Source of the DNA: Campylobacter ornithocola
Lineage (GTDB): Bacteria; Campylobacterota; Campylobacteria; Campylobacterales; Campylobacteraceae
Length of the DNA: 64,000 nt
Assembly (NCBI RefSeq): GCF_013201605.1
Contig: NZ_CP053848.1
Span: forward strand, 744,001-808,000
Reading direction: 5' to 3'
The position numbers and the translations under genes were made by a program. Below, in pieces: positions 1 through 64,000 of this stretch. Position 1 is the first letter of the stretch. Each line of letters opens with the position of its first letter. Under the pieces are notes generated by a model that was not told the DNA's origin, did not search any database, and saw nothing but the letters and a program-made list of their open reading frames with translations.

Positions 1-72
1 ATTAATGAAATATCAGCTAGTTTTTTTATAAATTTACAGCTGTTAGTTAATTAAAGATATTAATATTAATCT

Positions 73-2697
73 TTGAAAGGATATTTTAGTCTAAAGTCAC
101 ATTGCACCCTATGGGGGGGGGGGAACGATAATTTTCGTTTTAACTTACACTCTTTAAGTTTAAATCTTTTTAAATCTTATAAACATTCTAAACTTTTAAA
201 ACTTTCTTTACTAACTATTTTATCACTAAGTTCTTTAAATGCAGCCACACAAGCTACTTATGATAATACTTTAAAAGCTTATGTTATTAAAAAACATGGT
301 TTTAATGATGAAAGTGTATATGATAATACTAATGATACTTATAAGTTTTTAAATGGTAAAAACTTCTATGGTCAATTAGCTACTAATAAAAATCTTTCTA
401 ATATCACTTTAATCTATGATAATCCCAAATCAAAACATATGAACTTTAGTGATATGAGATTAAAACAAGAAATACTTACTCCAAATATAAAAGAAGATAT
501 CTTTGTAGTAAATGGCTTTCATGGAGCATATTCTGCTAATAATAGCATTAATCAAATAAGCTATATACCTTTTTTAGTTTCAGCTTATACCTTTAATGCT
601 AAAGCTAATAATAATACCCTAACATTAAAAGCAGGAGAATTATCTTCTATATATTATTTAAAACCTACTAATAAAGAAGTAATGAATCCTAAAGCTACAG
701 GTTTAGATAATAAATATAATTTTTTAATTACCCCAGCTATAGCAAGAAAGGGTGAAGCTAGTAATAATACTTTAAATTATTTAAAAGATGCTTATGTGAA
801 TATGGGTGTTGAAAACACTTATACCTTAGTTTTAAATGGTGCTCCTTATGTAGTAGGTGCTTTTGGAGTGGATGCTAATACTAATAATAATAGTGTTATA
901 TTAAACAAAGGAGTAAAGATAGACTTTCATACTACTCCTTATAGACAAGGTGCTTTAGGAGAGAGTATTTTTGATGAGAGAATGACTCATATTTTAGGTG
1001 CTATGAGCTACAATGCTAATGCTAATAAAAACAAACTCATTATAGATGGAGCTTCTTTAGTAGTTCATGGACCAAGTGGAGCTTATTCAACATCAGCTGC
1101 TACACATTTAGGTGGAGCCTTTGTTGATGTAAATAATAATCAAAACTACCAAGTTAGTGAAAACACCACCTTAATCAATGATTTAAAACTAGATTTAAGA
1201 GTAGATACTAAAAATACCCCATTAGCTTATAATGCTGTATTAAATGGAGAAATCTATGGAGGTAAGATCACTCAAGGTAATGCTCATAAAAATACTATAG
1301 AAGTTAAAGACTTACAAACCTTACTTGCTCTAAATACTAATATAGAAGTAAAAGCACTCTTAGACTTTTATGCAGGATTTGCAAGTAATGGCTATGCTAA
1401 TGATAATAAGATTAATATAAATCTTAAAAAACCTTTTGAGATTAATGCTAATTTTACTGGAGAGAATGAATTTAATCTTTATGGAGCTTATGCTAGTAAG
1501 GGTGCTAGTAGAAATAGTGTGAATATAAAAGGGGATTTAACCCAAGAAAGTGTAGTAGAAAACTATCAAGATAAAATTTCAATCACAGCAGCTAAGGTAT
1601 TAAGTGGAAAAGCAGATAATAATAAAATTAATCTAAGCTCATCTAATGTATCTATACCTTTATATATTTATGGAGTTAGTAAAACTACTTTAGATAATAA
1701 AGACTATTATGCACAAACAGCAAGTGATAATATTATTAATTTAAAAGAAGTAAAATCAGCTAGAAACCTAACCACTATTATAGAAGCAAATAATTTAGAA
1801 AAAAATACCATTAATTATGATTTAGTTCAATCTTTATCTAATGCTTCTAATATAGATAAGGGTTCTAAAATCATTTTAAGAGCTAATGAAAACGCTTTAG
1901 ATAATACTTTAAACATTAAAGATTATTCAAGTGCTGCTTATGATAATGTATATGTTATTAGTGCTAAAGAAGAAAGTGCTAATAATAATATTAGCTTTAC
2001 AAATTTAGCACTAGGTACAGCTTCTGATAAAAGAGAAGGTAGGGTATTAATTAGTGCAGGTATAGCTAAAAATACTCATGATAATTATATCCATATAGCT
2101 AATTTAAATATAGATGAGTATAAAAACAATGAAGCTATTATTATAAGTGCTTCTGGTGTATATAGTGAAAATGATAAAAGCTATAATAATACTTTATATT
2201 TAAGTGGTAATACTAATATATTTAATAATACTAAAATAGATATATTAGCAGGTAGCTTTTTACAAACCCAAACTGATAATGGTTTTACTCCAAAAGCCAT
2301 AAAGCATAAAAACAATACTAATAATCATCTTTATTTAAATACTAATATCAGTGCAAAGCTAGTAAATAACTTTGATCATTATAGCTTTATCTTAAAAGAT
2401 GATACAAAGAATTATTTAAGTGCTAATGAAGCTATTAATTTAAGTGAAAAAACTTCTATTAATGTTTATACCAACAATAATATAAAAAATAAAAGCTTTA
2501 TTCTAATGCAAAGTGAAAAAGGCTTTATAAATGAGGATAATAAACAACTAGATCAAAAAGATTTACAAAGCTTATTAGACATTATCACTAAAAACAATCA
2601 AAGCTTACATAAAAACATTAAAGCAAAGGTTCAAAAGGCTAAATACACTCTAAGTGCAAGTAAAGATGCAAAAAGCATAGTAGTGAATTTAAATTAA
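73..2697 (+). CDS. Asn-rich autotransporter-passenger-like surface protein, no beta-barrel, poly-G tract near start
   Basis: Large repetitive secreted protein of 874 residues from the TTG at 73. The N-terminus carries the FSLKSHCTLWGGG block, which I recognise from Campylobacter autotransporters, then a hydrophobic stretch ending in SLNA at about residue 57 that looks like an extended signal peptide. The rest is Asn/Lys-rich with many spaced A-x-x-NN-x-(L/I) units, as expected of a beta-helix passenger. It ends in VVNLN with no C-terminal barrel or aromatic terminal residue, so a self-transporting barrel is missing. A G11 tract at 113-123 is in frame with the whole ORF. The start is doubtful: an AAAGGA ribosome site lies at 76-81, downstream of the TTG, and no in-frame ATG/GTG/TTG follows it. 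tpsA starts 30 bp downstream. It may be an orphan passenger or a relic; no function can be assigned. Confidence 0.6.
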   Translation: MKGYFSLKSHCTLWGGGNDNFRFNLHSLSLNLFKSYKHSKLLKLSLLTILSLSSLNAATQATYDNTLKAYVIKKHGFNDESVYDNTNDTYKFLNGKNFYGQLATNKNLSNITLIYDNPKSKHMNFSDMRLKQEILTPNIKEDIFVVNGFHGAYSANNSINQISYIPFLVSAYTFNAKANNNTLTLKAGELSSIYYLKPTNKEVMNPKATGLDNKYNFLITPAIARKGEASNNTLNYLKDAYVNMGVENTYTLVLNGAPYVVGAFGVDANTNNNSVILNKGVKIDFHTTPYRQGALGESIFDERMTHILGAMSYNANANKNKLIIDGASLVVHGPSGAYSTSAATHLGGAFVDVNNNQNYQVSENTTLINDLKLDLRVDTKNTPLAYNAVLNGEIYGGKITQGNAHKNTIEVKDLQTLLALNTNIEVKALLDFYAGFASNGYANDNKININLKKPFEINANFTGENEFNLYGAYASKGASRNSVNIKGDLTQESVVENYQDKISITAAKVLSGKADNNKINLSSSNVSIPLYIYGVSKTTLDNKDYYAQTASDNIINLKEVKSARNLTTIIEANNLEKNTINYDLVQSLSNASNIDKGSKIILRANENALDNTLNIKDYSSAAYDNVYVISAKEESANNNISFTNLALGTASDKREGRVLISAGIAKNTHDNYIHIANLNIDEYKNNEAIIISASGVYSENDKSYNNTLYLSGNTNIFNNTKIDILAGSFLQTQTDNGFTPKAIKHKNNTNNHLYLNTNISAKLVNNFDHYSFILKDDTKNYLSANEAINLSEKTSINVYTNNNIKNKSFILMQSEKGFINEDNKQLDQKDLQSLLDIITKNNQSLHKNIKAKVQKAKYTLSASKDAKSIVVNLN
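113..123 (+). repeat. Poly-G contingency tract, G11
   Basis: Eleven consecutive G residues in an AT-rich genome, inside codons 14-17 of the gene starting at 73. Tracts of this length slip during replication in Campylobacter and switch genes on and off. At G11 the downstream frame is open to the TTG at 73; a one-base change would frameshift it. At G10 or G13 the ATG at 111 would instead be in frame with the downstream ORF. Confidence 0.9.
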
Positions 2698-2727
2698 AAA
2701 CAAAAATAAAAACAATAAGGATATATC

Positions 2728-5700
2728 ATGAAAGCACATCATAAACTCTCAAATCATATCATACTCTCAGGTATAACAGTATCAATGCTTTTTTCTCCAC
2801 TAATGGCTTTACCTAGTGGAGGTAAATTTACTCATGGGACTAGTGGAACTATATCTGGTCCATACTTTGATAAAAATACTGGTAAAAACACTATTGATAT
2901 CACAGGTAAAACACCAAATAAAAATAGCCATGTTATCCAATGGGGTGGTGGTTTTAGTATAAATAAGGGTGAAAGTGTAAATTTTAAAGGTCAAGGACAA
3001 AACTACCTAAACATTGCTCATGGAACAAGTAAATCTACTATAGATGGCTTATTAAATGCAAGTGGTAATAATGTCTTTTTAATCAACCCTAATGGAGTAA
3101 TCATTACTAAAAATGGAATTATCAATGCTAATCGCTTTGTGGCTTCTACTTCGTCTTTAGAAGCAACACATTTCGAGAAATTTAAAGAGCAAGGTGCTTC
3201 TTTTTCTCCTGTATTTAAACCATCTAAGGGTGGTAATGTAGTGAATATGGGTAATATTAATGCTAATAATGTATTACTTATAGGGAATAAGGTAGATATA
3301 CAAGGTGGTAGTACCAATGGTATGCATAATGCAAATACTAGTGGTGATGCTTTAAAAAGACCAAGTGGTAATACGGCTAATAAGGTTCATTTGGTAGGAA
3401 ATGAAGTTTACATACTAGCAGATGGTATTAATTCAGATTCTATTATAGCTAGTGCTTATAGTAAAGGTGCCTTACAGCAATCTACTACATCTTATTATAA
3501 TTATGGTAATAGTCTAGGTAAACTTAACTTTATTACTCAAGAATATGACAATATAGATAAAGCAAATTTAGGCGATAAAAAATTAGTAACTAAAGATAAA
3601 TTTGAAAAACATGCAACTATAGCTTCTGATATAGATTGGTGGCATTTTGCTAAGGGATGGAATGAAAATAAAAATGAAATGAGAGATTTTTTTGATACCT
3701 ATAAATTAACTAATGATGTTGATTTTGGTGGAAATCAAGGAAAAAACTATGCAAACTATTGTATAGATGGATTAGGGTGTACCAATATGATAGTAGGCTA
3801 CAATGATGCTTTTACAAAAACTTTTGATGGACAAAGGTATACACTTAAGAATATCAATATAGATACAACAAACTTAGATAATAAGCCAAAGTATGTAGGT
3901 ATATTTGGTAAAGTTGAAGGGGTTGCTTTTAAAAATATTAATGTTGATTATATGGATGGTGGGATTTTGGTAAAAAATAGTGATTATGTAGGCGGTTTTG
4001 TTGGTTTTGTAAATAATGGCAATTTTGAAAATATTTTTTTAAAAAATATAAAAAATATTAACAATAATGGTAACTACGCTCATTCTTTTAATGCAACAGG
4101 AGGGTTTGCTGGAGCAATAGATAATGGAATATTTTCGAATATTTCTTTAAACAATATTCGAAATATCAATAGCAATCATAGTGTTGATAATGGTAATATT
4201 GATAATTCAACAGGAGGGTTTGCTGGAGTTATAACGGGGAAAGGAAGTTATTCAAATATCTCTTTAAATAACATAGGAAATATTAGTGGTATTACTAAAA
4301 GCACTTATAAATATGCAGTTTCTGGTAGTCAAGTGGGTGGTTTTGTAGGAGAAGCAGAGGTGCTAGAAGAACAATTTTTATATTCAAATATCTCTTTAAA
4401 TAATATAGGAAATATTAGTGGTAGTAGTTATAGTCGTGAAAGTTATACATCTATAGGTGGTTTTGTTGGTCAAACCTCTAGTATAATGGAGGTTATTTAT
4501 TCAAATATTTCCTTAGATGGTATAAAAAATATTATTGGCAATAGTAATATCTATGATAGTGGTTATGGTTTTAATCATACAGGTGGTTTTATCGGATTTT
4601 TTAGCGGATATTATATTTTTTCAAATATCTCTTTAAATAATATAGGAAATATTAGTGGTAGTGGTAGTAATAGTTATAATCGTGAAAGTTATTCAGATGT
4701 AGGTGGTTTTGCTGGGTATATTAGTAAAGGTCAATCGCATTTTAAGAATGTCTATGTCAATATAAAATTTAATAATGGTAATGATAATTATGGAAAATTC
4801 TTTGGAGGTGCTAATAGGTTTAGTGATGTTGAATATACTTTTAACAACATCCACATCTACCACCATGAAAACGATTTAACCAACGCAACTGCCGATCAAG
4901 CTTACTGGAATGATTTTAATAAAAATGGTTATGTTTCAGATAAAATAAACATTCACACCTATAATGATAATACTCAAGAAAGTGTTTATAAAGACTTTTT
5001 ATCTAAGGCAAATACTATAGAAAAACCTAATATAACACCACCATCTAATCCAACAGATCCTACTAATCCAAGTAATCCTGATGTTGTTTTAGGTAGTGAT
5101 GATGTAATTAGCAAAGAAGATTTAAACCAATGGCTTGATGAAATATTTGCAGGAAATTACTGGGTAGATATAAAAGATCTTGATAAAATTCATGGCCTAA
5201 ATGAAAGTATCATTCAAAGTATATCTTTCTTAGAAGCTTTATATGGTCAAGAAGGTATGAAAGATATATTGGAAAAATTCCATAATGATTATAAAACAGC
5301 TTATTCTAAGTATGAGGAATTTAAAAACAATAAAGCAGAACTTTTAGCTTTTATCAATGAAAAGTTAAAACCTTTAGTAGAACACTCTAATAATTCTCTA
5401 AAACAACTACTAACCAAACAAAAAGAACTTGATAGTGTTGTTAAAGCTTATAATGCTTATGTAGAATTAATCAATAAAGGTTTAGCAAGTAAAAATGATC
5501 AAGAATTTAAAACCTTAGAAAATAAATTAAATTCTTTAATGAGTGAAAGTCAAATTCTAGCTAATAGTATTTCTAATAATCAAATGCTATTAGAAAAATG
5601 GCAAGGAAAAACAAATACTGATTCTAATGGTCATTTTACTATCAAAGGTGCCTTTGCTAATGCTATATTAAATACAAATCCTGACTTAAAAGAAATAACT

Positions 5701-5922
5701 GGAGATGGTGGAAGTATAGATGATCCAAACAGACCAGAACTTCCCGCAACAGATCTAACCTTCGAACAAACTGCTTCACTTAATCTAATAGGTAATAATA
5801 GCTTAGAAGAAGAGGAAGAACAAGAAGAAATAGAAGAAGCTTCTATGAATCAAAAAGGTAAAACCTGCATAGTAAGTGATAATTATAAAACTATGAATCC
5901 TTGTGTGGTTGGAGGATTATAA
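2728..5922 (+). CDS. TpsA: two-partner-secretion adhesin with filamentous-haemagglutinin N-terminal domain
   Basis: 1064-residue exoprotein. After a signal peptide (cleavage near residue 27, MALPSGG) comes a TPS secretion domain with the diagnostic NPNG motif at residues 120-123, needed for recognition by a TpsB pore. Residues about 420-665 hold six to seven units of GGF(V/A)G plus SNISLNNIGNIS, a beta-helix-type repeat. A Pro/Asn/Asp-rich linker (about 770-790) leads to a charged helical, probably coiled-coil segment (about 800-970). An acidic Glu-rich patch precedes the C-terminus, where Cys1047 and Cys1059 are separated by 11 residues. Such a terminal Cys pair resembles the disulfide anchor of HMW1 and CdrA adhesins (known family behaviour; inferred here). 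AAGGAT precedes the ATG. The cognate TpsB is the next gene. Confidence 0.85.
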   Translation: MKAHHKLSNHIILSGITVSMLFSPLMALPSGGKFTHGTSGTISGPYFDKNTGKNTIDITGKTPNKNSHVIQWGGGFSINKGESVNFKGQGQNYLNIAHGTSKSTIDGLLNASGNNVFLINPNGVIITKNGIINANRFVASTSSLEATHFEKFKEQGASFSPVFKPSKGGNVVNMGNINANNVLLIGNKVDIQGGSTNGMHNANTSGDALKRPSGNTANKVHLVGNEVYILADGINSDSIIASAYSKGALQQSTTSYYNYGNSLGKLNFITQEYDNIDKANLGDKKLVTKDKFEKHATIASDIDWWHFAKGWNENKNEMRDFFDTYKLTNDVDFGGNQGKNYANYCIDGLGCTNMIVGYNDAFTKTFDGQRYTLKNINIDTTNLDNKPKYVGIFGKVEGVAFKNINVDYMDGGILVKNSDYVGGFVGFVNNGNFENIFLKNIKNINNNGNYAHSFNATGGFAGAIDNGIFSNISLNNIRNINSNHSVDNGNIDNSTGGFAGVITGKGSYSNISLNNIGNISGITKSTYKYAVSGSQVGGFVGEAEVLEEQFLYSNISLNNIGNISGSSYSRESYTSIGGFVGQTSSIMEVIYSNISLDGIKNIIGNSNIYDSGYGFNHTGGFIGFFSGYYIFSNISLNNIGNISGSGSNSYNRESYSDVGGFAGYISKGQSHFKNVYVNIKFNNGNDNYGKFFGGANRFSDVEYTFNNIHIYHHENDLTNATADQAYWNDFNKNGYVSDKINIHTYNDNTQESVYKDFLSKANTIEKPNITPPSNPTDPTNPSNPDVVLGSDDVISKEDLNQWLDEIFAGNYWVDIKDLDKIHGLNESIIQSISFLEALYGQEGMKDILEKFHNDYKTAYSKYEEFKNNKAELLAFINEKLKPLVEHSNNSLKQLLTKQKELDSVVKAYNAYVELINKGLASKNDQEFKTLENKLNSLMSESQILANSISNNQMLLEKWQGKTNTDSNGHFTIKGAFANAILNTNPDLKEITGDGGSIDDPNRPELPATDLTFEQTASLNLIGNNSLEEEEEQEEIEEASMNQKGKTCIVSDNYKTMNPCVVGGL
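3991..4720 (+). repeat. In-frame tandem-like repeats in tpsA (GGFxG / SNISLNNIGNIS units)
   Basis: Roughly 120-bp degenerate units. The best-conserved core begins TCAAATATCTCTTTAAATAA and recurs near 4252, 4383 and 4621, with weaker copies near 4024, 4133 and 4501. Each encodes a G-rich turn followed by an Asn/Ile-rich strand. Near-identical DNA in three copies makes recombinational loss or gain of units plausible. Confidence 0.8.
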
Positions 5923-5927
5923 ACACT

Positions 5928-5953
5928 TTGCTAGGATATAACTATCCTAGCAA
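5928..5953 (+). other. Perfect 11-bp hairpin between tpsA and tpsB
   Basis: TTGCTAGGATA and its exact reverse complement are separated by the 4-nt loop TAAC, starting 5 nt after the tpsA stop. No T-run follows, so it is not a typical intrinsic terminator. It may protect the tpsA mRNA 3' end or reduce read-through into tpsB, which starts 117 nt beyond the hairpin. Confidence 0.7.
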
Positions 5954-6069
5954 TAATAATGAGTATGAATAAATACTTGCATTAAACAATATTGTGATTA
6001 ATCTATACAAATATAAAAGCCAAATTAAGAAAAAAATAAATAAAAATAAAAAATTAAGGAAAAACCATT

Positions 6070-8109
6070 ATGAAAAAACTCTTATTTACTACTATAGCAA
6101 TTAGTTCTTTAGTCTATGCTAATAATAATGAAGGTTCTATTATCATAGCTAAAAATGATATAGAAAAGGTTATAGAATTATCCCCTGATAAAAACCTCCC
6201 TCAAAACAAAGCCATAAAAGAAAATCTAAAAACCAAAGATGATTATGAAAAAGCCCAAGAAGCTAAAAAGGTTTTAGAAGAAAAAAAAGAACAATTAAAA
6301 GAAAAACTAAGACAAGAAGAGGAAGCTAGTAATAATCAAACTAATTTAACTAATACTAGTTCTACTAATGATAATACTAATAAAAAAACTAATAACACTA
6401 TTAACTCAAATAAAGAAGTTAATACTAGTGCAAAAGATAATACCGACAACACAACCGATAAAGAAAACAATACTAATATAAATACTACTACTAATGAAAA
6501 AACTAACAATACTAGTAAAGAAAATAATACCAACACAGCTAATAATACAACTAACACTAACTCAAACAATCAAACCACTAATACAAGCAATATAAATAAT
6601 TCTACTAACTCCACTACAAAGCCTATGATTAAATATCACTTTGTTCTTACTAATAAAAACACTAGCTTTAAAAAGCTAGGTATTAAAGAAGAAGATTTAC
6701 AAAGCTTAGTGAGTGAGTTTAATGCTAAAAGATTTAGCTTGCAAGATTTACAAGATATATCTAATATCATTGCTTATTATTTTCAAGTTAATGGCTATCC
6801 TGCAGCAACAGCTTATATTCCTCAACAAGAATTTGATGGAAAAAATATTCAAATTAATATTTCTTTAGGAGTATTAGGCAAATATATAATAAAAAATAAA
6901 ACTACTATAAAAGATCACTTCATAGAAAGTAAGCTTAATGAAAAAATCAAAGGTAAAATCATCTCTACTAAATTAATAGAAGATAGTGTGTATAAAGTCA
7001 ATGAAATGTATGGACTAAATACCCTAGCAGGTTTACAAGCAGGAGAGAATGTAGGAGAAACTGATATACTTATAGAAGTAGAACCTGATACTAAGGCTAA
7101 TGTATTATTATATAGTGATAATTATGGTATTAAGAGTGCAGGAGAATATAGAGCTGGTATTAGTATGGGATTTAATTCTATATTAAATATGGGAGATTAT
7201 TATAATTTTTACTTACAATCAAGTGATGAAAAACAAATCAACTATGGAGCTAGTTATACTTTCTTTTTAGGAAATTTAAAAATTACTCCAAGTATTTCTC
7301 AAGGATCTTATTCTTTAGGTGGAGATTATAAAGAAGTTGGCTTTAGTGGTACTTCTAGAAATTTTGGTATAGACTTTTCTTATCCTGTATGGATAAATAC
7401 AAATTCATCTTTATACTTTACTTCTAGTATTTATCATAAGATATTAAAAGATGAACCTTTTTCAAATATATTTGATGATTATAGTATAGATAAACATTCT
7501 AATGTAGGTAGTATGGGTTTAGAAGGTTTATTTAGAGGCTTTGAAAATAATACCCTAAGTTATAGTGCTAAGATAAGTATAGGTAAAGTTAATGATGATG
7601 GCACTACTATATTTGGAGATACATCTAAAAGTGATGGTAATGGCTTTGGTTGGTTTAGAAAACTCAATGCTAGTTTGAATAATTATTATAGTATTAATGA
7701 ATACATTACTCATACTTTAAATATAAACTATCAAAAGGTATTAGGGAATTTTGAACTAGATTCTTCTGAAAGTTCATCTTTAGGTGGAGCTTATGGAGTA
7801 AGAGCTTATGATAATGGAGAAGGTGATGGAGATAATACCATAGTAGCTAACTTTGGTATAAGAATAAATATACCAAATACGAATTTTTATTTTACACCTT
7901 TTTATGATATAGGTTATGCTTGGTATGAAAAAGACTCAGGAAGTAGATTAGCAGATGAGCATTTTTTAGATGCAGTGGGTTTACAAATACTTTATAATAA
8001 GAATAATGCATATTATATAAAACTTGATGCAGCAAGAGCATTACATCAGTATAAATACGATGATGATCATAGAATGAAATTATATTTAAGTGGTGGGGTG
8101 TATTTTTGA
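6070..8109 (+). CDS. TpsB: outer-membrane two-partner-secretion transporter (ShlB/FhaC/HecB family) with Asn/Thr-rich linker
   Basis: 679-residue Omp85-superfamily pore that should export TpsA across the outer membrane. Order: signal peptide (1-17), charged helical segment (about 24-86), Asn/Thr linker (87-184, about two thirds N+T by my count), two POTRA-like domains (about 188-265 and 266-335), then a beta-barrel ending in the aromatic residue of GGVYF. The conserved barrel-lumen motif is present as GVRAY in the segment GGAYGVRAYDNGE; many TpsB proteins have VRAY or VRGY. In FhaC an N-terminal helix plugs the pore through a much shorter linker, so the linker here is unusual. AAGGAAA precedes the ATG. 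It follows tpsA after a 147-nt gap. Confidence 0.88.
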   Translation: MKKLLFTTIAISSLVYANNNEGSIIIAKNDIEKVIELSPDKNLPQNKAIKENLKTKDDYEKAQEAKKVLEEKKEQLKEKLRQEEEASNNQTNLTNTSSTNDNTNKKTNNTINSNKEVNTSAKDNTDNTTDKENNTNINTTTNEKTNNTSKENNTNTANNTTNTNSNNQTTNTSNINNSTNSTTKPMIKYHFVLTNKNTSFKKLGIKEEDLQSLVSEFNAKRFSLQDLQDISNIIAYYFQVNGYPAATAYIPQQEFDGKNIQINISLGVLGKYIIKNKTTIKDHFIESKLNEKIKGKIISTKLIEDSVYKVNEMYGLNTLAGLQAGENVGETDILIEVEPDTKANVLLYSDNYGIKSAGEYRAGISMGFNSILNMGDYYNFYLQSSDEKQINYGASYTFFLGNLKITPSISQGSYSLGGDYKEVGFSGTSRNFGIDFSYPVWINTNSSLYFTSSIYHKILKDEPFSNIFDDYSIDKHSNVGSMGLEGLFRGFENNTLSYSAKISIGKVNDDGTTIFGDTSKSDGNGFGWFRKLNASLNNYYSINEYITHTLNINYQKVLGNFELDSSESSSLGGAYGVRAYDNGEGDGDNTIVANFGIRINIPNTNFYFTPFYDIGYAWYEKDSGSRLADEHFLDAVGLQILYNKNNAYYIKLDAARALHQYKYDDDHRMKLYLSGGVYF

Positions 8110-8139
8110 AATTTAAAACTTTAAAATATAAACTATAAC

Positions 8140-8150
8140 TTTGCTATAAT
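8140..8150 (+). promoter_or_regulatory. Extended -10 promoter for the RCK_C gene/aroB operon
   Basis: TTTGCTATAAT, with TGC before TATAAT at 8145-8150, matches the extended -10 of the Campylobacter sigma70 consensus. It lies 25 nt before the ATG at 8176, which is preceded by AGAGG. Confidence 0.65.
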
Positions 8151-8175
8151 TATATTTTGTATTTTAGAGGTATAA

Positions 8176-9582
8176 ATGAATAAAATTTTATTATTAGCTG
8201 ATGGAGTTTATGCGAAAGATTTTTTAAAGAAAATTCATAACAATAAAACCTTCAAAGAATCTTTGAGTGTTGTTTATTATAATGATGAGAGCGTGGATTT
8301 AAGCTTAGCAAATGAACAAATCTCTTTTTATAAGTTTGATCCTACGAGTTTAGTTAAGTTAGAAAATTTGCTAAAGGAAAATTTCCATCAAGCTATTATT
8401 TATATGCAAGAAGAAAATGATATGTTAGCTTGCTATAAAAACTTAAGAAAATTACACCCAAGATTAAATATAGTTATTATGGATTTGTGGAATACGCAAA
8501 TTGATGATAATTTTTGCGAAGTAATTAATATTTATGATACTTTAAACACAAGATTAGCAGGATGTTTGGATAATATGCCATCAACTGCTCAATTTATAGG
8601 GCTTGGGCAAGGTGAGATAATGGAGGTTAGAATTCCTGCAGGGTCAAGCTTTGCTTATAGACATATAAGCTCTATTAGCCAAAAACGCTTCAAAATTGTA
8701 ATGGTTTATAGGAATAATGAATTTATTCTAGCAAGACCTGGGCTTATTTTAATGCCAAATGATAGTATTTTAATCGTAGGTGATCCTAAGGTTTTGCAAA
8801 GTGTTTTTACAAACATCAAAACAAGTCTTGGCCGTTTTCCATCACCTTTTGGAGATAACATACTTTGTATTATAGATATGAAGAAAATGAGTGAGTTTGC
8901 TATAGAAAAACTCATTTTTGCAAGTTTACTTTTACATATAAGAATCAATAGTAAAAAGCTTTATTTTAAAGTGATTAATCCCACCTTAACTCCTATGTAT
9001 TACAAACTTAAAGCTTTGTATAAAAATAGTACTGAAGTAATATTTGACTATAAAAGTACTAATATAAGAAACATTAAGTCTTTCGTGGAAAATACCAGCA
9101 TAGGTTTAATGGTGGTAGAAGATTATCTTTTTGAAAAAGAAAAAAATTTTCTTTTTACTTTAAAAATACCGGTATTAAAAGCTGGTAAAGGAGATTTTGC
9201 TGATTTAAAATCTTCAGTGGTTTTAAGTTCAAATTTTGAAGATGTAGAGGGTATTGCTTCTATTATGCTTGATCTTAATAAACAAATTCAACTAAGTCTT
9301 GCTTTGTATTACTATGCTTTAAAATTAAACAAGGCAGAAATTTTTGAATATCATCAATACTTTGAAAGTCTTTCAAAACTTCATGATGAAAAGTTACTCT
9401 TAATAGAAGAAAAAGAACATAATCCTATCAATAAATTTTCTTATAAGCAAAATATATTGCATTTTGTACCATTTAATGAGAAAATTCTAGGAAATAATTT
9501 CAATAAAATTTTAAAAACAGACTTAAATACGATATATTATAAGATGAATAAAAATTATCAGTTATTTATACCATCATTGTGA
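8176..9582 (+). CDS. COG3400-type protein with TrkA C-terminal (RCK_C) domain
   Basis: 468 residues, no signal peptide or membrane segment. The N-terminal 130 residues look like a degenerate Rossmann-type RCK_N fold ([16 protein letters not shown]). Residues about 145-215 match a TrkA_C/RCK_C domain ([10 protein letters not shown] ... [19 protein letters not shown]), a ligand-sensing module usually linked to potassium channels or transporters. The C-terminal half is unassigned. It is first in a run with aroB and a mechanosensitive channel, an arrangement I recall from Helicobacter and C. jejuni, so a role in ion or osmotic sensing is plausible. The exact partner and ligand are unknown. Confidence 0.7.
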
Positions 9583-9589
9583 GAAAGTA

Positions 9590-10648
9590 ATGAAAGTTAA
9601 GGTAAGTTTAGATAAAAATACAAGCTATAATGTTTATATAAATGAGTTAGAAAAGTTAAATTTTAATACCAAAGTGGTTATTTTAACCAATGAATTAGTT
9701 GCAAAATTACATTTAGATGTGCTTTTAAGAAAAATTCATGCCAAAGAGCTTTTTGTTGTAAAAATTAAAGATGGCGAAGAGTATAAAAATTTACAAACTA
9801 TAGAATATATCTTAAATCAAATGTGTAGCTATAAACTTGATAGAAAAAGTTTGCTTATAAGCTTTGGTGGCGGTGTGATCTCTGATATGGGTGGTTTTGT
9901 AGCAAGTATATATCAAAGAGGGATAGAATTTATTAATATCCCTACGACTTTATTAGCTTGTGTAGATGCAAGTGTAGGTGGTAAAACCGGAGTAAATAAT
10001 AAATTTGGGAAAAACTTAATAGGTACTTTTTATCAGCCAAAAGCAGTGTATTGTCAAAGTGAGTTTTTAAAAACACTAGCTTCAAGAGAGTTGGCTGCTG
10101 GTATGGCTGAATTTATCAAAATGGCTGTAGTTTTTGATGTAAAAATTTTGTCTTTTTTGGAAAATTTAGATGAGGATAAATTCTTAAATGCGAATTTAGA
10201 TGATGCTACTTTGGCTCAAATCATTCAAAAAAGTATAGAGCTTAAAGCTAATATTGTATCGCAAGATGAAAAAGAAAATGGTTTGAGAATGCTTTTAAAT
10301 TATGGTCACACTTTTGCTCATGTTATAGAAAATCAAACAGGATATAAAAAATACTTACATGGTGAGGCTGTGGCTATAGGTATGAATATGGCAAATACTT
10401 TAGCGCTAAATTTTGGTTTATTAAGTGAGCAAGAATGTAAAAGAGTGCAAAATTTACTTATAAAATTTAAACTACCTATATCTTATAAAATTCCAAATAT
10501 TGAAGAATTTTATAATGCATTTTTTTTAGATAAAAAAACACATTATCAAAAAATAAATTTCATTTTAGCTTGCGGTTTAGGAAAAGCTTGTATAAAAAAT
10601 GATATTTCCAAAGAAAATATTATGCAAGCTTTAAAGGTTTTTGTATGA
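9590..10648 (+). CDS. aroB: 3-dehydroquinate synthase
   Basis: Second step of the shikimate pathway, turning DAHP into 3-dehydroquinate with NAD and a divalent metal. 352 residues, the usual family size. Visible signatures are [16 protein letters not shown] (NAD-binding glycine-rich region), [19 protein letters not shown], and the metal/substrate region [12 protein letters not shown] followed by [10 protein letters not shown]. The start lies 8 nt after the previous stop. Its 3' end overlaps the mechanosensitive channel gene by 4 nt (ATGA), indicating translational coupling. Confidence 0.96.
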
Positions 10649-12174
10649 AAAAAATATTTTTAATTTTATTTTTGTTTTTTTCTATATTATTAGCACAGGA
10701 AAATATACAACATTTAGATCAAAAATTAGATGAATTGCATAATAGTTTATCTTATAATACTTGGGTGGTTAAATATAATAATTTTAATATTTATAAAAAA
10801 ACTCAAGATGAAATCTTATCTTTGGAGAAAGAAAGTTTAAAAGCTAATGAGCGTAATAAAAATATCATAGAGAGACAAATTTTAATTTTAAAAGAAAGAT
10901 TAGGGCTTTTAAGTGAGTATAAAAGCACTAATTTTACTAAAATGGTTTTAGCTCCTGAAGAAGTAGAAAAAATGGAAAAAATTACCAATCCATTGGCTAT
11001 TGTTTCTGCTTATTCACATATAAAAAAAATAAGACGTGATAAAGAAGAATATATAAATCTTCTAAATAGCTTTAAACAAACACTACAAGAACTTGAAAAA
11101 GAAAATATTTTAATTGCAGAAATCGCTAAACTAGATCCAACAAAAGAGCATAATGAACATTTGAAAAATTCCAATCAAATGGTTAAAGATTTTACACAAA
11201 CTTTACGTTTTGGAGAAATTTCATATTCTGTATATGAGAAAAAAATTCAAGAAGAGATAGACAGAACTACCGCTTCGATAAAAATTCAAGGTGTAAGAGC
11301 TTTTAATATAGTTTTGGCTATTATTATTGTGATAGCTATGGCATTTTTGCTCAAATTTATAGCAAGAAAATATATAGGTGATAATGATCGTTTTTATACA
11401 GCAAATAAAATTATCAATTTTATCAATATTAATGTAATTGTTTTGATCTTGCTTTTTGGATATATAGAAAATATTAGTTATTTGGTTACTGTGCTTGGTT
11501 TTGCTTCTGCTGGTTTGGCTATTGCTATGAAAGATATGTTTATGTCTATGCTTGGTTGGTGTGTGATAGTTTTTGGTGGAAGTTTTAGAGTGGGTGATAG
11601 AGTGAAAGTTTTTCAAAATAACACACATTATATAGGTGATATTATTGATATTTCATTTTTAAGAATAACATTATATGAAGATATTTCATTATTAACCTAT
11701 ACTGATAATCGTAGAGCAGGTAGAATAATCTTTATACCAAATAATTTCATTTTTACTAATCTTATATCAAATTATACTCATCATGGTATGAAAACTATTT
11801 GGGATGGGCTTGATATCACTTTAACATTTGATTCTAATCATCAAAAAGCTTTAGAGATTGTAGAGGAGATAGTTGTAAAGGCTTCTAAAGGTTACACAAA
11901 AATTGCAAAAGAATCTATGAATAAATTAAGAAATGAATATAGCATTAGAAATCCTAAGGTTGAACCGAGACTTTTTACATTTTTAGAAGGTTATGGTATA
12001 AGAATTTCTGTTTGGTATATGACAAATTCTTATGCAGCTTTGGTTTTAAGAAGTAATATAAGTAAAGAAATTATTAACGAATTTAATAAATATGATGATA
12101 TAAAAATAGCTTATCCATCGCAAAATCTATACATGGCAAAGCATAAATTTATAGAAGATAAGGAAGATATTTGA
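10645..12174 (+). CDS. MscS-family mechanosensitive ion channel
   Basis: 509 residues. A signal-like N-terminal hydrophobic segment is followed by about 180 residues of charged, helix-rich, probably periplasmic sequence (coiled-coil-like). Transmembrane helices lie around 215-235, 255-275 and 280-305, then the conserved MscS pore and beta domain: [19 protein letters not shown] followed by [12 protein letters not shown] and GDIIDIS. Such channels open on membrane tension to relieve hypo-osmotic shock. The long N-terminal domain makes it larger than E. coli MscS. It overlaps aroB and mtaB by 4 nt at each end, so it belongs to the same operon. Confidence 0.88.
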
Positions 12175-13427
12175 AAAAAAAAGTATATTTTAAAACTTTT
12201 GGTTGTAGAACAAATATTTATGATACACAGCTATTAAAAACATATATTAAAGATCATGAAATTGTCCAAAACGAACAAGAAGCTGATGTAATAGTAGTTA
12301 ATTCTTGTACGGTAACAAATGGTGCTGATAGTGGGCTTAGGACTTATATTAATAGTGCAAGAAAAAATGGAACTAAAATTATACTTACAGGATGTGGGGC
12401 TGTGAGTAAGGGAAAAGATTTTTTTGATAAAAAGGAAATTTTTGGAGTTTTAGGGGCATCTAATAAAGATAAAATCAACGAACTCATTTCACAAGATAAG
12501 ACATTTTATGAAATAGGTAATTTAAATTTTATTGATACAAAAATCGTGAGTAATTATGAAAATCACACTAAAGCTTTTGTAAAAATTCAAGAAGGATGTG
12601 ATTTTGCTTGTAGTTATTGTATAATTCCAAGTGTTAGAGGTAAATCAAGAAGCGTACCAAGTAAAGAGATAATAAAGCAAGTCAAACTTTTAGCTCAAAA
12701 TGGCTATAGTGAGATAGTTTTAACGGGTACGAATATAGGAAGTTATGGTTTAAAAGATAAGACTACACTTGGAAAATTATTACAAGAAATAGGCAAGGTT
12801 AATGGTATAAAAAGAGTAAGACTTGGAAGTTTAGAGCCTGCACAAATTGATGTAAGTTTTAAAGAAATTTTAGGTGAACCTTGGCTTGAAAAACATTTGC
12901 ATATTGCATTGCAACACACTCATGAAAAAATGTTACGTATAATGCGTAGAAGATCACATACACAAAATGATTTAGCTTTGTTTAATGAGTTAAGTCAAAA
13001 AGGCTTTGCATTAGGAACTGATTTTATCGTAGCGCACCCTGGAGAAAGTGAATTAATATGGCAAGAAGCTTTGGATAATTTCAAGCATTTTAAACTCACA
13101 CATATTCACGCTTTCATTTTTTCACCACGCGATGGAACACATTCTGCTTCTATGAGTGAGCGTATTAATGGTGAAATAGCTAAGGAAAGATTAAATATTT
13201 TAAAAGATATTGTTGTGCAGAATAATTATGAGTTTAGAAAAAAACAAAAATGTATTTTAGAAATTTTGGTTGAAAGTAAAAAAGATGGTTTTTATGAAGG
13301 TTATGATCAGTTTTTTAATAAAATCAAAATTACAAGCAAAGAAGATATTACTAAACAATGGATAAATGTTAAAAAGTATGAATGTAAAGAAGATTGCAAC
13401 TATACAAGGTTAGAGTATGAAAAATAA
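12171..13427 (+). CDS. mtaB: tRNA t6A37 methylthiotransferase, MtaB-like radical SAM enzyme
   Basis: 418 residues from a TTG start overlapping the previous stop (TTGA). Methylthiotransferase domain cysteines are visible in TFGCRTN, NSCTVT and LTGCGAVS. The radical SAM [4Fe-4S] motif is CDFACSYC (CxxxCxxC) near residue 143. A TRAM-like RNA-binding region (ILEILVESKKDGFYEGY) is at the C-terminus. Length and motifs fit the MtaB branch, which adds a methylthio group to t6A37 of tRNA, rather than MiaB; this subfamily choice is inference. It overlaps the downstream FtsH-like gene by 11 nt. Confidence 0.88.
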   Translation: MKKKVYFKTFGCRTNIYDTQLLKTYIKDHEIVQNEQEADVIVVNSCTVTNGADSGLRTYINSARKNGTKIILTGCGAVSKGKDFFDKKEIFGVLGASNKDKINELISQDKTFYEIGNLNFIDTKIVSNYENHTKAFVKIQEGCDFACSYCIIPSVRGKSRSVPSKEIIKQVKLLAQNGYSEIVLTGTNIGSYGLKDKTTLGKLLQEIGKVNGIKRVRLGSLEPAQIDVSFKEILGEPWLEKHLHIALQHTHEKMLRIMRRRSHTQNDLALFNELSQKGFALGTDFIVAHPGESELIWQEALDNFKHFKLTHIHAFIFSPRDGTHSASMSERINGEIAKERLNILKDIVVQNNYEFRKKQKCILEILVESKKDGFYEGYDQFFNKIKITSKEDITKQWINVKKYECKEDCNYTRLEYEK

Positions 13428-15015
13428 AAAGATTATTTTAGCTTCATTTTTACTTCTTTGTGTTTTTGTAGTAGTTGCGTTTATAAAAAATCAACCTGAT
13501 TATATTAGCAAAGCAGCTTACGAAGAGCTTTTAGAACAAAATTTAATCCAAAAAGCTATAGTAGAGAATAACGAAATATTGCTAAAAAGTAAAGATGGAA
13601 ATTTTTTAATTGCCAAAGATGTAGTAGACTTAAATGCTTTATGGCAAAAAGTTCCTTTAGAATATGCTAAAGATTATAATTTAAGCGAATTTTTTTTAAT
13701 ATTCATTTTACTTGCTTTTCTTATAAGCTTTTTGCTTTTTCTTAATAAAAAAAATAAAGATAGGCAAAATTTGCTCTCTTTAGAAAAAAATATCCTAGAA
13801 AAAAATGAACAAAATAACACCATACAAGATGTTGTTAGTAATATTAAATTTAAAGATATAGCAGGAGTTGATGAGGCCAAGGTGGAGCTTTTGGAAATTG
13901 TTGATTTTTTAAAAAATCCTCAAAAATATAAAGATTTTGGTGTAAAAATGCCAAAAGGAGTTTTGTTAGTAGGCCCTCCCGGAGTAGGGAAAACTTTAAT
14001 AGCAAAAGCAGTAGCAGGTGAGGCTGGGGTACCATTTTTTTATCAAAGTGGGGCTAGTTTTGTGGAAATTTATGTAGGTATGGGCGCAAAAAGGGTTAGA
14101 GAGCTTTTTTTAAAAGCTAAATCAAAAGCTCCAAGTATCATTTTTATAGATGAAATAGATGCAGTTGGTAAAAGTAGGGGAGATTTTTCTAACGTAGAAA
14201 GAGATAATACCCTAAATCAACTTTTAACTCAAATGGATGGATTTGAAGATAATAGTGGAGTTGTAGTAATGGCTGCTACAAATAAAATCGATCTTATGGA
14301 TAATGCACTATTAAGATCAGGTCGCTTTGATAGGAGAATTTTTATATCATTACCTGATTTTAAAGATAGAATGTATATTTTGCAAAATTATATGAAAGAG
14401 AAAAAATTTAATGTAAATTTAGAGAAAATTGCAAAATCTAGCGTGGGTTTTAGCGGAGCAGCCTTGGAAACTTTAGTCAATGAAGCAGCGATTAATGCCA
14501 TAAGAAGAAAATCAGATTTAATAGAAGAAAATGATTTTTTTGCAGTACTTAATAAAGTTTTGATAGGTAAAAAAAAGATTTTTTCGCTTAGTGATAAAGA
14601 AAGAAAAATTCAAGCCACATATCAAGCAGCTAAAGCCTTGTGTGCCTTTTATTTTGATGTTAAATTTGAAAAAATCACTCTAATAGAAGATAGATTTAAA
14701 GAGTATGAAAACACTATTAAGTCAAAATCAGAATTATTAAACAAAATAAAGGTGTTTTTATCAGGTTCTGTGGCTATGGAGCTTATTTTTAATGAAAGTT
14801 ATACTAATGCACAAAGCGATCTTTTGAAGGTTAAAGAACTACTCACTTTTATGGAAACTTTTGCTATGGCAAATGAGGGTTTATTGCAAGAGCAAAGGCG
14901 AGAAGTAAAAGAATTTTTAGAATTAATGAAAGAGAAAGTGGTAAGATTAGCTAACATCCTTTTAGAAAATGAGAAAATAGAAATGCAAGATGTAGAAAAA
15001 ATCATAATGGAGTAA
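13417..15015 (+). CDS. FtsH-like membrane AAA+ ATPase with degenerate (non-catalytic) peptidase domain
   Basis: 532 residues. Two membrane helices (about 5-22 and 92-109) flank a small periplasmic domain, then a complete AAA module: Walker A GPPGVGKT at 186-193, pore-loop motif YVG at 219-221, Walker B IIFIDEID at 241-248, and a second region of homology with LRSGRFDRR around 299-307. In FtsH the zinc-protease motif HEAGH should follow; here the aligned residues are YQAAK at 402-406, so both zinc His and the catalytic Glu are lost. The third zinc ligand position is still Asp (D468 in NAQSDLLKV). It is therefore probably an ATP-driven unfoldase or adaptor rather than a protease. The gene order mtaB to FtsH-like matches what I recall for Helicobacter HP0285-HP0286. 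Confidence 0.85.
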
Positions 15016-15017
15016 AA

Positions 15018-15545
15018 ATGATAAAAATAGGAATTTTAGTACTTTCAGATAGAGCAAGCAGTGGAGTTTATGAAGATAAATCTGGTGTTGAGATAGAAAA
15101 AATTTTAGATTCTTATATAAAAAATGAAAAAAGTTTTTATTATGAATTGATTCCTGATGAGTATGATTTAATTATAGAAAAATTATCTTACTTAGTAGAT
15201 GAAGTAAAATGTGATTTGATTTTTACAACAGGAGGTACAGGACCTGCTTTACGCGATGTAACACCAGAGGCAACGCAAGCAGTATGCGATAAAATGCTTC
15301 CAGGTTTTGGGGAGTTAATGCGTGCTAAAAGTTTAGAATATGTACCAACAGCCATACTCTCAAGACAAAGTGCAGGCATAAAAGGAAAATCACTAATTAT
15401 CAATTTACCGGGTAATCCAAAAGCTATAAGAGAGTGCATTGAGCCTATATTTCCTGCTATTCCTTATTGTATAGATTTAATAGGTGGGGCTTATATTGAA
15501 AACAATGAAGAGGTAATTTCTGTATTTAGACCAAAGAAAAAGTAA
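15018..15545 (+). CDS. mogA: Molybdopterin adenylyltransferase
   Basis: 175 residues; adenylates molybdopterin before molybdenum insertion by MoeA. The MoCF_biosynth fold is shown by GILVLSDRAS at the N-terminus, FTTGGTGPALRDVTPEAT near residue 70-88 and INLPGNPKAIREC near 133-146. The ATG is 2 nt after the FtsH-like stop, so it is probably the last gene of the operon. moeA (51786) and mobB (34562) lie elsewhere in the window. Confidence 0.93.
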   Translation: MIKIGILVLSDRASSGVYEDKSGVEIEKILDSYIKNEKSFYYELIPDEYDLIIEKLSYLVDEVKCDLIFTTGGTGPALRDVTPEATQAVCDKMLPGFGELMRAKSLEYVPTAILSRQSAGIKGKSLIINLPGNPKAIRECIEPIFPAIPYCIDLIGGAYIENNEEVISVFRPKKK

Positions 15546-15564
15546 GTCTAATTAGACTTACTTT
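15539..15564. terminator. Bidirectional terminator: 26-bp perfect palindrome holding both convergent stop codons
   Basis: AAAGTAAGTCTAA followed directly by its reverse complement. The mogA stop (15543-15545) and the opposing rhodanese stop (15558-15560) sit in mirror-image positions in the two arms. On the minus strand a T-rich run follows (TTTTTCTTT once the arm is read through), as expected of an intrinsic terminator for the ten-gene minus-strand operon. Confidence 0.8.
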
Positions 15565-15932
15565 GTGGTTTTATAGCCTTGTGATAAAAGTGCATTCATA
15601 CCACCTTTTAAATTAGTAACTTCTATACCATTTTGATCTAGCAAAGTAGAAGCTTTGGTGCTTCTTGAGCCACTTCTGCAAACTATAGCAAGAGGTTTTT
15701 TACTTGAAATTTTTTTAACTTCTTCGACGAAATTTTCATTCAAGCTACCATCTTCATTATAAAAGCTAATTTTTATAGCATTTTTTATTGTGCCAGTTTG
15801 GGCCCATTCACTAGGTTTTCTAACATCTATTATTTGGTAATTTTCTAAAATATCAGCATTGATATCAACATTTATCACTTCTGATAAAGCAAAGTTAGCA
15901 CAAAGTGCTAAAGATAAAAATAATTTTTTCAT
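15558..15932 (-). CDS. Periplasmic rhodanese-like sulfurtransferase
   Basis: 124 residues with a signal peptide (MKKLFLSLALCANFALS) and one rhodanese domain. The active-site loop is CRSGSRS with the catalytic cysteine at C85, the persulfide carrier in this family; IIDVRKPSEW near residue 34 is the other hallmark. It lies 2 nt after a second, signal-less rhodanese and is last in the minus-strand operon. The physiological sulfur donor and acceptor are not evident. Confidence 0.85.
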   Translation of the reverse strand: MKKLFLSLALCANFALSEVINVDINADILENYQIIDVRKPSEWAQTGTIKNAIKISFYNEDGSLNENFVEEVKKISSKKPLAIVCRSGSRSTKASTLLDQNGIEVTNLKGGMNALLSQGYKTTK

Positions 15933-15934
15933 AA

Positions 15935-16270
15935 TTAGTTCTCCTTTTTTATAGTTTCATAACCTTGTGATAAAAGTGCTACCATGCCACCATCTAAATT
16001 AGTACATTCTATACCTAGTGCATCTTCCACCATCATAGCAGTATGTTTACTTCTTGAGCCTGTAGCACATACAAAAGCTATATTTTTATTTTGATAATCT
16101 ACTTTTTCTTTAAACTCTTGAATAAAGTTTTCATTCATAAAGCCATTATCATCACAAAGTGCAATGAGTAAAGCTTCTTTTATAACCCCGTTTCTCCATT
16201 CGCTCGGGGTTCTTACATCTATAATGCAAAACTCGTGTAAAATATCTTTAGAAATAGCTATATTTTTCAT
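15935..16270 (-). CDS. Cytoplasmic rhodanese-like sulfurtransferase
   Basis: 111 residues, no signal peptide. The rhodanese fold is shown by [11 protein letters not shown] and the active-site loop CATGSRS, catalytic Cys at residue 68. It is clearly related to the exported rhodanese downstream (same order, shared GGM-ALLSQGY-T-K tail), suggesting tandem duplication with one copy gaining or losing export. Its start overlaps the htpG stop by 4 nt. Confidence 0.83.
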
Positions 16271-18096
16271 TTTTCTAAAGCCTTGGAGACGATTTTACTT
16301 AAAGCGCTGTTAAACTCGTTAGGATTATCTATGCCCATTCCTTCGCTGAGTTTAGCCATATTTAAAAGAATATGTGCCATTTCATTAGCTAAAGTATCAT
16401 TTTCTTTTAAGGCTTTTAAAATTTCATGATTAGGATTGATTTCAAGTATAGGTTTAACTTGTTGTTCTTGACCCATTTGTTTAAGAATTTGTTGCATAGC
16501 AAAATCAGGTTTGTTTTGATCATAAACAATACAACTTGGACTATTTGAAAGTCTTTGGCTAAGTTTTACCTCTTCAACTTCGTCTTTTAAAACTTCTTTT
16601 ATTTTGATGAGTAAGCTTGCAAATTCAGCCTTTTGTTCTTCACTGGTTTCTTCGCTAGTTAGATGATTAATAGCACTAAATTTTAAGCCTTCAAATTCAT
16701 TCATCATAGGCATAACTATGGTATCAATTTCCTCATCAAGCAATAAAATATTGATATTTTTTTGTTTATAACTTTCAAGAAGTGGAGAATTTCTTAAAAG
16801 TTTTTCATTTTTTCCACTAATATAAAAAATTTCATTTTGCCCTTCAGCTAGGTTTTGTTTGTATTCTTCAAGGTCGATTAATTCTTCTTTATTTGAGTTT
16901 TTAAAATATAAAAGCTTAGCAATAGTATCTTTGTTTTCACCAAAACCATACAAGCCTTCTTTTAAAACTTTCCCAAAATTTTCATGGAATTTAAGATAAT
17001 TTTCTTTATCTTTTTCTTTGAATTTTTTAAGCTCAGCTAGGATTTTTTTAACACTTGCTTCTTGAACGCTTTTTAAAATTTTATTTTCTTGTAAAATTTC
17101 ACGACTTACATTAAGTGGTAAATCTTCTACATCGATAATACCGCGCACAAATCTTAAATAAGTTGGTAATAATTCTTTATCGTCATCACTAATAAATACA
17201 CGTTTTACATAAAGTTTCAAACCACTTTTATAATCTACTCTATATAGGTCAAATGGAGCTTGTGCAGGTATAAAAAATAAAGAATTATACTCTATAGAAC
17301 CTTCAGCTTTTGTATGGATATAAAGCATAGGTTTATTTGAATCATGGAAATTTTGCTCATAAAATCTCTCATAATCTTGTTCTTTTAAACTTGCTTTATT
17401 TTGTCTCCACAAGGCACTTGCTGTATTAATTTGAGTATTTTTTAATTCTTTTTTAGGCTCTTTCTCACCTTCTTCTAATGGTAAATATTCTTCTTTTTCC
17501 ATGAAAATAGGAAATTGTATGTGATTTGAGTATTTTTCTACTATACTTTCAATACGGTATGAATTTAAAAACTCTTCATCTTTTAAATGTAAAGTTATAC
17601 AAGTGCCTTGCTCATCTTTGTTTGCATTTTCTATCTCATAACCACTTGCATCAGAAGTCCAAAGATACGCTTTATCATCTAAGGCCTTTTTACTTAAAAC
17701 TTCTATTTTAGAAGCCACCATAAAAGCAGAGTAAAAGCCTACGCCAAATTGTCCTATAAGTTGAGAATCTTTTTTAGCATCTCCGCTTAAGTTTTCTAAA
17801 AAGCTTTTTGTGCCACTTTTGGCAATAGTTCCAAGATGATTGATTAAATCTTCTTTATTCATACCTATACCATTATCACTTATGGTCAAGGTTTTTGTTT
17901 CTTGGTTGAAATTGATTTGAATTTTTGGCTCAAATTTTAAATTTTTATAAGCATCATCACTTACGCTTAAATAGCTAAGTTTATCAAGAGCATCACTTGC
18001 ATTAGAAATAAGCTCTCTTAAAAAAATTTCTTTGTTTGAATACAACGAATGAATCATAAGTTGTAAAAGTTGATTAACTTCAGTTTGAAATTGCAT
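16267..18096 (-). CDS. htpG: Chaperone HtpG (Hsp90)
   Basis: 609 residues, the expected length. The GHKL ATPase N-terminal domain shows [22 protein letters not shown] and [12 protein letters not shown]; the middle domain carries [15 protein letters not shown]; a C-terminal dimerisation region follows. ATP-dependent cytosolic chaperone. GGAGATATAA precedes the ATG. It lies 11 nt after crcB within the minus-strand operon, with no separate promoter obvious to me. Confidence 0.97.
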
Positions 18097-18107
18097 TTAT
18101 ATCTCCT

Positions 18108-18476
18108 TTATTTAAAAATTAAAAAACCAATCCATACTGCCAAAAGACAAAGGATAACATTCAAAATAATATTTAGAAAAAAGTGAAAATAATTACCACT
18201 TTGTAAAAATAGCAAATTTTCATAAGAAAAAGTTGAAAATGTTGTAAAAGCACCTAAAAAACCCGTGCTAATTAAACTTTTGGTTAAAATATGCACACCT
18301 TTGGAATTTGCGTAAGAGAAAAATAAACCCATTAAAAATGAGCCTATGATATTAACAAGTAAAGTACCATAGGGAAAATCATGCGGAATGATTTTATTGA
18401 AAAAACCACTTGTAAGCATTCTAGTTACTGCCCCTAAAAAACCTCCAAAACCTACAGCTAAAATCATGCTAATCAA
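18108..18476 (-). CDS. crcB: Fluoride ion channel CrcB/Fluc
   Basis: 122 residues with four hydrophobic helices. The family signature GFLGAFTTFSTFSYE sits near residue 74-88 and the N-terminal GGFLGAVTRM is typical. Fluc channels export fluoride as antiparallel dimers. The TTG at 18476 overlaps the plsC stop and has AAAGG 8 nt upstream; an ATG at 18467 is the alternative start. Confidence 0.9.
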   Translation of the reverse strand: MISMILAVGFGGFLGAVTRMLTSGFFNKIIPHDFPYGTLLVNIIGSFLMGLFFSYANSKGVHILTKSLISTGFLGAFTTFSTFSYENLLFLQSGNYFHFFLNIILNVILCLLAVWIGFLIFK

Positions 18477-19162
18477 GCTTGAGACCTTTCACTATCTAAG
18501 ATTGCTTGCATTTTTTCTCTAGTTTGTTCAAGCCAATCATCTTTACTTGTATCAACAAGATCAAGAAACACCACTTTTAAAACACCACTATTTGCACTAA
18601 AGTTTTGTGTATCTAAAATTTTAGCTGAATCAACAATTACCACAGGTTGAACTTTTAAATTAAGTTTTTCACTTAAAATTTTAGCTCCGACTTTAAATTT
18701 TAAAAGTTTCTGAGTTTTAGATCTTGTACCTTCTGGAAAAATAGCCAATATTCTATCTTCTTTTAATCTTTCTTTAGCTTCTTTTAAAAGCTTTACTAAG
18801 CCTTTTGGACTTCTATCTATACATATAATTTTAGGTTTTTTAATCAAAGTTTTAAAAATAGGGAGTTCGCCTAATTCTTTTTTGGCTATCCAAGATATAT
18901 TCTTTGGACATAAATCTTCTAAAACAACTATATCTAACAAGCTTTGATGATTGATTAAGAGCAAATTTGTTTGAGGGTGTATAGAACCTTGAGTTTGAAT
19001 TTTATAATTTATTACATATTTTTGTAGCTTAGACCATGCTTTTCTGATTTTCCAAATTTTTTCTTGTGATTTTAATATTAAAAAAGCAATACATAAAAAT
19101 ATAATAGATAAAATAAATTCTATCCAAAACACCAAAGCTTTAAATTTTTGATAAATCTTCAC
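18473..19162 (-). CDS. plsC: 1-acyl-sn-glycerol-3-phosphate acyltransferase
   Basis: 229 residues with an N-terminal membrane helix. The acyltransferase motifs NHQSLLD (HX4D) and FPEGTRS are present in the right order and spacing. It makes phosphatidic acid from lysophosphatidic acid. The GTG start at 19162 overlaps the end of the upstream gene by 23 nt, and its stop overlaps crcB by 4 nt, indicating tight coupling. Confidence 0.9.
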   Translation of the reverse strand: MKIYQKFKALVFWIEFILSIIFLCIAFLILKSQEKIWKIRKAWSKLQKYVINYKIQTQGSIHPQTNLLLINHQSLLDIVVLEDLCPKNISWIAKKELGELPIFKTLIKKPKIICIDRSPKGLVKLLKEAKERLKEDRILAIFPEGTRSKTQKLLKFKVGAKILSEKLNLKVQPVVIVDSAKILDTQNFSANSGVLKVVFLDLVDTSKDDWLEQTREKMQAILDSERSQA

Positions 19163-20345
19163 CTTTTACCCAGCCTATTTTTCCATTATTAAATAAAATT
19201 TTTCTATATTCATCTCTTGAATCTAGCACTTCTACTTCTTGTTTGTATTTTCCAGAATAAAAATGAGTTGAGTTTAAAGTCGGTAAAATTTGCACCTTAC
19301 TTTCAGCCTTTAACACTGCTTTGTATATACTATTTTGTGCTAAAAAGCTTGCTATTAGAGCTAAAATTGCTAAACCTAAGGCTACATAGCTTTTTTTAAA
19401 TATAAACAACAAGGCAAAAATACCACATAAACTCCACAAAAATACTTGTTTATAAAAGTTAAAATCATTAGTTTTTGGATTTAAATCACTTTGTGTGCTT
19501 ATACTATCTTCTTTAAGTTCTATTTTTAAAGAAAAGTTTTTTAACTCCTTAGAATTAGAGTTAAAATAAGAAAAATCAAAGTGTGTTTTACTTTTATCTA
19601 ATATAGCATAATAAAATCCACTTTGTTTTTCAAAATCACCTTTAATAGCTTCTACACCTTGTTTTTGAATGTCTTTTATATTAAAACTTGCTAAGTTTGT
19701 ATTTTCGCCTACAAGCTCTATAAATAAAATCATGTTATCATTATCAAAACGACTTGCTTTAATTTGTTTGACTTCTAAATTACTAGCGACTATGTGTGAA
19801 TATTTATTAGATGGGGCATCGATTTTTTTAAGTTTGATTGGTTTTATGATTAGTGATGAACTTTGAAAAATACGATCATTTCTGCTTAGTGATACGATGA
19901 TTTTATCTAAATTAGCATTTAAGCTTTTAGCTTCAAACCATAATTTTGTATGATACGAATTTGCTTTTTGTTCCCAAATAGGATTAGGATTAATCCAAAG
20001 CATATCATCATTTTTTTCAAAACTCACATTTAAATCAAAACTCACATTGGTTGTAGTGATAACTTCAAGATCTATAGTAAAAGCTTCATCTATATAAATC
20101 TCATCTGTGTATTCTTTTGTATTTAGTACCAAAGAACCTTGAGGAATAAAATTTTCATCATTGATTTTGCTTTCATAATTACCCTCATCACTTGGAGCAA
20201 TGGTTTGATAAATTTGTTTTGCTTGATCATCTAATAAATTATAATTTTTTTCTAAAGTATTATAATCTTCAAAAACACTATTTTCTTGAGCATATAAGCT
20301 AAAAGTTAGTAAAAAAATACAAAAAACTTTGAAAGTTTTTAACAA
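19140..20345 (-). CDS. Membrane-anchored periplasmic protein, BatD-like with C-terminal SH3-like segment (Cj0515 type)
   Basis: 401 residues. A signal peptide (cleavage near SLYA, about residue 19) leads into a beta-rich extracytoplasmic region containing a segment typical of BatD/oxygen-tolerance-like Ig repeats (EIYIDEAFTIDLEV). Two hydrophobic helices lie around 298-315 and 320-345, and the last 50 residues resemble a bacterial SH3 domain (VEVLDSRDEY ... GKIGWVKGEDL). I recall a gene of this kind between purQ and plsC in C. jejuni. Function unknown; an envelope role is inferred from topology. It overlaps purQ by 7 nt. Confidence 0.65.
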   Translation of the reverse strand: MLKTFKVFCIFLLTFSLYAQENSVFEDYNTLEKNYNLLDDQAKQIYQTIAPSDEGNYESKINDENFIPQGSLVLNTKEYTDEIYIDEAFTIDLEVITTTNVSFDLNVSFEKNDDMLWINPNPIWEQKANSYHTKLWFEAKSLNANLDKIIVSLSRNDRIFQSSSLIIKPIKLKKIDAPSNKYSHIVASNLEVKQIKASRFDNDNMILFIELVGENTNLASFNIKDIQKQGVEAIKGDFEKQSGFYYAILDKSKTHFDFSYFNSNSKELKNFSLKIELKEDSISTQSDLNPKTNDFNFYKQVFLWSLCGIFALLFIFKKSYVALGLAILALIASFLAQNSIYKAVLKAESKVQILPTLNSTHFYSGKYKQEVEVLDSRDEYRKILFNNGKIGWVKGEDLSKI

Positions 20346-20989
20346 TTTAAAAATCCTTCAAACATTTTGAGTCCTATTTTTGAGCCAAGTATATTATCAC
20401 ACATTCTTTCAGGATGTGGCATAAGTCCAAAAATCTTTTTATTTTCATCACAAATTCCGGCTATGTCATTTAAAGAGCCATTTGGATTGTCGATATATCT
20501 TAATAAGATCATATCTTTATCTTCTAACATTTTAATACCATCTTCACTATTAAAATAATTTCCTTCTCCATGAGCAATAGGTAGTTCTATAACATCATTT
20601 TTTTGGAAATTTTTTAAAAAAACATTATTATTTGAAACTACTTTTAATGGCTGCATTTTGGAAATAAAACTTAAGCTATTATTGTGCTTCATAGCTCCTT
20701 TTAAAAGTCCAAGTTCTAATAAAATCTGAAAACCATTACATATACCCAGAACATATCCGCCTTTTTGCACATGTTCCTTGAGTGTTTTCATAGCAGGAGC
20801 AAGTTTTGCAATAGCTGCACATCTTAAATAATCTCCATAGGAAAACCCTCCTGGCAGAACAATTAAATCTGCATTAAAATCTTGTCTTTCATGCCAAATA
20901 ATTTCAGCTTTTACGCCTAATTTTTCAAATGCATAAGCTGTGTCAAATTCACAATTAGTTCCAGGAAAACGAATAATAGCTACCTTCAT
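20339..20989 (-). CDS. purQ: Phosphoribosylformylglycinamidine synthase, glutaminase subunit
   Basis: 216 residues. Class I glutamine amidotransferase: nucleophile Cys in GICNGFQIL (about residue 84), catalytic His/Glu in MPHPERM near the C-terminus, and an N-terminal FPGTNCEFD. It supplies ammonia to PurL for FGAM synthesis. The 4-nt overlap with purS fits the PurSQL complex; purL is not in this window. Confidence 0.96.
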   Translation of the reverse strand: MKVAIIRFPGTNCEFDTAYAFEKLGVKAEIIWHERQDFNADLIVLPGGFSYGDYLRCAAIAKLAPAMKTLKEHVQKGGYVLGICNGFQILLELGLLKGAMKHNNSLSFISKMQPLKVVSNNNVFLKNFQKNDVIELPIAHGEGNYFNSEDGIKMLEDKDMILLRYIDNPNGSLNDIAGICDENKKIFGLMPHPERMCDNILGSKIGLKMFEGFLNC

Positions 20990-21222
20990 AATATTATCTC
21001 ATAATCTTCTATAACAATATTTGCAAGCAATTCTTTGCACATTAAATCAACTTGTTTTAAAGCCTCTTCTTTGTCTTTGCAAGCTATATCAAAACTAATT
21101 TGCTTTGAGGTTTTAACATTTGCTATGTTGTTAAAATCTAAAGAATGCAAAGCCTTTTCTATGGCTTTGCCCTGAGGATCTAAAACCCCATTTTTTAGTG
21201 TGATATTTACAGTTACTTTCAT
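20986..21222 (-). CDS. purS: Phosphoribosylformylglycinamidine synthase subunit PurS
   Basis: 78 residues. Small alpha/beta protein with the typical start KVTVNITLKNGVLDPQGKAI and C-terminal ANIVIEDYEI. It bridges PurQ and PurL in the three-component FGAM synthase. It lies between purC and purQ, 8 nt after purC. Confidence 0.94.
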   Translation of the reverse strand: MKVTVNITLKNGVLDPQGKAIEKALHSLDFNNIANVKTSKQISFDIACKDKEEALKQVDLMCKELLANIVIEDYEIIL

Positions 21223-21230
21223 TATTTTTC

Positions 21231-21944
21231 CTAGCTTAAAATTCTTTTTAAAACTTCTTCATAGGCCATTTTTACATTACCTAGATCTTGTCTAAAACGA
21301 TCTTTATCTAATTTTTCATTGGTTTTGCTATCCCAAAATCTACAACTATCAGGACTAATTTCATCAGCTAAGATCATGTTTCCTTCACTATCAATGCCAA
21401 ATTCCAATTTAAAATCGATCAATCTTAAGCCTTTGGATTCAAAAAATTTAACTAAGATAGAATTAATATGTCTTGCAGTGTTTTTGATTAATTCTAAATC
21501 TTTTTCACTTTTTACTAGATTTAAAATCAAACAATGCTCATCATTAATAATAGGATCGCCCAATTCATCGTTTTTATAGCAAAACTCGACTATTGCAAAA
21601 GGTAAAATTGTGCCTTCTTTGATGCCTAATCTTTTTGTTAAAGAACCAGTAGCTACATTTCTAGTAATAACTTCAATAGGAATGATATTACACTTTTTAA
21701 CAATCTGCTCTTTATCGTTAATAGTTTCTACTAAATGAGTTTTAATACCTTCTTTTTCTAAAAGATGAAAAATTTCAGTACTAATTTTACAATTTAGTGC
21801 ACCTTTTCCTGCTTCATTACCTTTTTTTTCTGCATTAAAAGCAGTTAGATCATCTTTAAATTCTGTGATGAGTAAATTCTCATCATCAGTTTTAAACATT
21901 TTTTTGCCTTTTCCTTCGTATAAAAGATCTAATTTTGTTGCCAT
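21231..21944 (-). CDS. purC: SAICAR synthetase
   Basis: 237 residues. Catalyses ATP-dependent condensation of CAIR with aspartate. Signatures are [11 protein letters not shown] at the start, [11 protein letters not shown] near residue 90, and DFKLEFGID and [11 protein letters not shown] in the C-terminal half. The start codon lies just 1 nt from the ctpA stop, so purine genes and the periplasmic protease share a transcript. Confidence 0.97.
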
Positions 21945-21945
21945 T

Positions 21946-23262
21946 TTACTCTCCTTTTGTAATGTTTAAAATTTTGATTGCATCTATCGCAGTTTTTAGC
22001 TGTATATCATTATCAATTTGTTCTTTAGTAATAATATTTTTATCTTCTTTATTATCTTTTTTATTTTCTTGATGTCCTATTTTATCTAGTTCAGCTTGTA
22101 AGTGTTTTTTTAAATCGCTTTCTTTGATTTCAAAACCATGATTTTCTTCTTTACTTACTTTTCCTGGGAATACTTCTATATCAGGACTAACACCAACAGC
22201 TTGTATGGTTCTACCACTTGGTAAATAATATTTTGCTATAGTAAGTCTTAAGCCTTCTTTGCCTTTTTCATCCATAGGTAGTATAAGTTGTACACTGCCC
22301 TTTCCAAAGGTTTTTTCTCCTATGATAATAGCACGTTTGAAATCTTGTAAAGCTCCACTTACAATCTCACTTGCACTAGCACTACCACCATTTACAAGTA
22401 CTACTAAAGGTGCATTAGTAATTTTTTTGCTAGGATTTGCTTTAAATTCCACATTTTCACTTTCTATTTTTCCTTTTTGCGAAACGATTACGCCTTTATC
22501 TACAAAAAGATTTACTAATCCAACAGCTTGATTTAAAATACCACCAGGATTAGTTCTAAGGTCTAGTATAATTCCTTTTACATTAGAATGTTTTTTAATT
22601 GCTTTGCTAGCCTCATCTACAACATTTTTATCAAAATTTGTTACTCTTAAATAAAGTAAATTTTCATTTTCGATTAATTTTGTATAAACACTATCTACTT
22701 TTATAATATCTCTTTTTAAATTTACATCAAATGGCTTAGTATTACCTTTTCTATAAATAGTTAAAGTGACTTTTGTCTTTGGTTCTCCACGCATTTTAGA
22801 AACAGCTTCATTTAAAGTCATACCTAAGGTTGATTCATTATTAATTCTTAAAATAATATCATCAGTTTTAATACCTGCTTTATCTGCTGGACTTCCTTCT
22901 ATTGGAGCTACTACACTAATTGCTCCATCTTTTTGCGTAATAGTAAAGCCAAGTCCACCAAATTCTCCATTAGTTTGTTCTTTAAGTTCTTTATAACCCT
23001 TCTCATCTAAAAAAGAAGAATGAGCATCTAAATTTGTTAGTAAACCTGCTATGGACTTATCAACTAAATCTGTATAATTAACATCATCAACATAGTATTG
23101 TTCTATGATAGACATGGTTCTTGTGAGTTTAGATAGAGCTTCTATTTTTTTTTCTGCTTCACTAGGGGCTGGATTTTTAGCTTGTAAATTAGTAAAAATA
23201 AAAGAAGCAGTTACTAAGCTACAAATGCTAGCTGCGATAATAAGATTTCTTTTTGTCTTCAA
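21946..23262 (-). CDS. ctpA: S41-family C-terminal processing peptidase
   Basis: 438 residues from a TTG start with GGAG about 10 nt upstream. A signal/anchor segment (about 7-27) precedes a PDZ domain (about 95-180, [12 protein letters not shown] ... [15 protein letters not shown]). The S41 catalytic domain has the Ser nucleophile in [15 protein letters not shown] and the general-base Lys in [11 protein letters not shown]. The C-terminal 60 residues are Lys/Asp-rich and low complexity. It is a periplasmic Tsp/Prc-like protease and the first gene of the ten-gene operon. Confidence 0.93.
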
Positions 23263-23406
23263 AGGAAAAACTCCAAAATAAATATGAATTCATAAAATAA
23301 TTATCTAATTTTAGTTATTTTTGCTTAAAAAATCGTAAATAAAGTAAATATTTTATGGTATTAGTGTGTATATATAAGAAAATATTTATAAATATAACTA
23401 AATAAA

Positions 23407-23427
23407 CTTGACAATAATAGACTAAAG
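23407..23427 (+). promoter_or_regulatory. HAIR-like HspR operator upstream of clpB
   Basis: CTTGACA-N7-ACTAAAG closely matches the HspR inverted repeat CTTGAGT-N7-ACTCAAG, 5/7 and 6/7 bases in the two arms with exact spacing. It overlaps the -35 of the clpB promoter, the position expected for repression. HspR control of clpB is known in C. jejuni; binding here is inferred. Confidence 0.65.
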
Positions 23428-23436
23428 TTATATAAT
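23408..23436 (+). promoter_or_regulatory. Consensus sigma70 promoter of clpB
   Basis: TTGACA at 23408-23413, 17-nt spacer, TATAAT at 23431-23436: both hexamers and the spacing are the canonical optimum. A full -35 box is unusual for Campylobacter promoters and fits a strong promoter held down by a repressor. It lies 31 nt before the ATG, which is preceded by AAAAGGAG. Confidence 0.85.
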
Positions 23437-23467
23437 ATTATCAATATAAAATAAAAAGGAGATAAAA

Positions 23468-26041
23468 ATGGCAAATATTCAAGATTTTTTAACAGATTCT
23501 ATGCTTGTGAATATAGAAAGTGCAATTTCTTTAGCTATTCATTCTAAGAATAATGAAATAAAGCCTCTGCATTTATTATGGGCTTTAAGTGTTGATAGTT
23601 CAAGTTTGCTAAATCAAGTTTTTAATAAATTAAATGTTTCTAAAGAGGCATTTGAGCTAGAAGTTAAAAGTAAAATTTCATCTTTTCCTACTAGCTCAAA
23701 TGTAAATAAAGACAATATCAAATTTTCAAATGAATTTATAAATTCTTTAGAAAAGGCAAGAGGTTTAGCTTTAGAAAATAAGGATAATTATTTAGCTGTA
23801 GATGTGTGGCTTATTTCAGAAAGTGCTAATGATCCCATAAAAGGTATTTTATCTAAATTTGTAGACTTAAACGAGTTTAAAAAAGAATTAGAATTCATTA
23901 GAGCTGGAGCTAAAATTGAAACCAAAACAAGCGATGAAACGCTTGATTCTTTGTCTAAATTTGGTATTGATTTGACTATGAAAGCTAAAAACAATGAACT
24001 TGATCCTGTCATAGGCAGGGAAGAAGAAATTCAAAGATTAATGCAAATTTTAATCAGAAAAACTAAAAATAATCCTATTTTATTAGGCGAGCCAGGGGTA
24101 GGAAAAACTGCTGTAGTAGAAGCCTTAGCACAAAGGATAGTAAAAAAAGATGTTCCCACTTCTTTACAAAATAAAAAAGTTATAGCTTTAGATATGAGTG
24201 CTTTAATAGCTGGAGCTAAATATAGAGGTGAATTTGAAGATAGATTGAAAGCTGTTGTTAATGAAGTAATAAAACATAAAAATATAATTTTATTTATCGA
24301 TGAAATTCATACTATAGTAGGAGCAGGTGCAAACGAAGGAAGTATGGATGCGGCAAATATCTTAAAACCTGCTTTAGCTAGGGGTGAGCTTCATACAATA
24401 GGTGCTACAACTTTAAAAGAATATAGAAAATACTTTGAAAAAGATGCAGCTTTACAAAGAAGATTTCAACCTGTAAATGTAGCTGAACCTAGTGTAAATG
24501 AAGCTTTAGCAATGCTTAGAGGTATAAAAGAAAAATTAGAAATTCATCATAATGTAACTATTAACGATAGTGCATTGGTGGCAGCTGCAAAGCTATCTAA
24601 GCGTTATATAGCTAATAGATTTTTACCTGATAAAGCAATTGATTTAATTGATGAGGCTGCAGCAGAATTAAAAATGCAAATAGAAAGTGAGCCAAATTCT
24701 TTAAGAAAGGTTAGAAAACAAATTGAAAGCTTAGAAGTAGAAAATGAAGCTTTAAAAATGGAAGAAAATGAAACTAATGAAAAAAGATTAGAAGAGATTA
24801 AAAAAGAATTAGCAAATTTAAAAGAAGAGCAAATCAAACTTAATGCTAAATTTGAAAATGAAAAAGCAGTATTTAATGGCATAAGTGCAAAGAAAAAAGA
24901 AATCGATACTTTAAAAAATGAAGCCATTTTGGCTAAAAATAAAGGAGATTTTCAAAAAGCTGCTGAAATAGAATATGGTAAAATTTTAGAGTGTGAAAAA
25001 GAAGTTTCAAATTTAGAAGAAAAATGGAAACAAATGACACTAGAAGGAGTTTTGCTTAAAAACCAAGTAGATGAGGATTTGGTGGCTGGAATTTTAAGTA
25101 AATGGACGGGAATTAGTGTGCAAAAAATGCTCACTTCTGAAAAACAAAAATATTTACACATTCAAGAGCATTTACAAGAAAGTGTTATAGGACAAGATGA
25201 GGCTTTGAGTGCTTTAGCTAAAGCTATTAAGCGTAATAAAGCAGGGCTTAATCAAGCAGGTAAGCCTATAGGAAGCTTTTTGTTTTTAGGGCCAACTGGA
25301 GTAGGTAAAACAGAAAGTGCTAAAGCTTTGGCTAAATTTTTATTTGATGATGAAAAAGCTATGGTGCGTTTTGATATGAGCGAATTTATGGAAAAACACA
25401 GCGTGTCAAGGCTTTTAGGAGCACCTCCAGGATATATAGGACATGAAGAGGGTGGAGAGTTAACTGAAGCTGTTAGAAGAAAGCCTTATAGTGTGATTTT
25501 GTTTGATGAAGTAGAAAAAGCACATAAAGATGTATTTAATATACTTTTGGGAATTTTAGATGATGGTAGAGCTACAGATAGTAAAGGTGTAACGGTTGAT
25601 TTTACTAACACTATTATTATTTTAACTTCTAACATTGGTGCAAACTTTATTATGGAATTAAGTGGTGAAGAAAGAGAAAAAGCTATTAAAGAAGCTCTTA
25701 GAAGCTTTTTTAAACCTGAATTTTTGAATCGTTTAGATGATATCATAACTTTTAATCCTTTAGGGGAGAGTGAAGCTGAAAAAATAGTTAAATTGCTTTT
25801 TAACACTTTGCAAAAAAGCCTTGAAAATAGAGGTATTAAAGCTATGTTAAGTGATAGTGCCGCTGGTTTAATTGCAAAAGTTGGTTTTGATGTAGATTTT
25901 GGTGCAAGACCATTAAAAAGGGCCTTGTATGACATGGTAGAAGATAAATTAAGCGATATGATATTATCAGATGAATTAAATGAAAATGATGAGATTGTTA
26001 TAGATTCTAAAAATGATGAAATTGTCATTATTAAACAATAA
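23468..26041 (+). CDS. clpB: ATP-dependent disaggregase ClpB
   Basis: 857 residues. Clp_N repeat domain (1-145), first AAA domain with Walker [10 protein letters not shown] and Walker [10 protein letters not shown], a long coiled-coil middle domain (about 400-530, Lys/Glu-rich), second AAA domain with GPTGVGKTE and [11 protein letters not shown], and the D2-small domain [13 protein letters not shown]. The middle domain distinguishes it from ClpA/ClpX. It rescues aggregated proteins with DnaK. It is transcribed alone from the heat-shock-type promoter upstream. Confidence 0.97.
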
Positions 26042-26061
26042 GCAAGTTTTAATACTTGCTT
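26040..26061 (+). terminator. Intrinsic terminator of clpB
   Basis: AAGCAAGT and its reverse complement ACTTGCTT enclose a 6-nt loop, beginning within the stop codon and followed by the T-rich ATTTTAG. Confidence 0.7.
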
Positions 26062-26123
26062 ATTTTAGAGTAAAATTCTCTTATTAACATTAAATTGTAA
26101 ATACTTCGTATATTTGTTTAAAA

Positions 26124-26157
26124 ATTTATTGTTTTTTATCTATTCTTAACAATAAAT
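26124..26157 (+). promoter_or_regulatory. Candidate operator upstream of hydA (10-bp perfect inverted repeat)
   Basis: ATTTATTGTT and its exact reverse complement AACAATAAAT are separated by 14 nt, ending 44 nt before the hydA ATG. Arm length and spacing suit a dimeric regulator. NikR is a candidate because the product needs nickel, but the match to NikR sites is loose and the regulator is unidentified. Confidence 0.45.
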
Positions 26158-26201
26158 GTTTTAAAATCTTTAATGATATTTCTATATTTAAGGAACAACA
26201 A

Positions 26202-27341
26202 ATGAGTGATTTAGATATTTTTAATCGCCGTTTAGACGCATTAGAAAAACTTCCTCTTTTGAAAAACGAGATTTCTATTTCTAAAGCCTTAGAGCAATCA
26301 GGTTTTTCAAGAAGAGATTTTATGAAATGGGCTAGTGCAATGACTGCATTTTTAGCATTGCCTGCTAGCTTTACTCCAGTAGTTGCAAGAGCTGCTGAAT
26401 TGAGTGATAGGCTTCCGGTGATTTGGCTTCATATGGCTGAATGTACAGGATGTTCTGAGAGTTTATTAAGAACCGATGCTCCTACTATTGATAGTTTGAT
26501 TTTTGATCATATTTCTTTGGAGTATCACGAAACTATAATGAATGCTGCGGGTTGGCAAGCTGAGCATAATCTTGAAGCTGCTATGGAAAAATACAAAGGT
26601 AGATATATTTTAATGGTAGAAGGTGGTATACCAACAGGTAATACAGAACACTTTTTAACCATAGGACCACATGGAAAAACAGGTAAGCAAATAGCACAGC
26701 AAGCTTGTGATAATGCTTTGGCTATTTTTGCTATAGGAACCTGTTCAGCTTTTGGTGGTATACAAGCTGCAAGACCTAATCCAAGTAATTCAGTAGGTTT
26801 AAGTAAAGTTACTAATAAAACAGTTATTAATGTACCAGGTTGTCCTCCGAGTGAAAAAAATATTATAGGTAATGTGATTCACTATATACTTTATCAAACA
26901 CTACCAGCACTTGATGCTTATAATAGACCAAAATGGGCTTATGCGTTAAGAATTCATGATCTTTGCGAAAGAAGAGGACGTTTTGATGCAGGTGAGTTTG
27001 TACAACAATTTGGTGATGAGGGAGCAAAAAAAGGATATTGTCTTTATAAGGTAGGTTGTAAAGGACCTTATACTTTCAATAACTGCTCAAAAGAAAGATT
27101 TAATCAACATACTTCATGGCCAGTACAAGCTGGACATGGTTGTATAGGTTGTTCTGAGCCTGATTTTTGGGATACTATGGGACCTTTTGAAGAAGTTATG
27201 GCAGGGAGATTGTTTGATACGGTTTATGGTTTAGGTGCAGATAACATTTCGGATAAAATTGGTATAGGTGTGCTTTGTGTAACAGGTGTTGCTGTTGCTG
27301 CGCATGCTGTGATTGCTTCATTAGAAAAGAATAAGGATTAA
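26202..27341 (+). CDS. hydA: NiFe uptake hydrogenase small subunit
   Basis: 379 residues. Twin-arginine signal SRRDFMKWAS at 36-45 exports the folded heterodimer to the periplasmic face. Fe-S cluster ligands are visible: CTGCSES for the proximal cluster, IGTCSAFGG, GCPPSE, and the later Cys/His groups HDLCERRGRF, CLYKVGCKGP and HGCIGCSEPDFWD. Gly rather than Cys between the first two ligands (CTGC) indicates the standard, oxygen-sensitive type rather than the six-Cys oxygen-tolerant type. A C-terminal hydrophobic helix anchors it next to HydC. First gene of hydABCD. Confidence 0.96.
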   Translation: MSDLDIFNRRLDALEKLPLLKNEISISKALEQSGFSRRDFMKWASAMTAFLALPASFTPVVARAAELSDRLPVIWLHMAECTGCSESLLRTDAPTIDSLIFDHISLEYHETIMNAAGWQAEHNLEAAMEKYKGRYILMVEGGIPTGNTEHFLTIGPHGKTGKQIAQQACDNALAIFAIGTCSAFGGIQAARPNPSNSVGLSKVTNKTVINVPGCPPSEKNIIGNVIHYILYQTLPALDAYNRPKWAYALRIHDLCERRGRFDAGEFVQQFGDEGAKKGYCLYKVGCKGPYTFNNCSKERFNQHTSWPVQAGHGCIGCSEPDFWDTMGPFEEVMAGRLFDTVYGLGADNISDKIGIGVLCVTGVAVAAHAVIASLEKNKD

Positions 27342-27343
27342 GA

Positions 27344-29059
27344 ATGTCAAAAAGAATTATTATAGATCCACTTACTAGAATAGAAGGGCACTTAAGAGTT
27401 GAAGTGGTGGTTGATGAAAATAATATAATCAAAGAAGCATATTCAGGATCAACTCTATGGAGAGGTTTAGAAACAATAGTTAAAGGACGTGATCCAAGGG
27501 ATGCTGGTTTTTTAACTCAAAGAATCTGTGGTGTTTGTACTTTTTCACATTATAGAGCAGGAATTATTGCAGTAGAAAATGCCTTAGGTATTACTCCACC
27601 ATTAAATGCGGTTTTAACTAGAACTTTAATGAATGCAGCTTTATATATGCATGATCATCCTGTGCATTTTTATCAACTTCATGGGCTTGATTTTGTTGAT
27701 GTTGTAAGTGCTTTAAGTGCTGATGTTAAAAAAGCAAGTGATGAGGCATTTAAATATACTGATATACCATATGCAACAGGTGCTGATAAGCTTTTAGAAG
27801 TACAACAAAGACTTAAAACTTTTGTTGATAAAGGAAATCTTGGGCCATTTGCTAATGCATATTATGGACATGCAACTTATCGTTTCACTCCTGAGCAAAA
27901 TCTAATCGCACTTTCGCATTATTTAGAGTGCTTAAGAATTCAAAGAACAATAGCTCAAGCTATGGCTATTTTTGGTGCGAAAAATCCTCACCCTCAAAGC
28001 TTAACTGTTGGTGGTGTAACTTGTGTTATGGATCTTTTAGACCCTTCAAGAATGGCTGAATATATGACTAAATTCCAAGAAGTAGCTGATTTTATTAATC
28101 GTGCTTATTATCCTGATTTAATCATGGCTGCAAAAGCTTATTCTAAAGAAGCGAGTGTTTTAAATGATGTAGGTGTAAATAATTTCTACACTGAAAGAGA
28201 GTTTCAAGTTTCAAGTGATGAGTGGTTGTTTGAAAGTGGTATCATTAGAAATGGTGATTTAAGTAAAGTTGAAGAAGTAGATGAAGCTAAAATCACTGAA
28301 GAAGCCACAAGGGCTTGGTATGCAGATAATGAAGCATTACATCCTTATGATGGCAAAACTAATCCAAACTATACAGGTTTAATTGATGGTGAAAGTATTG
28401 ATGATAAAGGCAATATGGTTCATAGCAAAGTATTTGATACTAAAGGTAAATATAGTTGGATTAAAGCTCCAAGATACGAAAACCTACCAATGCAAGTTGG
28501 ACCACTAGCAAATATCTTAGTTAATTATGCTAAGGGTAATAAAATCGTAGTAGAAGCGGTTGACTCATTCTTAAAAGCTACAAATTTACCAGTTAAAGCA
28601 CTTATGAGTACTTTAGGAAGAACAGGTGCTAGAGCCATAGAAGCAAAAATTATTGCTGATCATGGATTAAAAGCTTTTAATTCTTTAGTTGAAAATTTAA
28701 AAACAGATGAAAGTACTTGTGCTACTTATGTGATTGATAAAAATAAAGAGTATAAAGGTAGATTTATAGGAAGTGCACCTCGTGGAGCATTAAGTCATTG
28801 GTGTAGAATTAAAAATGGTGTAATTGAAAATTGGCAAGCAGTAGTACCTTCTACTTGGAATGCAAGTCCAAAAGATGCAAATGGAGTAGGTGGTAGCTAT
28901 GAGCAATGTCTTATCGGTATGAAACTAGCTGATGTTAAACAACCTTTAGAAGTAATAAGAGCGATTCATTCTTATGATCCTTGTATAGCTTGTGCTGTGC
29001 ATGTAATGGATACTAAGGGTAATAATCTTAGCGAGTATAAAGTTAATGTAAATTTATAA
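27344..29059 (+). CDS. hydB: NiFe uptake hydrogenase large subunit
   Basis: 571 residues. The NiFe site is held by two CxxC pairs: RICGVC near residue 62 and DPCIAC near the C-terminus. The sequence DPCIACAVH is followed by 18 residues (VMDTKG...) that should be removed after the His by the HydD endopeptidase once nickel is inserted. RIEGHLR near the N-terminus is also typical. It starts 2 nt after hydA. Confidence 0.97.
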   Translation: MSKRIIIDPLTRIEGHLRVEVVVDENNIIKEAYSGSTLWRGLETIVKGRDPRDAGFLTQRICGVCTFSHYRAGIIAVENALGITPPLNAVLTRTLMNAALYMHDHPVHFYQLHGLDFVDVVSALSADVKKASDEAFKYTDIPYATGADKLLEVQQRLKTFVDKGNLGPFANAYYGHATYRFTPEQNLIALSHYLECLRIQRTIAQAMAIFGAKNPHPQSLTVGGVTCVMDLLDPSRMAEYMTKFQEVADFINRAYYPDLIMAAKAYSKEASVLNDVGVNNFYTEREFQVSSDEWLFESGIIRNGDLSKVEEVDEAKITEEATRAWYADNEALHPYDGKTNPNYTGLIDGESIDDKGNMVHSKVFDTKGKYSWIKAPRYENLPMQVGPLANILVNYAKGNKIVVEAVDSFLKATNLPVKALMSTLGRTGARAIEAKIIADHGLKAFNSLVENLKTDESTCATYVIDKNKEYKGRFIGSAPRGALSHWCRIKNGVIENWQAVVPSTWNASPKDANGVGGSYEQCLIGMKLADVKQPLEVIRAIHSYDPCIACAVHVMDTKGNNLSEYKVNVNL

Positions 29060-29074
29060 GGAAAGGACTTTAGT

Positions 29075-29767
29075 ATGGACTCTAAACATTCCTTAAAATC
29101 AAACAGAAAGGCTGAATACGAATTTAGTATTGGCCTTCGTTTTACACATTGGTTAAGAGCAGTTGCAATTGTGATTTTAGTAGGGACTGGGTATTACATA
29201 TCTTATGTATTTCAAGCTCCTTCTATTTCATCGGAGCCAACTTTATTTATGCAGGCAAAATACCGCATGGTGCACCAAATCTTTGGTTTTATCATGATAG
29301 CTTGTGTGCTTTTTAAAACATATTTGTTCTTTTTTGATCCAAAAAGTGCTAATGAAAGAAGAAGCGTAAAAGATATTTTTAATGTAAAGTTATGGATAGA
29401 ACAAATCAAATTTTACATTTTTTTAGGAAAACATCCTCATTTACAAGGTGTGTATAATCCTTTACAATTTGCAACTTACTTTTTCTTTTATCTTGTTATG
29501 TTTGGGCTTATCTTAACAGGTTTGATTCTTTATATGCATGTATATCATGAGGGTTTAGGTGGATTTTTATATAATATCTTAAGACCTATTGAAGTAATGC
29601 TAGGCGGATTGGCCGATGTTAGAACCTATCATAGAATTTTAATGTGGATTGTATTGATTTTTGTTCCAGTGCATATTTATATGGCTGTGTTTAACTCTGT
29701 TAAAGGTAAAGATGGTGCTTTAGATGCTATCTTTAGTGGCTATAAATTTGTAAGAGAAAATCATTGA
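29075..29767 (+). CDS. hydC: Hydrogenase cytochrome b subunit
   Basis: 230 residues with four membrane helices (about 25-45, 65-85, 130-155, 185-205) and His residues in the helices and loops (FTHWLRAV, MVHQIFGF, HVYHEG, HRILMW, PVHIYMAV) suitable for two b hemes. It passes electrons from HydAB to menaquinone. GGAAAGG precedes the ATG; its end overlaps hydD by 4 nt. Confidence 0.94.
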   Translation: MDSKHSLKSNRKAEYEFSIGLRFTHWLRAVAIVILVGTGYYISYVFQAPSISSEPTLFMQAKYRMVHQIFGFIMIACVLFKTYLFFFDPKSANERRSVKDIFNVKLWIEQIKFYIFLGKHPHLQGVYNPLQFATYFFFYLVMFGLILTGLILYMHVYHEGLGGFLYNILRPIEVMLGGLADVRTYHRILMWIVLIFVPVHIYMAVFNSVKGKDGALDAIFSGYKFVRENH

Positions 29768-30297
29768 AACTTTTAATCTTAGGTATTGGTAATATTATGT
29801 TTGCAGATGAGGGCTTAGGCGTTCATCTTTGCAAACTTTTAGAAAAAAATTATAAGTTTTATCATGAAAAAGACTCAGTGAATTTTGTAGATGGTGGAAC
29901 TCTAGCTTTGCAACTTAGCTATATTATAGCTGAATATGATGAAATGGTTGTGATTGATTGTATAGCAGCAGATGACGGGCGAGTTGGAGATATATTTTTC
30001 TTTCCCTATGATGCAATGCCAAAAAAAGTTAATTGGAGTGGTAGTGCACATGAAGTTGAAATGCTTCAAACTTTACAATATATGGAGCTTATGGGAGATT
30101 TACCTAAAACTCAAATTTTAGCTTGTGTGCCAAAACGCATAGAACCATTGAGTTTTGAACTTTCAAAAGAAGTCTTGAATGCTTTGGAAAAAATGGAGAA
30201 AATTTTACTTGATTTTTTAGAGAAAAAAGGCTTTACTTATGAGAGAGTTGCTAATTATAATATACAAGAGCTTGCTCTAAATTCTTATAAAAGCTAA
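29764..30297 (+). CDS. hydD: Hydrogenase maturation endopeptidase
   Basis: 177 residues; HyaD/HybD family. N-terminal LILGIGNIMFADEGLG contains the nickel-site Glu/Asp region, with FVDGGT and VVIDCIAADDG downstream. It cleaves the C-terminal tail of HydB. TTG start overlapping the hydC stop. The hyp accessory genes are not in this window. Confidence 0.93.
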   Translation: MKLLILGIGNIMFADEGLGVHLCKLLEKNYKFYHEKDSVNFVDGGTLALQLSYIIAEYDEMVVIDCIAADDGRVGDIFFFPYDAMPKKVNWSGSAHEVEMLQTLQYMELMGDLPKTQILACVPKRIEPLSFELSKEVLNALEKMEKILLDFLEKKGFTYERVANYNIQELALNSYKS

Positions 30298-30320
30298 GCA
30301 AAAAGCTTAGCTTAATTTTT
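30291..30320 (+). terminator. Terminator of hydABCD
   Basis: AAGCTAAGC and GCTTAGCTT form a 9-bp stem around AAAAA, followed by AATTTTT. It ends at the stop codon of the opposing PepSY-like gene. Confidence 0.8.
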
Positions 30321-30741
30321 AATCATCAAATTTCTGTCCTAAAAAATTTCCATTTATATCAGTGTAAATTTCCATCATATTGTTAAGTTTAAATTTATAA
30401 CCTTGGATTTCTTTTTCTACTTTAATTATACTTGCATTCGGGTGCATTTTTTTAATTGTTGCTAAAACATTTGGACTTAAAAAAGAAGTATCAATTGGTC
30501 TGTATTTTGCATCAATTTCTTTCCAATCTCCATTGATAAAAAACTCAAGTTCAGTTCCATTGTCTAAATAAACATCAAAACTATCAATATCTTGTTTAAC
30601 TAAAGCAATGTTTGAACCTGTAAAGTGTTTTTGTATAAAATTTTTAGAATTTACTGGTAAAGCATTTACACCTACAACCATATCTTTTGCAAAAATACAA
30701 CTTGCTACTGCCAATGCCATTAAAGCTATTTTTAATTTCAT
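30319..30741 (-). CDS. Exported PepSY-like (DUF2874) protein, paralogue A
   Basis: 140 residues with a signal peptide (cleavage near residue 18, IFA/KD). The mature protein is two PepSY-like alpha/beta repeats: LPVNSKNFIQKHF ... VYLDNGTELEF and LATIKKMHP ... YKFKLNNMMEIYTDING, ending QKFDD. A clear paralogue of the same architecture and the same QKFDD end lies at 42542-42952. Both share the same promoter arrangement. Function unknown; PepSY-like periplasmic proteins are often inhibitors or binding modules. Confidence 0.75.
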   Translation of the reverse strand: MKLKIALMALAVASCIFAKDMVVGVNALPVNSKNFIQKHFTGSNIALVKQDIDSFDVYLDNGTELEFFINGDWKEIDAKYRPIDTSFLSPNVLATIKKMHPNASIIKVEKEIQGYKFKLNNMMEIYTDINGNFLGQKFDD

Positions 30742-30788
30742 TTTTTATCCTTTGTGTTAAATTGTTTGTGAAATCATATTAGTATTAA

Positions 30789-30804
30789 GTGAATTTTGTG
30801 TGAA
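30789..30804 (-). promoter_or_regulatory. DccR-like direct repeat at PepSY paralogue A
   Basis: On the minus strand: TTCAC-ACAAAA-TTCAC, an 11-bp-period direct repeat, then 10 nt to a TATGAT -10. This equals the TTCAC-N6-TTCAC box I recall for the C. jejuni DccRS two-component system, which covers the -35 region. The same layout occurs at paralogue B. Confidence 0.7.
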
Positions 30805-30839
30805 CTTTATTTTTTTAAAAAAAAGCAAGTATTTAATTG

Positions 30840-30845
30840 TATAAT
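30840..30845 (+). promoter_or_regulatory. -10 box for gltX2
   Basis: TATAAT, 28 nt before the ATG at 30873, in an AT-rich stretch preceded by TTAATTG. Confidence 0.5.
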
Positions 30846-30872
30846 GATAAAAAAGTTTTAAAGGATAAAAAA

Positions 30873-32168
30873 ATGTATAGGTTTGCACCATCGCCTACTG
30901 GAGATATGCATATTGGAAATTTAAGAGCTGCTTTGTTTAATTATATCAAAGCAAAACAAGAAAATACAGATTTTATTTTGCGTATTGAAGATACAGATAA
31001 TGCTAGGAATATAGCTGGAAAAGAAGAGGAAATAAAAACTATTTTAAAAGAATTTGGTATAACTTGGCAACATTATTATGTGCAAAGTGAGAATTTAAAA
31101 TTTCATCGCCAAATGGCTTTAAAGCTAGTAGGTGAAAAAAAAGCTTTTGCTTGTTTTTGTACCGAGGATGAATTAGCTCTTAAAAAAGAACTAGCTAAGT
31201 CTAAAAATCAAGCCTATAGATATGATGGAACCTGTGAAAAACTCACAGATATTGATGTGCTAAATTGTGAAAAACCTTTCGTGATACGCCTTAAAAAACC
31301 TCATTCACAAATGAAATTCATTGATTATATTAAAGGAGAGATTAGCTTTAATCCTGAAGATATTGATAGTTTTGTGATTATGAGAGCTGATAAGACTCCA
31401 ACTTATAATTTTGCTTGTGCAGTTGATGATATGTTAGAAGGTGTTACTTGCATTATAAGGGGTGAAGATCATGTTTCTAATACTCCCAAACAAGAGCATA
31501 TTAGAACAAGTTTGGGTTATGATAAAAGTATGACTTATGCTCATTTGCCTATTATTTTAAATGAAGATGGTGTTAAAATGAGTAAAAGAGAGGCTCATTC
31601 TAGTGTTAAGTGGATGTTAGATAATGGCTATTTAGCAAGTGCTATAGCAAATTATTTAATACTTTTGGGCAATAAAACTCCAAAAGAAATTTTTACTTTA
31701 GAAGAAGCTATAGAATGGTTTGATTTGAAAAAAGTTTCAAAATCTCCTGCAAGATTTGACACTAAGCGTTTAATGCAAATTAATCGTGAGCATATTAAAA
31801 TGCTTGATAACGATAAGTTAAATACTTTATTAAATTTAGATAAAGATGTAGCTGAACTTGCAAAATTTTATACCCAAGAAGCTAGCACATTAAATGAGAT
31901 AAGAGAAAAAATACAAGCAATTTTTGCGGTTAAAAATTATAATGAATTTGACAATGAATGCAAATTGATTAAAGAAGTTTTAAAAGATTTAGATTTACCT
32001 CAAGAATACGATGAGTTTAAAAAGATTTTAATGGAAAAAACAAATTTAAAAGGTAAAAATTTCTTTATGCCTTTGCGCTTGGTGTTAACAGGGGTTACTC
32101 ATGGACCTGAAATGAGTGAAATTTATACTTTAATCAAGTCTTTTATTAAAGAAATTATAAAGGAGTAA
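30873..32168 (+). CDS. gltX2: Glutamyl-tRNA synthetase 2 (probable tRNA-Gln-mischarging paralogue)
   Basis: 431 residues from the ATG at 30873, which has AAAGGA upstream; the longer frame from a TTG at 30837 lacks a ribosome site and adds residues before the conserved [10 protein letters not shown]. Class I signatures HIGN and KMSKR are present. Epsilonproteobacteria carry two GluRS enzymes, and in H. pylori the copy beside yggT and slt charges tRNA-Gln for the amidotransferase route. The same neighbours here support GltX2, though the tRNA specificity is inferred. It ends 1 nt before yggT. Confidence 0.9.
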
Positions 32169-32169
32169 A

Positions 32170-32457
32170 ATGGGAGTTGGAACAAGTTTGATTGTATCTT
32201 TGGTGCAAATTTTTTCTTTGGTTATTGAAATTTATGTTTGGATTATAATTATTGCTGCTTTGATTTCTTGGGTAAGACCTGATCCTTATAATCCTATAGT
32301 GCAAATTTTATACCGCTTAACTAATCCTGCTTATGCTTTTGTAAGAAGGTTTATTCCTACTACTATAGGGAGTATTGATTTAGCACCTTTGATTATTATT
32401 TTAGGGTTGAAATTTATTCAAATATTTTTGTCAAATTTAATTTTAGGAAGTTTATAA
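32170..32457 (+). CDS. YggT family membrane protein
   Basis: 95 residues with two hydrophobic segments (about 5-30 and 68-92). The signature LISWVRPDPYNPIVQILYR is seen between them. AAGGAG precedes the ATG. Family members are small inner-membrane proteins linked to osmotic tolerance or cell-division loci; the role here is unknown. The slt gene starts on the base after its stop. Confidence 0.87.
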   Translation: MGVGTSLIVSLVQIFSLVIEIYVWIIIIAALISWVRPDPYNPIVQILYRLTNPAYAFVRRFIPTTIGSIDLAPLIIILGLKFIQIFLSNLILGSL

Positions 32458-34095
32458 GTGTTGAAAAAAAGTATAGTATTGCTTTTAACTGGAGTGGTTT
32501 TTGCAAATAGTGCGATGTATTCTTATAAAGAATTAGAACAAAAACCAAATTCTCTGGCTAAGGATTATTATTTATATCGTTTGTTAGAAAAAAATGAATT
32601 TAAAAAAGAAGAAGTTGAAGGTTTAAAAGAACATATTTATCGTTATGCGGGACGTATTAAAAATGTTATTGAAGCGATCATTCCACCTTTGGGGTATAAT
32701 AAAGAATATGAAGCTTGTTATAAATTTAACACACAAAATATCTTAGATGCTAATATAACTTGTCAGCTTATAAGATTAAACAGCTTAGCTTTTATACAAG
32801 ATCTTAATACTTCAACGCGTAATGAGATGAAAAAAATTATCCCACAGGATAATCCAAATTTGATAAAACTTTTAGAAGCTTTTAATGCTAAAGATCCTTT
32901 AAGTTATGCAATTTTAAATTATGATAGTTTTAATTTTTATAAAATTTATGGCTTTTTAAAAGACAAAAAGGATTTTTTCTTGGAAAAAGATTTTGTAGAT
33001 GGGTTAGCTAAAGAAGTAGAATTTACAAATTTTGTAAAAGAAATCATCATTAAGAAAAAAAGTCCATTAATAAGAAAATCTTTAGTTAATGTAGATGCAA
33101 ATTTAACTTTTCAAGATAATGCTTTTTATTTGGGTGTAAATGCTATTTTAGAAAATGATGATAAAAAAGCATTAGAATTTTTCCAAGTAGCAAAAGATAC
33201 TTTTAAAAGCAAGCCTTTGGTAGATAATGCAAATTTTTGGATATATTTAATAACGCAAGATAAAAAAATCCTTGATGAGCTTGCTCAGAGTAAGTCTCTA
33301 AATATTTATAGTCTTTATGCAAGAGAATTAAAAGGTTTACCTTTGCCTAAAATAGAAAATTTAAAACCAAAAAAGCAAAAAAATGATTTTGATATGAAAG
33401 ATCCTTTTGCGTGGCAAAAACTTGCAAAAGAAATTGCAAAAAGCACTCCTAGTGAGCTAGAAAAACTTGCAAAAGATTTTTATACTAAAGAAAACATAGC
33501 CATCTATGCTTATATGAAAGAAAGAGCTGATGGTTTTAAAAAGCACTATTTCATTATGCCTTATTTTGAATATTTAAAAGATTATTCTACGCAAAGAAAA
33601 GCTATGATCTTAGCTTTAGCTAGACAAGAAAGTCGTTTTATACCAACAGCTATTTCAACCTCTTATGCTTTAGGTATTATGCAATTTATTCCATTTTTAG
33701 CTAATCACATAGGTAATAATGAACTACAAATTCCAAATTTTGATCAGGATATGCTTTTTGATCCAAAAATAGCTTATACTTTTGCAAATCATCACTTAGA
33801 TTATTTAGAATCTAAACTTAATTCTCCAGTTTTTGTAGCATATGCTTACAATGGTGGTATAGGATTTACCACTAGAATGCTTAAAAGAGAAGATATGTTT
33901 AGAACGGGAAAATACGAACCATTTTTATCTATGGAGCTAGTTCCTTATGCAGAAAGTAGGGTGTATGCTAAAAAAGTTTTAGCTAATTATATTGTGTATT
34001 TGCATCTTCTGAACGATAATACACCGATTTCGAAATTTTTTGAAACTTTAACTCAAAACACTGATTTTCAAAACACAAATCAAGTCGCAAAATAG
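32458..34095 (+). CDS. slt: Soluble lytic murein transglycosylase
   Basis: 545 residues from a GTG start, with a signal peptide (cleavage near residue 17, VFA/NS). The N-terminal part is an alpha-helical superhelix (U-domain-like). The C-terminal lysozyme-like SLT domain shows the catalytic Glu in LALARQESRF, then ALGIMQFIP, AYNGG and ELVPYAESRVYAKKVL. It cleaves peptidoglycan to 1,6-anhydro products in the periplasm. Its last 113 bp overlap the convergent lipoprotein gene. Confidence 0.92.
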   Translation: MLKKSIVLLLTGVVFANSAMYSYKELEQKPNSLAKDYYLYRLLEKNEFKKEEVEGLKEHIYRYAGRIKNVIEAIIPPLGYNKEYEACYKFNTQNILDANITCQLIRLNSLAFIQDLNTSTRNEMKKIIPQDNPNLIKLLEAFNAKDPLSYAILNYDSFNFYKIYGFLKDKKDFFLEKDFVDGLAKEVEFTNFVKEIIIKKKSPLIRKSLVNVDANLTFQDNAFYLGVNAILENDDKKALEFFQVAKDTFKSKPLVDNANFWIYLITQDKKILDELAQSKSLNIYSLYARELKGLPLPKIENLKPKKQKNDFDMKDPFAWQKLAKEIAKSTPSELEKLAKDFYTKENIAIYAYMKERADGFKKHYFIMPYFEYLKDYSTQRKAMILALARQESRFIPTAISTSYALGIMQFIPFLANHIGNNELQIPNFDQDMLFDPKIAYTFANHHLDYLESKLNSPVFVAYAYNGGIGFTTRMLKREDMFRTGKYEPFLSMELVPYAESRVYAKKVLANYIVYLHLLNDNTPISKFFETLTQNTDFQNTNQVAK

Positions 34096-34477
34096 GTTTT
34101 TGCACTAATTCATCAAGAGTGATTTTATAATAACTTGCATAATCACTTTTGATGATATATTTAAATAACTCATCGGTTTGATTTAATGCCGTTAGAGTAG
34201 TTTTTTCTCCGTCTATGAGTATTGAAATTTGGTCTTGTTTGATATTGATATTTGGCAAAAAGCTAAGTATAAAAATTTCTTTTTGGCTTTTTTTATCTAA
34301 TACTGGATTTAGATAGCTCAAAAGAGCTACCACTCTGTTATCTTTGTAATTAAAATTGATTTTTTGTGCATACATAAGAGTTTGGCTTTTTAAATTGATT
34401 TCACTTTGTTTTTGAGATTTATTAGAACACGCAGTAAAAATAAGTGTTAAAAAAACAATTATATAAAGTTTTTTCAT
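33983..34477 (-). CDS. Putative lipoprotein (Cj0842 type)
   Basis: 164 residues. The signal sequence MKKLYIIVFLTLIFTAC ends in a lipobox with Cys17. The mature part is beta-rich with a late Cys pair (LCFENQC) and no domain I recognise. The coding frame runs 113 bp into the 3' end of slt on the other strand. I recall a similar gene beside slt in C. jejuni. Envelope location is inferred from the lipobox; function unknown. Confidence 0.75.
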   Translation of the reverse strand: MKKLYIIVFLTLIFTACSNKSQKQSEINLKSQTLMYAQKINFNYKDNRVVALLSYLNPVLDKKSQKEIFILSFLPNINIKQDQISILIDGEKTTLTALNQTDELFKYIIKSDYASYYKITLDELVQKPILRLDLCFENQCFELKFQKISKSVYYRSEDANTQYN

Positions 34478-34527
34478 ATTTTATTCCTAATTTTTTCGTA
34501 ATTATAAGCTTTTAACTTTTAAAAAGA

Positions 34528-34533
34528 TATAAT
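34528..34533 (+). promoter_or_regulatory. -10 box for mobB-fbp operon
   Basis: TATAAT preceded by AAAAAGA, 28 nt before the mobB ATG, in the divergent gap after the lipoprotein gene. Confidence 0.5.
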
Positions 34534-34561
34534 TTTGTTTATTTTTTGATTTAAGGAAATT

Positions 34562-35041
34562 ATGAAAAGATTAGCAATGGCTTTTAGCGGACCTTCTAAT
34601 TCAGGTAAAACTACTTTAATTACTCAAGTAGCAAAGTATTTTATGAAGCAAAATTATAAAGTATGTATTATAAAACATGATCCAAAAGATAAAGCAAGCT
34701 TTGATATAGCAAAAAAAGATAGTTTTAAATTTTTTCAAAGTGGGGCTGATGTAATGGTTTTAAGTCCTACAAGGACAACTTTATTTACACATTCTCCAAG
34801 CACTTTAGATGAAGCCATTTTTAAACTAGGGGAATTTGATTTTTTATTTATAGAGGGCTTAAAAACCTTAGATATGCCAAGGATTAGCGTTTTTTGTAAG
34901 GAAATAGATGAGAGTTATTTTGCTTATTCTAAGGCTATTGCAAGTTATGAAAAAATTAAAAATGAAAATTTAACTTGGTTTTGTTTAGATGATTTAGAAA
35001 GTATTTGTGATTTTATATTAAAAAATTCAAAAAAAGTATAG
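34562..35041 (+). CDS. mobB: Molybdopterin-guanine dinucleotide biosynthesis adaptor MobB
   Basis: 159 residues. P-loop GPSNSGKTTLI near residue 10 and the family segments VCIIKHDPK and FLFIEGLK are visible. It binds GTP and assists MobA in forming the guanine dinucleotide cofactor. AAGGAAATT precedes the ATG. fbp follows 9 nt later. Confidence 0.92.
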   Translation: MKRLAMAFSGPSNSGKTTLITQVAKYFMKQNYKVCIIKHDPKDKASFDIAKKDSFKFFQSGADVMVLSPTRTTLFTHSPSTLDEAIFKLGEFDFLFIEGLKTLDMPRISVFCKEIDESYFAYSKAIASYEKIKNENLTWFCLDDLESICDFILKNSKKV

Positions 35042-35050
35042 GGGTAAAAT

Positions 35051-35899
35051 ATGCAAGAATTAATTAACGATATACAAAAAGCAGTGATTGAAATTTCAAA
35101 AGAACTTAGATATTTAAAAGATTTTGATTATACTACTTCTCAAAACGCAACCGGAGATAATCAATTAAAACTTGATGTAAAAAGTGATGAGATCATTACT
35201 AGAATTTTAAAACAAAGCAAAGGTGTAAAAAGCTTGATTAGTGAAGAAAAGCAAGAACAATTATTAATCAATGAAAATGAAAAATATGTTGTTGCTTATG
35301 ATCCATTAGATGGTTCTTCTTTGGTGGATGTTAATTTTGCTATAGGTTCTATTTTTGCTATTTATGAGCAAAAGGCTAGTGCAAAAAATTTAAAAGCAGC
35401 AGTTTATGCTATTTATGGTGTTCGTTTAGAGCTTATAGTATGTATAGACACTCCTAAGCTTTTTAGGTTAAATGAAAATGATGAATTTGCTTTTGTTAAG
35501 GATTTAAAATTAAACGAAAAAGGCAAATTAAATGCAAGTGGAGGTACGCAAAAAAATTGGTCAAATATCCATAGAGCTTTTATCAAAGCTTTATTTGATG
35601 AAGGATATCGCTTGAGGTATTCTGGTGCTATGGTGAGTGATTTGCACCAAATTTTACTCAAAGGCGGTGGGTTGTTTTCATACCCTGCAACCACTGATGC
35701 GCCAAATGGAAAATTAAGAGCTTATTTTGAGGTGTTTCCTTTTGCTTTTATTTTTGAAAAAGCAGGAGGGCTTTCTACTAATGGAAAAAATAATTCTTTA
35801 CTTGATTTAGAATTTGAAAAAATTCATGCAAGCACACCATGTTTTTTGGGTTCCAAATATGAGATTGAAAAACTAAAACAAGCTTATAAAGGACTTTAA
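35051..35899 (+). CDS. fbp: Fructose-1,6-bisphosphatase class I
   Basis: 282 residues. Metal and phosphate site motif [12 protein letters not shown] near residue 85 and [33 protein letters not shown] are diagnostic. Gluconeogenic; fits Campylobacter, which grows on amino and organic acids. Shorter than E. coli Fbp (332 residues) but with all motifs. It overlaps the next small gene by 1 nt. Confidence 0.93.
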
Positions 35900-36093
35900 T
35901 GTCTGAAGTTAAAGATGAATTTGAACTGGCTTTAGAAGTTAAAAAAAATGAACTTCAAGCTTGCCAAAACAAAAAAAACTTAAAATCTTGTTTACCTTGC
36001 TCTATGATTTTTGAGTGCACTTTGAGAAAAGAGTATATAGAAGCAGTTTATAAGAGTATGTCTAAAGGTAAAGAAGGTGGATTTGATTTTTAA
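35899..36093 (+). CDS. Small cysteine-containing conserved protein (Cj0839c type)
   Basis: 64 residues, no signal peptide. Four cysteines: ACQNKKNLKSC then LPCSMIFEC, arranged C-x8-C-x2-C-x5-C, which could bind a metal, and a Glu/Lys-rich remainder. It is wedged between fbp (1-nt overlap) and metG (14-nt gap), so it is translated as part of the operon. I do not know its function. Confidence 0.7.
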   Translation: MSEVKDEFELALEVKKNELQACQNKKNLKSCLPCSMIFECTLRKEYIEAVYKSMSKGKEGGFDF

Positions 36094-36107
36094 TTAAAGG
36101 TTGAAAG

Positions 36108-37994
36108 ATGCGTTATATTACTACTCCGATATATTATGTAAATGATGTGGCACATATTGGTCATGCTTATACAACTATCATAGCAGATACCATAGCTAGA
36201 TTTTATCGCTTGCAAGGAAAAAAAACATTTTTTTTAACAGGCACAGATGAACATGGTCAAAAAATAGAGCAAGCTGCTAGTGCTAGAAATTTTACCCCTA
36301 AAGAATATGCAGATGAAATTAGTTCTAAATTTAAAAAACTTTGGGATGAATTTGAAATTTCTTATGATTATTTTATTAGAACTACAGATGAAAATCACAA
36401 ATTAAGTGTGCAAAAAGCATTTAAAAAAATGTTTGATAAGGGTGATATTTATAAAGGAACTTATGAAGGCTTTTATTGTGTTTCTTGTGAGAGTTATTTT
36501 ACTCAAACTCAGCTTGTAAATGAGTGTAATTGTCCAGATTGTGGTAAAAAAACACAGCTTTTAAAAGAAGAAAGTTATTTTTTTAAACTTTCTAAATATC
36601 AAGATCAAATTCTTAAATGGTATAAAGAAAAAGAGCCGATTTTACCTAAAAATAAAGCTAATGAGTTAATTCACTTTGTAGAAGGTGGTTTAAAAGATCT
36701 TTCTATTACAAGAACAAGTTTTGAATGGGGTATAAAGCTTCCAAAAGAACTAAATGATGAAAAACATGTGGTGTATGTTTGGCTTGATGCTTTGATGAAT
36801 TATGTTAGTGCTTTAGGCTATGGACTTGATGATAAAAATATGGATCTTTGGCCTGCTCATATTCATTTTGTAGGTAAAGATATCTTGCGTTTTCATGCAG
36901 TGTATTGGCCTGCGTTTTTGATGAGTTTAGAGCTCCCTTTGCCTAAATTTGTAGCAGCGCATGGTTGGTGGACTAAAGATGGTGAAAAAATGAGCAAATC
37001 TAAAGGCAATGTAGTAGCACCTAAAGAAGTAGCAGATACTTTTGGTTTAGAAGCTTTTAGATATTTTTTACTCAGAGAAGTTCCTTTTGGTAATGATGGG
37101 GATTTTTCACAAAAAGCATTAATCACTAGGATTAATGCAGAATTAAGCAATGAGCTTGGAAATTTATTAAATAGAATTATCGGTATGAGTGCTAAGTATT
37201 CTCAAAATATCATTGAATGTAAAGATGTGAATTTGTATTTTAATCAAGAATTAAATGAATGTAAAGAGTATTTGGATAACGCAATTAATGCTTTAGAAAA
37301 CATCCAACCAAATCGTTATTTAGAAGAGCTTTTCAAGGCTTTATCTTTAGCAAATTTAAGTATTAGCAAATATGAGCCTTGGAATTTAATTAAAAATGAT
37401 CAAATGCAAAAAGCTAATGCCTTAGTGGCTTTGTGTGCTAATATTTTAACAAAAGTTACTATTTTACTTTCAGTTGCTATGCCAAAAACAGCTTTAAAAA
37501 TTGCCAAAGCTTTAAATTTTGAAATTTCAAATGAAAATTACCAAAAATTAATTTTAAATAATCAATTGTGCGATTTAAAATCAAGTGCATGTGAAGCTTT
37601 ATTTCCAAAAGTTGAATTAACCCAAGAAAGCAAAAAAGAAGAAAAAGTAGAAGAAAAGACAAGTCTACCTCAAATTAAAATCGATGATTTTAAAAAAATC
37701 GAAATTAAAGTAGCATTAGTAAAAGATTGTCAAAATATAGAAGGAAGTGAAAAGCTTTTAAAATTTCAACTTGAACTAGAAAATGGCGAGCTAAGACAAG
37801 TGCTTTCAGGTATTGCTAAATTTTACAAAGCTAGCGAATTAATTGGCAAGCAAGTTTGTGTGATTACAAATCTAAAAAAAGCTAAAATTTTTGGCCATGA
37901 AAGTCAAGGTATGATTTTAAGTGCTGAAAAAGATGGAAAATTGGTTTTGATTAGCCCACAAAGCTTTATCGAAAATGGAGCTTTAATAGGCTAA
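36108..37994 (+). CDS. metG: Methionyl-tRNA synthetase
   Basis: 628 residues. HIGH motif as HIGHAYT near residue 17, KMSKSKGN near 295, and a zinc knuckle CVSCESYF ... CNCPDCGKK at about 125-145. The C-terminal 110 residues form an EMAP-type tRNA-binding domain (IKIDDFKKIEIKVALV ... GHESQGMILSA) for dimerisation and tRNA binding. AAAGG lies upstream of the ATG. Confidence 0.97.
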   Translation: MRYITTPIYYVNDVAHIGHAYTTIIADTIARFYRLQGKKTFFLTGTDEHGQKIEQAASARNFTPKEYADEISSKFKKLWDEFEISYDYFIRTTDENHKLSVQKAFKKMFDKGDIYKGTYEGFYCVSCESYFTQTQLVNECNCPDCGKKTQLLKEESYFFKLSKYQDQILKWYKEKEPILPKNKANELIHFVEGGLKDLSITRTSFEWGIKLPKELNDEKHVVYVWLDALMNYVSALGYGLDDKNMDLWPAHIHFVGKDILRFHAVYWPAFLMSLELPLPKFVAAHGWWTKDGEKMSKSKGNVVAPKEVADTFGLEAFRYFLLREVPFGNDGDFSQKALITRINAELSNELGNLLNRIIGMSAKYSQNIIECKDVNLYFNQELNECKEYLDNAINALENIQPNRYLEELFKALSLANLSISKYEPWNLIKNDQMQKANALVALCANILTKVTILLSVAMPKTALKIAKALNFEISNENYQKLILNNQLCDLKSSACEALFPKVELTQESKKEEKVEEKTSLPQIKIDDFKKIEIKVALVKDCQNIEGSEKLLKFQLELENGELRQVLSGIAKFYKASELIGKQVCVITNLKKAKIFGHESQGMILSAEKDGKLVLISPQSFIENGALIG

Positions 37995-38936
37995 ATGAAT
38001 ATTTCTAATTTTATTGAGCTTATTAATGCTCAAGTTTTAAATTATGGAGCAACTTCTAGTGTTTATGATTTTGGTATTGATTTAAATAAAATCAAACAAG
38101 CTAGTGTTTTTTTTGCCAAAAATCAAGAGCAAGCTAACTATGCAGTGAAACTTGGTGTTTATGTTATAGTAAGCGAGGAAAAATTAAAACTTGAAGATAA
38201 GGAAGTGTTTTATCTTCAAGTTGATAACCTCGAGGAAGCTATTTTTAGGCTTTTTAGATTTTTTTGTGAAGAAAAATCTTATGAGTTTTTATATTGTAAT
38301 AACATAGAGTTAAAATTTGCAAAGGCTTTTAATTTTAAAATTTTAAATTCTAATATTTTGTTAGATTTTGATCTTTTAAAAAATTCCAAAGAAAAGACTT
38401 TCTTTTGTTCTAGTGATGAGAATTTTATTTTAAAGTTGAAATCAAATTTTCACACCTTAAAGTCATGTGAATATGAAATTTTAGGTTATAAATCTTTATT
38501 TCAAACGAGCGTACTTTGTAAAAATTTATATTTTAAAGAATTAAAATTTGCATTCTTTTATGTTGATATTTTCACTAGTTTTATTGATTTTATCGAAGAA
38601 CAAAAATTACCTTTTAGTTTTAACGATAAAAAATTAGAGCTTTTTAAAGCTTATTTTTTAAATTCTAAAAATGAAATTTGTGTTTTTGGTGGGAGTTCTA
38701 GGGTGATTTTACTTGTAGAAAATGAAGAAGATTTTGACTTTATAGTACAAAAACTTCAAAATACTAAAGACTTTAAGATTGCATTAAGAAATTCTTTGTT
38801 TTGCGATTTTTCTTACTCACATTTAAAAGAATTAAAAAAATTTACTGATTTCAAATATTGCCTTATTAAAGAAAATCAAGAAGATTTTGTAAGTTATTTT
38901 TTTCCTAAAAAAATCGAAAATAGTTTATTTGATTAA
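37995..38936 (+). CDS. Uncharacterised protein with Mur-ligase-like N-terminal region (Cj0837c type)
   Basis: 313 residues, soluble, Phe/Lys-rich. The first 90 residues resemble the substrate-recognition domain of MurE/MurF (IKQASVFFAKN ... AVKLGVYVIVSEE ... VFYLQVDNLEEAIFRLFRFF). The ATP-binding P-loop of a real Mur ligase (GTNGKT type) is absent. A short Gly-rich segment VFGGSS lies near residue 235. It starts on the base after the metG stop. It may be a non-catalytic relative of MurF; this is a weak inference. Confidence 0.55.
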   Translation: MNISNFIELINAQVLNYGATSSVYDFGIDLNKIKQASVFFAKNQEQANYAVKLGVYVIVSEEKLKLEDKEVFYLQVDNLEEAIFRLFRFFCEEKSYEFLYCNNIELKFAKAFNFKILNSNILLDFDLLKNSKEKTFFCSSDENFILKLKSNFHTLKSCEYEILGYKSLFQTSVLCKNLYFKELKFAFFYVDIFTSFIDFIEEQKLPFSFNDKKLELFKAYFLNSKNEICVFGGSSRVILLVENEEDFDFIVQKLQNTKDFKIALRNSLFCDFSYSHLKELKKFTDFKYCLIKENQEDFVSYFFPKKIENSLFD

Positions 38937-39010
38937 AAATATCCAAAAATAATTTTTATTAATAATAAAAAGCTATATTTATACCTTCAATTTTTATTTA
39001 AAGGGTATAT

Positions 39011-39754
39011 ATGAAAAAAATTTTATTTTTAAGTTTATTTACAGCAGTAGCATTAAATGCTGAAATTTTAGTTTATGGTCCAGGTGGTCCTGCTCCTGTT
39101 TTAAAAGAACTTGCAAAACAATTTGAAGAAAAACATGGAGAAAAAGTTATTGTTAATGCAGGACCAACACCTAAATGGATTAAACAGGCAAAAATAGATG
39201 CTGATATTATTTATTCAGGTAATACTTCTATGATGGATGGGTTTATCAAAGCTATGCCAAAACATATTAAAATTGATGATGTTCAAGTTTTAAATGCTAG
39301 AGGTTCTGGTGTGATAGTTAGAGCTAATAATCCTAAAAAGATTAAAAAATTTGAAGATCTTTTAAAAGATGGTGTTAATGTTATGGTCGTTGATGGAGCA
39401 GGGCAGGTTGGTTTATATGAAGATATGGCCTTAAAAACAGGAAAAGTTGAAAATCTAGAAAAATTAAGAAAAAATATCAAAGTGTATGCAAAAAATTCAA
39501 AAGCAGCGGTTGATGAATGGAAGAATAATACAAATATTGATGCTTTAATTATTTGGACGCACTGGATCAAAGCAGTTGGCGAGAAAGAAAATAAATTTAT
39601 CAAAGCAGATAAGAGCTCAATTATTTATAGAGCAGCTGAAATAGTACCAACTCAAAAAGGAATAAAAAATCCAAAAGTAGCTGAATTTATTAAATTTATA
39701 CAAAGCAAAGAAGTACAAAAAGTTTGGGAAAAAGAAGGTTGGCTAGCTAAGTAA
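39011..39754 (+). CDS. Periplasmic substrate-binding protein, AcfC-like
   Basis: 247 residues with a signal peptide (cleavage at LNA/EI, residue 17). The fold is that of ModA/sulfate-type binding proteins; LVYGPGGPAPVLKELAKQFEE and ADIIYSGNTSMMDGF resemble accessory colonisation factor AcfC of Vibrio and its Campylobacter homologues. No ABC permease or ATPase is adjacent, so its transporter partner, if any, is elsewhere. Ligand unknown, probably an oxyanion or small anion. A strong terminator follows. Confidence 0.72.
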   Translation: MKKILFLSLFTAVALNAEILVYGPGGPAPVLKELAKQFEEKHGEKVIVNAGPTPKWIKQAKIDADIIYSGNTSMMDGFIKAMPKHIKIDDVQVLNARGSGVIVRANNPKKIKKFEDLLKDGVNVMVVDGAGQVGLYEDMALKTGKVENLEKLRKNIKVYAKNSKAAVDEWKNNTNIDALIIWTHWIKAVGEKENKFIKADKSSIIYRAAEIVPTQKGIKNPKVAEFIKFIQSKEVQKVWEKEGWLAK

Positions 39755-39757
39755 AAC

Positions 39758-39792
39758 AAAAAAGCATTTTATTTTTATAAAATGCTTTTTTT
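39758..39792. terminator. Bidirectional terminator between the acfC-like gene and yceI
   Basis: A 15-bp stem (AAAAAAGCATTTTAT with its exact reverse complement) and a TTTT loop, with T-runs on both strands, between convergent genes. Confidence 0.92.
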
Positions 39793-39799
39793 ATAAATA

Positions 39800-40372
39800 T
39801 TATTTTTCATTAATTTCTGCTTCTATATTGATTTGTACTTCATTGCTAAGTGTTAGACTAGAAGTATCGGGAGCAAATTTAAAATCACTTCTTTTGATTT
39901 GACCTTGTAAAGTAAATCCTGCCTTTTCTTTACCGCTATCTGTTTTGATAACTCCGCCAATTTCGGTATCTAAAACAATATCTTTGCTTACACCAGCAAT
40001 ATTTAATGAACCATACATTTTACCTTTTTCATTAGAAATTTTTTCATATTTACTCATGGTAAAAGTAATGTTTGGATAAGTTTTTGCTTTGAAAAAATCA
40101 TCTTGTTGCAAGTGTGCATCTCTAGCTTTATTTTCAGTATTTATAGAGGCAATTTTTATATTTGCTTGAAGCTTGTTAAATTCAAATTTAGTACTATCAA
40201 AATCAATTACTGCATCATAGTCTTTAAAATTTCCATTTACATTGCTAATTTGTAAATGCTTAATTTTAAAACCAACATTTGTGTGAGCTTTGTCTAAGCT
40301 AAATTCTTTACTTAAAGCATTGCATGCTAAAATAGAAGTAACTAACAAAGAGCCAAGTAATATTTTTTTCAT
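39800..40372 (-). CDS. YceI family periplasmic protein
   Basis: 190 residues with a signal peptide (cleavage near residue 20, CNALS/KEF). The lipocalin-like YceI fold is shown by FSLDKAHTNVGFKIKHL at the start, DAHLQQDDFFKAKTYPNITF in the middle and GFTLQGQIKRSDFKFAP near the end. Such proteins bind isoprenoid-like ligands. GGAGAAAAAAC precedes the ATG and a TATAAT lies about 45 nt upstream. No DccR-like repeat is present here. Confidence 0.88.
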   Translation of the reverse strand: MKKILLGSLLVTSILACNALSKEFSLDKAHTNVGFKIKHLQISNVNGNFKDYDAVIDFDSTKFEFNKLQANIKIASINTENKARDAHLQQDDFFKAKTYPNITFTMSKYEKISNEKGKMYGSLNIAGVSKDIVLDTEIGGVIKTDSGKEKAGFTLQGQIKRSDFKFAPDTSSLTLSNEVQINIEAEINEK

Positions 40373-40441
40373 GTTTTTTCTCCTTTAATATTTAAAGATT
40401 ATACTATATAAACAAATAAAAAATATTAATGAATATATTTT

Positions 40442-41107
40442 TTAGATATATTCTATAAAATCATTAATATTAGCTTCTTTAAAACCTTTAAGTCTTAATA
40501 AACAGCTATCGCATTTACCACAAGCCTTATCCTCTCTTTCATAACAAGACCAAGTGTGTTCTAAAGCTACTTTTTCTTTTAAAGATAGATTAACTATTTG
40601 TCCTTTACTTAGATGAATTAATGGGGTTTTAATTTTTACATTGTAAGTTTTTGTAGTACCTTCGTTAATAAATTCACTTGCTTTTTGTATAAATTTTTCA
40701 CTACAATCAGGATAGCCACTGCTATCTTCTTGTACTACTCCTATAAAAATACTTTCACATTTTTCTTTTTCAGCTATAGCTCCTGCAATAGAGAGAAAAA
40801 TACCATTTCTGAAAGGAACATAGGTGTTTGGTATTTCTTTTTCGTGGAGTTTTTCCTTTGGAATTTCTAAATTTAAATCTGTTAAAGAGTTGCCACCAAT
40901 ATTAGCTATAAAAGAAACATCTAAAATATATTTTGTTTTTATGCTGAGTTTTTCACAAATTTTATTAAAACATTCTCTTTCTTTAAGCATAGTACGTTGA
41001 TTGTAATCAAAATGCAAAGCAATGATTTCATATCCTTCTTTTTTAGCCAAATATGCACATAAAGTACTATCCATACCACCGCTTATAATACAAAGAGCTT
41101 TTTTCAT
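40442..41107 (-). CDS. queC: 7-cyano-7-deazaguanine synthase
   Basis: 221 residues. P-loop ATP pyrophosphatase motif SGGMDST near residue 9; C-terminal zinc site CYERED-CGKCDSC. Converts carboxy-deazaguanine to preQ0 for queuosine. Monocistronic, divergent from ybeY with a shared promoter region. Confidence 0.95.
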
Positions 41108-41125
41108 ATTTTTCCTTAATTTTGA

Positions 41126-41142
41126 TATAATTTGAAATTATA
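41126..41142. promoter_or_regulatory. Face-to-face promoters of queC and ybeY
   Basis: TATAAT on the plus strand at 41126-41131 (extended TGA before it) and TATAAT on the minus strand at 41142-41137 lie 5 nt apart, so polymerase can occupy only one at a time. Distances to the ATGs are 28 and 29 nt. Confidence 0.6.
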
Positions 41143-41159
41143 AAATCAAAAGGATAATA

Positions 41160-41570
41160 ATGATTTTTTGTGAAGAAGAAATGGAAATTTCTTTTCTTGA
41201 AAAAATTGCTAAAAAGATGAGTGATAAAAATATAGAACTTGTTTTAGTGGATGAAAAAACTATGCATGAGATCAATTTTAATCAAAGAGGGATTGATAAA
41301 ACTACTGATGTTTTATCTTTTCCTTTGGTTCAAAATTGTGAAAATTTGCTTGGTAGTATTGTGATTAATTTAGATGAAGTAAGTAAAAAAGCTATAGAGT
41401 ATAAACATAGCAATGAAGAGGAAATATCATTGCTTTTTATACACGCTATGCTTCATTTACAAGGTTATGATCATGAGATAGACCAAGGACAAATGAGACA
41501 AAAAGAACAAGAATGGATTGAGTATTTTAAACTACCAAAAAGTTTAATTGTAAGAGTACAAGGAGAATAA
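41160..41570 (+). CDS. ybeY: Endoribonuclease YbeY
   Basis: 136 residues. Metal-binding motif HAMLHLQGYDHEID gives the H-x3-H-x5-H signature near residue 100; DKTTDVLSFP and GSIVIN are also typical. Role in 16S rRNA 3' maturation and ribosome quality control. AAAGGATAAT precedes the ATG. The next gene starts on the base after its stop. Confidence 0.94.
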   Translation: MIFCEEEMEISFLEKIAKKMSDKNIELVLVDEKTMHEINFNQRGIDKTTDVLSFPLVQNCENLLGSIVINLDEVSKKAIEYKHSNEEEISLLFIHAMLHLQGYDHEIDQGQMRQKEQEWIEYFKLPKSLIVRVQGE

Positions 41571-42539
41571 ATGTTTAAAAGAATTGCTTTTAGCTTAAGT
41601 TTGTGTATAAGTTTATATGCTTATAGTGAAAATACATTTACATTAAATGTTTTAACTGGAAAAGAATTTGATATTTATTTATATAGCTCAACAAAGAGTA
41701 ATACTAGTTACGGGTTTGTCCAAACAAAACAAAAACAATACAGCTTTTGGGGTAGTGCTAAGAATAATGAGTATTATATAGATATAGTAGATTTTGGAAC
41801 TTGTGTTTTAAGAGATACTCATAAAAAAAATTTCGAAGCCTTGTGTAAAATAGATGGTATAAAAAAAGAATTTAATTTTTTAGTGAATAAATCAAATGCA
41901 ACTATTTATCAGTTGTCGCTAAAGAAGCAAAAGCAACTAGAAAACAAAAAGAGTATTGAATTTGATTTTAGTGAAGATATATTAAAACTATCAAGTCAAA
42001 ATAAAAATTTAGAAAAAATAATTGACGATTTTAATGAAAATTTAGATAAAGATTCTTTAAAACAAAAAATAGAAAAAAACTTTGATAAATGGAATAAAGA
42101 AGATATCTCCAATAATGAATTTTTTTCTCAAGCTTATGTGTTTTATCAAGATGAGTATATTATTTCTTTAGGAAAAAATATTTATGAGTATAAAGGTGGT
42201 GCTCATGGTATGACTAACTTTTTGAGAAAAACTTATAGTATTGATGATATGAAACTTCTTAGGTTAAAAAATGAGTTAAAATTAGAAAATGAGGATTTTC
42301 AAAATATGATCAAACAAAAAATTTTAAGCTTATATAATGAAAATGAGTTGTTTGATATTAAAGAATTTAAAATAAGTGAAATTTTTGAAGTAAGAAAAAA
42401 CGGTTTAAGTTTGATATGGGAGCCTTATGATATAGCTCCTTATTCTACTGGAGTAATTGAAATTTTTATAAGTTTTGATGAGTTAAAACCTTTTTGGAAA
42501 AATAATTCAAAATTAGCTTATTTGAGTAAAGTCAAATAA
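41571..42539 (+). CDS. Exported DUF3298-type protein
   Basis: 322 residues with a signal peptide (cleavage near residue 18, LYA/YS). The C-terminal half matches the DUF3298/RsiV-like domain: YKGGAHGMTNFLRKTYSIDDMKLLRL and YDIAPYSTGVIEIFISFDEL. The N-terminal half has a Cys pair (FGTCVLRD ... ALCKID). No membrane anchor beyond the signal peptide. Function unknown. It converges on PepSY paralogue B with a 2-nt gap. Confidence 0.72.
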   Translation: MFKRIAFSLSLCISLYAYSENTFTLNVLTGKEFDIYLYSSTKSNTSYGFVQTKQKQYSFWGSAKNNEYYIDIVDFGTCVLRDTHKKNFEALCKIDGIKKEFNFLVNKSNATIYQLSLKKQKQLENKKSIEFDFSEDILKLSSQNKNLEKIIDDFNENLDKDSLKQKIEKNFDKWNKEDISNNEFFSQAYVFYQDEYIISLGKNIYEYKGGAHGMTNFLRKTYSIDDMKLLRLKNELKLENEDFQNMIKQKILSLYNENELFDIKEFKISEIFEVRKNGLSLIWEPYDIAPYSTGVIEIFISFDELKPFWKNNSKLAYLSKVK

Positions 42540-42541
42540 GT

Positions 42542-42952
42542 CTAATCATCAAATTTTTGCCTTAAAATAATTCCGTTATTATCAATATAAAGTTTCATTT
42601 GATTGTTGAGTTTGATTTTATAATAAGAAATTTTTCTTTCTATTTCTATGATTGCTGTATTAGGATAGGTATTTTTAATGGTATTTTGTATTGCTAGTGG
42701 TAAAATAGCATAATTTAGTGATCTAAAATTTTCAGCCTCTTTAAATTCCCCATTAAGTGAAAACTCAATTTCACTTCCATCACTTAAATAAATTTCATAA
42801 GAGTAGCCATCTTGCTCCACCAAGCCTATTTCTGCATTAAAATAGTTTTTGATAAATTGTTTGATATTTGCTGGTAAAGAATCAGGAGCTATAACTATGC
42901 CAGCATTAAGAGTGTTTAGAGTGATTAAAAAAGCTAAAGTTAGTTTTTTCAT
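42542..42952 (-). CDS. Exported PepSY-like (DUF2874) protein, paralogue B
   Basis: 136 residues with a signal peptide (cleavage near residue 17, LNA/GI). Two PepSY-like repeats and the terminal QKFDD match the gene at 30319-30741; shared stretches include LPA/VN-K-FI, YL-DG-E-EF and KLNN-M. They are dispersed paralogues about 12 kb apart, with the same DccR-like promoter. Function unknown. Confidence 0.74.
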   Translation of the reverse strand: MKKLTLAFLITLNTLNAGIVIAPDSLPANIKQFIKNYFNAEIGLVEQDGYSYEIYLSDGSEIEFSLNGEFKEAENFRSLNYAILPLAIQNTIKNTYPNTAIIEIERKISYYKIKLNNQMKLYIDNNGIILRQKFDD

Positions 42953-42996
42953 TTTTAACCTTATTTTGTTTTTTGACGATATTGTATCTTATTAGT

Positions 42997-43012
42997 GTGA
43001 ATTTTGTGTGTA
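42997..43012 (-). promoter_or_regulatory. DccR-like direct repeat at PepSY paralogue B
   Basis: On the minus strand: TACAC-ACAAAA-TTCAC, one mismatch from TTCAC-N6-TTCAC, with the same 6-nt spacer sequence as paralogue A and again exactly 10 nt before a -10 (TACAAT). Confidence 0.65.
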
Positions 43013-43035
43013 AGCTAGAATTTAAATAGCTTTTT

Positions 43036-43043
43036 GTTATAAT
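43036..43043 (+). promoter_or_regulatory. Extended -10 immediately upstream of the rhomboid gene
   Basis: TGTTATAAT-type box (TATAAT at 43038-43043) ends only 8 nt before the ATG at 43052, with no ribosome-binding site between. Transcription should start at or within about 2 nt of the start codon, giving a leaderless mRNA. Confidence 0.55.
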
Positions 43044-43051
43044 TATTAAAA

Positions 43052-43597
43052 ATGCAAAGTAGGGCAATGATAGCTTCTTTTTTAATCGCTTTAAATATTG
43101 TTATATTTGTTTTTGTGAATTATCTTTATTTTGGTTCTTCAAATTTAGATGTTATTTTAGGTTTAAATTTATTTCTCTTTCAAGGGTTTTATTGGCAAAT
43201 TTTAAGCTCAATGTTTATGCATGGAAATTGGGCACATTTGATTTTAAATATGATAGTACTTTTTCAATTTGGCTCTATGCTTGAAAAATATTTAAAAAGT
43301 TTTAAATTTGCATTGCTTTATTTAATTGGCGGAATTCTTTGTTCTTTACTTAGTGCTTTTTATGTGTATTTAAGTTTTGATGGTAGTTTTGTAAATGTAG
43401 TGGGTGCAAGTGGTGCTATATGTGTTTTAATGGGATATTATGCATATTTAGATAAAACCGCCACCAAAGGGCTTATCGTAGCTATATTGTTAATGAGTTT
43501 TGTGCCTATTTTTATGGGTGTAAATGTAGCTTGGTATGCACATATTTTTGGCTTTTTATGTGGATATGTTTTAGGTAAATTTAAGGTTATAAGATGA
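43052..43597 (+). CDS. Rhomboid family intramembrane serine protease
   Basis: 181 residues, six hydrophobic segments. Catalytic Ser120 in VVGASGAI (GxSG) and catalytic His164 in AWYAHIFGF; HGNWAHLILNM near 58-68 is the conserved H-x3-H-x3-N region. It cleaves transmembrane substrates in the inner membrane. ATG 43052 may be leaderless; an alternative is Met6 at 43067, with AGTAGGG just upstream. It overlaps the SixA-like gene by 4 nt. Confidence 0.9.
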   Translation: MQSRAMIASFLIALNIVIFVFVNYLYFGSSNLDVILGLNLFLFQGFYWQILSSMFMHGNWAHLILNMIVLFQFGSMLEKYLKSFKFALLYLIGGILCSLLSAFYVYLSFDGSFVNVVGASGAICVLMGYYAYLDKTATKGLIVAILLMSFVPIFMGVNVAWYAHIFGFLCGYVLGKFKVIR

Positions 43598-44085
43598 AAT
43601 ATATCTATTTTATCCGTCATGCTAAGGCTCAAAAAGAAAATTACGATCAAGACTTACAACGAGAGCTTAGTTCTAGTGGAAAAGATGATCTAAAAACTAT
43701 GATTTATAGGATTAAAGATTTAGATTTTACAGCTCAAAGTATTATTTCAAGTCCTGCTAGGCGTTGTATAAAAACAGCACAAAAACTCTGCAAAAGTTTT
43801 TCTTTAAAAGAAAAAGATATTAAGATAGAAAAAAGCTTTTATGATGGTAATTTAAAGGAAGTGTTAAATTTTATAAAAGAATTAAAAGAGAGTAGGGTAG
43901 TGTTAATTATGCATAATCCTTTATTGCAAGAACTTTGTGAATATTTAACTCATATAGATTTAGAAAGCTTTCCAACTTCTGCTATTTTATGTATGCAATT
44001 TGATATAAAAGAATTTAAAGATATAAAAGAACACAGCGGGGAAGTTGTGTTTTTTGATTATCCTAAAAGTCAAGAAAATAGCTAA
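43594..44085 (+). CDS. SixA-like histidine phosphatase
   Basis: 163 residues. The histidine phosphatase motif is at the N-terminus (FIRHAKAQ), with ISSPARRCIKTA and a second catalytic His in LIMHNPLL. The small single-domain form resembles SixA, which removes phosphate from phosphohistidine. It is the second gene of the rhomboid operon (ATGA overlap). The substrate is not known here. Confidence 0.85.
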   Translation: MKYIYFIRHAKAQKENYDQDLQRELSSSGKDDLKTMIYRIKDLDFTAQSIISSPARRCIKTAQKLCKSFSLKEKDIKIEKSFYDGNLKEVLNFIKELKESRVVLIMHNPLLQELCEYLTHIDLESFPTSAILCMQFDIKEFKDIKEHSGEVVFFDYPKSQENS

Positions 44086-44503
44086 TCTACATTTTTAACT
44101 TCAATTTTATTTAAGTAAAAATATAAACTAAAATTTAGTTGAAATAAAAAATATACATCTTTGGTCTTTCATAGCTACATAAAATAACTTATAATATTTT
44201 TCAAAAAATTATACTTATTTTTTTATGGATAAGTTATTTTAATTCAAAAGTTAAAATGTTATAAAATACTATATTATAATGATTTTAAAAGATATTTTAC
44301 TTATGAAAGTACAGATAAATATAAAAGTTTGAAAATTATAGTTTTCAATACAAAATATATATAATTTCAAGATTTTACTATTTATCATATAATTATACAT
44401 ATATATTAAGTTTATATTAAAATATTTTTATAGACTAAAAAGGTTAAAATTATAAATGAAAGAAAATTAACATAAAAGTTTAGATTATAAAGAGTTTTTA
44501 GGT
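44086..44503 (+). other. Gene-free AT-rich region of about 420 bp
   Basis: No ORF of convincing length on either strand and no sequence I recognise. It holds a 12-bp perfect inverted repeat (AAAATAACTTAT at 44181-44192 and its complement at 44229-44240, 36 nt apart), a TATAAT at 44275-44280, and a compact dyad TTGAAAA-TTATAG-TTTTCAA at 44329-44348. It could hold an untranslated RNA or a DNA site; nothing decides between these. Confidence 0.6.
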
Positions 44504-44704
44504 TTATTTGGATTTTTGGATTAATCTTGAAAGTTGTCTTGCTAAAAGTTTAGCACTATTTTCATCTTTGCTAAGTTTTTTCATATTTTCTCTAAATTCA
44601 TAAAGTCTTTTTTCTTGTGAAAAGTCATTATTTAAAGTATTATTTTGTTTTGAGGTATTGCTTTGATTTACTTGCTTTTGTATAGTTTTTTTCTTGAAAA
44701 ACAT
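44504..44704 (-). CDS. Small basic hypothetical protein
   Basis: 66 residues, Lys/Asn/Gln-rich, no signal peptide or membrane helix. The C-terminal half (RLYEFRENMKKLSKDENSAKL) is strongly helical. AAGGTGAT precedes the ATG and TATAAT lies about 30 nt further upstream on the minus strand, so expression is plausible. I do not recognise it. Confidence 0.6.
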   Translation of the reverse strand: MFFKKKTIQKQVNQSNTSKQNNTLNNDFSQEKRLYEFRENMKKLSKDENSAKLLARQLSRLIQKSK

Positions 44705-44798
44705 ATTATCACCTTATTTTGTTTTTATAATTATAGCTTGATATTTTTTAAGTAAGATTTTTTTATAATTTTTATATTAAATTTAAAAGGAAAAAAGT

Positions 44799-45482
44799 TT
44801 GAAAACTATAGGTTTAATAGGTGGAATGAGTTATGAAAGCACGCTTAGTTATTATGAAATAATCAATAAATTAACCAATGAAAAATTAGGAAAATTACAC
44901 AGTGCTAAGATAGTTTTAACTAGCGTTGATTTTGAAGAGATAGAAGAGTGTCAACGCAAAAATAATTGGCAAAAAGCGAGTGAAATTTTAACTCAACATG
45001 CCCTACTTTTGCAAAAAAGCGGAGTTGATTTTATATTAATTTGTACCAATACTATGCATAAATGCTATGAAAGCGTACAAAAAAATATTCAAATTCCTAT
45101 TTTGCACATAGCCAAGGCTATGCTTTTAGAGCTTCAAGAACAAAGCATTGATAAAGTATTGTTGCTAGGGACAAAATATACTATGTTAGAAGATTTTTAT
45201 AAGCAACTTTTAACGACTTCAAATATTGAAGTTTTTATCCCTAGAAATGATGATATTTTAAAGCTTAATGATATTATTTTTAATGAGCTTTGTAAAGGTA
45301 TTATAAAAGAAGAATCAAAAAGATATTTAAATGGTTTAATTACTCAATTTCCACAAGCTCAAGGGGTGATTTTGGGCTGTACTGAACTTGGTTTGATTAT
45401 AAATGAGAGCTCTAAAAAGCTATTTGATAGTGCTTATATTCATGCGAAAATGGCTACTTTAAAAGCTTTGGAGAATGTGTGA
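44799..45482 (+). CDS. Aspartate/glutamate racemase family protein
   Basis: 227 residues from a TTG with AAAAGGAAAA upstream. The paired catalytic cysteines are in ICTNTMHK (about residue 83) and LGCTELGL (about residue 198), and the start IGLIGGMSYESTLSYYE is typical of RacD-type aspartate racemases. PLP-independent; could make D-Asp or D-Glu. Its end overlaps xerH by 4 nt. Substrate choice is not readable from the sequence. Confidence 0.85.
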   Translation: MKTIGLIGGMSYESTLSYYEIINKLTNEKLGKLHSAKIVLTSVDFEEIEECQRKNNWQKASEILTQHALLLQKSGVDFILICTNTMHKCYESVQKNIQIPILHIAKAMLLELQEQSIDKVLLLGTKYTMLEDFYKQLLTTSNIEVFIPRNDDILKLNDIIFNELCKGIIKEESKRYLNGLITQFPQAQGVILGCTELGLIINESSKKLFDSAYIHAKMATLKALENV

Positions 45483-46549
45483 TGAAATATCCGCTAGATT
45501 GTGAAGAAAATTTTGAAAAATCATTTTTATTTTGGCTTTGTAGATATGTGAAATTTAAGCTTAATTCTTTATCAAATAAAGAATTAAAAGATCCACGGGC
45601 TTTAGCTATGGTAAATTTAGCCTTAAGCAAAGGTGTTAAAAATATACAAGAGCTTGATGCTTATGTAAAAAAAGCTAGAAATGCAGGGCTTGGTGGTGTA
45701 AATACGTATTTTAATCCTTTGAAAAAACTTTATGAGTATTTGTTGTTTTATAAACTTTATTCATTAAAGCAAATCGATGAAGAGCTTTTGGTAGAAATTT
45801 TAGCAAGCATTAGTGCTTCTTTATCTGATGCGAGTAAGAAAAATTACCGCATAGCCACAATTAATTTTTTTGCATTTTTAGATAAGCAAAATGAGGAAGA
45901 TCAAAAGGCACATATTTTTGATATTAATCTTAAAAACTGGGCAGGTATAAGTGGTTCTAAGGGAGTTAAGCTACCTGAGTATATGAGTGAAGATGAAGTG
46001 AGTAAATTTTTAGATGCTATTGATAGTACAGACTTTAAAAGCAACACTATACGCAATCGCTTAATTATTAAAATCATCATTTTTACAGGAATTCGAGTTA
46101 GTGAAGCTATTAATATAAAATTAAAAGATATTAGCGAAGAAAATGATCTTTATATTATACGCATTAGAGCTAAAGGCAATAAATACCGCGTTGTAATGAT
46201 TAAAAAAGAGCTTATAGAACATCTTTTAAAAGATGTAAAAGTAAATTATCTTTCTTGCGATGGACTTTTATTTGTTAATCGCAACGGCAAAGCCCTAACC
46301 CAAGCTTATATTTCTCGTATAGTAGAGCAAATTTTATTTAAAGCTGGGATCCGTAAGCAAAAAAATGGAGCTCATATGTTAAGACATACTTTTGCTACCC
46401 TACTTTATAAAAAGCAAAAAGATTTAGTCTTGGTTCAAGAAGCATTAGGACATGCAAGTTTAAATACTTCAAGAATTTATACTCATTTTGATAATGAAAA
46501 GCTAAAATTAGCTGCAGAAGTAGCCAAAAAACTTCATGATAGAACTTAA
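45479..46549 (+). CDS. xerH: Tyrosine recombinase XerH
   Basis: 356 residues. N-terminal SAM-like DNA-binding domain (about 40-150) and catalytic domain with Arg in FTGIRVSEA, Lys in RAKGNKYR, HMLRHTFATLL (H-x2-R), and EALGHASLNTSRIYTHF holding the last His and the nucleophilic Tyr. Epsilonproteobacteria use this single recombinase on difH to resolve chromosome dimers. ATG overlaps the racemase stop (GTGATG). Followed by a FlxA-like gene 45 nt downstream. Confidence 0.92.
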   Translation: MMKYPLDCEENFEKSFLFWLCRYVKFKLNSLSNKELKDPRALAMVNLALSKGVKNIQELDAYVKKARNAGLGGVNTYFNPLKKLYEYLLFYKLYSLKQIDEELLVEILASISASLSDASKKNYRIATINFFAFLDKQNEEDQKAHIFDINLKNWAGISGSKGVKLPEYMSEDEVSKFLDAIDSTDFKSNTIRNRLIIKIIIFTGIRVSEAINIKLKDISEENDLYIIRIRAKGNKYRVVMIKKELIEHLLKDVKVNYLSCDGLLFVNRNGKALTQAYISRIVEQILFKAGIRKQKNGAHMLRHTFATLLYKKQKDLVLVQEALGHASLNTSRIYTHFDNEKLKLAAEVAKKLHDRT

Positions 46550-46566
46550 TTTTTTATAAAAAAATC

Positions 46567-46572
46567 CGATAT
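46567..46572 (+). promoter_or_regulatory. Sigma28-like -10 (CGATAT) upstream of FlxA-like gene
   Basis: CGATAT fits the CGATWT -10 element of Campylobacter FliA promoters; the -35 side is only weakly matched. Expected transcription start is about 46579, inside the hairpin described next. Confidence 0.45.
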
Positions 46573-46594
46573 ATCCTTAAAGAAAGGATATATC
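46568..46594 (+). promoter_or_regulatory. Perfect 11-bp hairpin sequestering the FlxA-like ribosome-binding site
   Basis: GATATATCCTT pairs exactly with AAGGATATATC around the loop AAAGA. The 3' arm contains the AAGGA ribosome-binding site and ends on the base before the ATG at 46595. A transcript that reads in from xerH would fold and hide the site; one starting at the sigma28-like promoter would lack the 5' arm. Confidence 0.75.
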
Positions 46595-46963
46595 ATGCAA
46601 ATAAATGACTATGCTAGTAAAATCAATCCTTATGTTTTAAATATTCAAAAAGAAGAAAAAGAAAGTAAAGAGAGTAAGAATTTTATAGAATTTAAACTCA
46701 CTCAAGGTGTAAAAGAGCTTGAAAAAAGCGTTAAAGAAAGTCAAAATGGAGAAAAATCAGAAGATGAGTTAAGTAAACTTTATAAAGAACTTTCTAAAAT
46801 ACAAGCTAAAATAGTAGAATTAAATGCTAAATTACAATCAAGCCAAGATCCTCAAAAAGCTCAAATGATTAATTCTCAAATTCAAAGTTTAAATTCACAG
46901 ATGCAAAGTATTTACGCAAGGATAACTCAAATGTTATCTCAAGCAATGCAAGCCGTTAAATAA
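46595..46963 (+). CDS. FlxA-like small helical protein, probable flagellar co-expressed gene
   Basis: 122 residues, no signal peptide, rich in Gln/Ser/Lys. Residues about 65-120 form a heptad-like coiled coil (ELSKIQAKIVELNAKLQ ... IQSLNSQMQSIYARI) resembling the FlxA family, which is FliA-dependent in E. coli. A CGATAT sigma28-like box lies upstream, and C. jejuni has a sigma28-controlled secreted protein (FspA/Cj0859c) in a similar neighbourhood. Homology to FspA is not established. The ribosome-binding site is inside a perfect hairpin. Confidence 0.7.
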   Translation: MQINDYASKINPYVLNIQKEEKESKESKNFIEFKLTQGVKELEKSVKESQNGEKSEDELSKLYKELSKIQAKIVELNAKLQSSQDPQKAQMINSQIQSLNSQMQSIYARITQMLSQAMQAVK

Positions 46964-47039
46964 GTTTTTGTATCTATAATTTAAGGGGTATTTTTTACTT
47001 TTTATTGTATTATCAAAGTTTAAAAATTAAGGAGTTTAA

Positions 47040-49517
47040 ATGAATTGTAGGTTGCTATCTTCATTGATTTTGGCTAATGTGTTATACGCAAATACTGGAT
47101 GGCAAAATAATGGAGATACTTTAAGTTATTGCAGTGGACAAATAAATTGTACTGTTTTTGAAAATGTAAATAATGATAGTTTAATTTTTAATAATGGGGG
47201 GGGGGAAAATGGCTCTTTAGTAATACAATCAGACGATAATTCTGTTGTTAATATTTCCTCTAACTCTACTTTTATAAAAAATCAAGGTACTATAGATAAA
47301 ATAAGCATAAATTCAGATTTTAATAATAATACTAAAGGGCATTATTATTTTATTAATAACGATAAAACAATTAATTCTATTATCGTCAAAAAAGATATAG
47401 TTTTCACAACTAGTCAAGGTATTATCCATAATCAAGGGTATATAGAAACTATAACAAATAATGGAACGATTAATAGCATTGGTGATTATATATTGTTTAA
47501 TAATATTGGTAATGTAAAACATATTATCAATAATGGAACTATAAATACTAATTCAAATTTATATGTTGGTGGTTTGCAAGGTGCTAAGCTGAGTGAATTT
47601 AAAAATAGTGGAATTATAAAATATTACGGTACAAGTGGAAATCTTAGATCTTTAATCACAATGTTAGAAGGTGAATTAGATATATTTCATAATACAAAAA
47701 CAGGGATTATTAAATCAAATCAAACAATTTTGGAAAACTGGGGTAAAGTTAAAATTGACACTTTTAATAATGAAGGCTTAATTGAAGTAGATTCAACTAA
47801 AGAAGATAATGATTATGCTATTGAATTTTCTCATTTAGAAGATAAGGATTATAATGAATATGGTATAAATAATTTCCACAATAGTGGTAAAATCATAGTA
47901 AAAAATAGCACAAAAGGTGGTGCTATTTATATTTCTAGAGTTAAAACATTTGCTAACACTGGCATTATATCTTCAGATAATGCTAGTGCAGTGATTTTAG
48001 GTACAGTAGATACTATCACTAACACAGGCACTATATCAGGTAAAATTGGTATAGGTTTATTTAGCGGTGATATACCTATTGATACTGCTTTTTCTAATAC
48101 TGGTTCAATCAAATTTAAAGGAAAAAGTGGAGCTCATATTAATTTAGATAAAGATTATAATAATAAATTAAATATCGCAGATTATAATCTTTTTATAGCT
48201 CAAGATGCTAATGCTTTCTCATCTAATGATTTTGGTATAAAAGATAAAGATTTTGATAATTTTGATAGTTTAAGTAAACAATCCCACATCATAATTTCTT
48301 ATGATAATGCACACAACAATGGCATAGATTCTTTAAAAAACATAAACTTTAAAAAAGGTAGTATAAGACTTAATGTAGATGATATGATAGGAAAAGGTTT
48401 TAAATTAAATACTTACTATAGTACTAATGATCTAATCTTAGTTAATGATGGTAGTGGTACTTTAACTTCAGCAGGAGATAAAGTAAATAATGGATATGGT
48501 TTAGGAAGCGTAGATTATCTAGCGTCTATGAGTAATAATATCTACGAAATAGCTTATAAAAACTCAAGTTCTAAGCAAGATTATAATGATACTTTTTCTA
48601 TCAATGTTCAAAAACAAAATTCTAAATCTTATGTTGCCAATCAAGCTTCTAATGTGAGTAATATAAGAAGAATACATTTTATTAATGATGTTATTTCTGA
48701 TGAGATAACTAAAATGAAAGAAGATAATTATTTTTACGCTAAGGCTTATTTTGTAAATGATAATTATGATTTAGCTCATAATAATGGTAAATTAGACGGC
48801 AATGGATATGGAGTTTTATTTGGTTTTAGTAAAAACTTATATGATGATTCTATCATAGGTGCTTATGTGGGTTTAGAAACTCAAGATTTAGATAATAATT
48901 TTAATCGTTTAAGCATAAAAGATCAAGTCTCGTTTGTTGGATTAAACTATTATAAAAAGATAAAAAAATTTAATAAGAGTGATTTATATATAAAAACCCA
49001 AGCTAGATCTTCTTATGTAGATTCTAAAATAGATAGAATTTTAGAATCTAAAGAAGAGGATAAATATGGAAGTTTTTCTTTAGGTGTTTCTGCGGGTTTA
49101 GGGTATGATTATTATTTTAATGATAATTTCACCATACAAGCTAGAACAAACATAGACTATGATAGACTTGAACATGGTGGTTTTACTTTAGGCAATGAAA
49201 ACTATCATTTAAGTCATATTGATTTATACGCTCTTAGTCAAGAATTAAAGGGTATTTATATGATTAATGATAAATTTTATACTAATGCTTCTTTAGGAGC
49301 TAAAGTAAATATAAAAGATTATTACTATGCTGATTTTGAAATAAATGGAACTAATTATAAAGATAAATACTATCTTGATAGAATGTATTATTTTGCACAA
49401 TTAGAATTTTCTTATATTATTACTCCAAAATCTAATATATCTTTATCTTATAATGGTTTATATTCAGATAGATTAACTTCTCATAGTGGTGTTTTAAGTT
49501 ATAGATATTTATGGTAG
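47040..49517 (+). CDS. Autotransporter with beta-helical passenger and C-terminal barrel, phase-variable
   Basis: 825 residues. Signal peptide (MNCRLLSSLILANVLYA), then a passenger with NNGTIN and NTGTIS repeats typical of a right-handed beta-helix (about 20-470), a linker with NDGSGTLTSAGDKVNNGYGLGSVDYLA (500-530), and a 12-strand-type autotransporter barrel (about 560-825) ending in SYRYLW. An aromatic final residue is needed for barrel insertion by BAM. A G10 tract near residue 55 is in frame, so the gene is in the ON state. AAGGAG precedes the ATG. Type V adhesin; target unknown. Confidence 0.9.
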   Translation: MNCRLLSSLILANVLYANTGWQNNGDTLSYCSGQINCTVFENVNNDSLIFNNGGGENGSLVIQSDDNSVVNISSNSTFIKNQGTIDKISINSDFNNNTKGHYYFINNDKTINSIIVKKDIVFTTSQGIIHNQGYIETITNNGTINSIGDYILFNNIGNVKHIINNGTINTNSNLYVGGLQGAKLSEFKNSGIIKYYGTSGNLRSLITMLEGELDIFHNTKTGIIKSNQTILENWGKVKIDTFNNEGLIEVDSTKEDNDYAIEFSHLEDKDYNEYGINNFHNSGKIIVKNSTKGGAIYISRVKTFANTGIISSDNASAVILGTVDTITNTGTISGKIGIGLFSGDIPIDTAFSNTGSIKFKGKSGAHINLDKDYNNKLNIADYNLFIAQDANAFSSNDFGIKDKDFDNFDSLSKQSHIIISYDNAHNNGIDSLKNINFKKGSIRLNVDDMIGKGFKLNTYYSTNDLILVNDGSGTLTSAGDKVNNGYGLGSVDYLASMSNNIYEIAYKNSSSKQDYNDTFSINVQKQNSKSYVANQASNVSNIRRIHFINDVISDEITKMKEDNYFYAKAYFVNDNYDLAHNNGKLDGNGYGVLFGFSKNLYDDSIIGAYVGLETQDLDNNFNRLSIKDQVSFVGLNYYKKIKKFNKSDLYIKTQARSSYVDSKIDRILESKEEDKYGSFSLGVSAGLGYDYYFNDNFTIQARTNIDYDRLEHGGFTLGNENYHLSHIDLYALSQELKGIYMINDKFYTNASLGAKVNIKDYYYADFEINGTNYKDKYYLDRMYYFAQLEFSYIITPKSNISLSYNGLYSDRLTSHSGVLSYRYLW
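47196..47205 (+). repeat. Poly-G contingency tract, G10
   Basis: Ten G residues coding for Gly-Gly-Gly and the first base of Glu in NNGGGENGS. Slippage by one base would truncate the autotransporter just after its signal peptide. Confidence 0.92.
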
Positions 49518-49540
49518 TTTTAGCACAGAATTCTCTCACA

Positions 49541-49578
49541 ACCCTCTAATCATAAAAAAATGATTAGGGTCGGTTTTT
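49541..49578 (+). terminator. Terminator of the autotransporter gene
   Basis: CTAATCAT and ATGATTAG form an 8-bp stem extended by ACC/GGT with a 2-nt bulge, around an A-rich loop, followed by CGGTTTTTG. Confidence 0.75.
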
Positions 49579-49586
49579 GTAATACA

Positions 49587-50441
49587 TTATTTTTTAGCAT
49601 TTAAAAAAACACTAAGAATAATTAGACTAAAAGCAAAAAGATCTATTGCACTATAAATAGTATCTAAAAATAAAAAACTCATAAAAGCAGCAGCCACAGG
49701 TTCTATGCAAGCTATCATACTAGCCTTAAAAGCTCCTATTAATTCAACTCCTTTTAAATATAAGCAAAAAGCTCCTATTGTACCTATAAATATAATCCCA
49801 CTCATAGCCAAAAAGGAGTTTAAAGAAAAATCATGTTTTGGGATATTTCCTTGTAGTAATGTAAAAAGCAAAAAAGAAGCGAATAGACTAGCTAATCCCA
49901 TGATTAAAAACAAGCCATATTTTGATATGATAACCCTAGCACTTAAAGAATAAAATGCTACCCCAATAGCTCCAAAAAATGCCCAAATAACACCTCTTAT
50001 ATCAAGTTTTAATGTTGTAATATCTCCATTTGTTATGAGTAAAAACAAAGCAAAGAGTATCAAAAACAAAGCAATCAATTCTATCTTTTTAGGAAAAATC
50101 TTATTTTTAAAACACATAAAAAGCATTATAATTAGCGGTGCGTTGTATTGTATCATCGTAGCAGTTCCTGCGTCGGTATAGTAAATAGCCTTAAAATAAC
50201 CATATTGTGTTATTAATAAACCAAAAATAGAAAAAATTAAAAGAGAGCTGATTTCTTGTTTTTGTTTTAGTAATTTTAATTTGAAATTTTTTGCACCTAA
50301 AATTATTAAAATAATGCCTGTAAAAAACAAGCGATAAAAGCTTACATACTCAGCAGAGTAGTGATTTTTAAATAAATATTCAGCCAAAACTCCACTAATG
50401 GCCCAAAATATCCCACCAAGTATAACCAAAAAAACTCCCAA
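49587..50441 (-). CDS. EamA/DMT family transporter
   Basis: 284 residues with about ten transmembrane helices in two EamA repeats: the first (about 3-135) with GVFLVILGGIFWAISGVLAEYL, the second (about 147-282) with GVIWAFFGAIGVAFYSLSAR and ACIEPVAAAFMSFLFL, whose EPV motif is typical. Inner-membrane drug/metabolite exporter; substrate unknown. I recall an EamA gene beside murA in C. jejuni (Cj0860). Confidence 0.87.
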   Translation of the reverse strand: MGVFLVILGGIFWAISGVLAEYLFKNHYSAEYVSFYRLFFTGIILIILGAKNFKLKLLKQKQEISSLLIFSIFGLLITQYGYFKAIYYTDAGTATMIQYNAPLIIMLFMCFKNKIFPKKIELIALFLILFALFLLITNGDITTLKLDIRGVIWAFFGAIGVAFYSLSARVIISKYGLFLIMGLASLFASFLLFTLLQGNIPKHDFSLNSFLAMSGIIFIGTIGAFCLYLKGVELIGAFKASMIACIEPVAAAFMSFLFLDTIYSAIDLFAFSLIILSVFLNAKK

Positions 50442-50532
50442 AAATATCCTTTAATCATATAATATTTAATTTTTATAATGTTTGTAGTAAAATAATATTA
50501 TATCATTAATGTATGTATTTTAAGGGAAAATA

Positions 50533-51789
50533 ATGACTTATTTAGAGATTGATGGTGTTGAAAAATTAAACGGAGAAGTGATAATAAGCGGTGCTAAAAA
50601 TGCTGCACTTCCTTTGATAGCTTCAAGTATTTTAGCTAAAAATGAAGTACAAATTTCAAATTTACCAAATGTTGCAGATATTTGCACCCTACTTTCTTTG
50701 CTTGAAAATTTAGGAGCAGATTATACTTTTAAAGATAATTTTGCAAAGATAAATACTAATAACCTAAGCAAAACTATAGCAAAATATGACATAGTGCGTA
50801 AAATGCGTGCTTCCATACTTACTTTAGGGCCTTTGTTAACTAGGTTTGGAAATTGTGAAGTTTCTTTGCCTGGAGGATGTGCTATAGGGCAACGTCCTAT
50901 TGATTTACACCTTTTGGCTTTGGAAAAAATGGGAGCTAATATTGAAATTAAACAAGGTTATGTGGTAGCTAGTGGAAAGCTTAAAGGTGTTGATGTGATG
51001 TTTGATAAAATTACCGTTACAGGTAGTGAAAATATCATCATGGCAGCGGCTCTAGCTCATGGTAAAACTAGACTTTTAAATGTTGCCAAAGAACCTGAAG
51101 TGGTTCAACTTTGCGAGGTTTTAGCTAGGGCTGGACTTGATATACAAGGCATAGGATCTTCTGAGCTTGAAATTTATGGTACAGATGGAGAGCTTTTAGA
51201 ATTTAAACCTTTTGAAATTATACCTGATCGCATAGAAGCAGGAACTTACTTGTGTGCAGGAGCTATTACTAACTCAAAAATCACTCTAAAAAAAGTTAAT
51301 GCAAGCCATCTTAGTGCGGTTTTAGCAAAACTAGAGCAAATGGGTTTTAGTTTTGATATTAATAAAGATAGTATTAGTATTAATCCTGCTAAAGAAATTA
51401 AACCAGTTGAAATTTTAACTAGTGAATACCCAGGTTTTCCAACGGATATGCAAGCACAATTTATGGCTTTAGCTTTAAAAGCAAATGGTACAAGTATCAT
51501 TGATGAAAGATTATTTGAAAATCGCTTTATGCATGTAAGTGAGCTTTTAAGAATGGGAGCTGATATAAGATTAAATGGGCATATTGCTACTATAAATGGC
51601 ACTAAAGAGCTTTTAGGGGCTGATGTTATGGCTACTGACTTGCGTGCATCTTCTGCTTTGATTTTAGCGGCTTTAGCGGCTAAGGGTACAAGTAAAATTC
51701 ATAGAATTTATCATCTTGATAGAGGTTATGAAAATTTAGAAGAAAAATTTAAAAAGCTAGGTGCAAGTATTAGAAGGCTTGAAGAATGA
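50533..51789 (+). CDS. murA: UDP-N-acetylglucosamine 1-carboxyvinyltransferase
   Basis: 418 residues, the family length. First committed step of peptidoglycan synthesis. Catalytic Cys in [11 protein letters not shown] near residue 117 (the fosfomycin target), plus [12 protein letters not shown] near the N-terminus and [12 protein letters not shown] near 296. AAGGGAAAATA precedes the ATG. It overlaps moeA by 4 nt. Confidence 0.97.
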
Positions 51790-52946
51790 GAGATATTTTT
51801 GCAACTTTAGAGTTTTTAAAAGAACAAATCAAAGCAAAAAATGAATTTCAAAAAGTAAATTTAACGCAAGCTTTGGGGTGTATTTTATATGAAGATGTTT
51901 TTGTGAAAAAAAATCTACCTGCTTTTGATAATTCTGCCCTAGATGGCTATGTGTTAAATTATGCACATAAGAATGAGTTGCTAGAAATAAAAGGAAGTAT
52001 TTTAGCAGGTGATAAAAATGATTATATTTTAGCTGGAAACGAATGTTATAAGATTATGACAGGAGCTAAAATTCCTCAAAATGCAAATACTATTTTAATG
52101 TTTGAAGAAGCTTTACTTGAAGATGAAAAACTCAATGCTAAAAATGCTAAAAAAAACAATGCCATCCGTTTTAAAGGCGAGGAAGCAAAGCTTGGGGAGC
52201 TTTTGTTTAAAAAGGGGCAAAAAATCACTTCAAGTATGATAGCTATGCTTGCTGCTCAAGGGATTTATGAGTTAAATGTCGTTAAAAAAATGCATGTTGG
52301 AATTTTTTCAAGCGGAGATGAGCTTGTAGAGCCTTGGGAAAATGCTGATGAATATAGCATATATAATGCAAATGCATTTGGAATTTATGCTATTTTGAAA
52401 GATTATGCTGATGTTGAGTATTTAGGGCTTATAAAAGATGATTTAAGTGCATATAAAAAGCTTTTAGAAAACAAACAATTTGATATGCTTATAAGTAGTG
52501 GTGGAGCTAGCGTGGGAGAAGCTGATTTTATCAAACAAGCTTTGATTGAATGTGATTTTAGCCCTATTTTTGAAAAAGTCAATGCTAAACTTTGTAAGCA
52601 TGTAAAACTTTTTAGCAAAAACGATATGCTTTTTCTAGCTCTACCAGGAAATCCTTTAGCTTCTTTGGTTTCAACACACATTTTTGCAACAAACATACTA
52701 AATTTACTTTATGGTAGAAGTCTTTTAGAATTTGATAAAGCAAGATTAACTAAAGACTTAAATTTCAAAGGTCAAAGAAATGATTTTGCTTTTGGAAAAT
52801 TAGTTGATGGGTGTTTTGAACCAAGTGAAGTTAAATTTGGTTCGGGTATGCTAAAGCCTTTATGTGAAAACACGCATATTTTAATTACTCAAATTGATGA
52901 TATAAGACTAGCAAAAGATCAAGAAGTGAAAGTTTTAAAAATTTAA
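51786..52946 (+). CDS. moeA: Molybdopterin molybdenumtransferase MoeA
   Basis: 386 residues. [14 protein letters not shown] near residue 40 and [14 protein letters not shown] near 90 are typical; the MoCF domain has [13 protein letters not shown] and [10 protein letters not shown]. Inserts molybdate into adenylated molybdopterin made by MogA. Second gene of the murA-moeA pair. Confidence 0.95.
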
Positions 52947-52947
52947 A

Positions 52948-52964
52948 AGGGTATATATTACCCT
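52948..52964 (-). terminator. Weak terminator downstream of the sigma54-controlled small gene
   Basis: On the minus strand AGGGTA-ATATA-TACCCT is followed by TTTAAATTTTT. The stem is only 6 bp. Confidence 0.5.
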
Positions 52965-52981
52965 GCTCTACTTTAAAGTGA

Positions 52982-53278
52982 TTAACTTCTTGCTTTATCT
53001 AAAGTTTTAAAAAGATTATTTAAGATGTTTTCTTCATTTTTTTGGTATTTGCTTTGGCGTAATTTATCCCAAGCATATACACTATAATCTTTAGAAATTG
53101 AACCTATACTTAAATCTGTATTGCTAAAAGCATTGTTGATATCTTTTTTATACTCTTTTTCTTCTTTGTCTTTAAGTGCATTAAGTGTAGCTTGAAATTC
53201 ATCTGAAGATGTGTTTTTTTCTTTGATTTTTGTCATATTGTTTAGAGCTAGCGGACTATTTTTGTCATTTACTTGCAT
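52982..53278 (-). CDS. Small hypothetical protein under a sigma54 promoter (probable flagellar co-expressed)
   Basis: 98 residues from the ATG at 53278, which has AAAGGAG 6 nt upstream; a longer frame to a TTG at 53368 would cross the promoter and is rejected. No signal peptide, highly charged and Asn-rich (EFQATLNALKDKEEKEYKKD), probably helical. A sigma54 element (GG-N10-GC) lies 28-46 nt upstream of the start. In Campylobacter such promoters drive rod, hook and co-expressed genes, so a link to flagellar assembly or secretion is likely. I do not recognise the family. Confidence 0.65.
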   Translation of the reverse strand: MQVNDKNSPLALNNMTKIKEKNTSSDEFQATLNALKDKEEKEYKKDINNAFSNTDLSIGSISKDYSVYAWDKLRQSKYQKNEENILNNLFKTLDKARS

Positions 53279-53305
53279 GAGAACTCCTTTGAAATTTAAT
53301 GAACA

Positions 53306-53324
53306 CAAGCAAAAAACATTCCTT
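53306..53324 (-). promoter_or_regulatory. Sigma54 promoter of the 98-residue gene
   Basis: Minus strand AAGGAATGTTTTTTGCTTG: GG and GC are exactly 10 nt apart, and GGAAT...TTGCTT closely follows the Campylobacter RpoN consensus GGAAC-N5-TTGCTT. Confidence 0.8.
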
Positions 53325-53336
53325 AATTTTAAAAAC

Positions 53337-53365
53337 TTGACAATAAAATAAAGTTTTGATAAAAT
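53337..53365 (+). promoter_or_regulatory. Promoter of tRNA-Gly
   Basis: TTGACA at 53337-53342, 17-nt spacer, TAAAAT at 53360-53365 preceded by TGA (extended -10). It ends 19 nt before the tRNA. It lies back to back with the minus-strand sigma54 promoter. Confidence 0.7.
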
Positions 53366-53384
53366 CACACTCTACTTTAAAAAT

Positions 53385-53459
53385 GCGGGAATAGCTCAGG
53401 GGTAGAGCACAACCTTGCCAAGGTTGGGGTCGCGAGTTCGAATCTCGTTTCCCGCTCCA
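53385..53459 (+). tRNA. tRNA-Gly (anticodon GCC)
   Basis: 75 nt including an encoded CCA end. Acceptor stem GCGGGAA pairs with TTCCCGC; D-arm GCTC...GAGC; anticodon arm AACCT-TGCCA-AGGTT with anticodon GCC; T-arm with GTTCGAATC. All arms pair by eye. Confidence 0.97.
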
Positions 53460-53463
53460 CTTT

Positions 53464-54717
53464 TTACACCCTAGTTTGATTTAAAATATTATTTAATTTA
53501 TCCATTACAGAATTTATATAAGAATTTATACTTTCATTGCTAGGAGAGTAGCCACTAGCTTTAGTTTGATTAAATTGATTATCAAACCAAGCTCCACCAT
53601 AACCTATGCTTGAATTTTGCCAAGCAATATTATTTTCTTTGGCATAAATTTTAGAATCAAGCCAACCATCTTGAGCATATGCTTTTAAAATTTGTGCAAA
53701 ATCGACTTTACCTGTCATAATATCATTTAAAGAGGCTAAAGAACCATCAAAACTTTCTTTTGCCATAGCTTCAATATGTGCTTTAGCTAATGGGTTTAAT
53801 GTTGTATTACCACCTTCTAAAACCTCTCCACCACTAGATTTTAAAAAACTCATAAATAAAGCTTCTTTAGTATAGCTCCCATCTTCATTTTTTGGATAAA
53901 CAGACATATCAGGATTAAAAGTATCTTTTGCTATATCGCTATCTAAATTTTGAGTTTCCATACTTTCAGGTGAAAAATCTAATTTTTTCAATCCTGTATT
54001 GATAGAATTTTGCATTCCTATGTTATCTATAGCATTGTATTGCTCTTGTGCATCATAAAAATTTGTTATAGTTTGACTATCTAAATTTTGAAACATAAAC
54101 TTAAAATCTGTATTATAAACGCTATAACCTTTTGGTAAAGAATTTAAATCTTCTATGCTAAAACTAGTCTTATTAGAATTTTCAAAACTATGATTTATGA
54201 TTTGATCAAATTTAGAATAATATTGTCTTATAGTATCAGCCATATCTATATTTGTATAGTAATTTGAAATGCCTAAATAGTTTGCAGTGTTTTCTTTAAA
54301 ACTTGTATTAAATCTATATAACTCATCTAAAGTAGATTTATGTATCTTAAAATCTTCAGGTAATCCTGCAGCTTTATTAAAATCACTTCCCATATATCCT
54401 TTAGCATCTACACTATAACCATAAGCCATAGAAGCAATTAGCTTGTCTATATTTTAAAGCATAAATAGAATTTTAAAATCGCTTGATATATGATAATTAT
54501 GAGAATCGCTTTTAATGCTATTTTGATTTAATGTTGCTTCATTGAGTGCTAATGTTTGAGTATTATTACTTTGAGTTTCAATTAATTTACTAGCATTTTG
54601 TTTAACAAAAGTATTTGCAAAATTTGTTTTTGAACTTGTTTTATTTTCTTTATTTGCTTTTGTTTGTGAAATGATAGAACCATAAGAGAAATTATCATTT
54701 ATGCTAAATATACTCAT
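53464..54717 (-). pseudogene. Sigma54-controlled 416-codon gene split by an in-frame TAA (possible flagellar co-expressed protein)
   Basis: Two ORFs, 54454-54717 (87 residues, MSIFSIND start, AAGGA ribosome site) and 53464-54429 (321 residues, MAYGYSVD start), are in the same frame, separated by one TAA at 54454-54456 and eight sense codons (NIDKLIAS). The second ATG has no ribosome-binding site, so one ancestral gene with a nonsense mutation is the simplest reading. The product is Asn/Ser-rich with no signal peptide; the C-terminal part has GYMGSDFNKAAGLPEDF and a Gly/Trp segment (SIGYGGAWFDNQF). A sigma54 promoter lies upstream. Reinitiation or a sequencing error are alternatives. Function unknown. 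Confidence 0.7.
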
Positions 54718-54771
54718 TATGCAATTCCTTAGATTTAGATTTTGCCCTCAATCTTCAATCTTGCATTTTTA

Positions 54772-54790
54772 CAAGCAAATTTTATTCCCT
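54772..54790 (-). promoter_or_regulatory. Sigma54 promoter of the split gene
   Basis: Minus strand AGGGAATAAAATTTGCTTG: GG-N10-GC with GGAAT and TTGCTT at the expected places, 55-73 nt upstream of the ATG at 54717. Confidence 0.8.
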
Positions 54791-54792
54791 AG

Positions 54793-54836
54793 ATTTTAAA
54801 ATTTTTTCAAGTAAATACTTGAAAAAATTTTAAAAT
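54793..54836. terminator. 21-bp perfect hairpin terminator of the siderophore operon
   Basis: ATTTTAAAATTTTTTCAAGTA and its exact complement flank a 2-nt AA loop. The TonB-receptor stop (54830-54832, minus) lies within the stem. It also insulates the sigma54 promoter a few bases away. Confidence 0.85.
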
Positions 54837-56896
54837 GAGTATTTATAACTTAACCAAAAACTCCTACCTTCTGTATAGTCTTGATAGCGATTAGCATAAC
54901 CTGTTGGTAGGTCATTTGTTGTTCTTCCTGTTACACCTGGATCAAAAAAGTCAGTGTCTAAAAGATTTTGAATACTAAAGCTAATACTTTGTTGCTTATC
55001 AATTTTATATGTTGTTCCTAAATCTACTATGTAAAAATCTTTATATTTATCCCAAGGCATTGCAGAAACTTTACCTCCTTTGGACTTTGCTATAGTATCA
55101 AGTCTTGCACGAGCTTTTATGTAAGAATTAAATTTACCCTGCTCATAATTTAAACGAATCATAGCAATATGACGAGGTAAATTTTCTATTTTATCTCCCC
55201 CAAGAACATTTTTCTTTCCATCTTTATAGCGATTATCCATAAAAGTATAACTAGAGTTTAAACTAAAACCATTGTAAGAATCTGTATTAAAAGCTATCTC
55301 TAAACCTTTTGTTTGTGTTTTTCCAAGATTGATTATTTTTGAGCAAGTTATCCCATTGTCACAATCAATCCCATTTTGTATGCCTGAAAGTTCTTCTGAG
55401 CTTATTTGATTAGTAAAATTGGTTACAAATGCTGTAATGGAAGAATTTGCAAAATCAAATACTCTAAAATTAATACCTAATTCATAATTGGTGCTTTCTT
55501 CTGGTTTTAAATCTGGATTACCAAAAGATGCGTCTGAAGAATCATAATTGTAATATCCATTGGTAAGTTGTTTAGCTGCTGGAGTTTTATATCCCATTGC
55601 TATTCCACTTTTTAGTGCTATCTTGTCGTTGATATGATAGATTAAGTACAATCTTGGAGTTAATTTAGAGTTGAATAAATCGCTATAAATATAGCGCAAT
55701 CCTGTTGTAAATATTAAATCATCTGTGATGAAATATTCTCCCTCTCCGTATAAAGCTAAAGTAGTTTGATCTAAATTTTTACCTTTTATTTGACTACCTG
55801 CACTAGAACTATCATTTTTTAACATTTCATAATCTATTCTAGTGCCAATACTTGTAACTAAATTACCATAATTTTTTAAATCCCATGGTAAAATAACTTT
55901 ACTCTCTCCTACCCATATTTGACTATGCAAGTCCGGATCTTTTGTGCTACCATATTGTAAATAAGTATTAGTTGTTCCAAAATCATAACTCCCATCATGA
56001 TTTAAGATAATATTATCTTTGAATAATTGTCTTTCGCTTTTTACTGCTTTACTACTTGTAGAATTAACAGATATTTCATTAATATAGCGTTCTATATCAA
56101 AATAAATATTATTATAATCATCAATAGTATAATTTAATCTACCACCAAAACCTAGGCTTGTGAAATACCCTGGACTATGTGAAGCTATTTGATAATTACT
56201 TGGTTTTTGATTTCCAGTATTATCATATACTGGAGTTGGCCATTTTAAATCACTTTCTTGTTTATCATAATATTTAAATCTAGCTGAAAAAGATAATTTG
56301 TCTTTTATAATAGGAGAGGCTATGTAAGCATTAAATCCTCCAGCGTTTCCATATTTTTTGGAATGTTGTTGTAATAAAGTATTAAATTCTATACTTGCTT
56401 CAGCCTTATCAGGATTTTTCTTAGTGATGATATTTATTACGCCACCTACTGCATCACTACCATATAAAGTTGATGCTGGACCTCTTATTACTTCTATTCT
56501 TTCTATCATTGAAGATGGAGGGAGGTATCCTGACTCACTTCCACTAAAACCATTTTCATAAAAACCATTAGCAACGCTTTGTCTTTTTCCATCTATTAAG
56601 ACAAGAGTATATGCACTGCTAAATCCTCTGATACTAAAGTCATATGTTCCTGTTTTGTTCATAGTAATATCAACACCTGGAATATCTGCTATGGCTTCAC
56701 CTATGTCTTTGATGGGTTGTGTTTGTAATTTTTCTTTTGTAATTACAGAAATAGAAGCTGGTGCATCGACTAAATCTTGTTCATAACCGCTTGCAGATAT
56801 AACCGATTCATCAAGCAATACTTGCTCTGATGCTACCAAAGAACTTTGTGAAAATAATGCACATAGCATATATAATCTAATATTTTTAAATGTCAT
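54830..56896 (-). CDS. TonB-dependent ferric-siderophore receptor
   Basis: 688 residues. Signal peptide (cleavage near LVA/SEQ, residue 23), TonB box LDESVISAS just after it, plug domain about 40-155 (DAPASISVITKEKL ... IERIEVIRGPASTLYGSDAVGGVINIITKK) and a 22-strand barrel ending in YKYSF. It imports an iron chelate across the outer membrane. Its ATG overlaps the stop of the CeuE-like gene (ATGA), so receptor and ABC importer are one operon. The ligand is probably a catecholate because of the CeuE-like partner; inferred. Confidence 0.92.
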   Translation of the reverse strand: MTFKNIRLYMLCALFSQSSLVASEQVLLDESVISASGYEQDLVDAPASISVITKEKLQTQPIKDIGEAIADIPGVDITMNKTGTYDFSIRGFSSAYTLVLIDGKRQSVANGFYENGFSGSESGYLPPSSMIERIEVIRGPASTLYGSDAVGGVINIITKKNPDKAEASIEFNTLLQQHSKKYGNAGGFNAYIASPIIKDKLSFSARFKYYDKQESDLKWPTPVYDNTGNQKPSNYQIASHSPGYFTSLGFGGRLNYTIDDYNNIYFDIERYINEISVNSTSSKAVKSERQLFKDNIILNHDGSYDFGTTNTYLQYGSTKDPDLHSQIWVGESKVILPWDLKNYGNLVTSIGTRIDYEMLKNDSSSAGSQIKGKNLDQTTLALYGEGEYFITDDLIFTTGLRYIYSDLFNSKLTPRLYLIYHINDKIALKSGIAMGYKTPAAKQLTNGYYNYDSSDASFGNPDLKPEESTNYELGINFRVFDFANSSITAFVTNFTNQISSEELSGIQNGIDCDNGITCSKIINLGKTQTKGLEIAFNTDSYNGFSLNSSYTFMDNRYKDGKKNVLGGDKIENLPRHIAMIRLNYEQGKFNSYIKARARLDTIAKSKGGKVSAMPWDKYKDFYIVDLGTTYKIDKQQSISFSIQNLLDTDFFDPGVTGRTTNDLPTGYANRYQDYTEGRSFWLSYKYSF

Positions 56897-57822
56897 TTTT
56901 TATCCTTATTTATATCTTTAATTATTTCTTCTAACATAATTTTTATAGATATTAATCCACCGCCTGAGAGGTACCAATATTCAGGATTTATATAAAATAT
57001 ATGATTGTTTTTATATGCATTTGTTTTTTTGACTATAGGATTTTCAATGGTTTTTCTAGCATTTCCCTCACCACCTACTATTGCATCTCTATCTACGACA
57101 AAAATATAATCTGGATTAATTTTAAGAATATATTCAGATGATATGTTTTTTCCGTGAGTACTAACAGATATATTTTCATCTGCTACCTTAACATCTAATA
57201 CATCGTGTATAATTCCAAAGCGAGATTTTGATCCAAATGCTGACATTTTATTAGCATTAGTAAGTATAATCAAACCTTTTTTAGTTGGATTAATTTGTGA
57301 TTTAAAATGATTAATATCTTGCGATAAAACATTAAATTTTTCTTTTACCAGTTCTTTTTTATCAAATATGTCTCCTAAAATATTTAAATTATTCTCAAAA
57401 GAGTTTAAATAATCCTTTGTATCTACTGGTAAATAAAGAGTGGGAGCTATTTCTTCGAAACTTTTAAAATTTTTGGCTTGTCTTCCCGAAACAATGATAA
57501 GATCAGGTTTTAATTTATATATAGTCTCAAAATTTGGCTCTTGAACACCACCAACATTTTCAACATTTTTAAAACTATCTAAATATTTGGGTAAATTTTT
57601 TAATGGCACACCTATGACTTTGTCACTTAAATTTAATTCTTTTAAAGAATCTAAAATACCATAGTCAAACACAATAACTCTATTGGGATTTTTTATCACC
57701 TTAGTGTTGCCTAGCTCGTGTTTTATTTCTAATAATGTCACATTGGAGTCTTCTATATATTCTTGTTTAGAACAACCAAACATTAAAAACATAGCTAATA
57801 TGCAAAAAATAGTTTTTTTCAT
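56893..57822 (-). CDS. ceuE: CeuE-like iron-siderophore binding lipoprotein
   Basis: 309 residues. Lipobox LMFGC with Cys17. Strong resemblance to C. jejuni CeuE throughout: DYGILDSL, GVPLKNLPKYL, GGVQEPNFETI, SGRQAKNF, LTNANKMSAFGSKSRFGIIHDV, NPEYWYLSGG. The siderophore-binding arginines (R114, R201, R245) and the two residues that coordinate iron of tetradentate catecholates (H223, Y284) are all kept, by alignment from memory to R118/R205/R249/H227/Y288. It should deliver ferric catecholate to the permease pair. 73 nt separate it from the ATPase gene. Confidence 0.9.
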   Translation of the reverse strand: MKKTIFCILAMFLMFGCSKQEYIEDSNVTLLEIKHELGNTKVIKNPNRVIVFDYGILDSLKELNLSDKVIGVPLKNLPKYLDSFKNVENVGGVQEPNFETIYKLKPDLIIVSGRQAKNFKSFEEIAPTLYLPVDTKDYLNSFENNLNILGDIFDKKELVKEKFNVLSQDINHFKSQINPTKKGLIILTNANKMSAFGSKSRFGIIHDVLDVKVADENISVSTHGKNISSEYILKINPDYIFVVDRDAIVGGEGNARKTIENPIVKKTNAYKNNHIFYINPEYWYLSGGGLISIKIMLEEIIKDINKDKK

Positions 57823-57895
57823 TTTTATCCTTTTATTTGAATTTTATAAAATACGATTAATCTAATTAAATAGCTAGCCCTTTTTTGACTAGATA

Positions 57896-58657
57896 TTATT
57901 CTCCAAAATACATACAAATTTTTTTATTATTTATAGAATGTATAGGAATATCCATATTGAAAATATTTTTTAAGACTTGCGTATTGATAATTTCATCAAC
58001 ATTACCATTTTTAATCACTTCTCCATTTTTCATAGCAATAATATAATCTGAATAAATAGAAGCAAAATTAATATCATGTAAAACAACTATTATGCCTTTG
58101 TTATACTCTTTTGCTAAATTTTTAATAATTTTCATAATTGAAACCGAATGCTTCATATCAAGATTATTTAATGGTTCGTCTAAAAATATATATTCTGTAT
58201 CTTGTGCAATAATCATTGCGATAAAAGCCCTTTGTTTTTGTCCTCCGCTTAAAGTATCTAAAAATCTGTCTTTAATATCTTGTAAATTCATATATTCTAT
58301 AGCTTCGTTGATTTTTTCTTTGTCTTTGATATTTAACTTTCCTTGAGAATAAGGAAATCTGCCAAAGGATACTAATTCCTCTACTGTTAGTTTGATATTT
58401 AAATTATTTTGTTGCTTTAATATAGAAAGTATTTGAGCTAAGTTATTTTCTTTATAAGAATGAATATTTTTTCCTTTGACAATAACCTCTCCGCTATCTG
58501 CTTTCATTAATCTACTTGCTAAAGCTAATATAGTACTTTTTCCAGCCCCATTGGAACCTATTATAGAGGTTAATTTTCCTTTTTCGAAACTAACGTTAAT
58601 ATTTTTTATAATAGTCTTGTTATTATATTTTTTTTCAATATTTTTTAGTTCTATCAT
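57896..58657 (-). CDS. ceuD: Iron-siderophore ABC transporter ATP-binding protein
   Basis: 253 residues. Walker A GSNGAGKST near residue 35, signature LSGGQKQRAFIAM, Walker B YIFLDEPLNNLD, switch His in VVLHDINF. FecE/FepC-type ATPase. Its start overlaps the upstream permease stop by 4 nt. Confidence 0.92.
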   Translation of the reverse strand: MIELKNIEKKYNNKTIIKNINVSFEKGKLTSIIGSNGAGKSTILALASRLMKADSGEVIVKGKNIHSYKENNLAQILSILKQQNNLNIKLTVEELVSFGRFPYSQGKLNIKDKEKINEAIEYMNLQDIKDRFLDTLSGGQKQRAFIAMIIAQDTEYIFLDEPLNNLDMKHSVSIMKIIKNLAKEYNKGIIVVLHDINFASIYSDYIIAMKNGEVIKNGNVDEIINTQVLKNIFNMDIPIHSINNKKICMYFGE

Positions 58658-59589
58658 ATTCTATGTCCTTTTAGTATCAAATATATAAAATAAATTCCAC
58701 CTAGAAAATTTATAACCACACTAATGGTTGTATTAAAATGAAATATTTTAGAGGTAATAAAAACTCCACTTATCAAGACAAAAACGCTAATAAGTATTGT
58801 AAGAGGGATTAAAATTGCGTGTTTGTATGTTTTAGCTATTTCATAAGTGATATTTACAACTAAAAGACCTAAAAAAGTAATAGGACCAACCAAAGCTGTG
58901 CTAATAGATATTAAAATAGCTACAAAAATAAGATTTTTTTTAACAAAATAATCATAGGAAATTCCCAAATTGATAGCATTATCTCTCCCTAGTGATAAGA
59001 CATCTAAATATTTAAAATCTTTTAATAGTAAAAATAAGATAAAACACAACATTGCACAAGATAATAAAATAAGCTCAACTTGAATATTATTAAAACTAGC
59101 AAACATACGACCTTGTACTACCATAAACTCATTTGGATCAATCAAAACTTCAAAAAATAAAGATAAAGAAGAAAATAAAGTTCCAAAAATAAGTCCTAAT
59201 AGCAATATAAAATAAATATTTGCGTTGCTTTTAAATAAAATTTTATAAAATATTAATGTAAAAATTATCATACAAGAAAGACTGATGAAAAAATTAATTT
59301 CTTGATTAATAACGCTAATATTACCAGAACTTAGAAAGAATACTAATAAAGTTTGTATTAATATATACAAAGAGTCTAATCCTATAATACTAGGAGTTAA
59401 AATTTTATTATTTGTAATTGTTTGAAAAATAATTGTTGAAACTGAAATGCAAATTGATACTAATATGATAGAAAATAACTCTAAAACCCTTTTTTTAAAA
59501 ATATACATAGAAAAATCAAAATCAATCATTATGTATGCAAGAGATAAAATACATACCATGAAAATCAATAAATAAAATATTTTACGCAT
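58654..59589 (-). CDS. ceuC: Iron-siderophore ABC transporter permease (second)
   Basis: 311 residues, FecCD family, about nine to ten membrane helices. Typical segments are ILTPSIIGLDSLYILIQT and the cytoplasmic coupling region with GRDNAINLGISYDYF and ALVGPITFLGLLVVN. It pairs with the upstream permease. Overlaps both neighbours by 4-8 nt. Confidence 0.9.
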   Translation of the reverse strand: MRKIFYLLIFMVCILSLAYIMIDFDFSMYIFKKRVLELFSIILVSICISVSTIIFQTITNNKILTPSIIGLDSLYILIQTLLVFFLSSGNISVINQEINFFISLSCMIIFTLIFYKILFKSNANIYFILLLGLIFGTLFSSLSLFFEVLIDPNEFMVVQGRMFASFNNIQVELILLSCAMLCFILFLLLKDFKYLDVLSLGRDNAINLGISYDYFVKKNLIFVAILISISTALVGPITFLGLLVVNITYEIAKTYKHAILIPLTILISVFVLISGVFITSKIFHFNTTISVVINFLGGIYFIYLILKGHRI

Positions 59590-60547
59590 TTGTTTTCTTT
59601 CTTAGTAAAATCCAAACAAATAAAACACCTCCAATAATACCAACAGTTAAATTTATAGGGATTTCAAATGGATGGATAATAGTTCTTGATAAAATATCAC
59701 ATACCAGTAAAAACGCAGCCCCAAGTATTGCAGTATAAAAAAGGACGGCTTTTAAATTATCACCTTTATATATTGAAACTATATTTGGTATAACAAGACC
59801 TAAAAAAGGTATCACTCCTATTGTTAAAACTACAATAGAAACTACAATAGAAACTATGATTAACCCTATATATAAAATAGTATTATATGAAACACCTAAA
59901 TTTAAAGAAACATCCTTACCCATACCAACAATAGTGATTTTATTAGCAAAAAAATAAGCAATGATAAAAATAGGAATACTTATAAATAATATTTCATAAT
60001 TTCCTATCATAATAGATGAAAAATTACCTTGCAACCAGCCTTGAATATTTTGTATCATATTGTTTTCATAAGCAAAAAAAGTTGTAATAGAGTTAATGAC
60101 ACCCCCAAACATTAACCCAACTAAAGGAACAAAAACAATTTCTTTTAGCTTTATTTTTTGAAGTATTTGGATAAAAATAACACTACCAATAAGAGTAAAA
60201 ATAAAAGCTATAAAAATTTGATAAATAAAATTAAATCCACTAAAAAACAACATACAAATTAAAATTCCAAATTTAGCACAATCCATTGTTCCAGCAGTTG
60301 TAGGAGATACAAATTTATTTTGAGTAAGTTGCTGCATAATCAAACCACATATACTCAAACTCATACCTGTAATGATAATAGAAATTAATCTTGGCAGTCT
60401 AACAATTGTCAAAATTTCCATTTCTTCTTGAGTTAGAGACATGATATTAAACATAGAAATGTCTTTAACACCTATAAAAAGACTAACTAAAGAAAGAAAT
60501 ATTAGCATAGGTATTAAAAGATTAAGTCTAAAAAAATATTTAATCAT
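59582..60547 (-). CDS. ceuB: Iron-siderophore ABC transporter permease (first)
   Basis: 321 residues from the ATG at 60547. FecCD family: RLPRLISIIITGMSLSICGLIMQQLTQN, KFVSPTTAGTMDCAKFG, GMGKDVSLNLGVSY, IGVIPFLGLVIPNIV. An in-frame TTG at 60685 would add 46 residues with no family counterpart and no good ribosome site, so I prefer the ATG, although it too lacks a strong one. An AT-rich dyad (AATAATATTAATTATCAAA, 60560-60578) just upstream could be a Fur box, but the match is weak. First gene of the operon. Confidence 0.85.
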   Translation of the reverse strand: MIKYFFRLNLLIPMLIFLSLVSLFIGVKDISMFNIMSLTQEEMEILTIVRLPRLISIIITGMSLSICGLIMQQLTQNKFVSPTTAGTMDCAKFGILICMLFFSGFNFIYQIFIAFIFTLIGSVIFIQILQKIKLKEIVFVPLVGLMFGGVINSITTFFAYENNMIQNIQGWLQGNFSSIMIGNYEILFISIPIFIIAYFFANKITIVGMGKDVSLNLGVSYNTILYIGLIIVSIVVSIVVLTIGVIPFLGLVIPNIVSIYKGDNLKAVLFYTAILGAAFLLVCDILSRTIIHPFEIPINLTVGIIGGVLFVWILLRKKTNA

Positions 60548-60770
60548 AATGTAAAACCAAATAATATTAATTATCAAAATTGAAATACTATTAAAAATAT
60601 TCTTAATTTTATATAAATTATGATATTTAAAATCAAAATTATTAATATGTTTTTGGTGGAGATGTTTTATTATAAATAATTTCAAAAAATATTTTCTGTA
60701 TGTTTTTGTATAATTCTTATTTTATTTTCACTATATTATAATAAAGCTAATTTTAAAATAGAGGTTTGAG

Positions 60771-61439
60771 TTGTTTTTTATAAAAATTATTTTAGTTTTA
60801 CTTTTAAATTCTTTTATGTTTGCTTCAAATTTTGATGAAGTAAAACTAGCTTTGATTAGAGAATTTAAGACAAATTATCCGCAGTTAGAAATTATTTCTT
60901 TAGATCTTAACACTCAATCAAGTCTACCAGTAGATTTTAATCAATATATTTTTTTAAAATTAGGTAATCATAACTTTGACAAAGCTGATGGTTTTATCAA
61001 AGCTGAATTTAAAACTCCAGAACAACATAAAAAAAATATATTTTTTAAATATTTTTTAAAAGCAAAATTAGAAGTTTTACAAAGCACACGTCCTATTTCG
61101 CGTAATGAAAATTTAAGTCCTGCTAGTTTTAAAATTTTAAAAATTCCATTTGATAAAGCTCCACAAGGTGTGTTAAAAAAAGATGAAATTGTAAATTTAG
61201 TTGCAAAAAGTAATATTAGAGAAAATATGATTTTAAAATATAATATGTTTAAAACAAAAACTCTTATACAAAGAAATGATTCTGTTTATGGGGTTATTAA
61301 AGATGGTGATTTGAGTATGATTATAGAATTAAAAGCCTTGCAAAGTGGAAATTTAAATCAAAGAATTAGACTTAAAAATAAAGATGGAAAAGTTGTGCAT
61401 GGAAAAGTTATTAGTAAAAATTACGTGGAGCTTAAATGA
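60771..61439 (+). CDS. flgA: Flagellar P-ring assembly chaperone FlgA
   Basis: 222 residues from a TTG with AGAGG 8 nt upstream. Signal peptide (cleavage near residue 17, MFA/SN). SAF/ChapFlgA domain in the C-terminal half: VLQSTRPISRNENL ... LVAKSNIRENMIL ... IQRNDSVYGVIKDGDLSMIIELKALQSGNLNQRIRLKNKDGKVVHGKVI. It acts in the periplasm on FlgI. Its stop overlaps the ubiX start. Confidence 0.92.
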   Translation: MFFIKIILVLLLNSFMFASNFDEVKLALIREFKTNYPQLEIISLDLNTQSSLPVDFNQYIFLKLGNHNFDKADGFIKAEFKTPEQHKKNIFFKYFLKAKLEVLQSTRPISRNENLSPASFKILKIPFDKAPQGVLKKDEIVNLVAKSNIRENMILKYNMFKTKTLIQRNDSVYGVIKDGDLSMIIELKALQSGNLNQRIRLKNKDGKVVHGKVISKNYVELK

Positions 61440-62020
61440 GAAAAATTTTAGTAGGAATTAGTGGAGCTAGTTCTTGTGAATTGGGTTTTATGTTGTTGGA
61501 AAATTTAAAAGAAAAAGCAGATATTTTTGCTATTGTAACTAAAAATGCTAGAATTAGCTTTACAAAAGAAAATTCACTTTTAGAAAATATAGATTTTATG
61601 GGTTTTATAAAAGAAAAATTTGATCTTTGTCATGTAAAATTTTTAGATAATGAAGATATTAGTCAAAATGTAGCAAGTGGTTCTTTTGGTATAGAAACAA
61701 CTTTTATCACACCTTGTTCTATTAATACTTTAGCTAAAATTTCTTGTGGAATTAGTGATAATTTACTTACAAGAGCTGCAGGAGTGGCTTTGAAAGAGCG
61801 TAAAAAGCTTATACTTGGAGTAAGAGAAATGCCCTACTCTACTTTAAATTTAGAGCAAATGACTAAACTTTCTAGTTATGGTGTTATCATTGCTCCTCCT
61901 GTAATGGCAAGTTATGCTAAGGTTGATAATTTAAAAAAATTATATGAATTTATCATAGGAAAATGGCTTGATCTAGCAAATATTGAGCATAATTTATACC
62001 AAAGATGGCAAAATGGCTAG
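61436..62020 (+). CDS. ubiX: UbiX-family flavin prenyltransferase
   Basis: 194 residues. GISGASSCELGFMLLENL near the N-terminus, TPCSINTLAKISCGISDNLLTRAAGVALKERKKLILGVREMP in the middle, and IIAPPVMASY are the family's FMN and prenyl-phosphate binding motifs. It makes prenyl-FMN for a UbiD-type decarboxylase. Overlaps flgA by 4 nt and coaD by 8 nt. Confidence 0.93.
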   Translation: MRKILVGISGASSCELGFMLLENLKEKADIFAIVTKNARISFTKENSLLENIDFMGFIKEKFDLCHVKFLDNEDISQNVASGSFGIETTFITPCSINTLAKISCGISDNLLTRAAGVALKERKKLILGVREMPYSTLNLEQMTKLSSYGVIIAPPVMASYAKVDNLKKLYEFIIGKWLDLANIEHNLYQRWQNG

Positions 62021-62492
62021 TTGTATATACCCAGGGACATTTGATCCTATCACTAATGGGCATTTAGATGTGATTATTAGAGCAAGTAAGATGTTTGAAG
62101 AAGTGGTGGTTGCCATAGCTAAGAGTGAGAACAAAAAGCCTATGTTTAACTTAGAACATAGAGAAAAAATGGTAAAAATTGCTACAAAAGACTTAAAAAA
62201 TGTTAAAATTGTGACTTTTGATAACTTACTAGTAGATCTTGCTAAAAATTTGCAAATAAATATCATTATAAGAGGTTTAAGAGCAGTAAGTGATTTTGAG
62301 TATGAATTGCAACTTGGTTATGCAAACCATATGCTTTGGGAGGATTTTGAAACCATATATCTTATGCCAAATTTAAAAAATTCTTTTATTTCAAGTTCTA
62401 TAGTAAGATCTATTTGTGTATATAATGGCGATGTGGGTAAACTTGTGCCAAAAGAAATCATACCTTTGTTAAAGGAGAGAAATTGTATATAG
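62013..62492 (+). CDS. coaD: Phosphopantetheine adenylyltransferase
   Basis: 159 residues from the ATG at 62013; an in-frame upstream start at 61983 would add ten residues before the conserved CIYPGTFDPITNGH and is unlikely. Nucleotidyltransferase signatures TNGHLDVI and the C-terminal SSSIVRSI (ISSTxxR type) are seen. Penultimate step of coenzyme A synthesis. Overlaps tmk by 10 nt. Confidence 0.96.
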   Translation: MASCIYPGTFDPITNGHLDVIIRASKMFEEVVVAIAKSENKKPMFNLEHREKMVKIATKDLKNVKIVTFDNLLVDLAKNLQINIIIRGLRAVSDFEYELQLGYANHMLWEDFETIYLMPNLKNSFISSSIVRSICVYNGDVGKLVPKEIIPLLKERNCI

Positions 62493-63067
62493 CTTTTGAA
62501 GGAGTTGATTGTGTGGGTAAAAGCACGCAAATAGAACTTTTAAAAAAACATTTTTCTGATGCATTTTTTACTAAAGAACCAGGTGGAAGTGAGCTTGGGG
62601 CACATTTGAGAAAAATTTTACTAGAAAGCAAAATACAATTTTCCAAAAAAGCTGAGCTTTTGCTTTTTTTAGCAGATAGAGCAAATTTGATCGATATGTA
62701 TTTAACGCAAAATAAAAACAAACTTATCATTTCAGATCGTAGTTTTATCTCTAACATGGCTTATGCAAGATGTGATTTTGATCAAAATATTTTATTTGAG
62801 TTAAATTCTTTTGCTACAGGTGGGATTTTTCCACAAAAGGTTGTATTTTTATATGGCTCTAAAGAGCTTATTGCACAAAGACTTTCTAAAAAAGATCTAG
62901 ATAGTATTGAAAAAAGAGGAATTGAGTATTTTTTAAATATACAAAATGCTTTAGAAGAAACTTTAGAGTTTTTAAAGACTAAAATAGATATAAAAATTTT
63001 AAAATTAGATGCATCTTTGAGTATTGAAAATTTACATGAAAAGATTAAGGGATTTATAGATGATTAA
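62483..63067 (+). CDS. tmk: Thymidylate kinase
   Basis: 194 residues from a TTG with AAAGGAGAG at the right distance. P-loop EGVDCVGKST near residue 6, TKEPGGSELG, and the DR(S/Y)-type motif SDRSFISNMAYA. Phosphorylates dTMP. Overlaps hisS by 8 nt. Confidence 0.95.
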   Translation: MYIAFEGVDCVGKSTQIELLKKHFSDAFFTKEPGGSELGAHLRKILLESKIQFSKKAELLLFLADRANLIDMYLTQNKNKLIISDRSFISNMAYARCDFDQNILFELNSFATGGIFPQKVVFLYGSKELIAQRLSKKDLDSIEKRGIEYFLNIQNALEETLEFLKTKIDIKILKLDASLSIENLHEKIKGFIDD

Positions 63068-64000
63068 TGCTTTAAAAGGAATGAAAGATTTACAAGATGA
63101 TCAAGCTGCTCTTTATGAAAAAGTGGTAAAAACTTGTGAAGAAGTAGCTAAAAACTATGGGTTTACCTTCATTAATTGTCCACATTTAGAACTTACTAAG
63201 CTTTTTAAAAGAAGCGTTGGAGAAAGTTCTGATATAGTTGGCAAAGAAATGTATGAATTTGTTGATAAAGCAGGTAATGATGTGTGTTTAAGGCCTGAAG
63301 GAACAGCTGGAGTAGTAAGATCATATATAGAAGCTAAAATGGACAAGATTCAAAGTGTTAAAAGATGGTTTTATCATGGTTCTATGTTTCGCTATGAAAG
63401 ACCGCAAAAAGGAAGACTACGCGAATTTCATCAATTTGGGGTAGAAAGCTTTGGTATAGCAAGTGTGTATGAGGATGCGAGCATTATTTTAATGCTAAAT
63501 GAAATTTTTAGACGCTTAGAAATTCATACAAGCTTGAAAATTAATTCTTTAGGTTGTAAAGAATGTATGAGGAAATATAAAGAAAAACTTATAGCTTTTT
63601 TAAATTCCAAAGAAGGTTTTTGTGAGGATTGTTTAAGAAGAAAAGATTTAAACCCTATTAGAGTGCTTGATTGCAAAAATGACCATTGTCAAAGTTTAAT
63701 TGAAAACGTGCCAAAACTAAGTGAAAATTTATGCGAGTATTGCAAGAAAGATTATGAAAAATTACAAAAGCTTTTAAAAGAAAATGATATTGAGTTTGAA
63801 TGTGATGAGAAATTAGTGCGAGGGCTTGATTATTATTCCAAAAGTGCATTTGAGTTTGTTAGTGATGAAATCGGTGCAAAAGCTGCTGTAGCAGGTGGTG
63901 GAAGGTATGATAGATTGATTGAATATTTAGATGGTAAAAGTGGTTATGGCGTAGGTTTTGCTATGGGTATAGAAAGAATTATGGCTATTTTAGAGCAAAA
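63060..64000 (+). CDS. hisS: Histidyl-tRNA synthetase (3' end outside window)
   Basis: Partial: starts at the ATG at 63060 inside the tmk 3' end and stays open for 313 codons to the window end. Class II motifs: KGMKDL start, RPEGTAGVVRSYIE, motif 2 MFRYERPQKGRLREFHQFG, the histidine-specific LVRGLDYYSK and AGGGRYDRLIE, and motif 3 GFAMGIERIMAIL. The insertion domain carries paired cysteines (CKEC, CEDC, CKNDHC, CEYC), probably a zinc site. Most of the catalytic domain is present; the anticodon-binding domain is cut off. Confidence 0.96.
   Translation, partial: MINALKGMKDLQDDQAALYEKVVKTCEEVAKNYGFTFINCPHLELTKLFKRSVGESSDIVGKEMYEFVDKAGNDVCLRPEGTAGVVRSYIEAKMDKIQSVKRWFYHGSMFRYERPQKGRLREFHQFGVESFGIASVYEDASIILMLNEIFRRLEIHTSLKINSLGCKECMRKYKEKLIAFLNSKEGFCEDCLRRKDLNPIRVLDCKNDHCQSLIENVPKLSENLCEYCKKDYEKLQKLLKENDIEFECDEKLVRGLDYYSKSAFEFVSDEIGAKAAVAGGGRYDRLIEYLDGKSGYGVGFAMGIERIMAILEQ

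What the first reader, a model, noticed from the sequence alone, without database searches (positions are those of the whole stretch)
46567..46597. Hairpin that hides the FlxA-like start unless transcription begins inside it
The perfect 11-bp stem covers the AAGGA site and ends at the ATG. Its 5' arm overlaps the sigma28-like CGATAT box. RNA from sigma28 would begin near 46579, lacking the 5' arm and translatable; RNA reading in from racemase-xerH would fold and be silent. This would gate a flagellar-phase protein against read-through, as in phage T4 late genes.
Basis: partly seen in the sequence, partly recalled or inferred. Interest (0 to 1): 0.62.

Follow-up and report, generated by a model that had tools for sequence, protein, structure and literature searches.

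The report
Hairpin gating a flagellar-phase secreted protein
In Campylobacter of the lari group, a conserved RNA hairpin probably keeps the gene for a flagellum-secreted protein untranslated when it is copied by accident from the upstream genes, and only RNA started by the flagellar sigma factor, inside the hairpin, escapes; phages are known to do this, but I know of no flagellar gene that does.

Summary
A perfect 11-bp stem (46568-46578 / 46584-46594, 5-nt loop) covers the AAGGA ribosome site, ends one base before the ATG, and its 5' arm overlaps the sigma28 box CGATAT (46567-46572). The mapped sigma28 spacing in C. jejuni puts the RNA start at about 46578-46581, so sigma28 RNA lacks essentially all of the 5' arm. 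The stem is unlikely by chance: 4 of 5000 shuffles reach 11 bp, and the next longest SD-covering stem in the window is 6 bp. The gene is not FlxA proper but a distant relative of FspA, the flagellum-secreted protein of C. jejuni (Cj0859c). The sigma28 box and short leader occur across the genus; the hairpin occurs only downstream of racemase-xerH in the lari group: strong in 7 of 9 species, weakened in one, missing in the outgroup. One species has a compensatory pair (A-U to U-A). Another has three changes, all G-U tolerant, favouring a + strand RNA over a minus-strand terminator or DNA operator. Predicted cost of opening the ribosome site is about 10.6 kcal/mol in read-through RNA against 1.0-3.4 in sigma28 RNA. 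A T4-late-gene-like read-through lock is the best explanation; I found no expression data.

The parts
46567..46572 (+). sigma28 (FliA) -10 box CGATAT
   Evidence: Matches CGATwt (PMC3847290 and PMC4626219). CGATWT, or CGATTG once, lies 17-48 nt before the start of almost all relatives of this gene in the genus; one of them, L015, has no box.
46568..46578 (+). 5' arm of the hairpin, overlapping the -10 box and the start-site spacer
   Evidence: Perfect 11-bp complementarity to 46584-46594
46578..46581 (+). predicted sigma28 transcription start (inferred, not mapped here)
   Evidence: CGATwt lies 6-8 nt upstream of mapped sigma28 TSSs in C. jejuni (PMC3847290)
46579..46583 (+). hairpin loop AAAGA
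46584..46594 (+). 3' arm, holding the SD and the whole SD-ATG spacer
46584..46588 (+). Shine-Dalgarno AAGGA
   Evidence: Same as the C. jejuni RBS consensus aAGGa (PMC3847290)
46595..46963 (+). fspA-like gene, 122 aa (start codon 46595-46597)
   Evidence: NCBIfam NF041454 FspA E = 6.6e-13, below cut-off; same locus, next to EamA-family and murA genes, as cj0859c
46626..46631 (+). AUCCUU in codons 11-13; weak alternative partner of the SD in sigma28 RNA
   Evidence: MFE structures of sigma28-type RNAs
46558..46564 (+). A7 tract upstream of the -10 box (read on the minus strand, a T7 tract after the hairpin)
   Evidence: comparable A-runs precede sigma28 boxes of relatives that lack the hairpin
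45482..46549 (+). xerH, the proposed source of read-through RNA, stop codon 18 nt before the hairpin
   Evidence: Pfam Phage_integrase and Phage_int_SAM_6; no terminator-like site between it and the gene
44799..45482 (+). Asp/Glu racemase gene, overlapping xerH (same operon, inferred)
   Evidence: the ORFs overlap by 4 nt

Best explanation
The hairpin is a read-through lock on a late flagellar gene. RNA that enters from the racemase-xerH operon carries both arms, folds into an 11-bp stem that buries the AAGGA site up to the base before the AUG, and is translationally silent. sigma28 RNA polymerase recognises CGATAT, which lies inside the 5' arm, so its RNA starts at the arm/loop border, lacks the 5' arm, leaves a ~15-nt leader with a usable SD, and is translated. 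Synthesis of the FspA-like flagellum-secreted protein is thereby tied to the sigma28 phase, when the export apparatus exists. Shown by sequence and computation: the anatomy, the conservation and compensation in the lari group, and the predicted difference in SD accessibility. Inferred: the start site (by transfer from C. jejuni), that read-through RNA occurs, that translation is blocked, and the physiological purpose.
For: Position: the sigma28 start predicted from mapped C. jejuni promoters falls at the arm/loop border. Folding: SD unpaired 0.005-0.02 in read-through RNA of 7 lari-group species, p <= 0.015 against shuffles in each; SD opening cost in the window genome 10.6 versus 1.0 kcal/mol with 120 nt of coding sequence, or 3.4 with 48-60 nt; the gap is about 8-11 kcal/mol in the six species with the Watson-Crick stem at 120 nt. 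Conservation: G023 changes A-U to U-A on both sides while keeping a legal CGATTT box; G018 and G023 extend the stem to 12 bp with the loop held at 5; G026 has three differences, all G-U tolerant. Random substitutions would keep all pairs in both lineages with probability about 0.0005-0.009 depending on the ts/tv ratio. Context: racemase and xerH overlap and no terminator-like site precedes the gene. The stem stays stable at 42 C (-10.4 kcal/mol), so it is not a thermometer in this range.
Against: I found no RNA or protein data for this locus. The hairpin is weakened in G001 (SD opening 3.9 versus 2.9) and absent in G046 (2.7 versus 2.3), so the gate is dispensable. Relatives outside the lari group with a co-directional gene 40-108 nt upstream lack it. 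sigma28 RNA can pair its SD with codons 11-13; with 48-60 nt of coding sequence opening it then costs 3.4-5.2 kcal/mol in most species. With only five distinct leaders the covariation count alone is not significant (106 of 500 shuffles).
Confidence: 0.57

Rival explanations
1. The inverted repeat is the intrinsic terminator of minus-strand RNA: transcripts of the convergent EamA-family gene run antisense through the fspA-like gene and stop at the hairpin plus T7, protecting xerH from antisense RNA.
For: Read on the minus strand the hairpin is followed by GATTTTTTTA and is reported as terminator-like. In several relatives the EamA-family gene ends about 2 nt from the fspA-like stop, leaving no room for another terminator.
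Against: Only 3 G-C pairs, and 2 nt between stem and T-run. In G026, where the EamA-family gene is still adjacent, the three differences are G-U on the + strand but A-C mismatches on the minus strand. In G021, where no EamA-family ORF was found at the usual place, the hairpin is perfect. A-runs also precede the sigma28 box in relatives without the hairpin.
Confidence: 0.1
2. The hairpin is an mRNA 3'-end protector or processing site for the racemase-xerH transcript, and its overlap with the SD is incidental.
For: It lies 18 nt after the xerH stop, where 3'-stabilising hairpins are common (general knowledge).
Against: No U-tract follows it on the + strand. The 3' arm fits the SD-to-ATG interval exactly and the 5' arm starts in the -10 box, which a 3'-end hairpin need not do. 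An 11-bp stem is short for RNase III (general knowledge).
Confidence: 0.08
3. A DNA operator: a dimeric regulator binds the palindrome over the -10 box and represses the sigma28 promoter.
For: Perfect dyad overlapping the -10 box; the G023 double change would also keep a dyad.
Against: The palindrome is unique in the genome, so there is no regulon. G026 breaks the DNA dyad at 3 positions while its RNA pairing survives through G-U.
Confidence: 0.06
4. A real but functionally neutral hairpin inherited by close relatives: sigma28 box, SD and start are kept for their own reasons and the pairing drifts.
For: Restricted to one clade of species 88-97% identical in xerH; lost or weak in two of nine.
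Against: The spacer ATATATC and the stretch after the -10 box have no other known reason to stay complementary, and changes in G023 and G026 keep all pairs (joint probability about 0.0005-0.009).
Confidence: 0.15
5. CsrA site: the AAGGA hairpin is presented to CsrA, as for other flagellar mRNAs of C. jejuni.
For: C. jejuni CsrA binds AAGGA and regulates flagellar mRNAs (PMC4894983).
Against: The CsrA motif is AAGGA in a hairpin loop; here AAGGA is in the stem, and sigma28 RNA lacks the hairpin altogether.
Confidence: 0.04

Closest known systems
Phage T4 late-gene hairpins (I-TevI, I-TevII, I-TevIII, segB; T4 e, soc and others; Aeh1 mobE)
   Same: A hairpin sequesters the RBS only on long upstream-initiated transcripts; a late promoter is placed so that its RNA lacks the sequence needed for the hairpin, and translation is confined to the late phase (PMC2988022).
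   Different: Here it is a chromosomal bacterial gene and the late factor is cellular sigma28; the -10 box itself forms part of the 5' arm. T4 cases have been studied experimentally, this one has not.
Tn10/IS10 protection against read-through transcription (from memory, not retrieved here)
   Same: External transcripts fold and hide the transposase RBS; the element's own RNA does not.
   Different: It protects a mobile element; no phase-specific sigma factor is involved.
C. jejuni fspA (cj0859c)
   Same: Single gene with a sigma28 promoter encoding a small protein secreted through the flagellum (PMC9856085, PMC3145565); the locus is likewise between EamA-family/pab genes and murA.
   Different: None of the relatives outside the lari group examined here has the SD-hiding hairpin, and the protein here scores below the FspA family cut-off.
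Dual-promoter flagellar genes of enterobacteria (flgMN, flgKL)
   Same: A late-class gene can also be reached by RNA from an upstream operon (PMC4183435).
   Different: There the upstream RNA is thought to be used; here it would be silenced.

Membership tests
T4-type 'late promoter inside RBS-hiding hairpin' control | RNA structure that sequesters the RBS in upstream-initiated RNA | tested here: met
   SD unpaired 0.02, opening cost 10.6 kcal/mol; prediction only
T4-type 'late promoter inside RBS-hiding hairpin' control | Phase-specific promoter placed so that its RNA lacks one arm | tested here: met
   CGATAT 46567-46572 with TSS predicted at 46578-46581 (one search rule); not mapped in this species
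T4-type 'late promoter inside RBS-hiding hairpin' control | Gene is present on longer transcripts from earlier promoters | tested here: inconclusive
   Co-directional racemase-xerH operon, no terminator-like site before the gene; no RNA data
T4-type 'late promoter inside RBS-hiding hairpin' control | Translation differs between the two RNAs | not testable with these tools
   needs reporter fusions
Structured RNA under selection | Compensatory or pair-keeping changes | tested here: met
   G023 A-U to U-A; G026 three G-U-tolerant changes; small sample, G001 and G046 are exceptions
sigma28 regulon of Campylobacter | CGATwt box 6-8 nt before the TSS | tested here: inconclusive
   Box present and conserved genus-wide before this gene; the TSS itself is not mapped here
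FspA (NF041454 equivalog) | Score above the curated cut-off (120 bits) | tested here: not met
   49.3 bits, E = 6.6e-13: homologue, not called an equivalog
FlxA (PF14282) | Score above the gathering cut-off (26.3 bits) | tested here: not met
   17.5 bits
Intrinsic terminator, + strand | U-tract directly after the stem | tested here: not met
   ATGCAAATAAAT follows
Intrinsic terminator, minus strand | Stem followed by a U-tract, conserved as such | tested here: inconclusive
   T7 present but the minus-strand stem is broken in G026

The most novel reading that the evidence does not exclude
A cellular sigma factor uses promoter placement inside an RBS-hiding hairpin as a second, translational checkpoint of the flagellar hierarchy: only RNA made by sigma28 can be translated, so an exported protein is never made before the export apparatus exists, whatever its neighbours transcribe.
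Probability: 0.45. Interest if true: 0.65.

Novelty: new variant of a known kind. Interest (0 to 1): 0.5.

Why it matters
If true, the phage T4 late-gene trick is also used by a cell, with the sigma28 -10 box doubling as half of the hairpin, so that one short sequence serves both promoter recognition and translational silencing. It would show how a late flagellar gene can sit directly behind another operon with no terminator, and gives a simple rule (promoter box complementary to the SD-ATG spacer) to look for in other compact genomes.

Tried and rejected
(1) Similar CGATTTACC...GGATAAA(C/T)TATG leaders in other species of the genus looked like a second case but are the ssb-rpsR junction, coding sequence rather than a promoter. 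(2) Rfam: no match in 44000-50000. (3) Other copies of the palindrome in the genome: none. (4) Other sigma28-like short leaders in this genome: nine pattern hits; by eye only this one pairs its box with its SD, and the pattern is no more frequent than its reversed control, so most other hits are probably chance. (5) RNA thermometer: stem still -10.4 kcal/mol at 42 C. (6) MAFFT alignment misplaces the G018/G023 and G026/G001 indels, so pair counts were restricted to the outer 7 bp; on 5 distinct rows they are not significant alone. (7) G046 seemed to hide its SD by a different hairpin (p = 0.01), but that score was for an upstream CGGAA wrongly taken as the SD; for the true AAGGA there is little difference between the two RNAs. 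(9) genome contigs gave one locus, apparently the same contig as G018.

Full report
What is there. CGATAT is at 46567-46572. GATATATCCTT (46568-46578) pairs perfectly with AAGGATATATC (46584-46594) across a 5-nt loop, and the second arm holds the AAGGA Shine-Dalgarno and the whole spacer up to the ATG at 46595. The local fold is -13.3 kcal/mol, z = -7.4. In the window it is the only one of 66 SD-preceded starts with an SD-covering perfect stem longer than 6 bp, and shuffled upstream DNA reaches 11 bp in 4 of 5000 trials. The palindrome is unique in the 1.64-Mb genome.

Where it is. The genome belongs to a Campylobacter of the lari group. This is inferred from the gene order and protein similarity together with literature on the group; the genome itself is unnamed, and the one named relative (L026) is labelled C. 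jejuni in its record. Upstream lie an Asp/Glu racemase gene and xerH, overlapping, with no terminator-like site between xerH and the gene. The 122-aa product is a distant FspA homologue (NCBIfam 6.6e-13, below cut-off), a better name than FlxA (Pfam 0.0045). C. jejuni fspA (cj0859c) lies next to cj0860 and murA, has a sigma28 promoter, and its product is secreted through the flagellum (PMC3145565, PMC9856085). The window gene lies at the corresponding locus, with an autotransporter gene after it.

The promoter. C. jejuni sigma28 promoters are CGATwt at 6-8 nt upstream of the mapped TSS (PMC3847290). That places the start at about 46578-46581, the border of arm and loop. Relatives of this gene across the genus carry CGATWT (once CGATTG) 17-48 nt before the ATG; one, L015, has no box. 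The promoter assignment is therefore strong even without mapping here.

Accessibility. In read-through RNA the SD is 0.5-2% unpaired in seven lari-group species, each at p <= 0.015 against shuffled upstream sequence. Opening it costs 10.6 kcal/mol in the window genome with 120 nt of coding sequence, against 1.0 in RNA starting at the predicted sigma28 site. A caveat found on the way: with 48-60 nt of coding sequence, sigma28 RNA can pair AAGGAU with AUCCUU in codons 11-13, raising the cost to 3.4 kcal/mol in the window genome and up to 5.2 in others. The difference from the read-through RNA is still about 6-9 kcal/mol in the species with a Watson-Crick stem, but only 1-2 in G026 at that length (4 at 120 nt). 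The terminating xerH ribosome stops 18 nt before the stem, so it is unlikely to open it (inference).

Conservation. The xerH tree places G046 outside, G026+G001 as sisters, and the window genome with G009, G037, G023, G018 and G021. In the last six the stem is perfect. G023 has A-U replaced by U-A on both sides, within a legal CGATTT box. G018 and G023 have a 12-bp stem with the loop still 5 nt. G026 differs at three pairs, each G-U tolerant. On the minus strand these would be A-C mismatches, and in the DNA they break the dyad, so the pattern favours a + strand RNA over a minus-strand terminator or an operator. This rests on one lineage. Random substitutions keep all pairs in both lineages with probability about 0.0005-0.009. 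The formal pair count on five distinct leaders shows 100% pairing of the outer 7 bp but is not significant alone. G001 has a 2-nt bulge and a weak stem, and G046 has none. G046 also lacks the racemase gene upstream of xerH; that fits a link between the lock and the upstream operon, but it is a single contrast.

Interpretation. The simplest account of a hairpin whose one arm is the sigma28 -10 region and whose other arm is exactly the SD-to-ATG interval, kept by pair-preserving changes, is a lock on read-through RNA opened by starting transcription inside it. This is how T4 late genes and several homing endonuclease genes are kept silent on early transcripts (PMC2988022). Shown: anatomy, rarity, conservation in the clade, predicted accessibility. 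Not shown: that read-through RNA exists, the TSS in this species, any effect on translation. The lock is clade-specific and is absent or weak in two of nine species, so it is a refinement rather than a requirement.

Rivals. A minus-strand terminator is the best-supported mechanistic alternative, since there is a T7 after the stem and a convergent EamA-family gene whose 3' end abuts the fspA-like gene in relatives. Against it are the G026 pattern, the intact hairpin in G021 where no EamA-family ORF was found, and the presence of similar A-runs before sigma28 boxes that lack hairpins. An operator, a 3'-end protector, a CsrA site and neutral inheritance are less likely for the reasons listed.

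Verdict. Observation confirmed; interpretation plausible and strengthened, but untested at the bench. A new variant of a known kind of control, of moderate interest.

Noticed in passing
47040-49517 (G-tract 47196-47205): Autotransporter gene with a run of ten G near its 5' end, probably phase-variable; the relative in L048 (G018) is read only from after the tract. Most other lari-group species lack the gene at this locus.
   Followed up: partly
L044 and L046 (G026, G001), 5' arm: In both species the 5' arm contains an in-frame ATG eight codons before the usual start, giving a 130-aa open frame that only read-through RNA would carry.
   Followed up: no
L024, upstream of the FspA-like gene (minus orientation of the locus): In a distant relative the sigma28 box lies in a different palindrome, CGATATA-AAAAA-TATATCG, which does not cover the SD.
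   Followed up: no
46626-46631 and orthologues: AUCCUU in codons 11-13 is complementary to the SD and kept in most lari-group species; it may be only the coding constraint of Asn-Pro-Tyr.
   Followed up: partly
L045 (G046), 2290-3010: The outgroup lacks the racemase gene upstream of xerH, the EamA-family gene and the hairpin together.
   Followed up: partly
47903-47928 and 47957-47988: Hairpins with 3-4 G-C pairs inside the autotransporter coding sequence, flagged as terminator-like.
   Followed up: no
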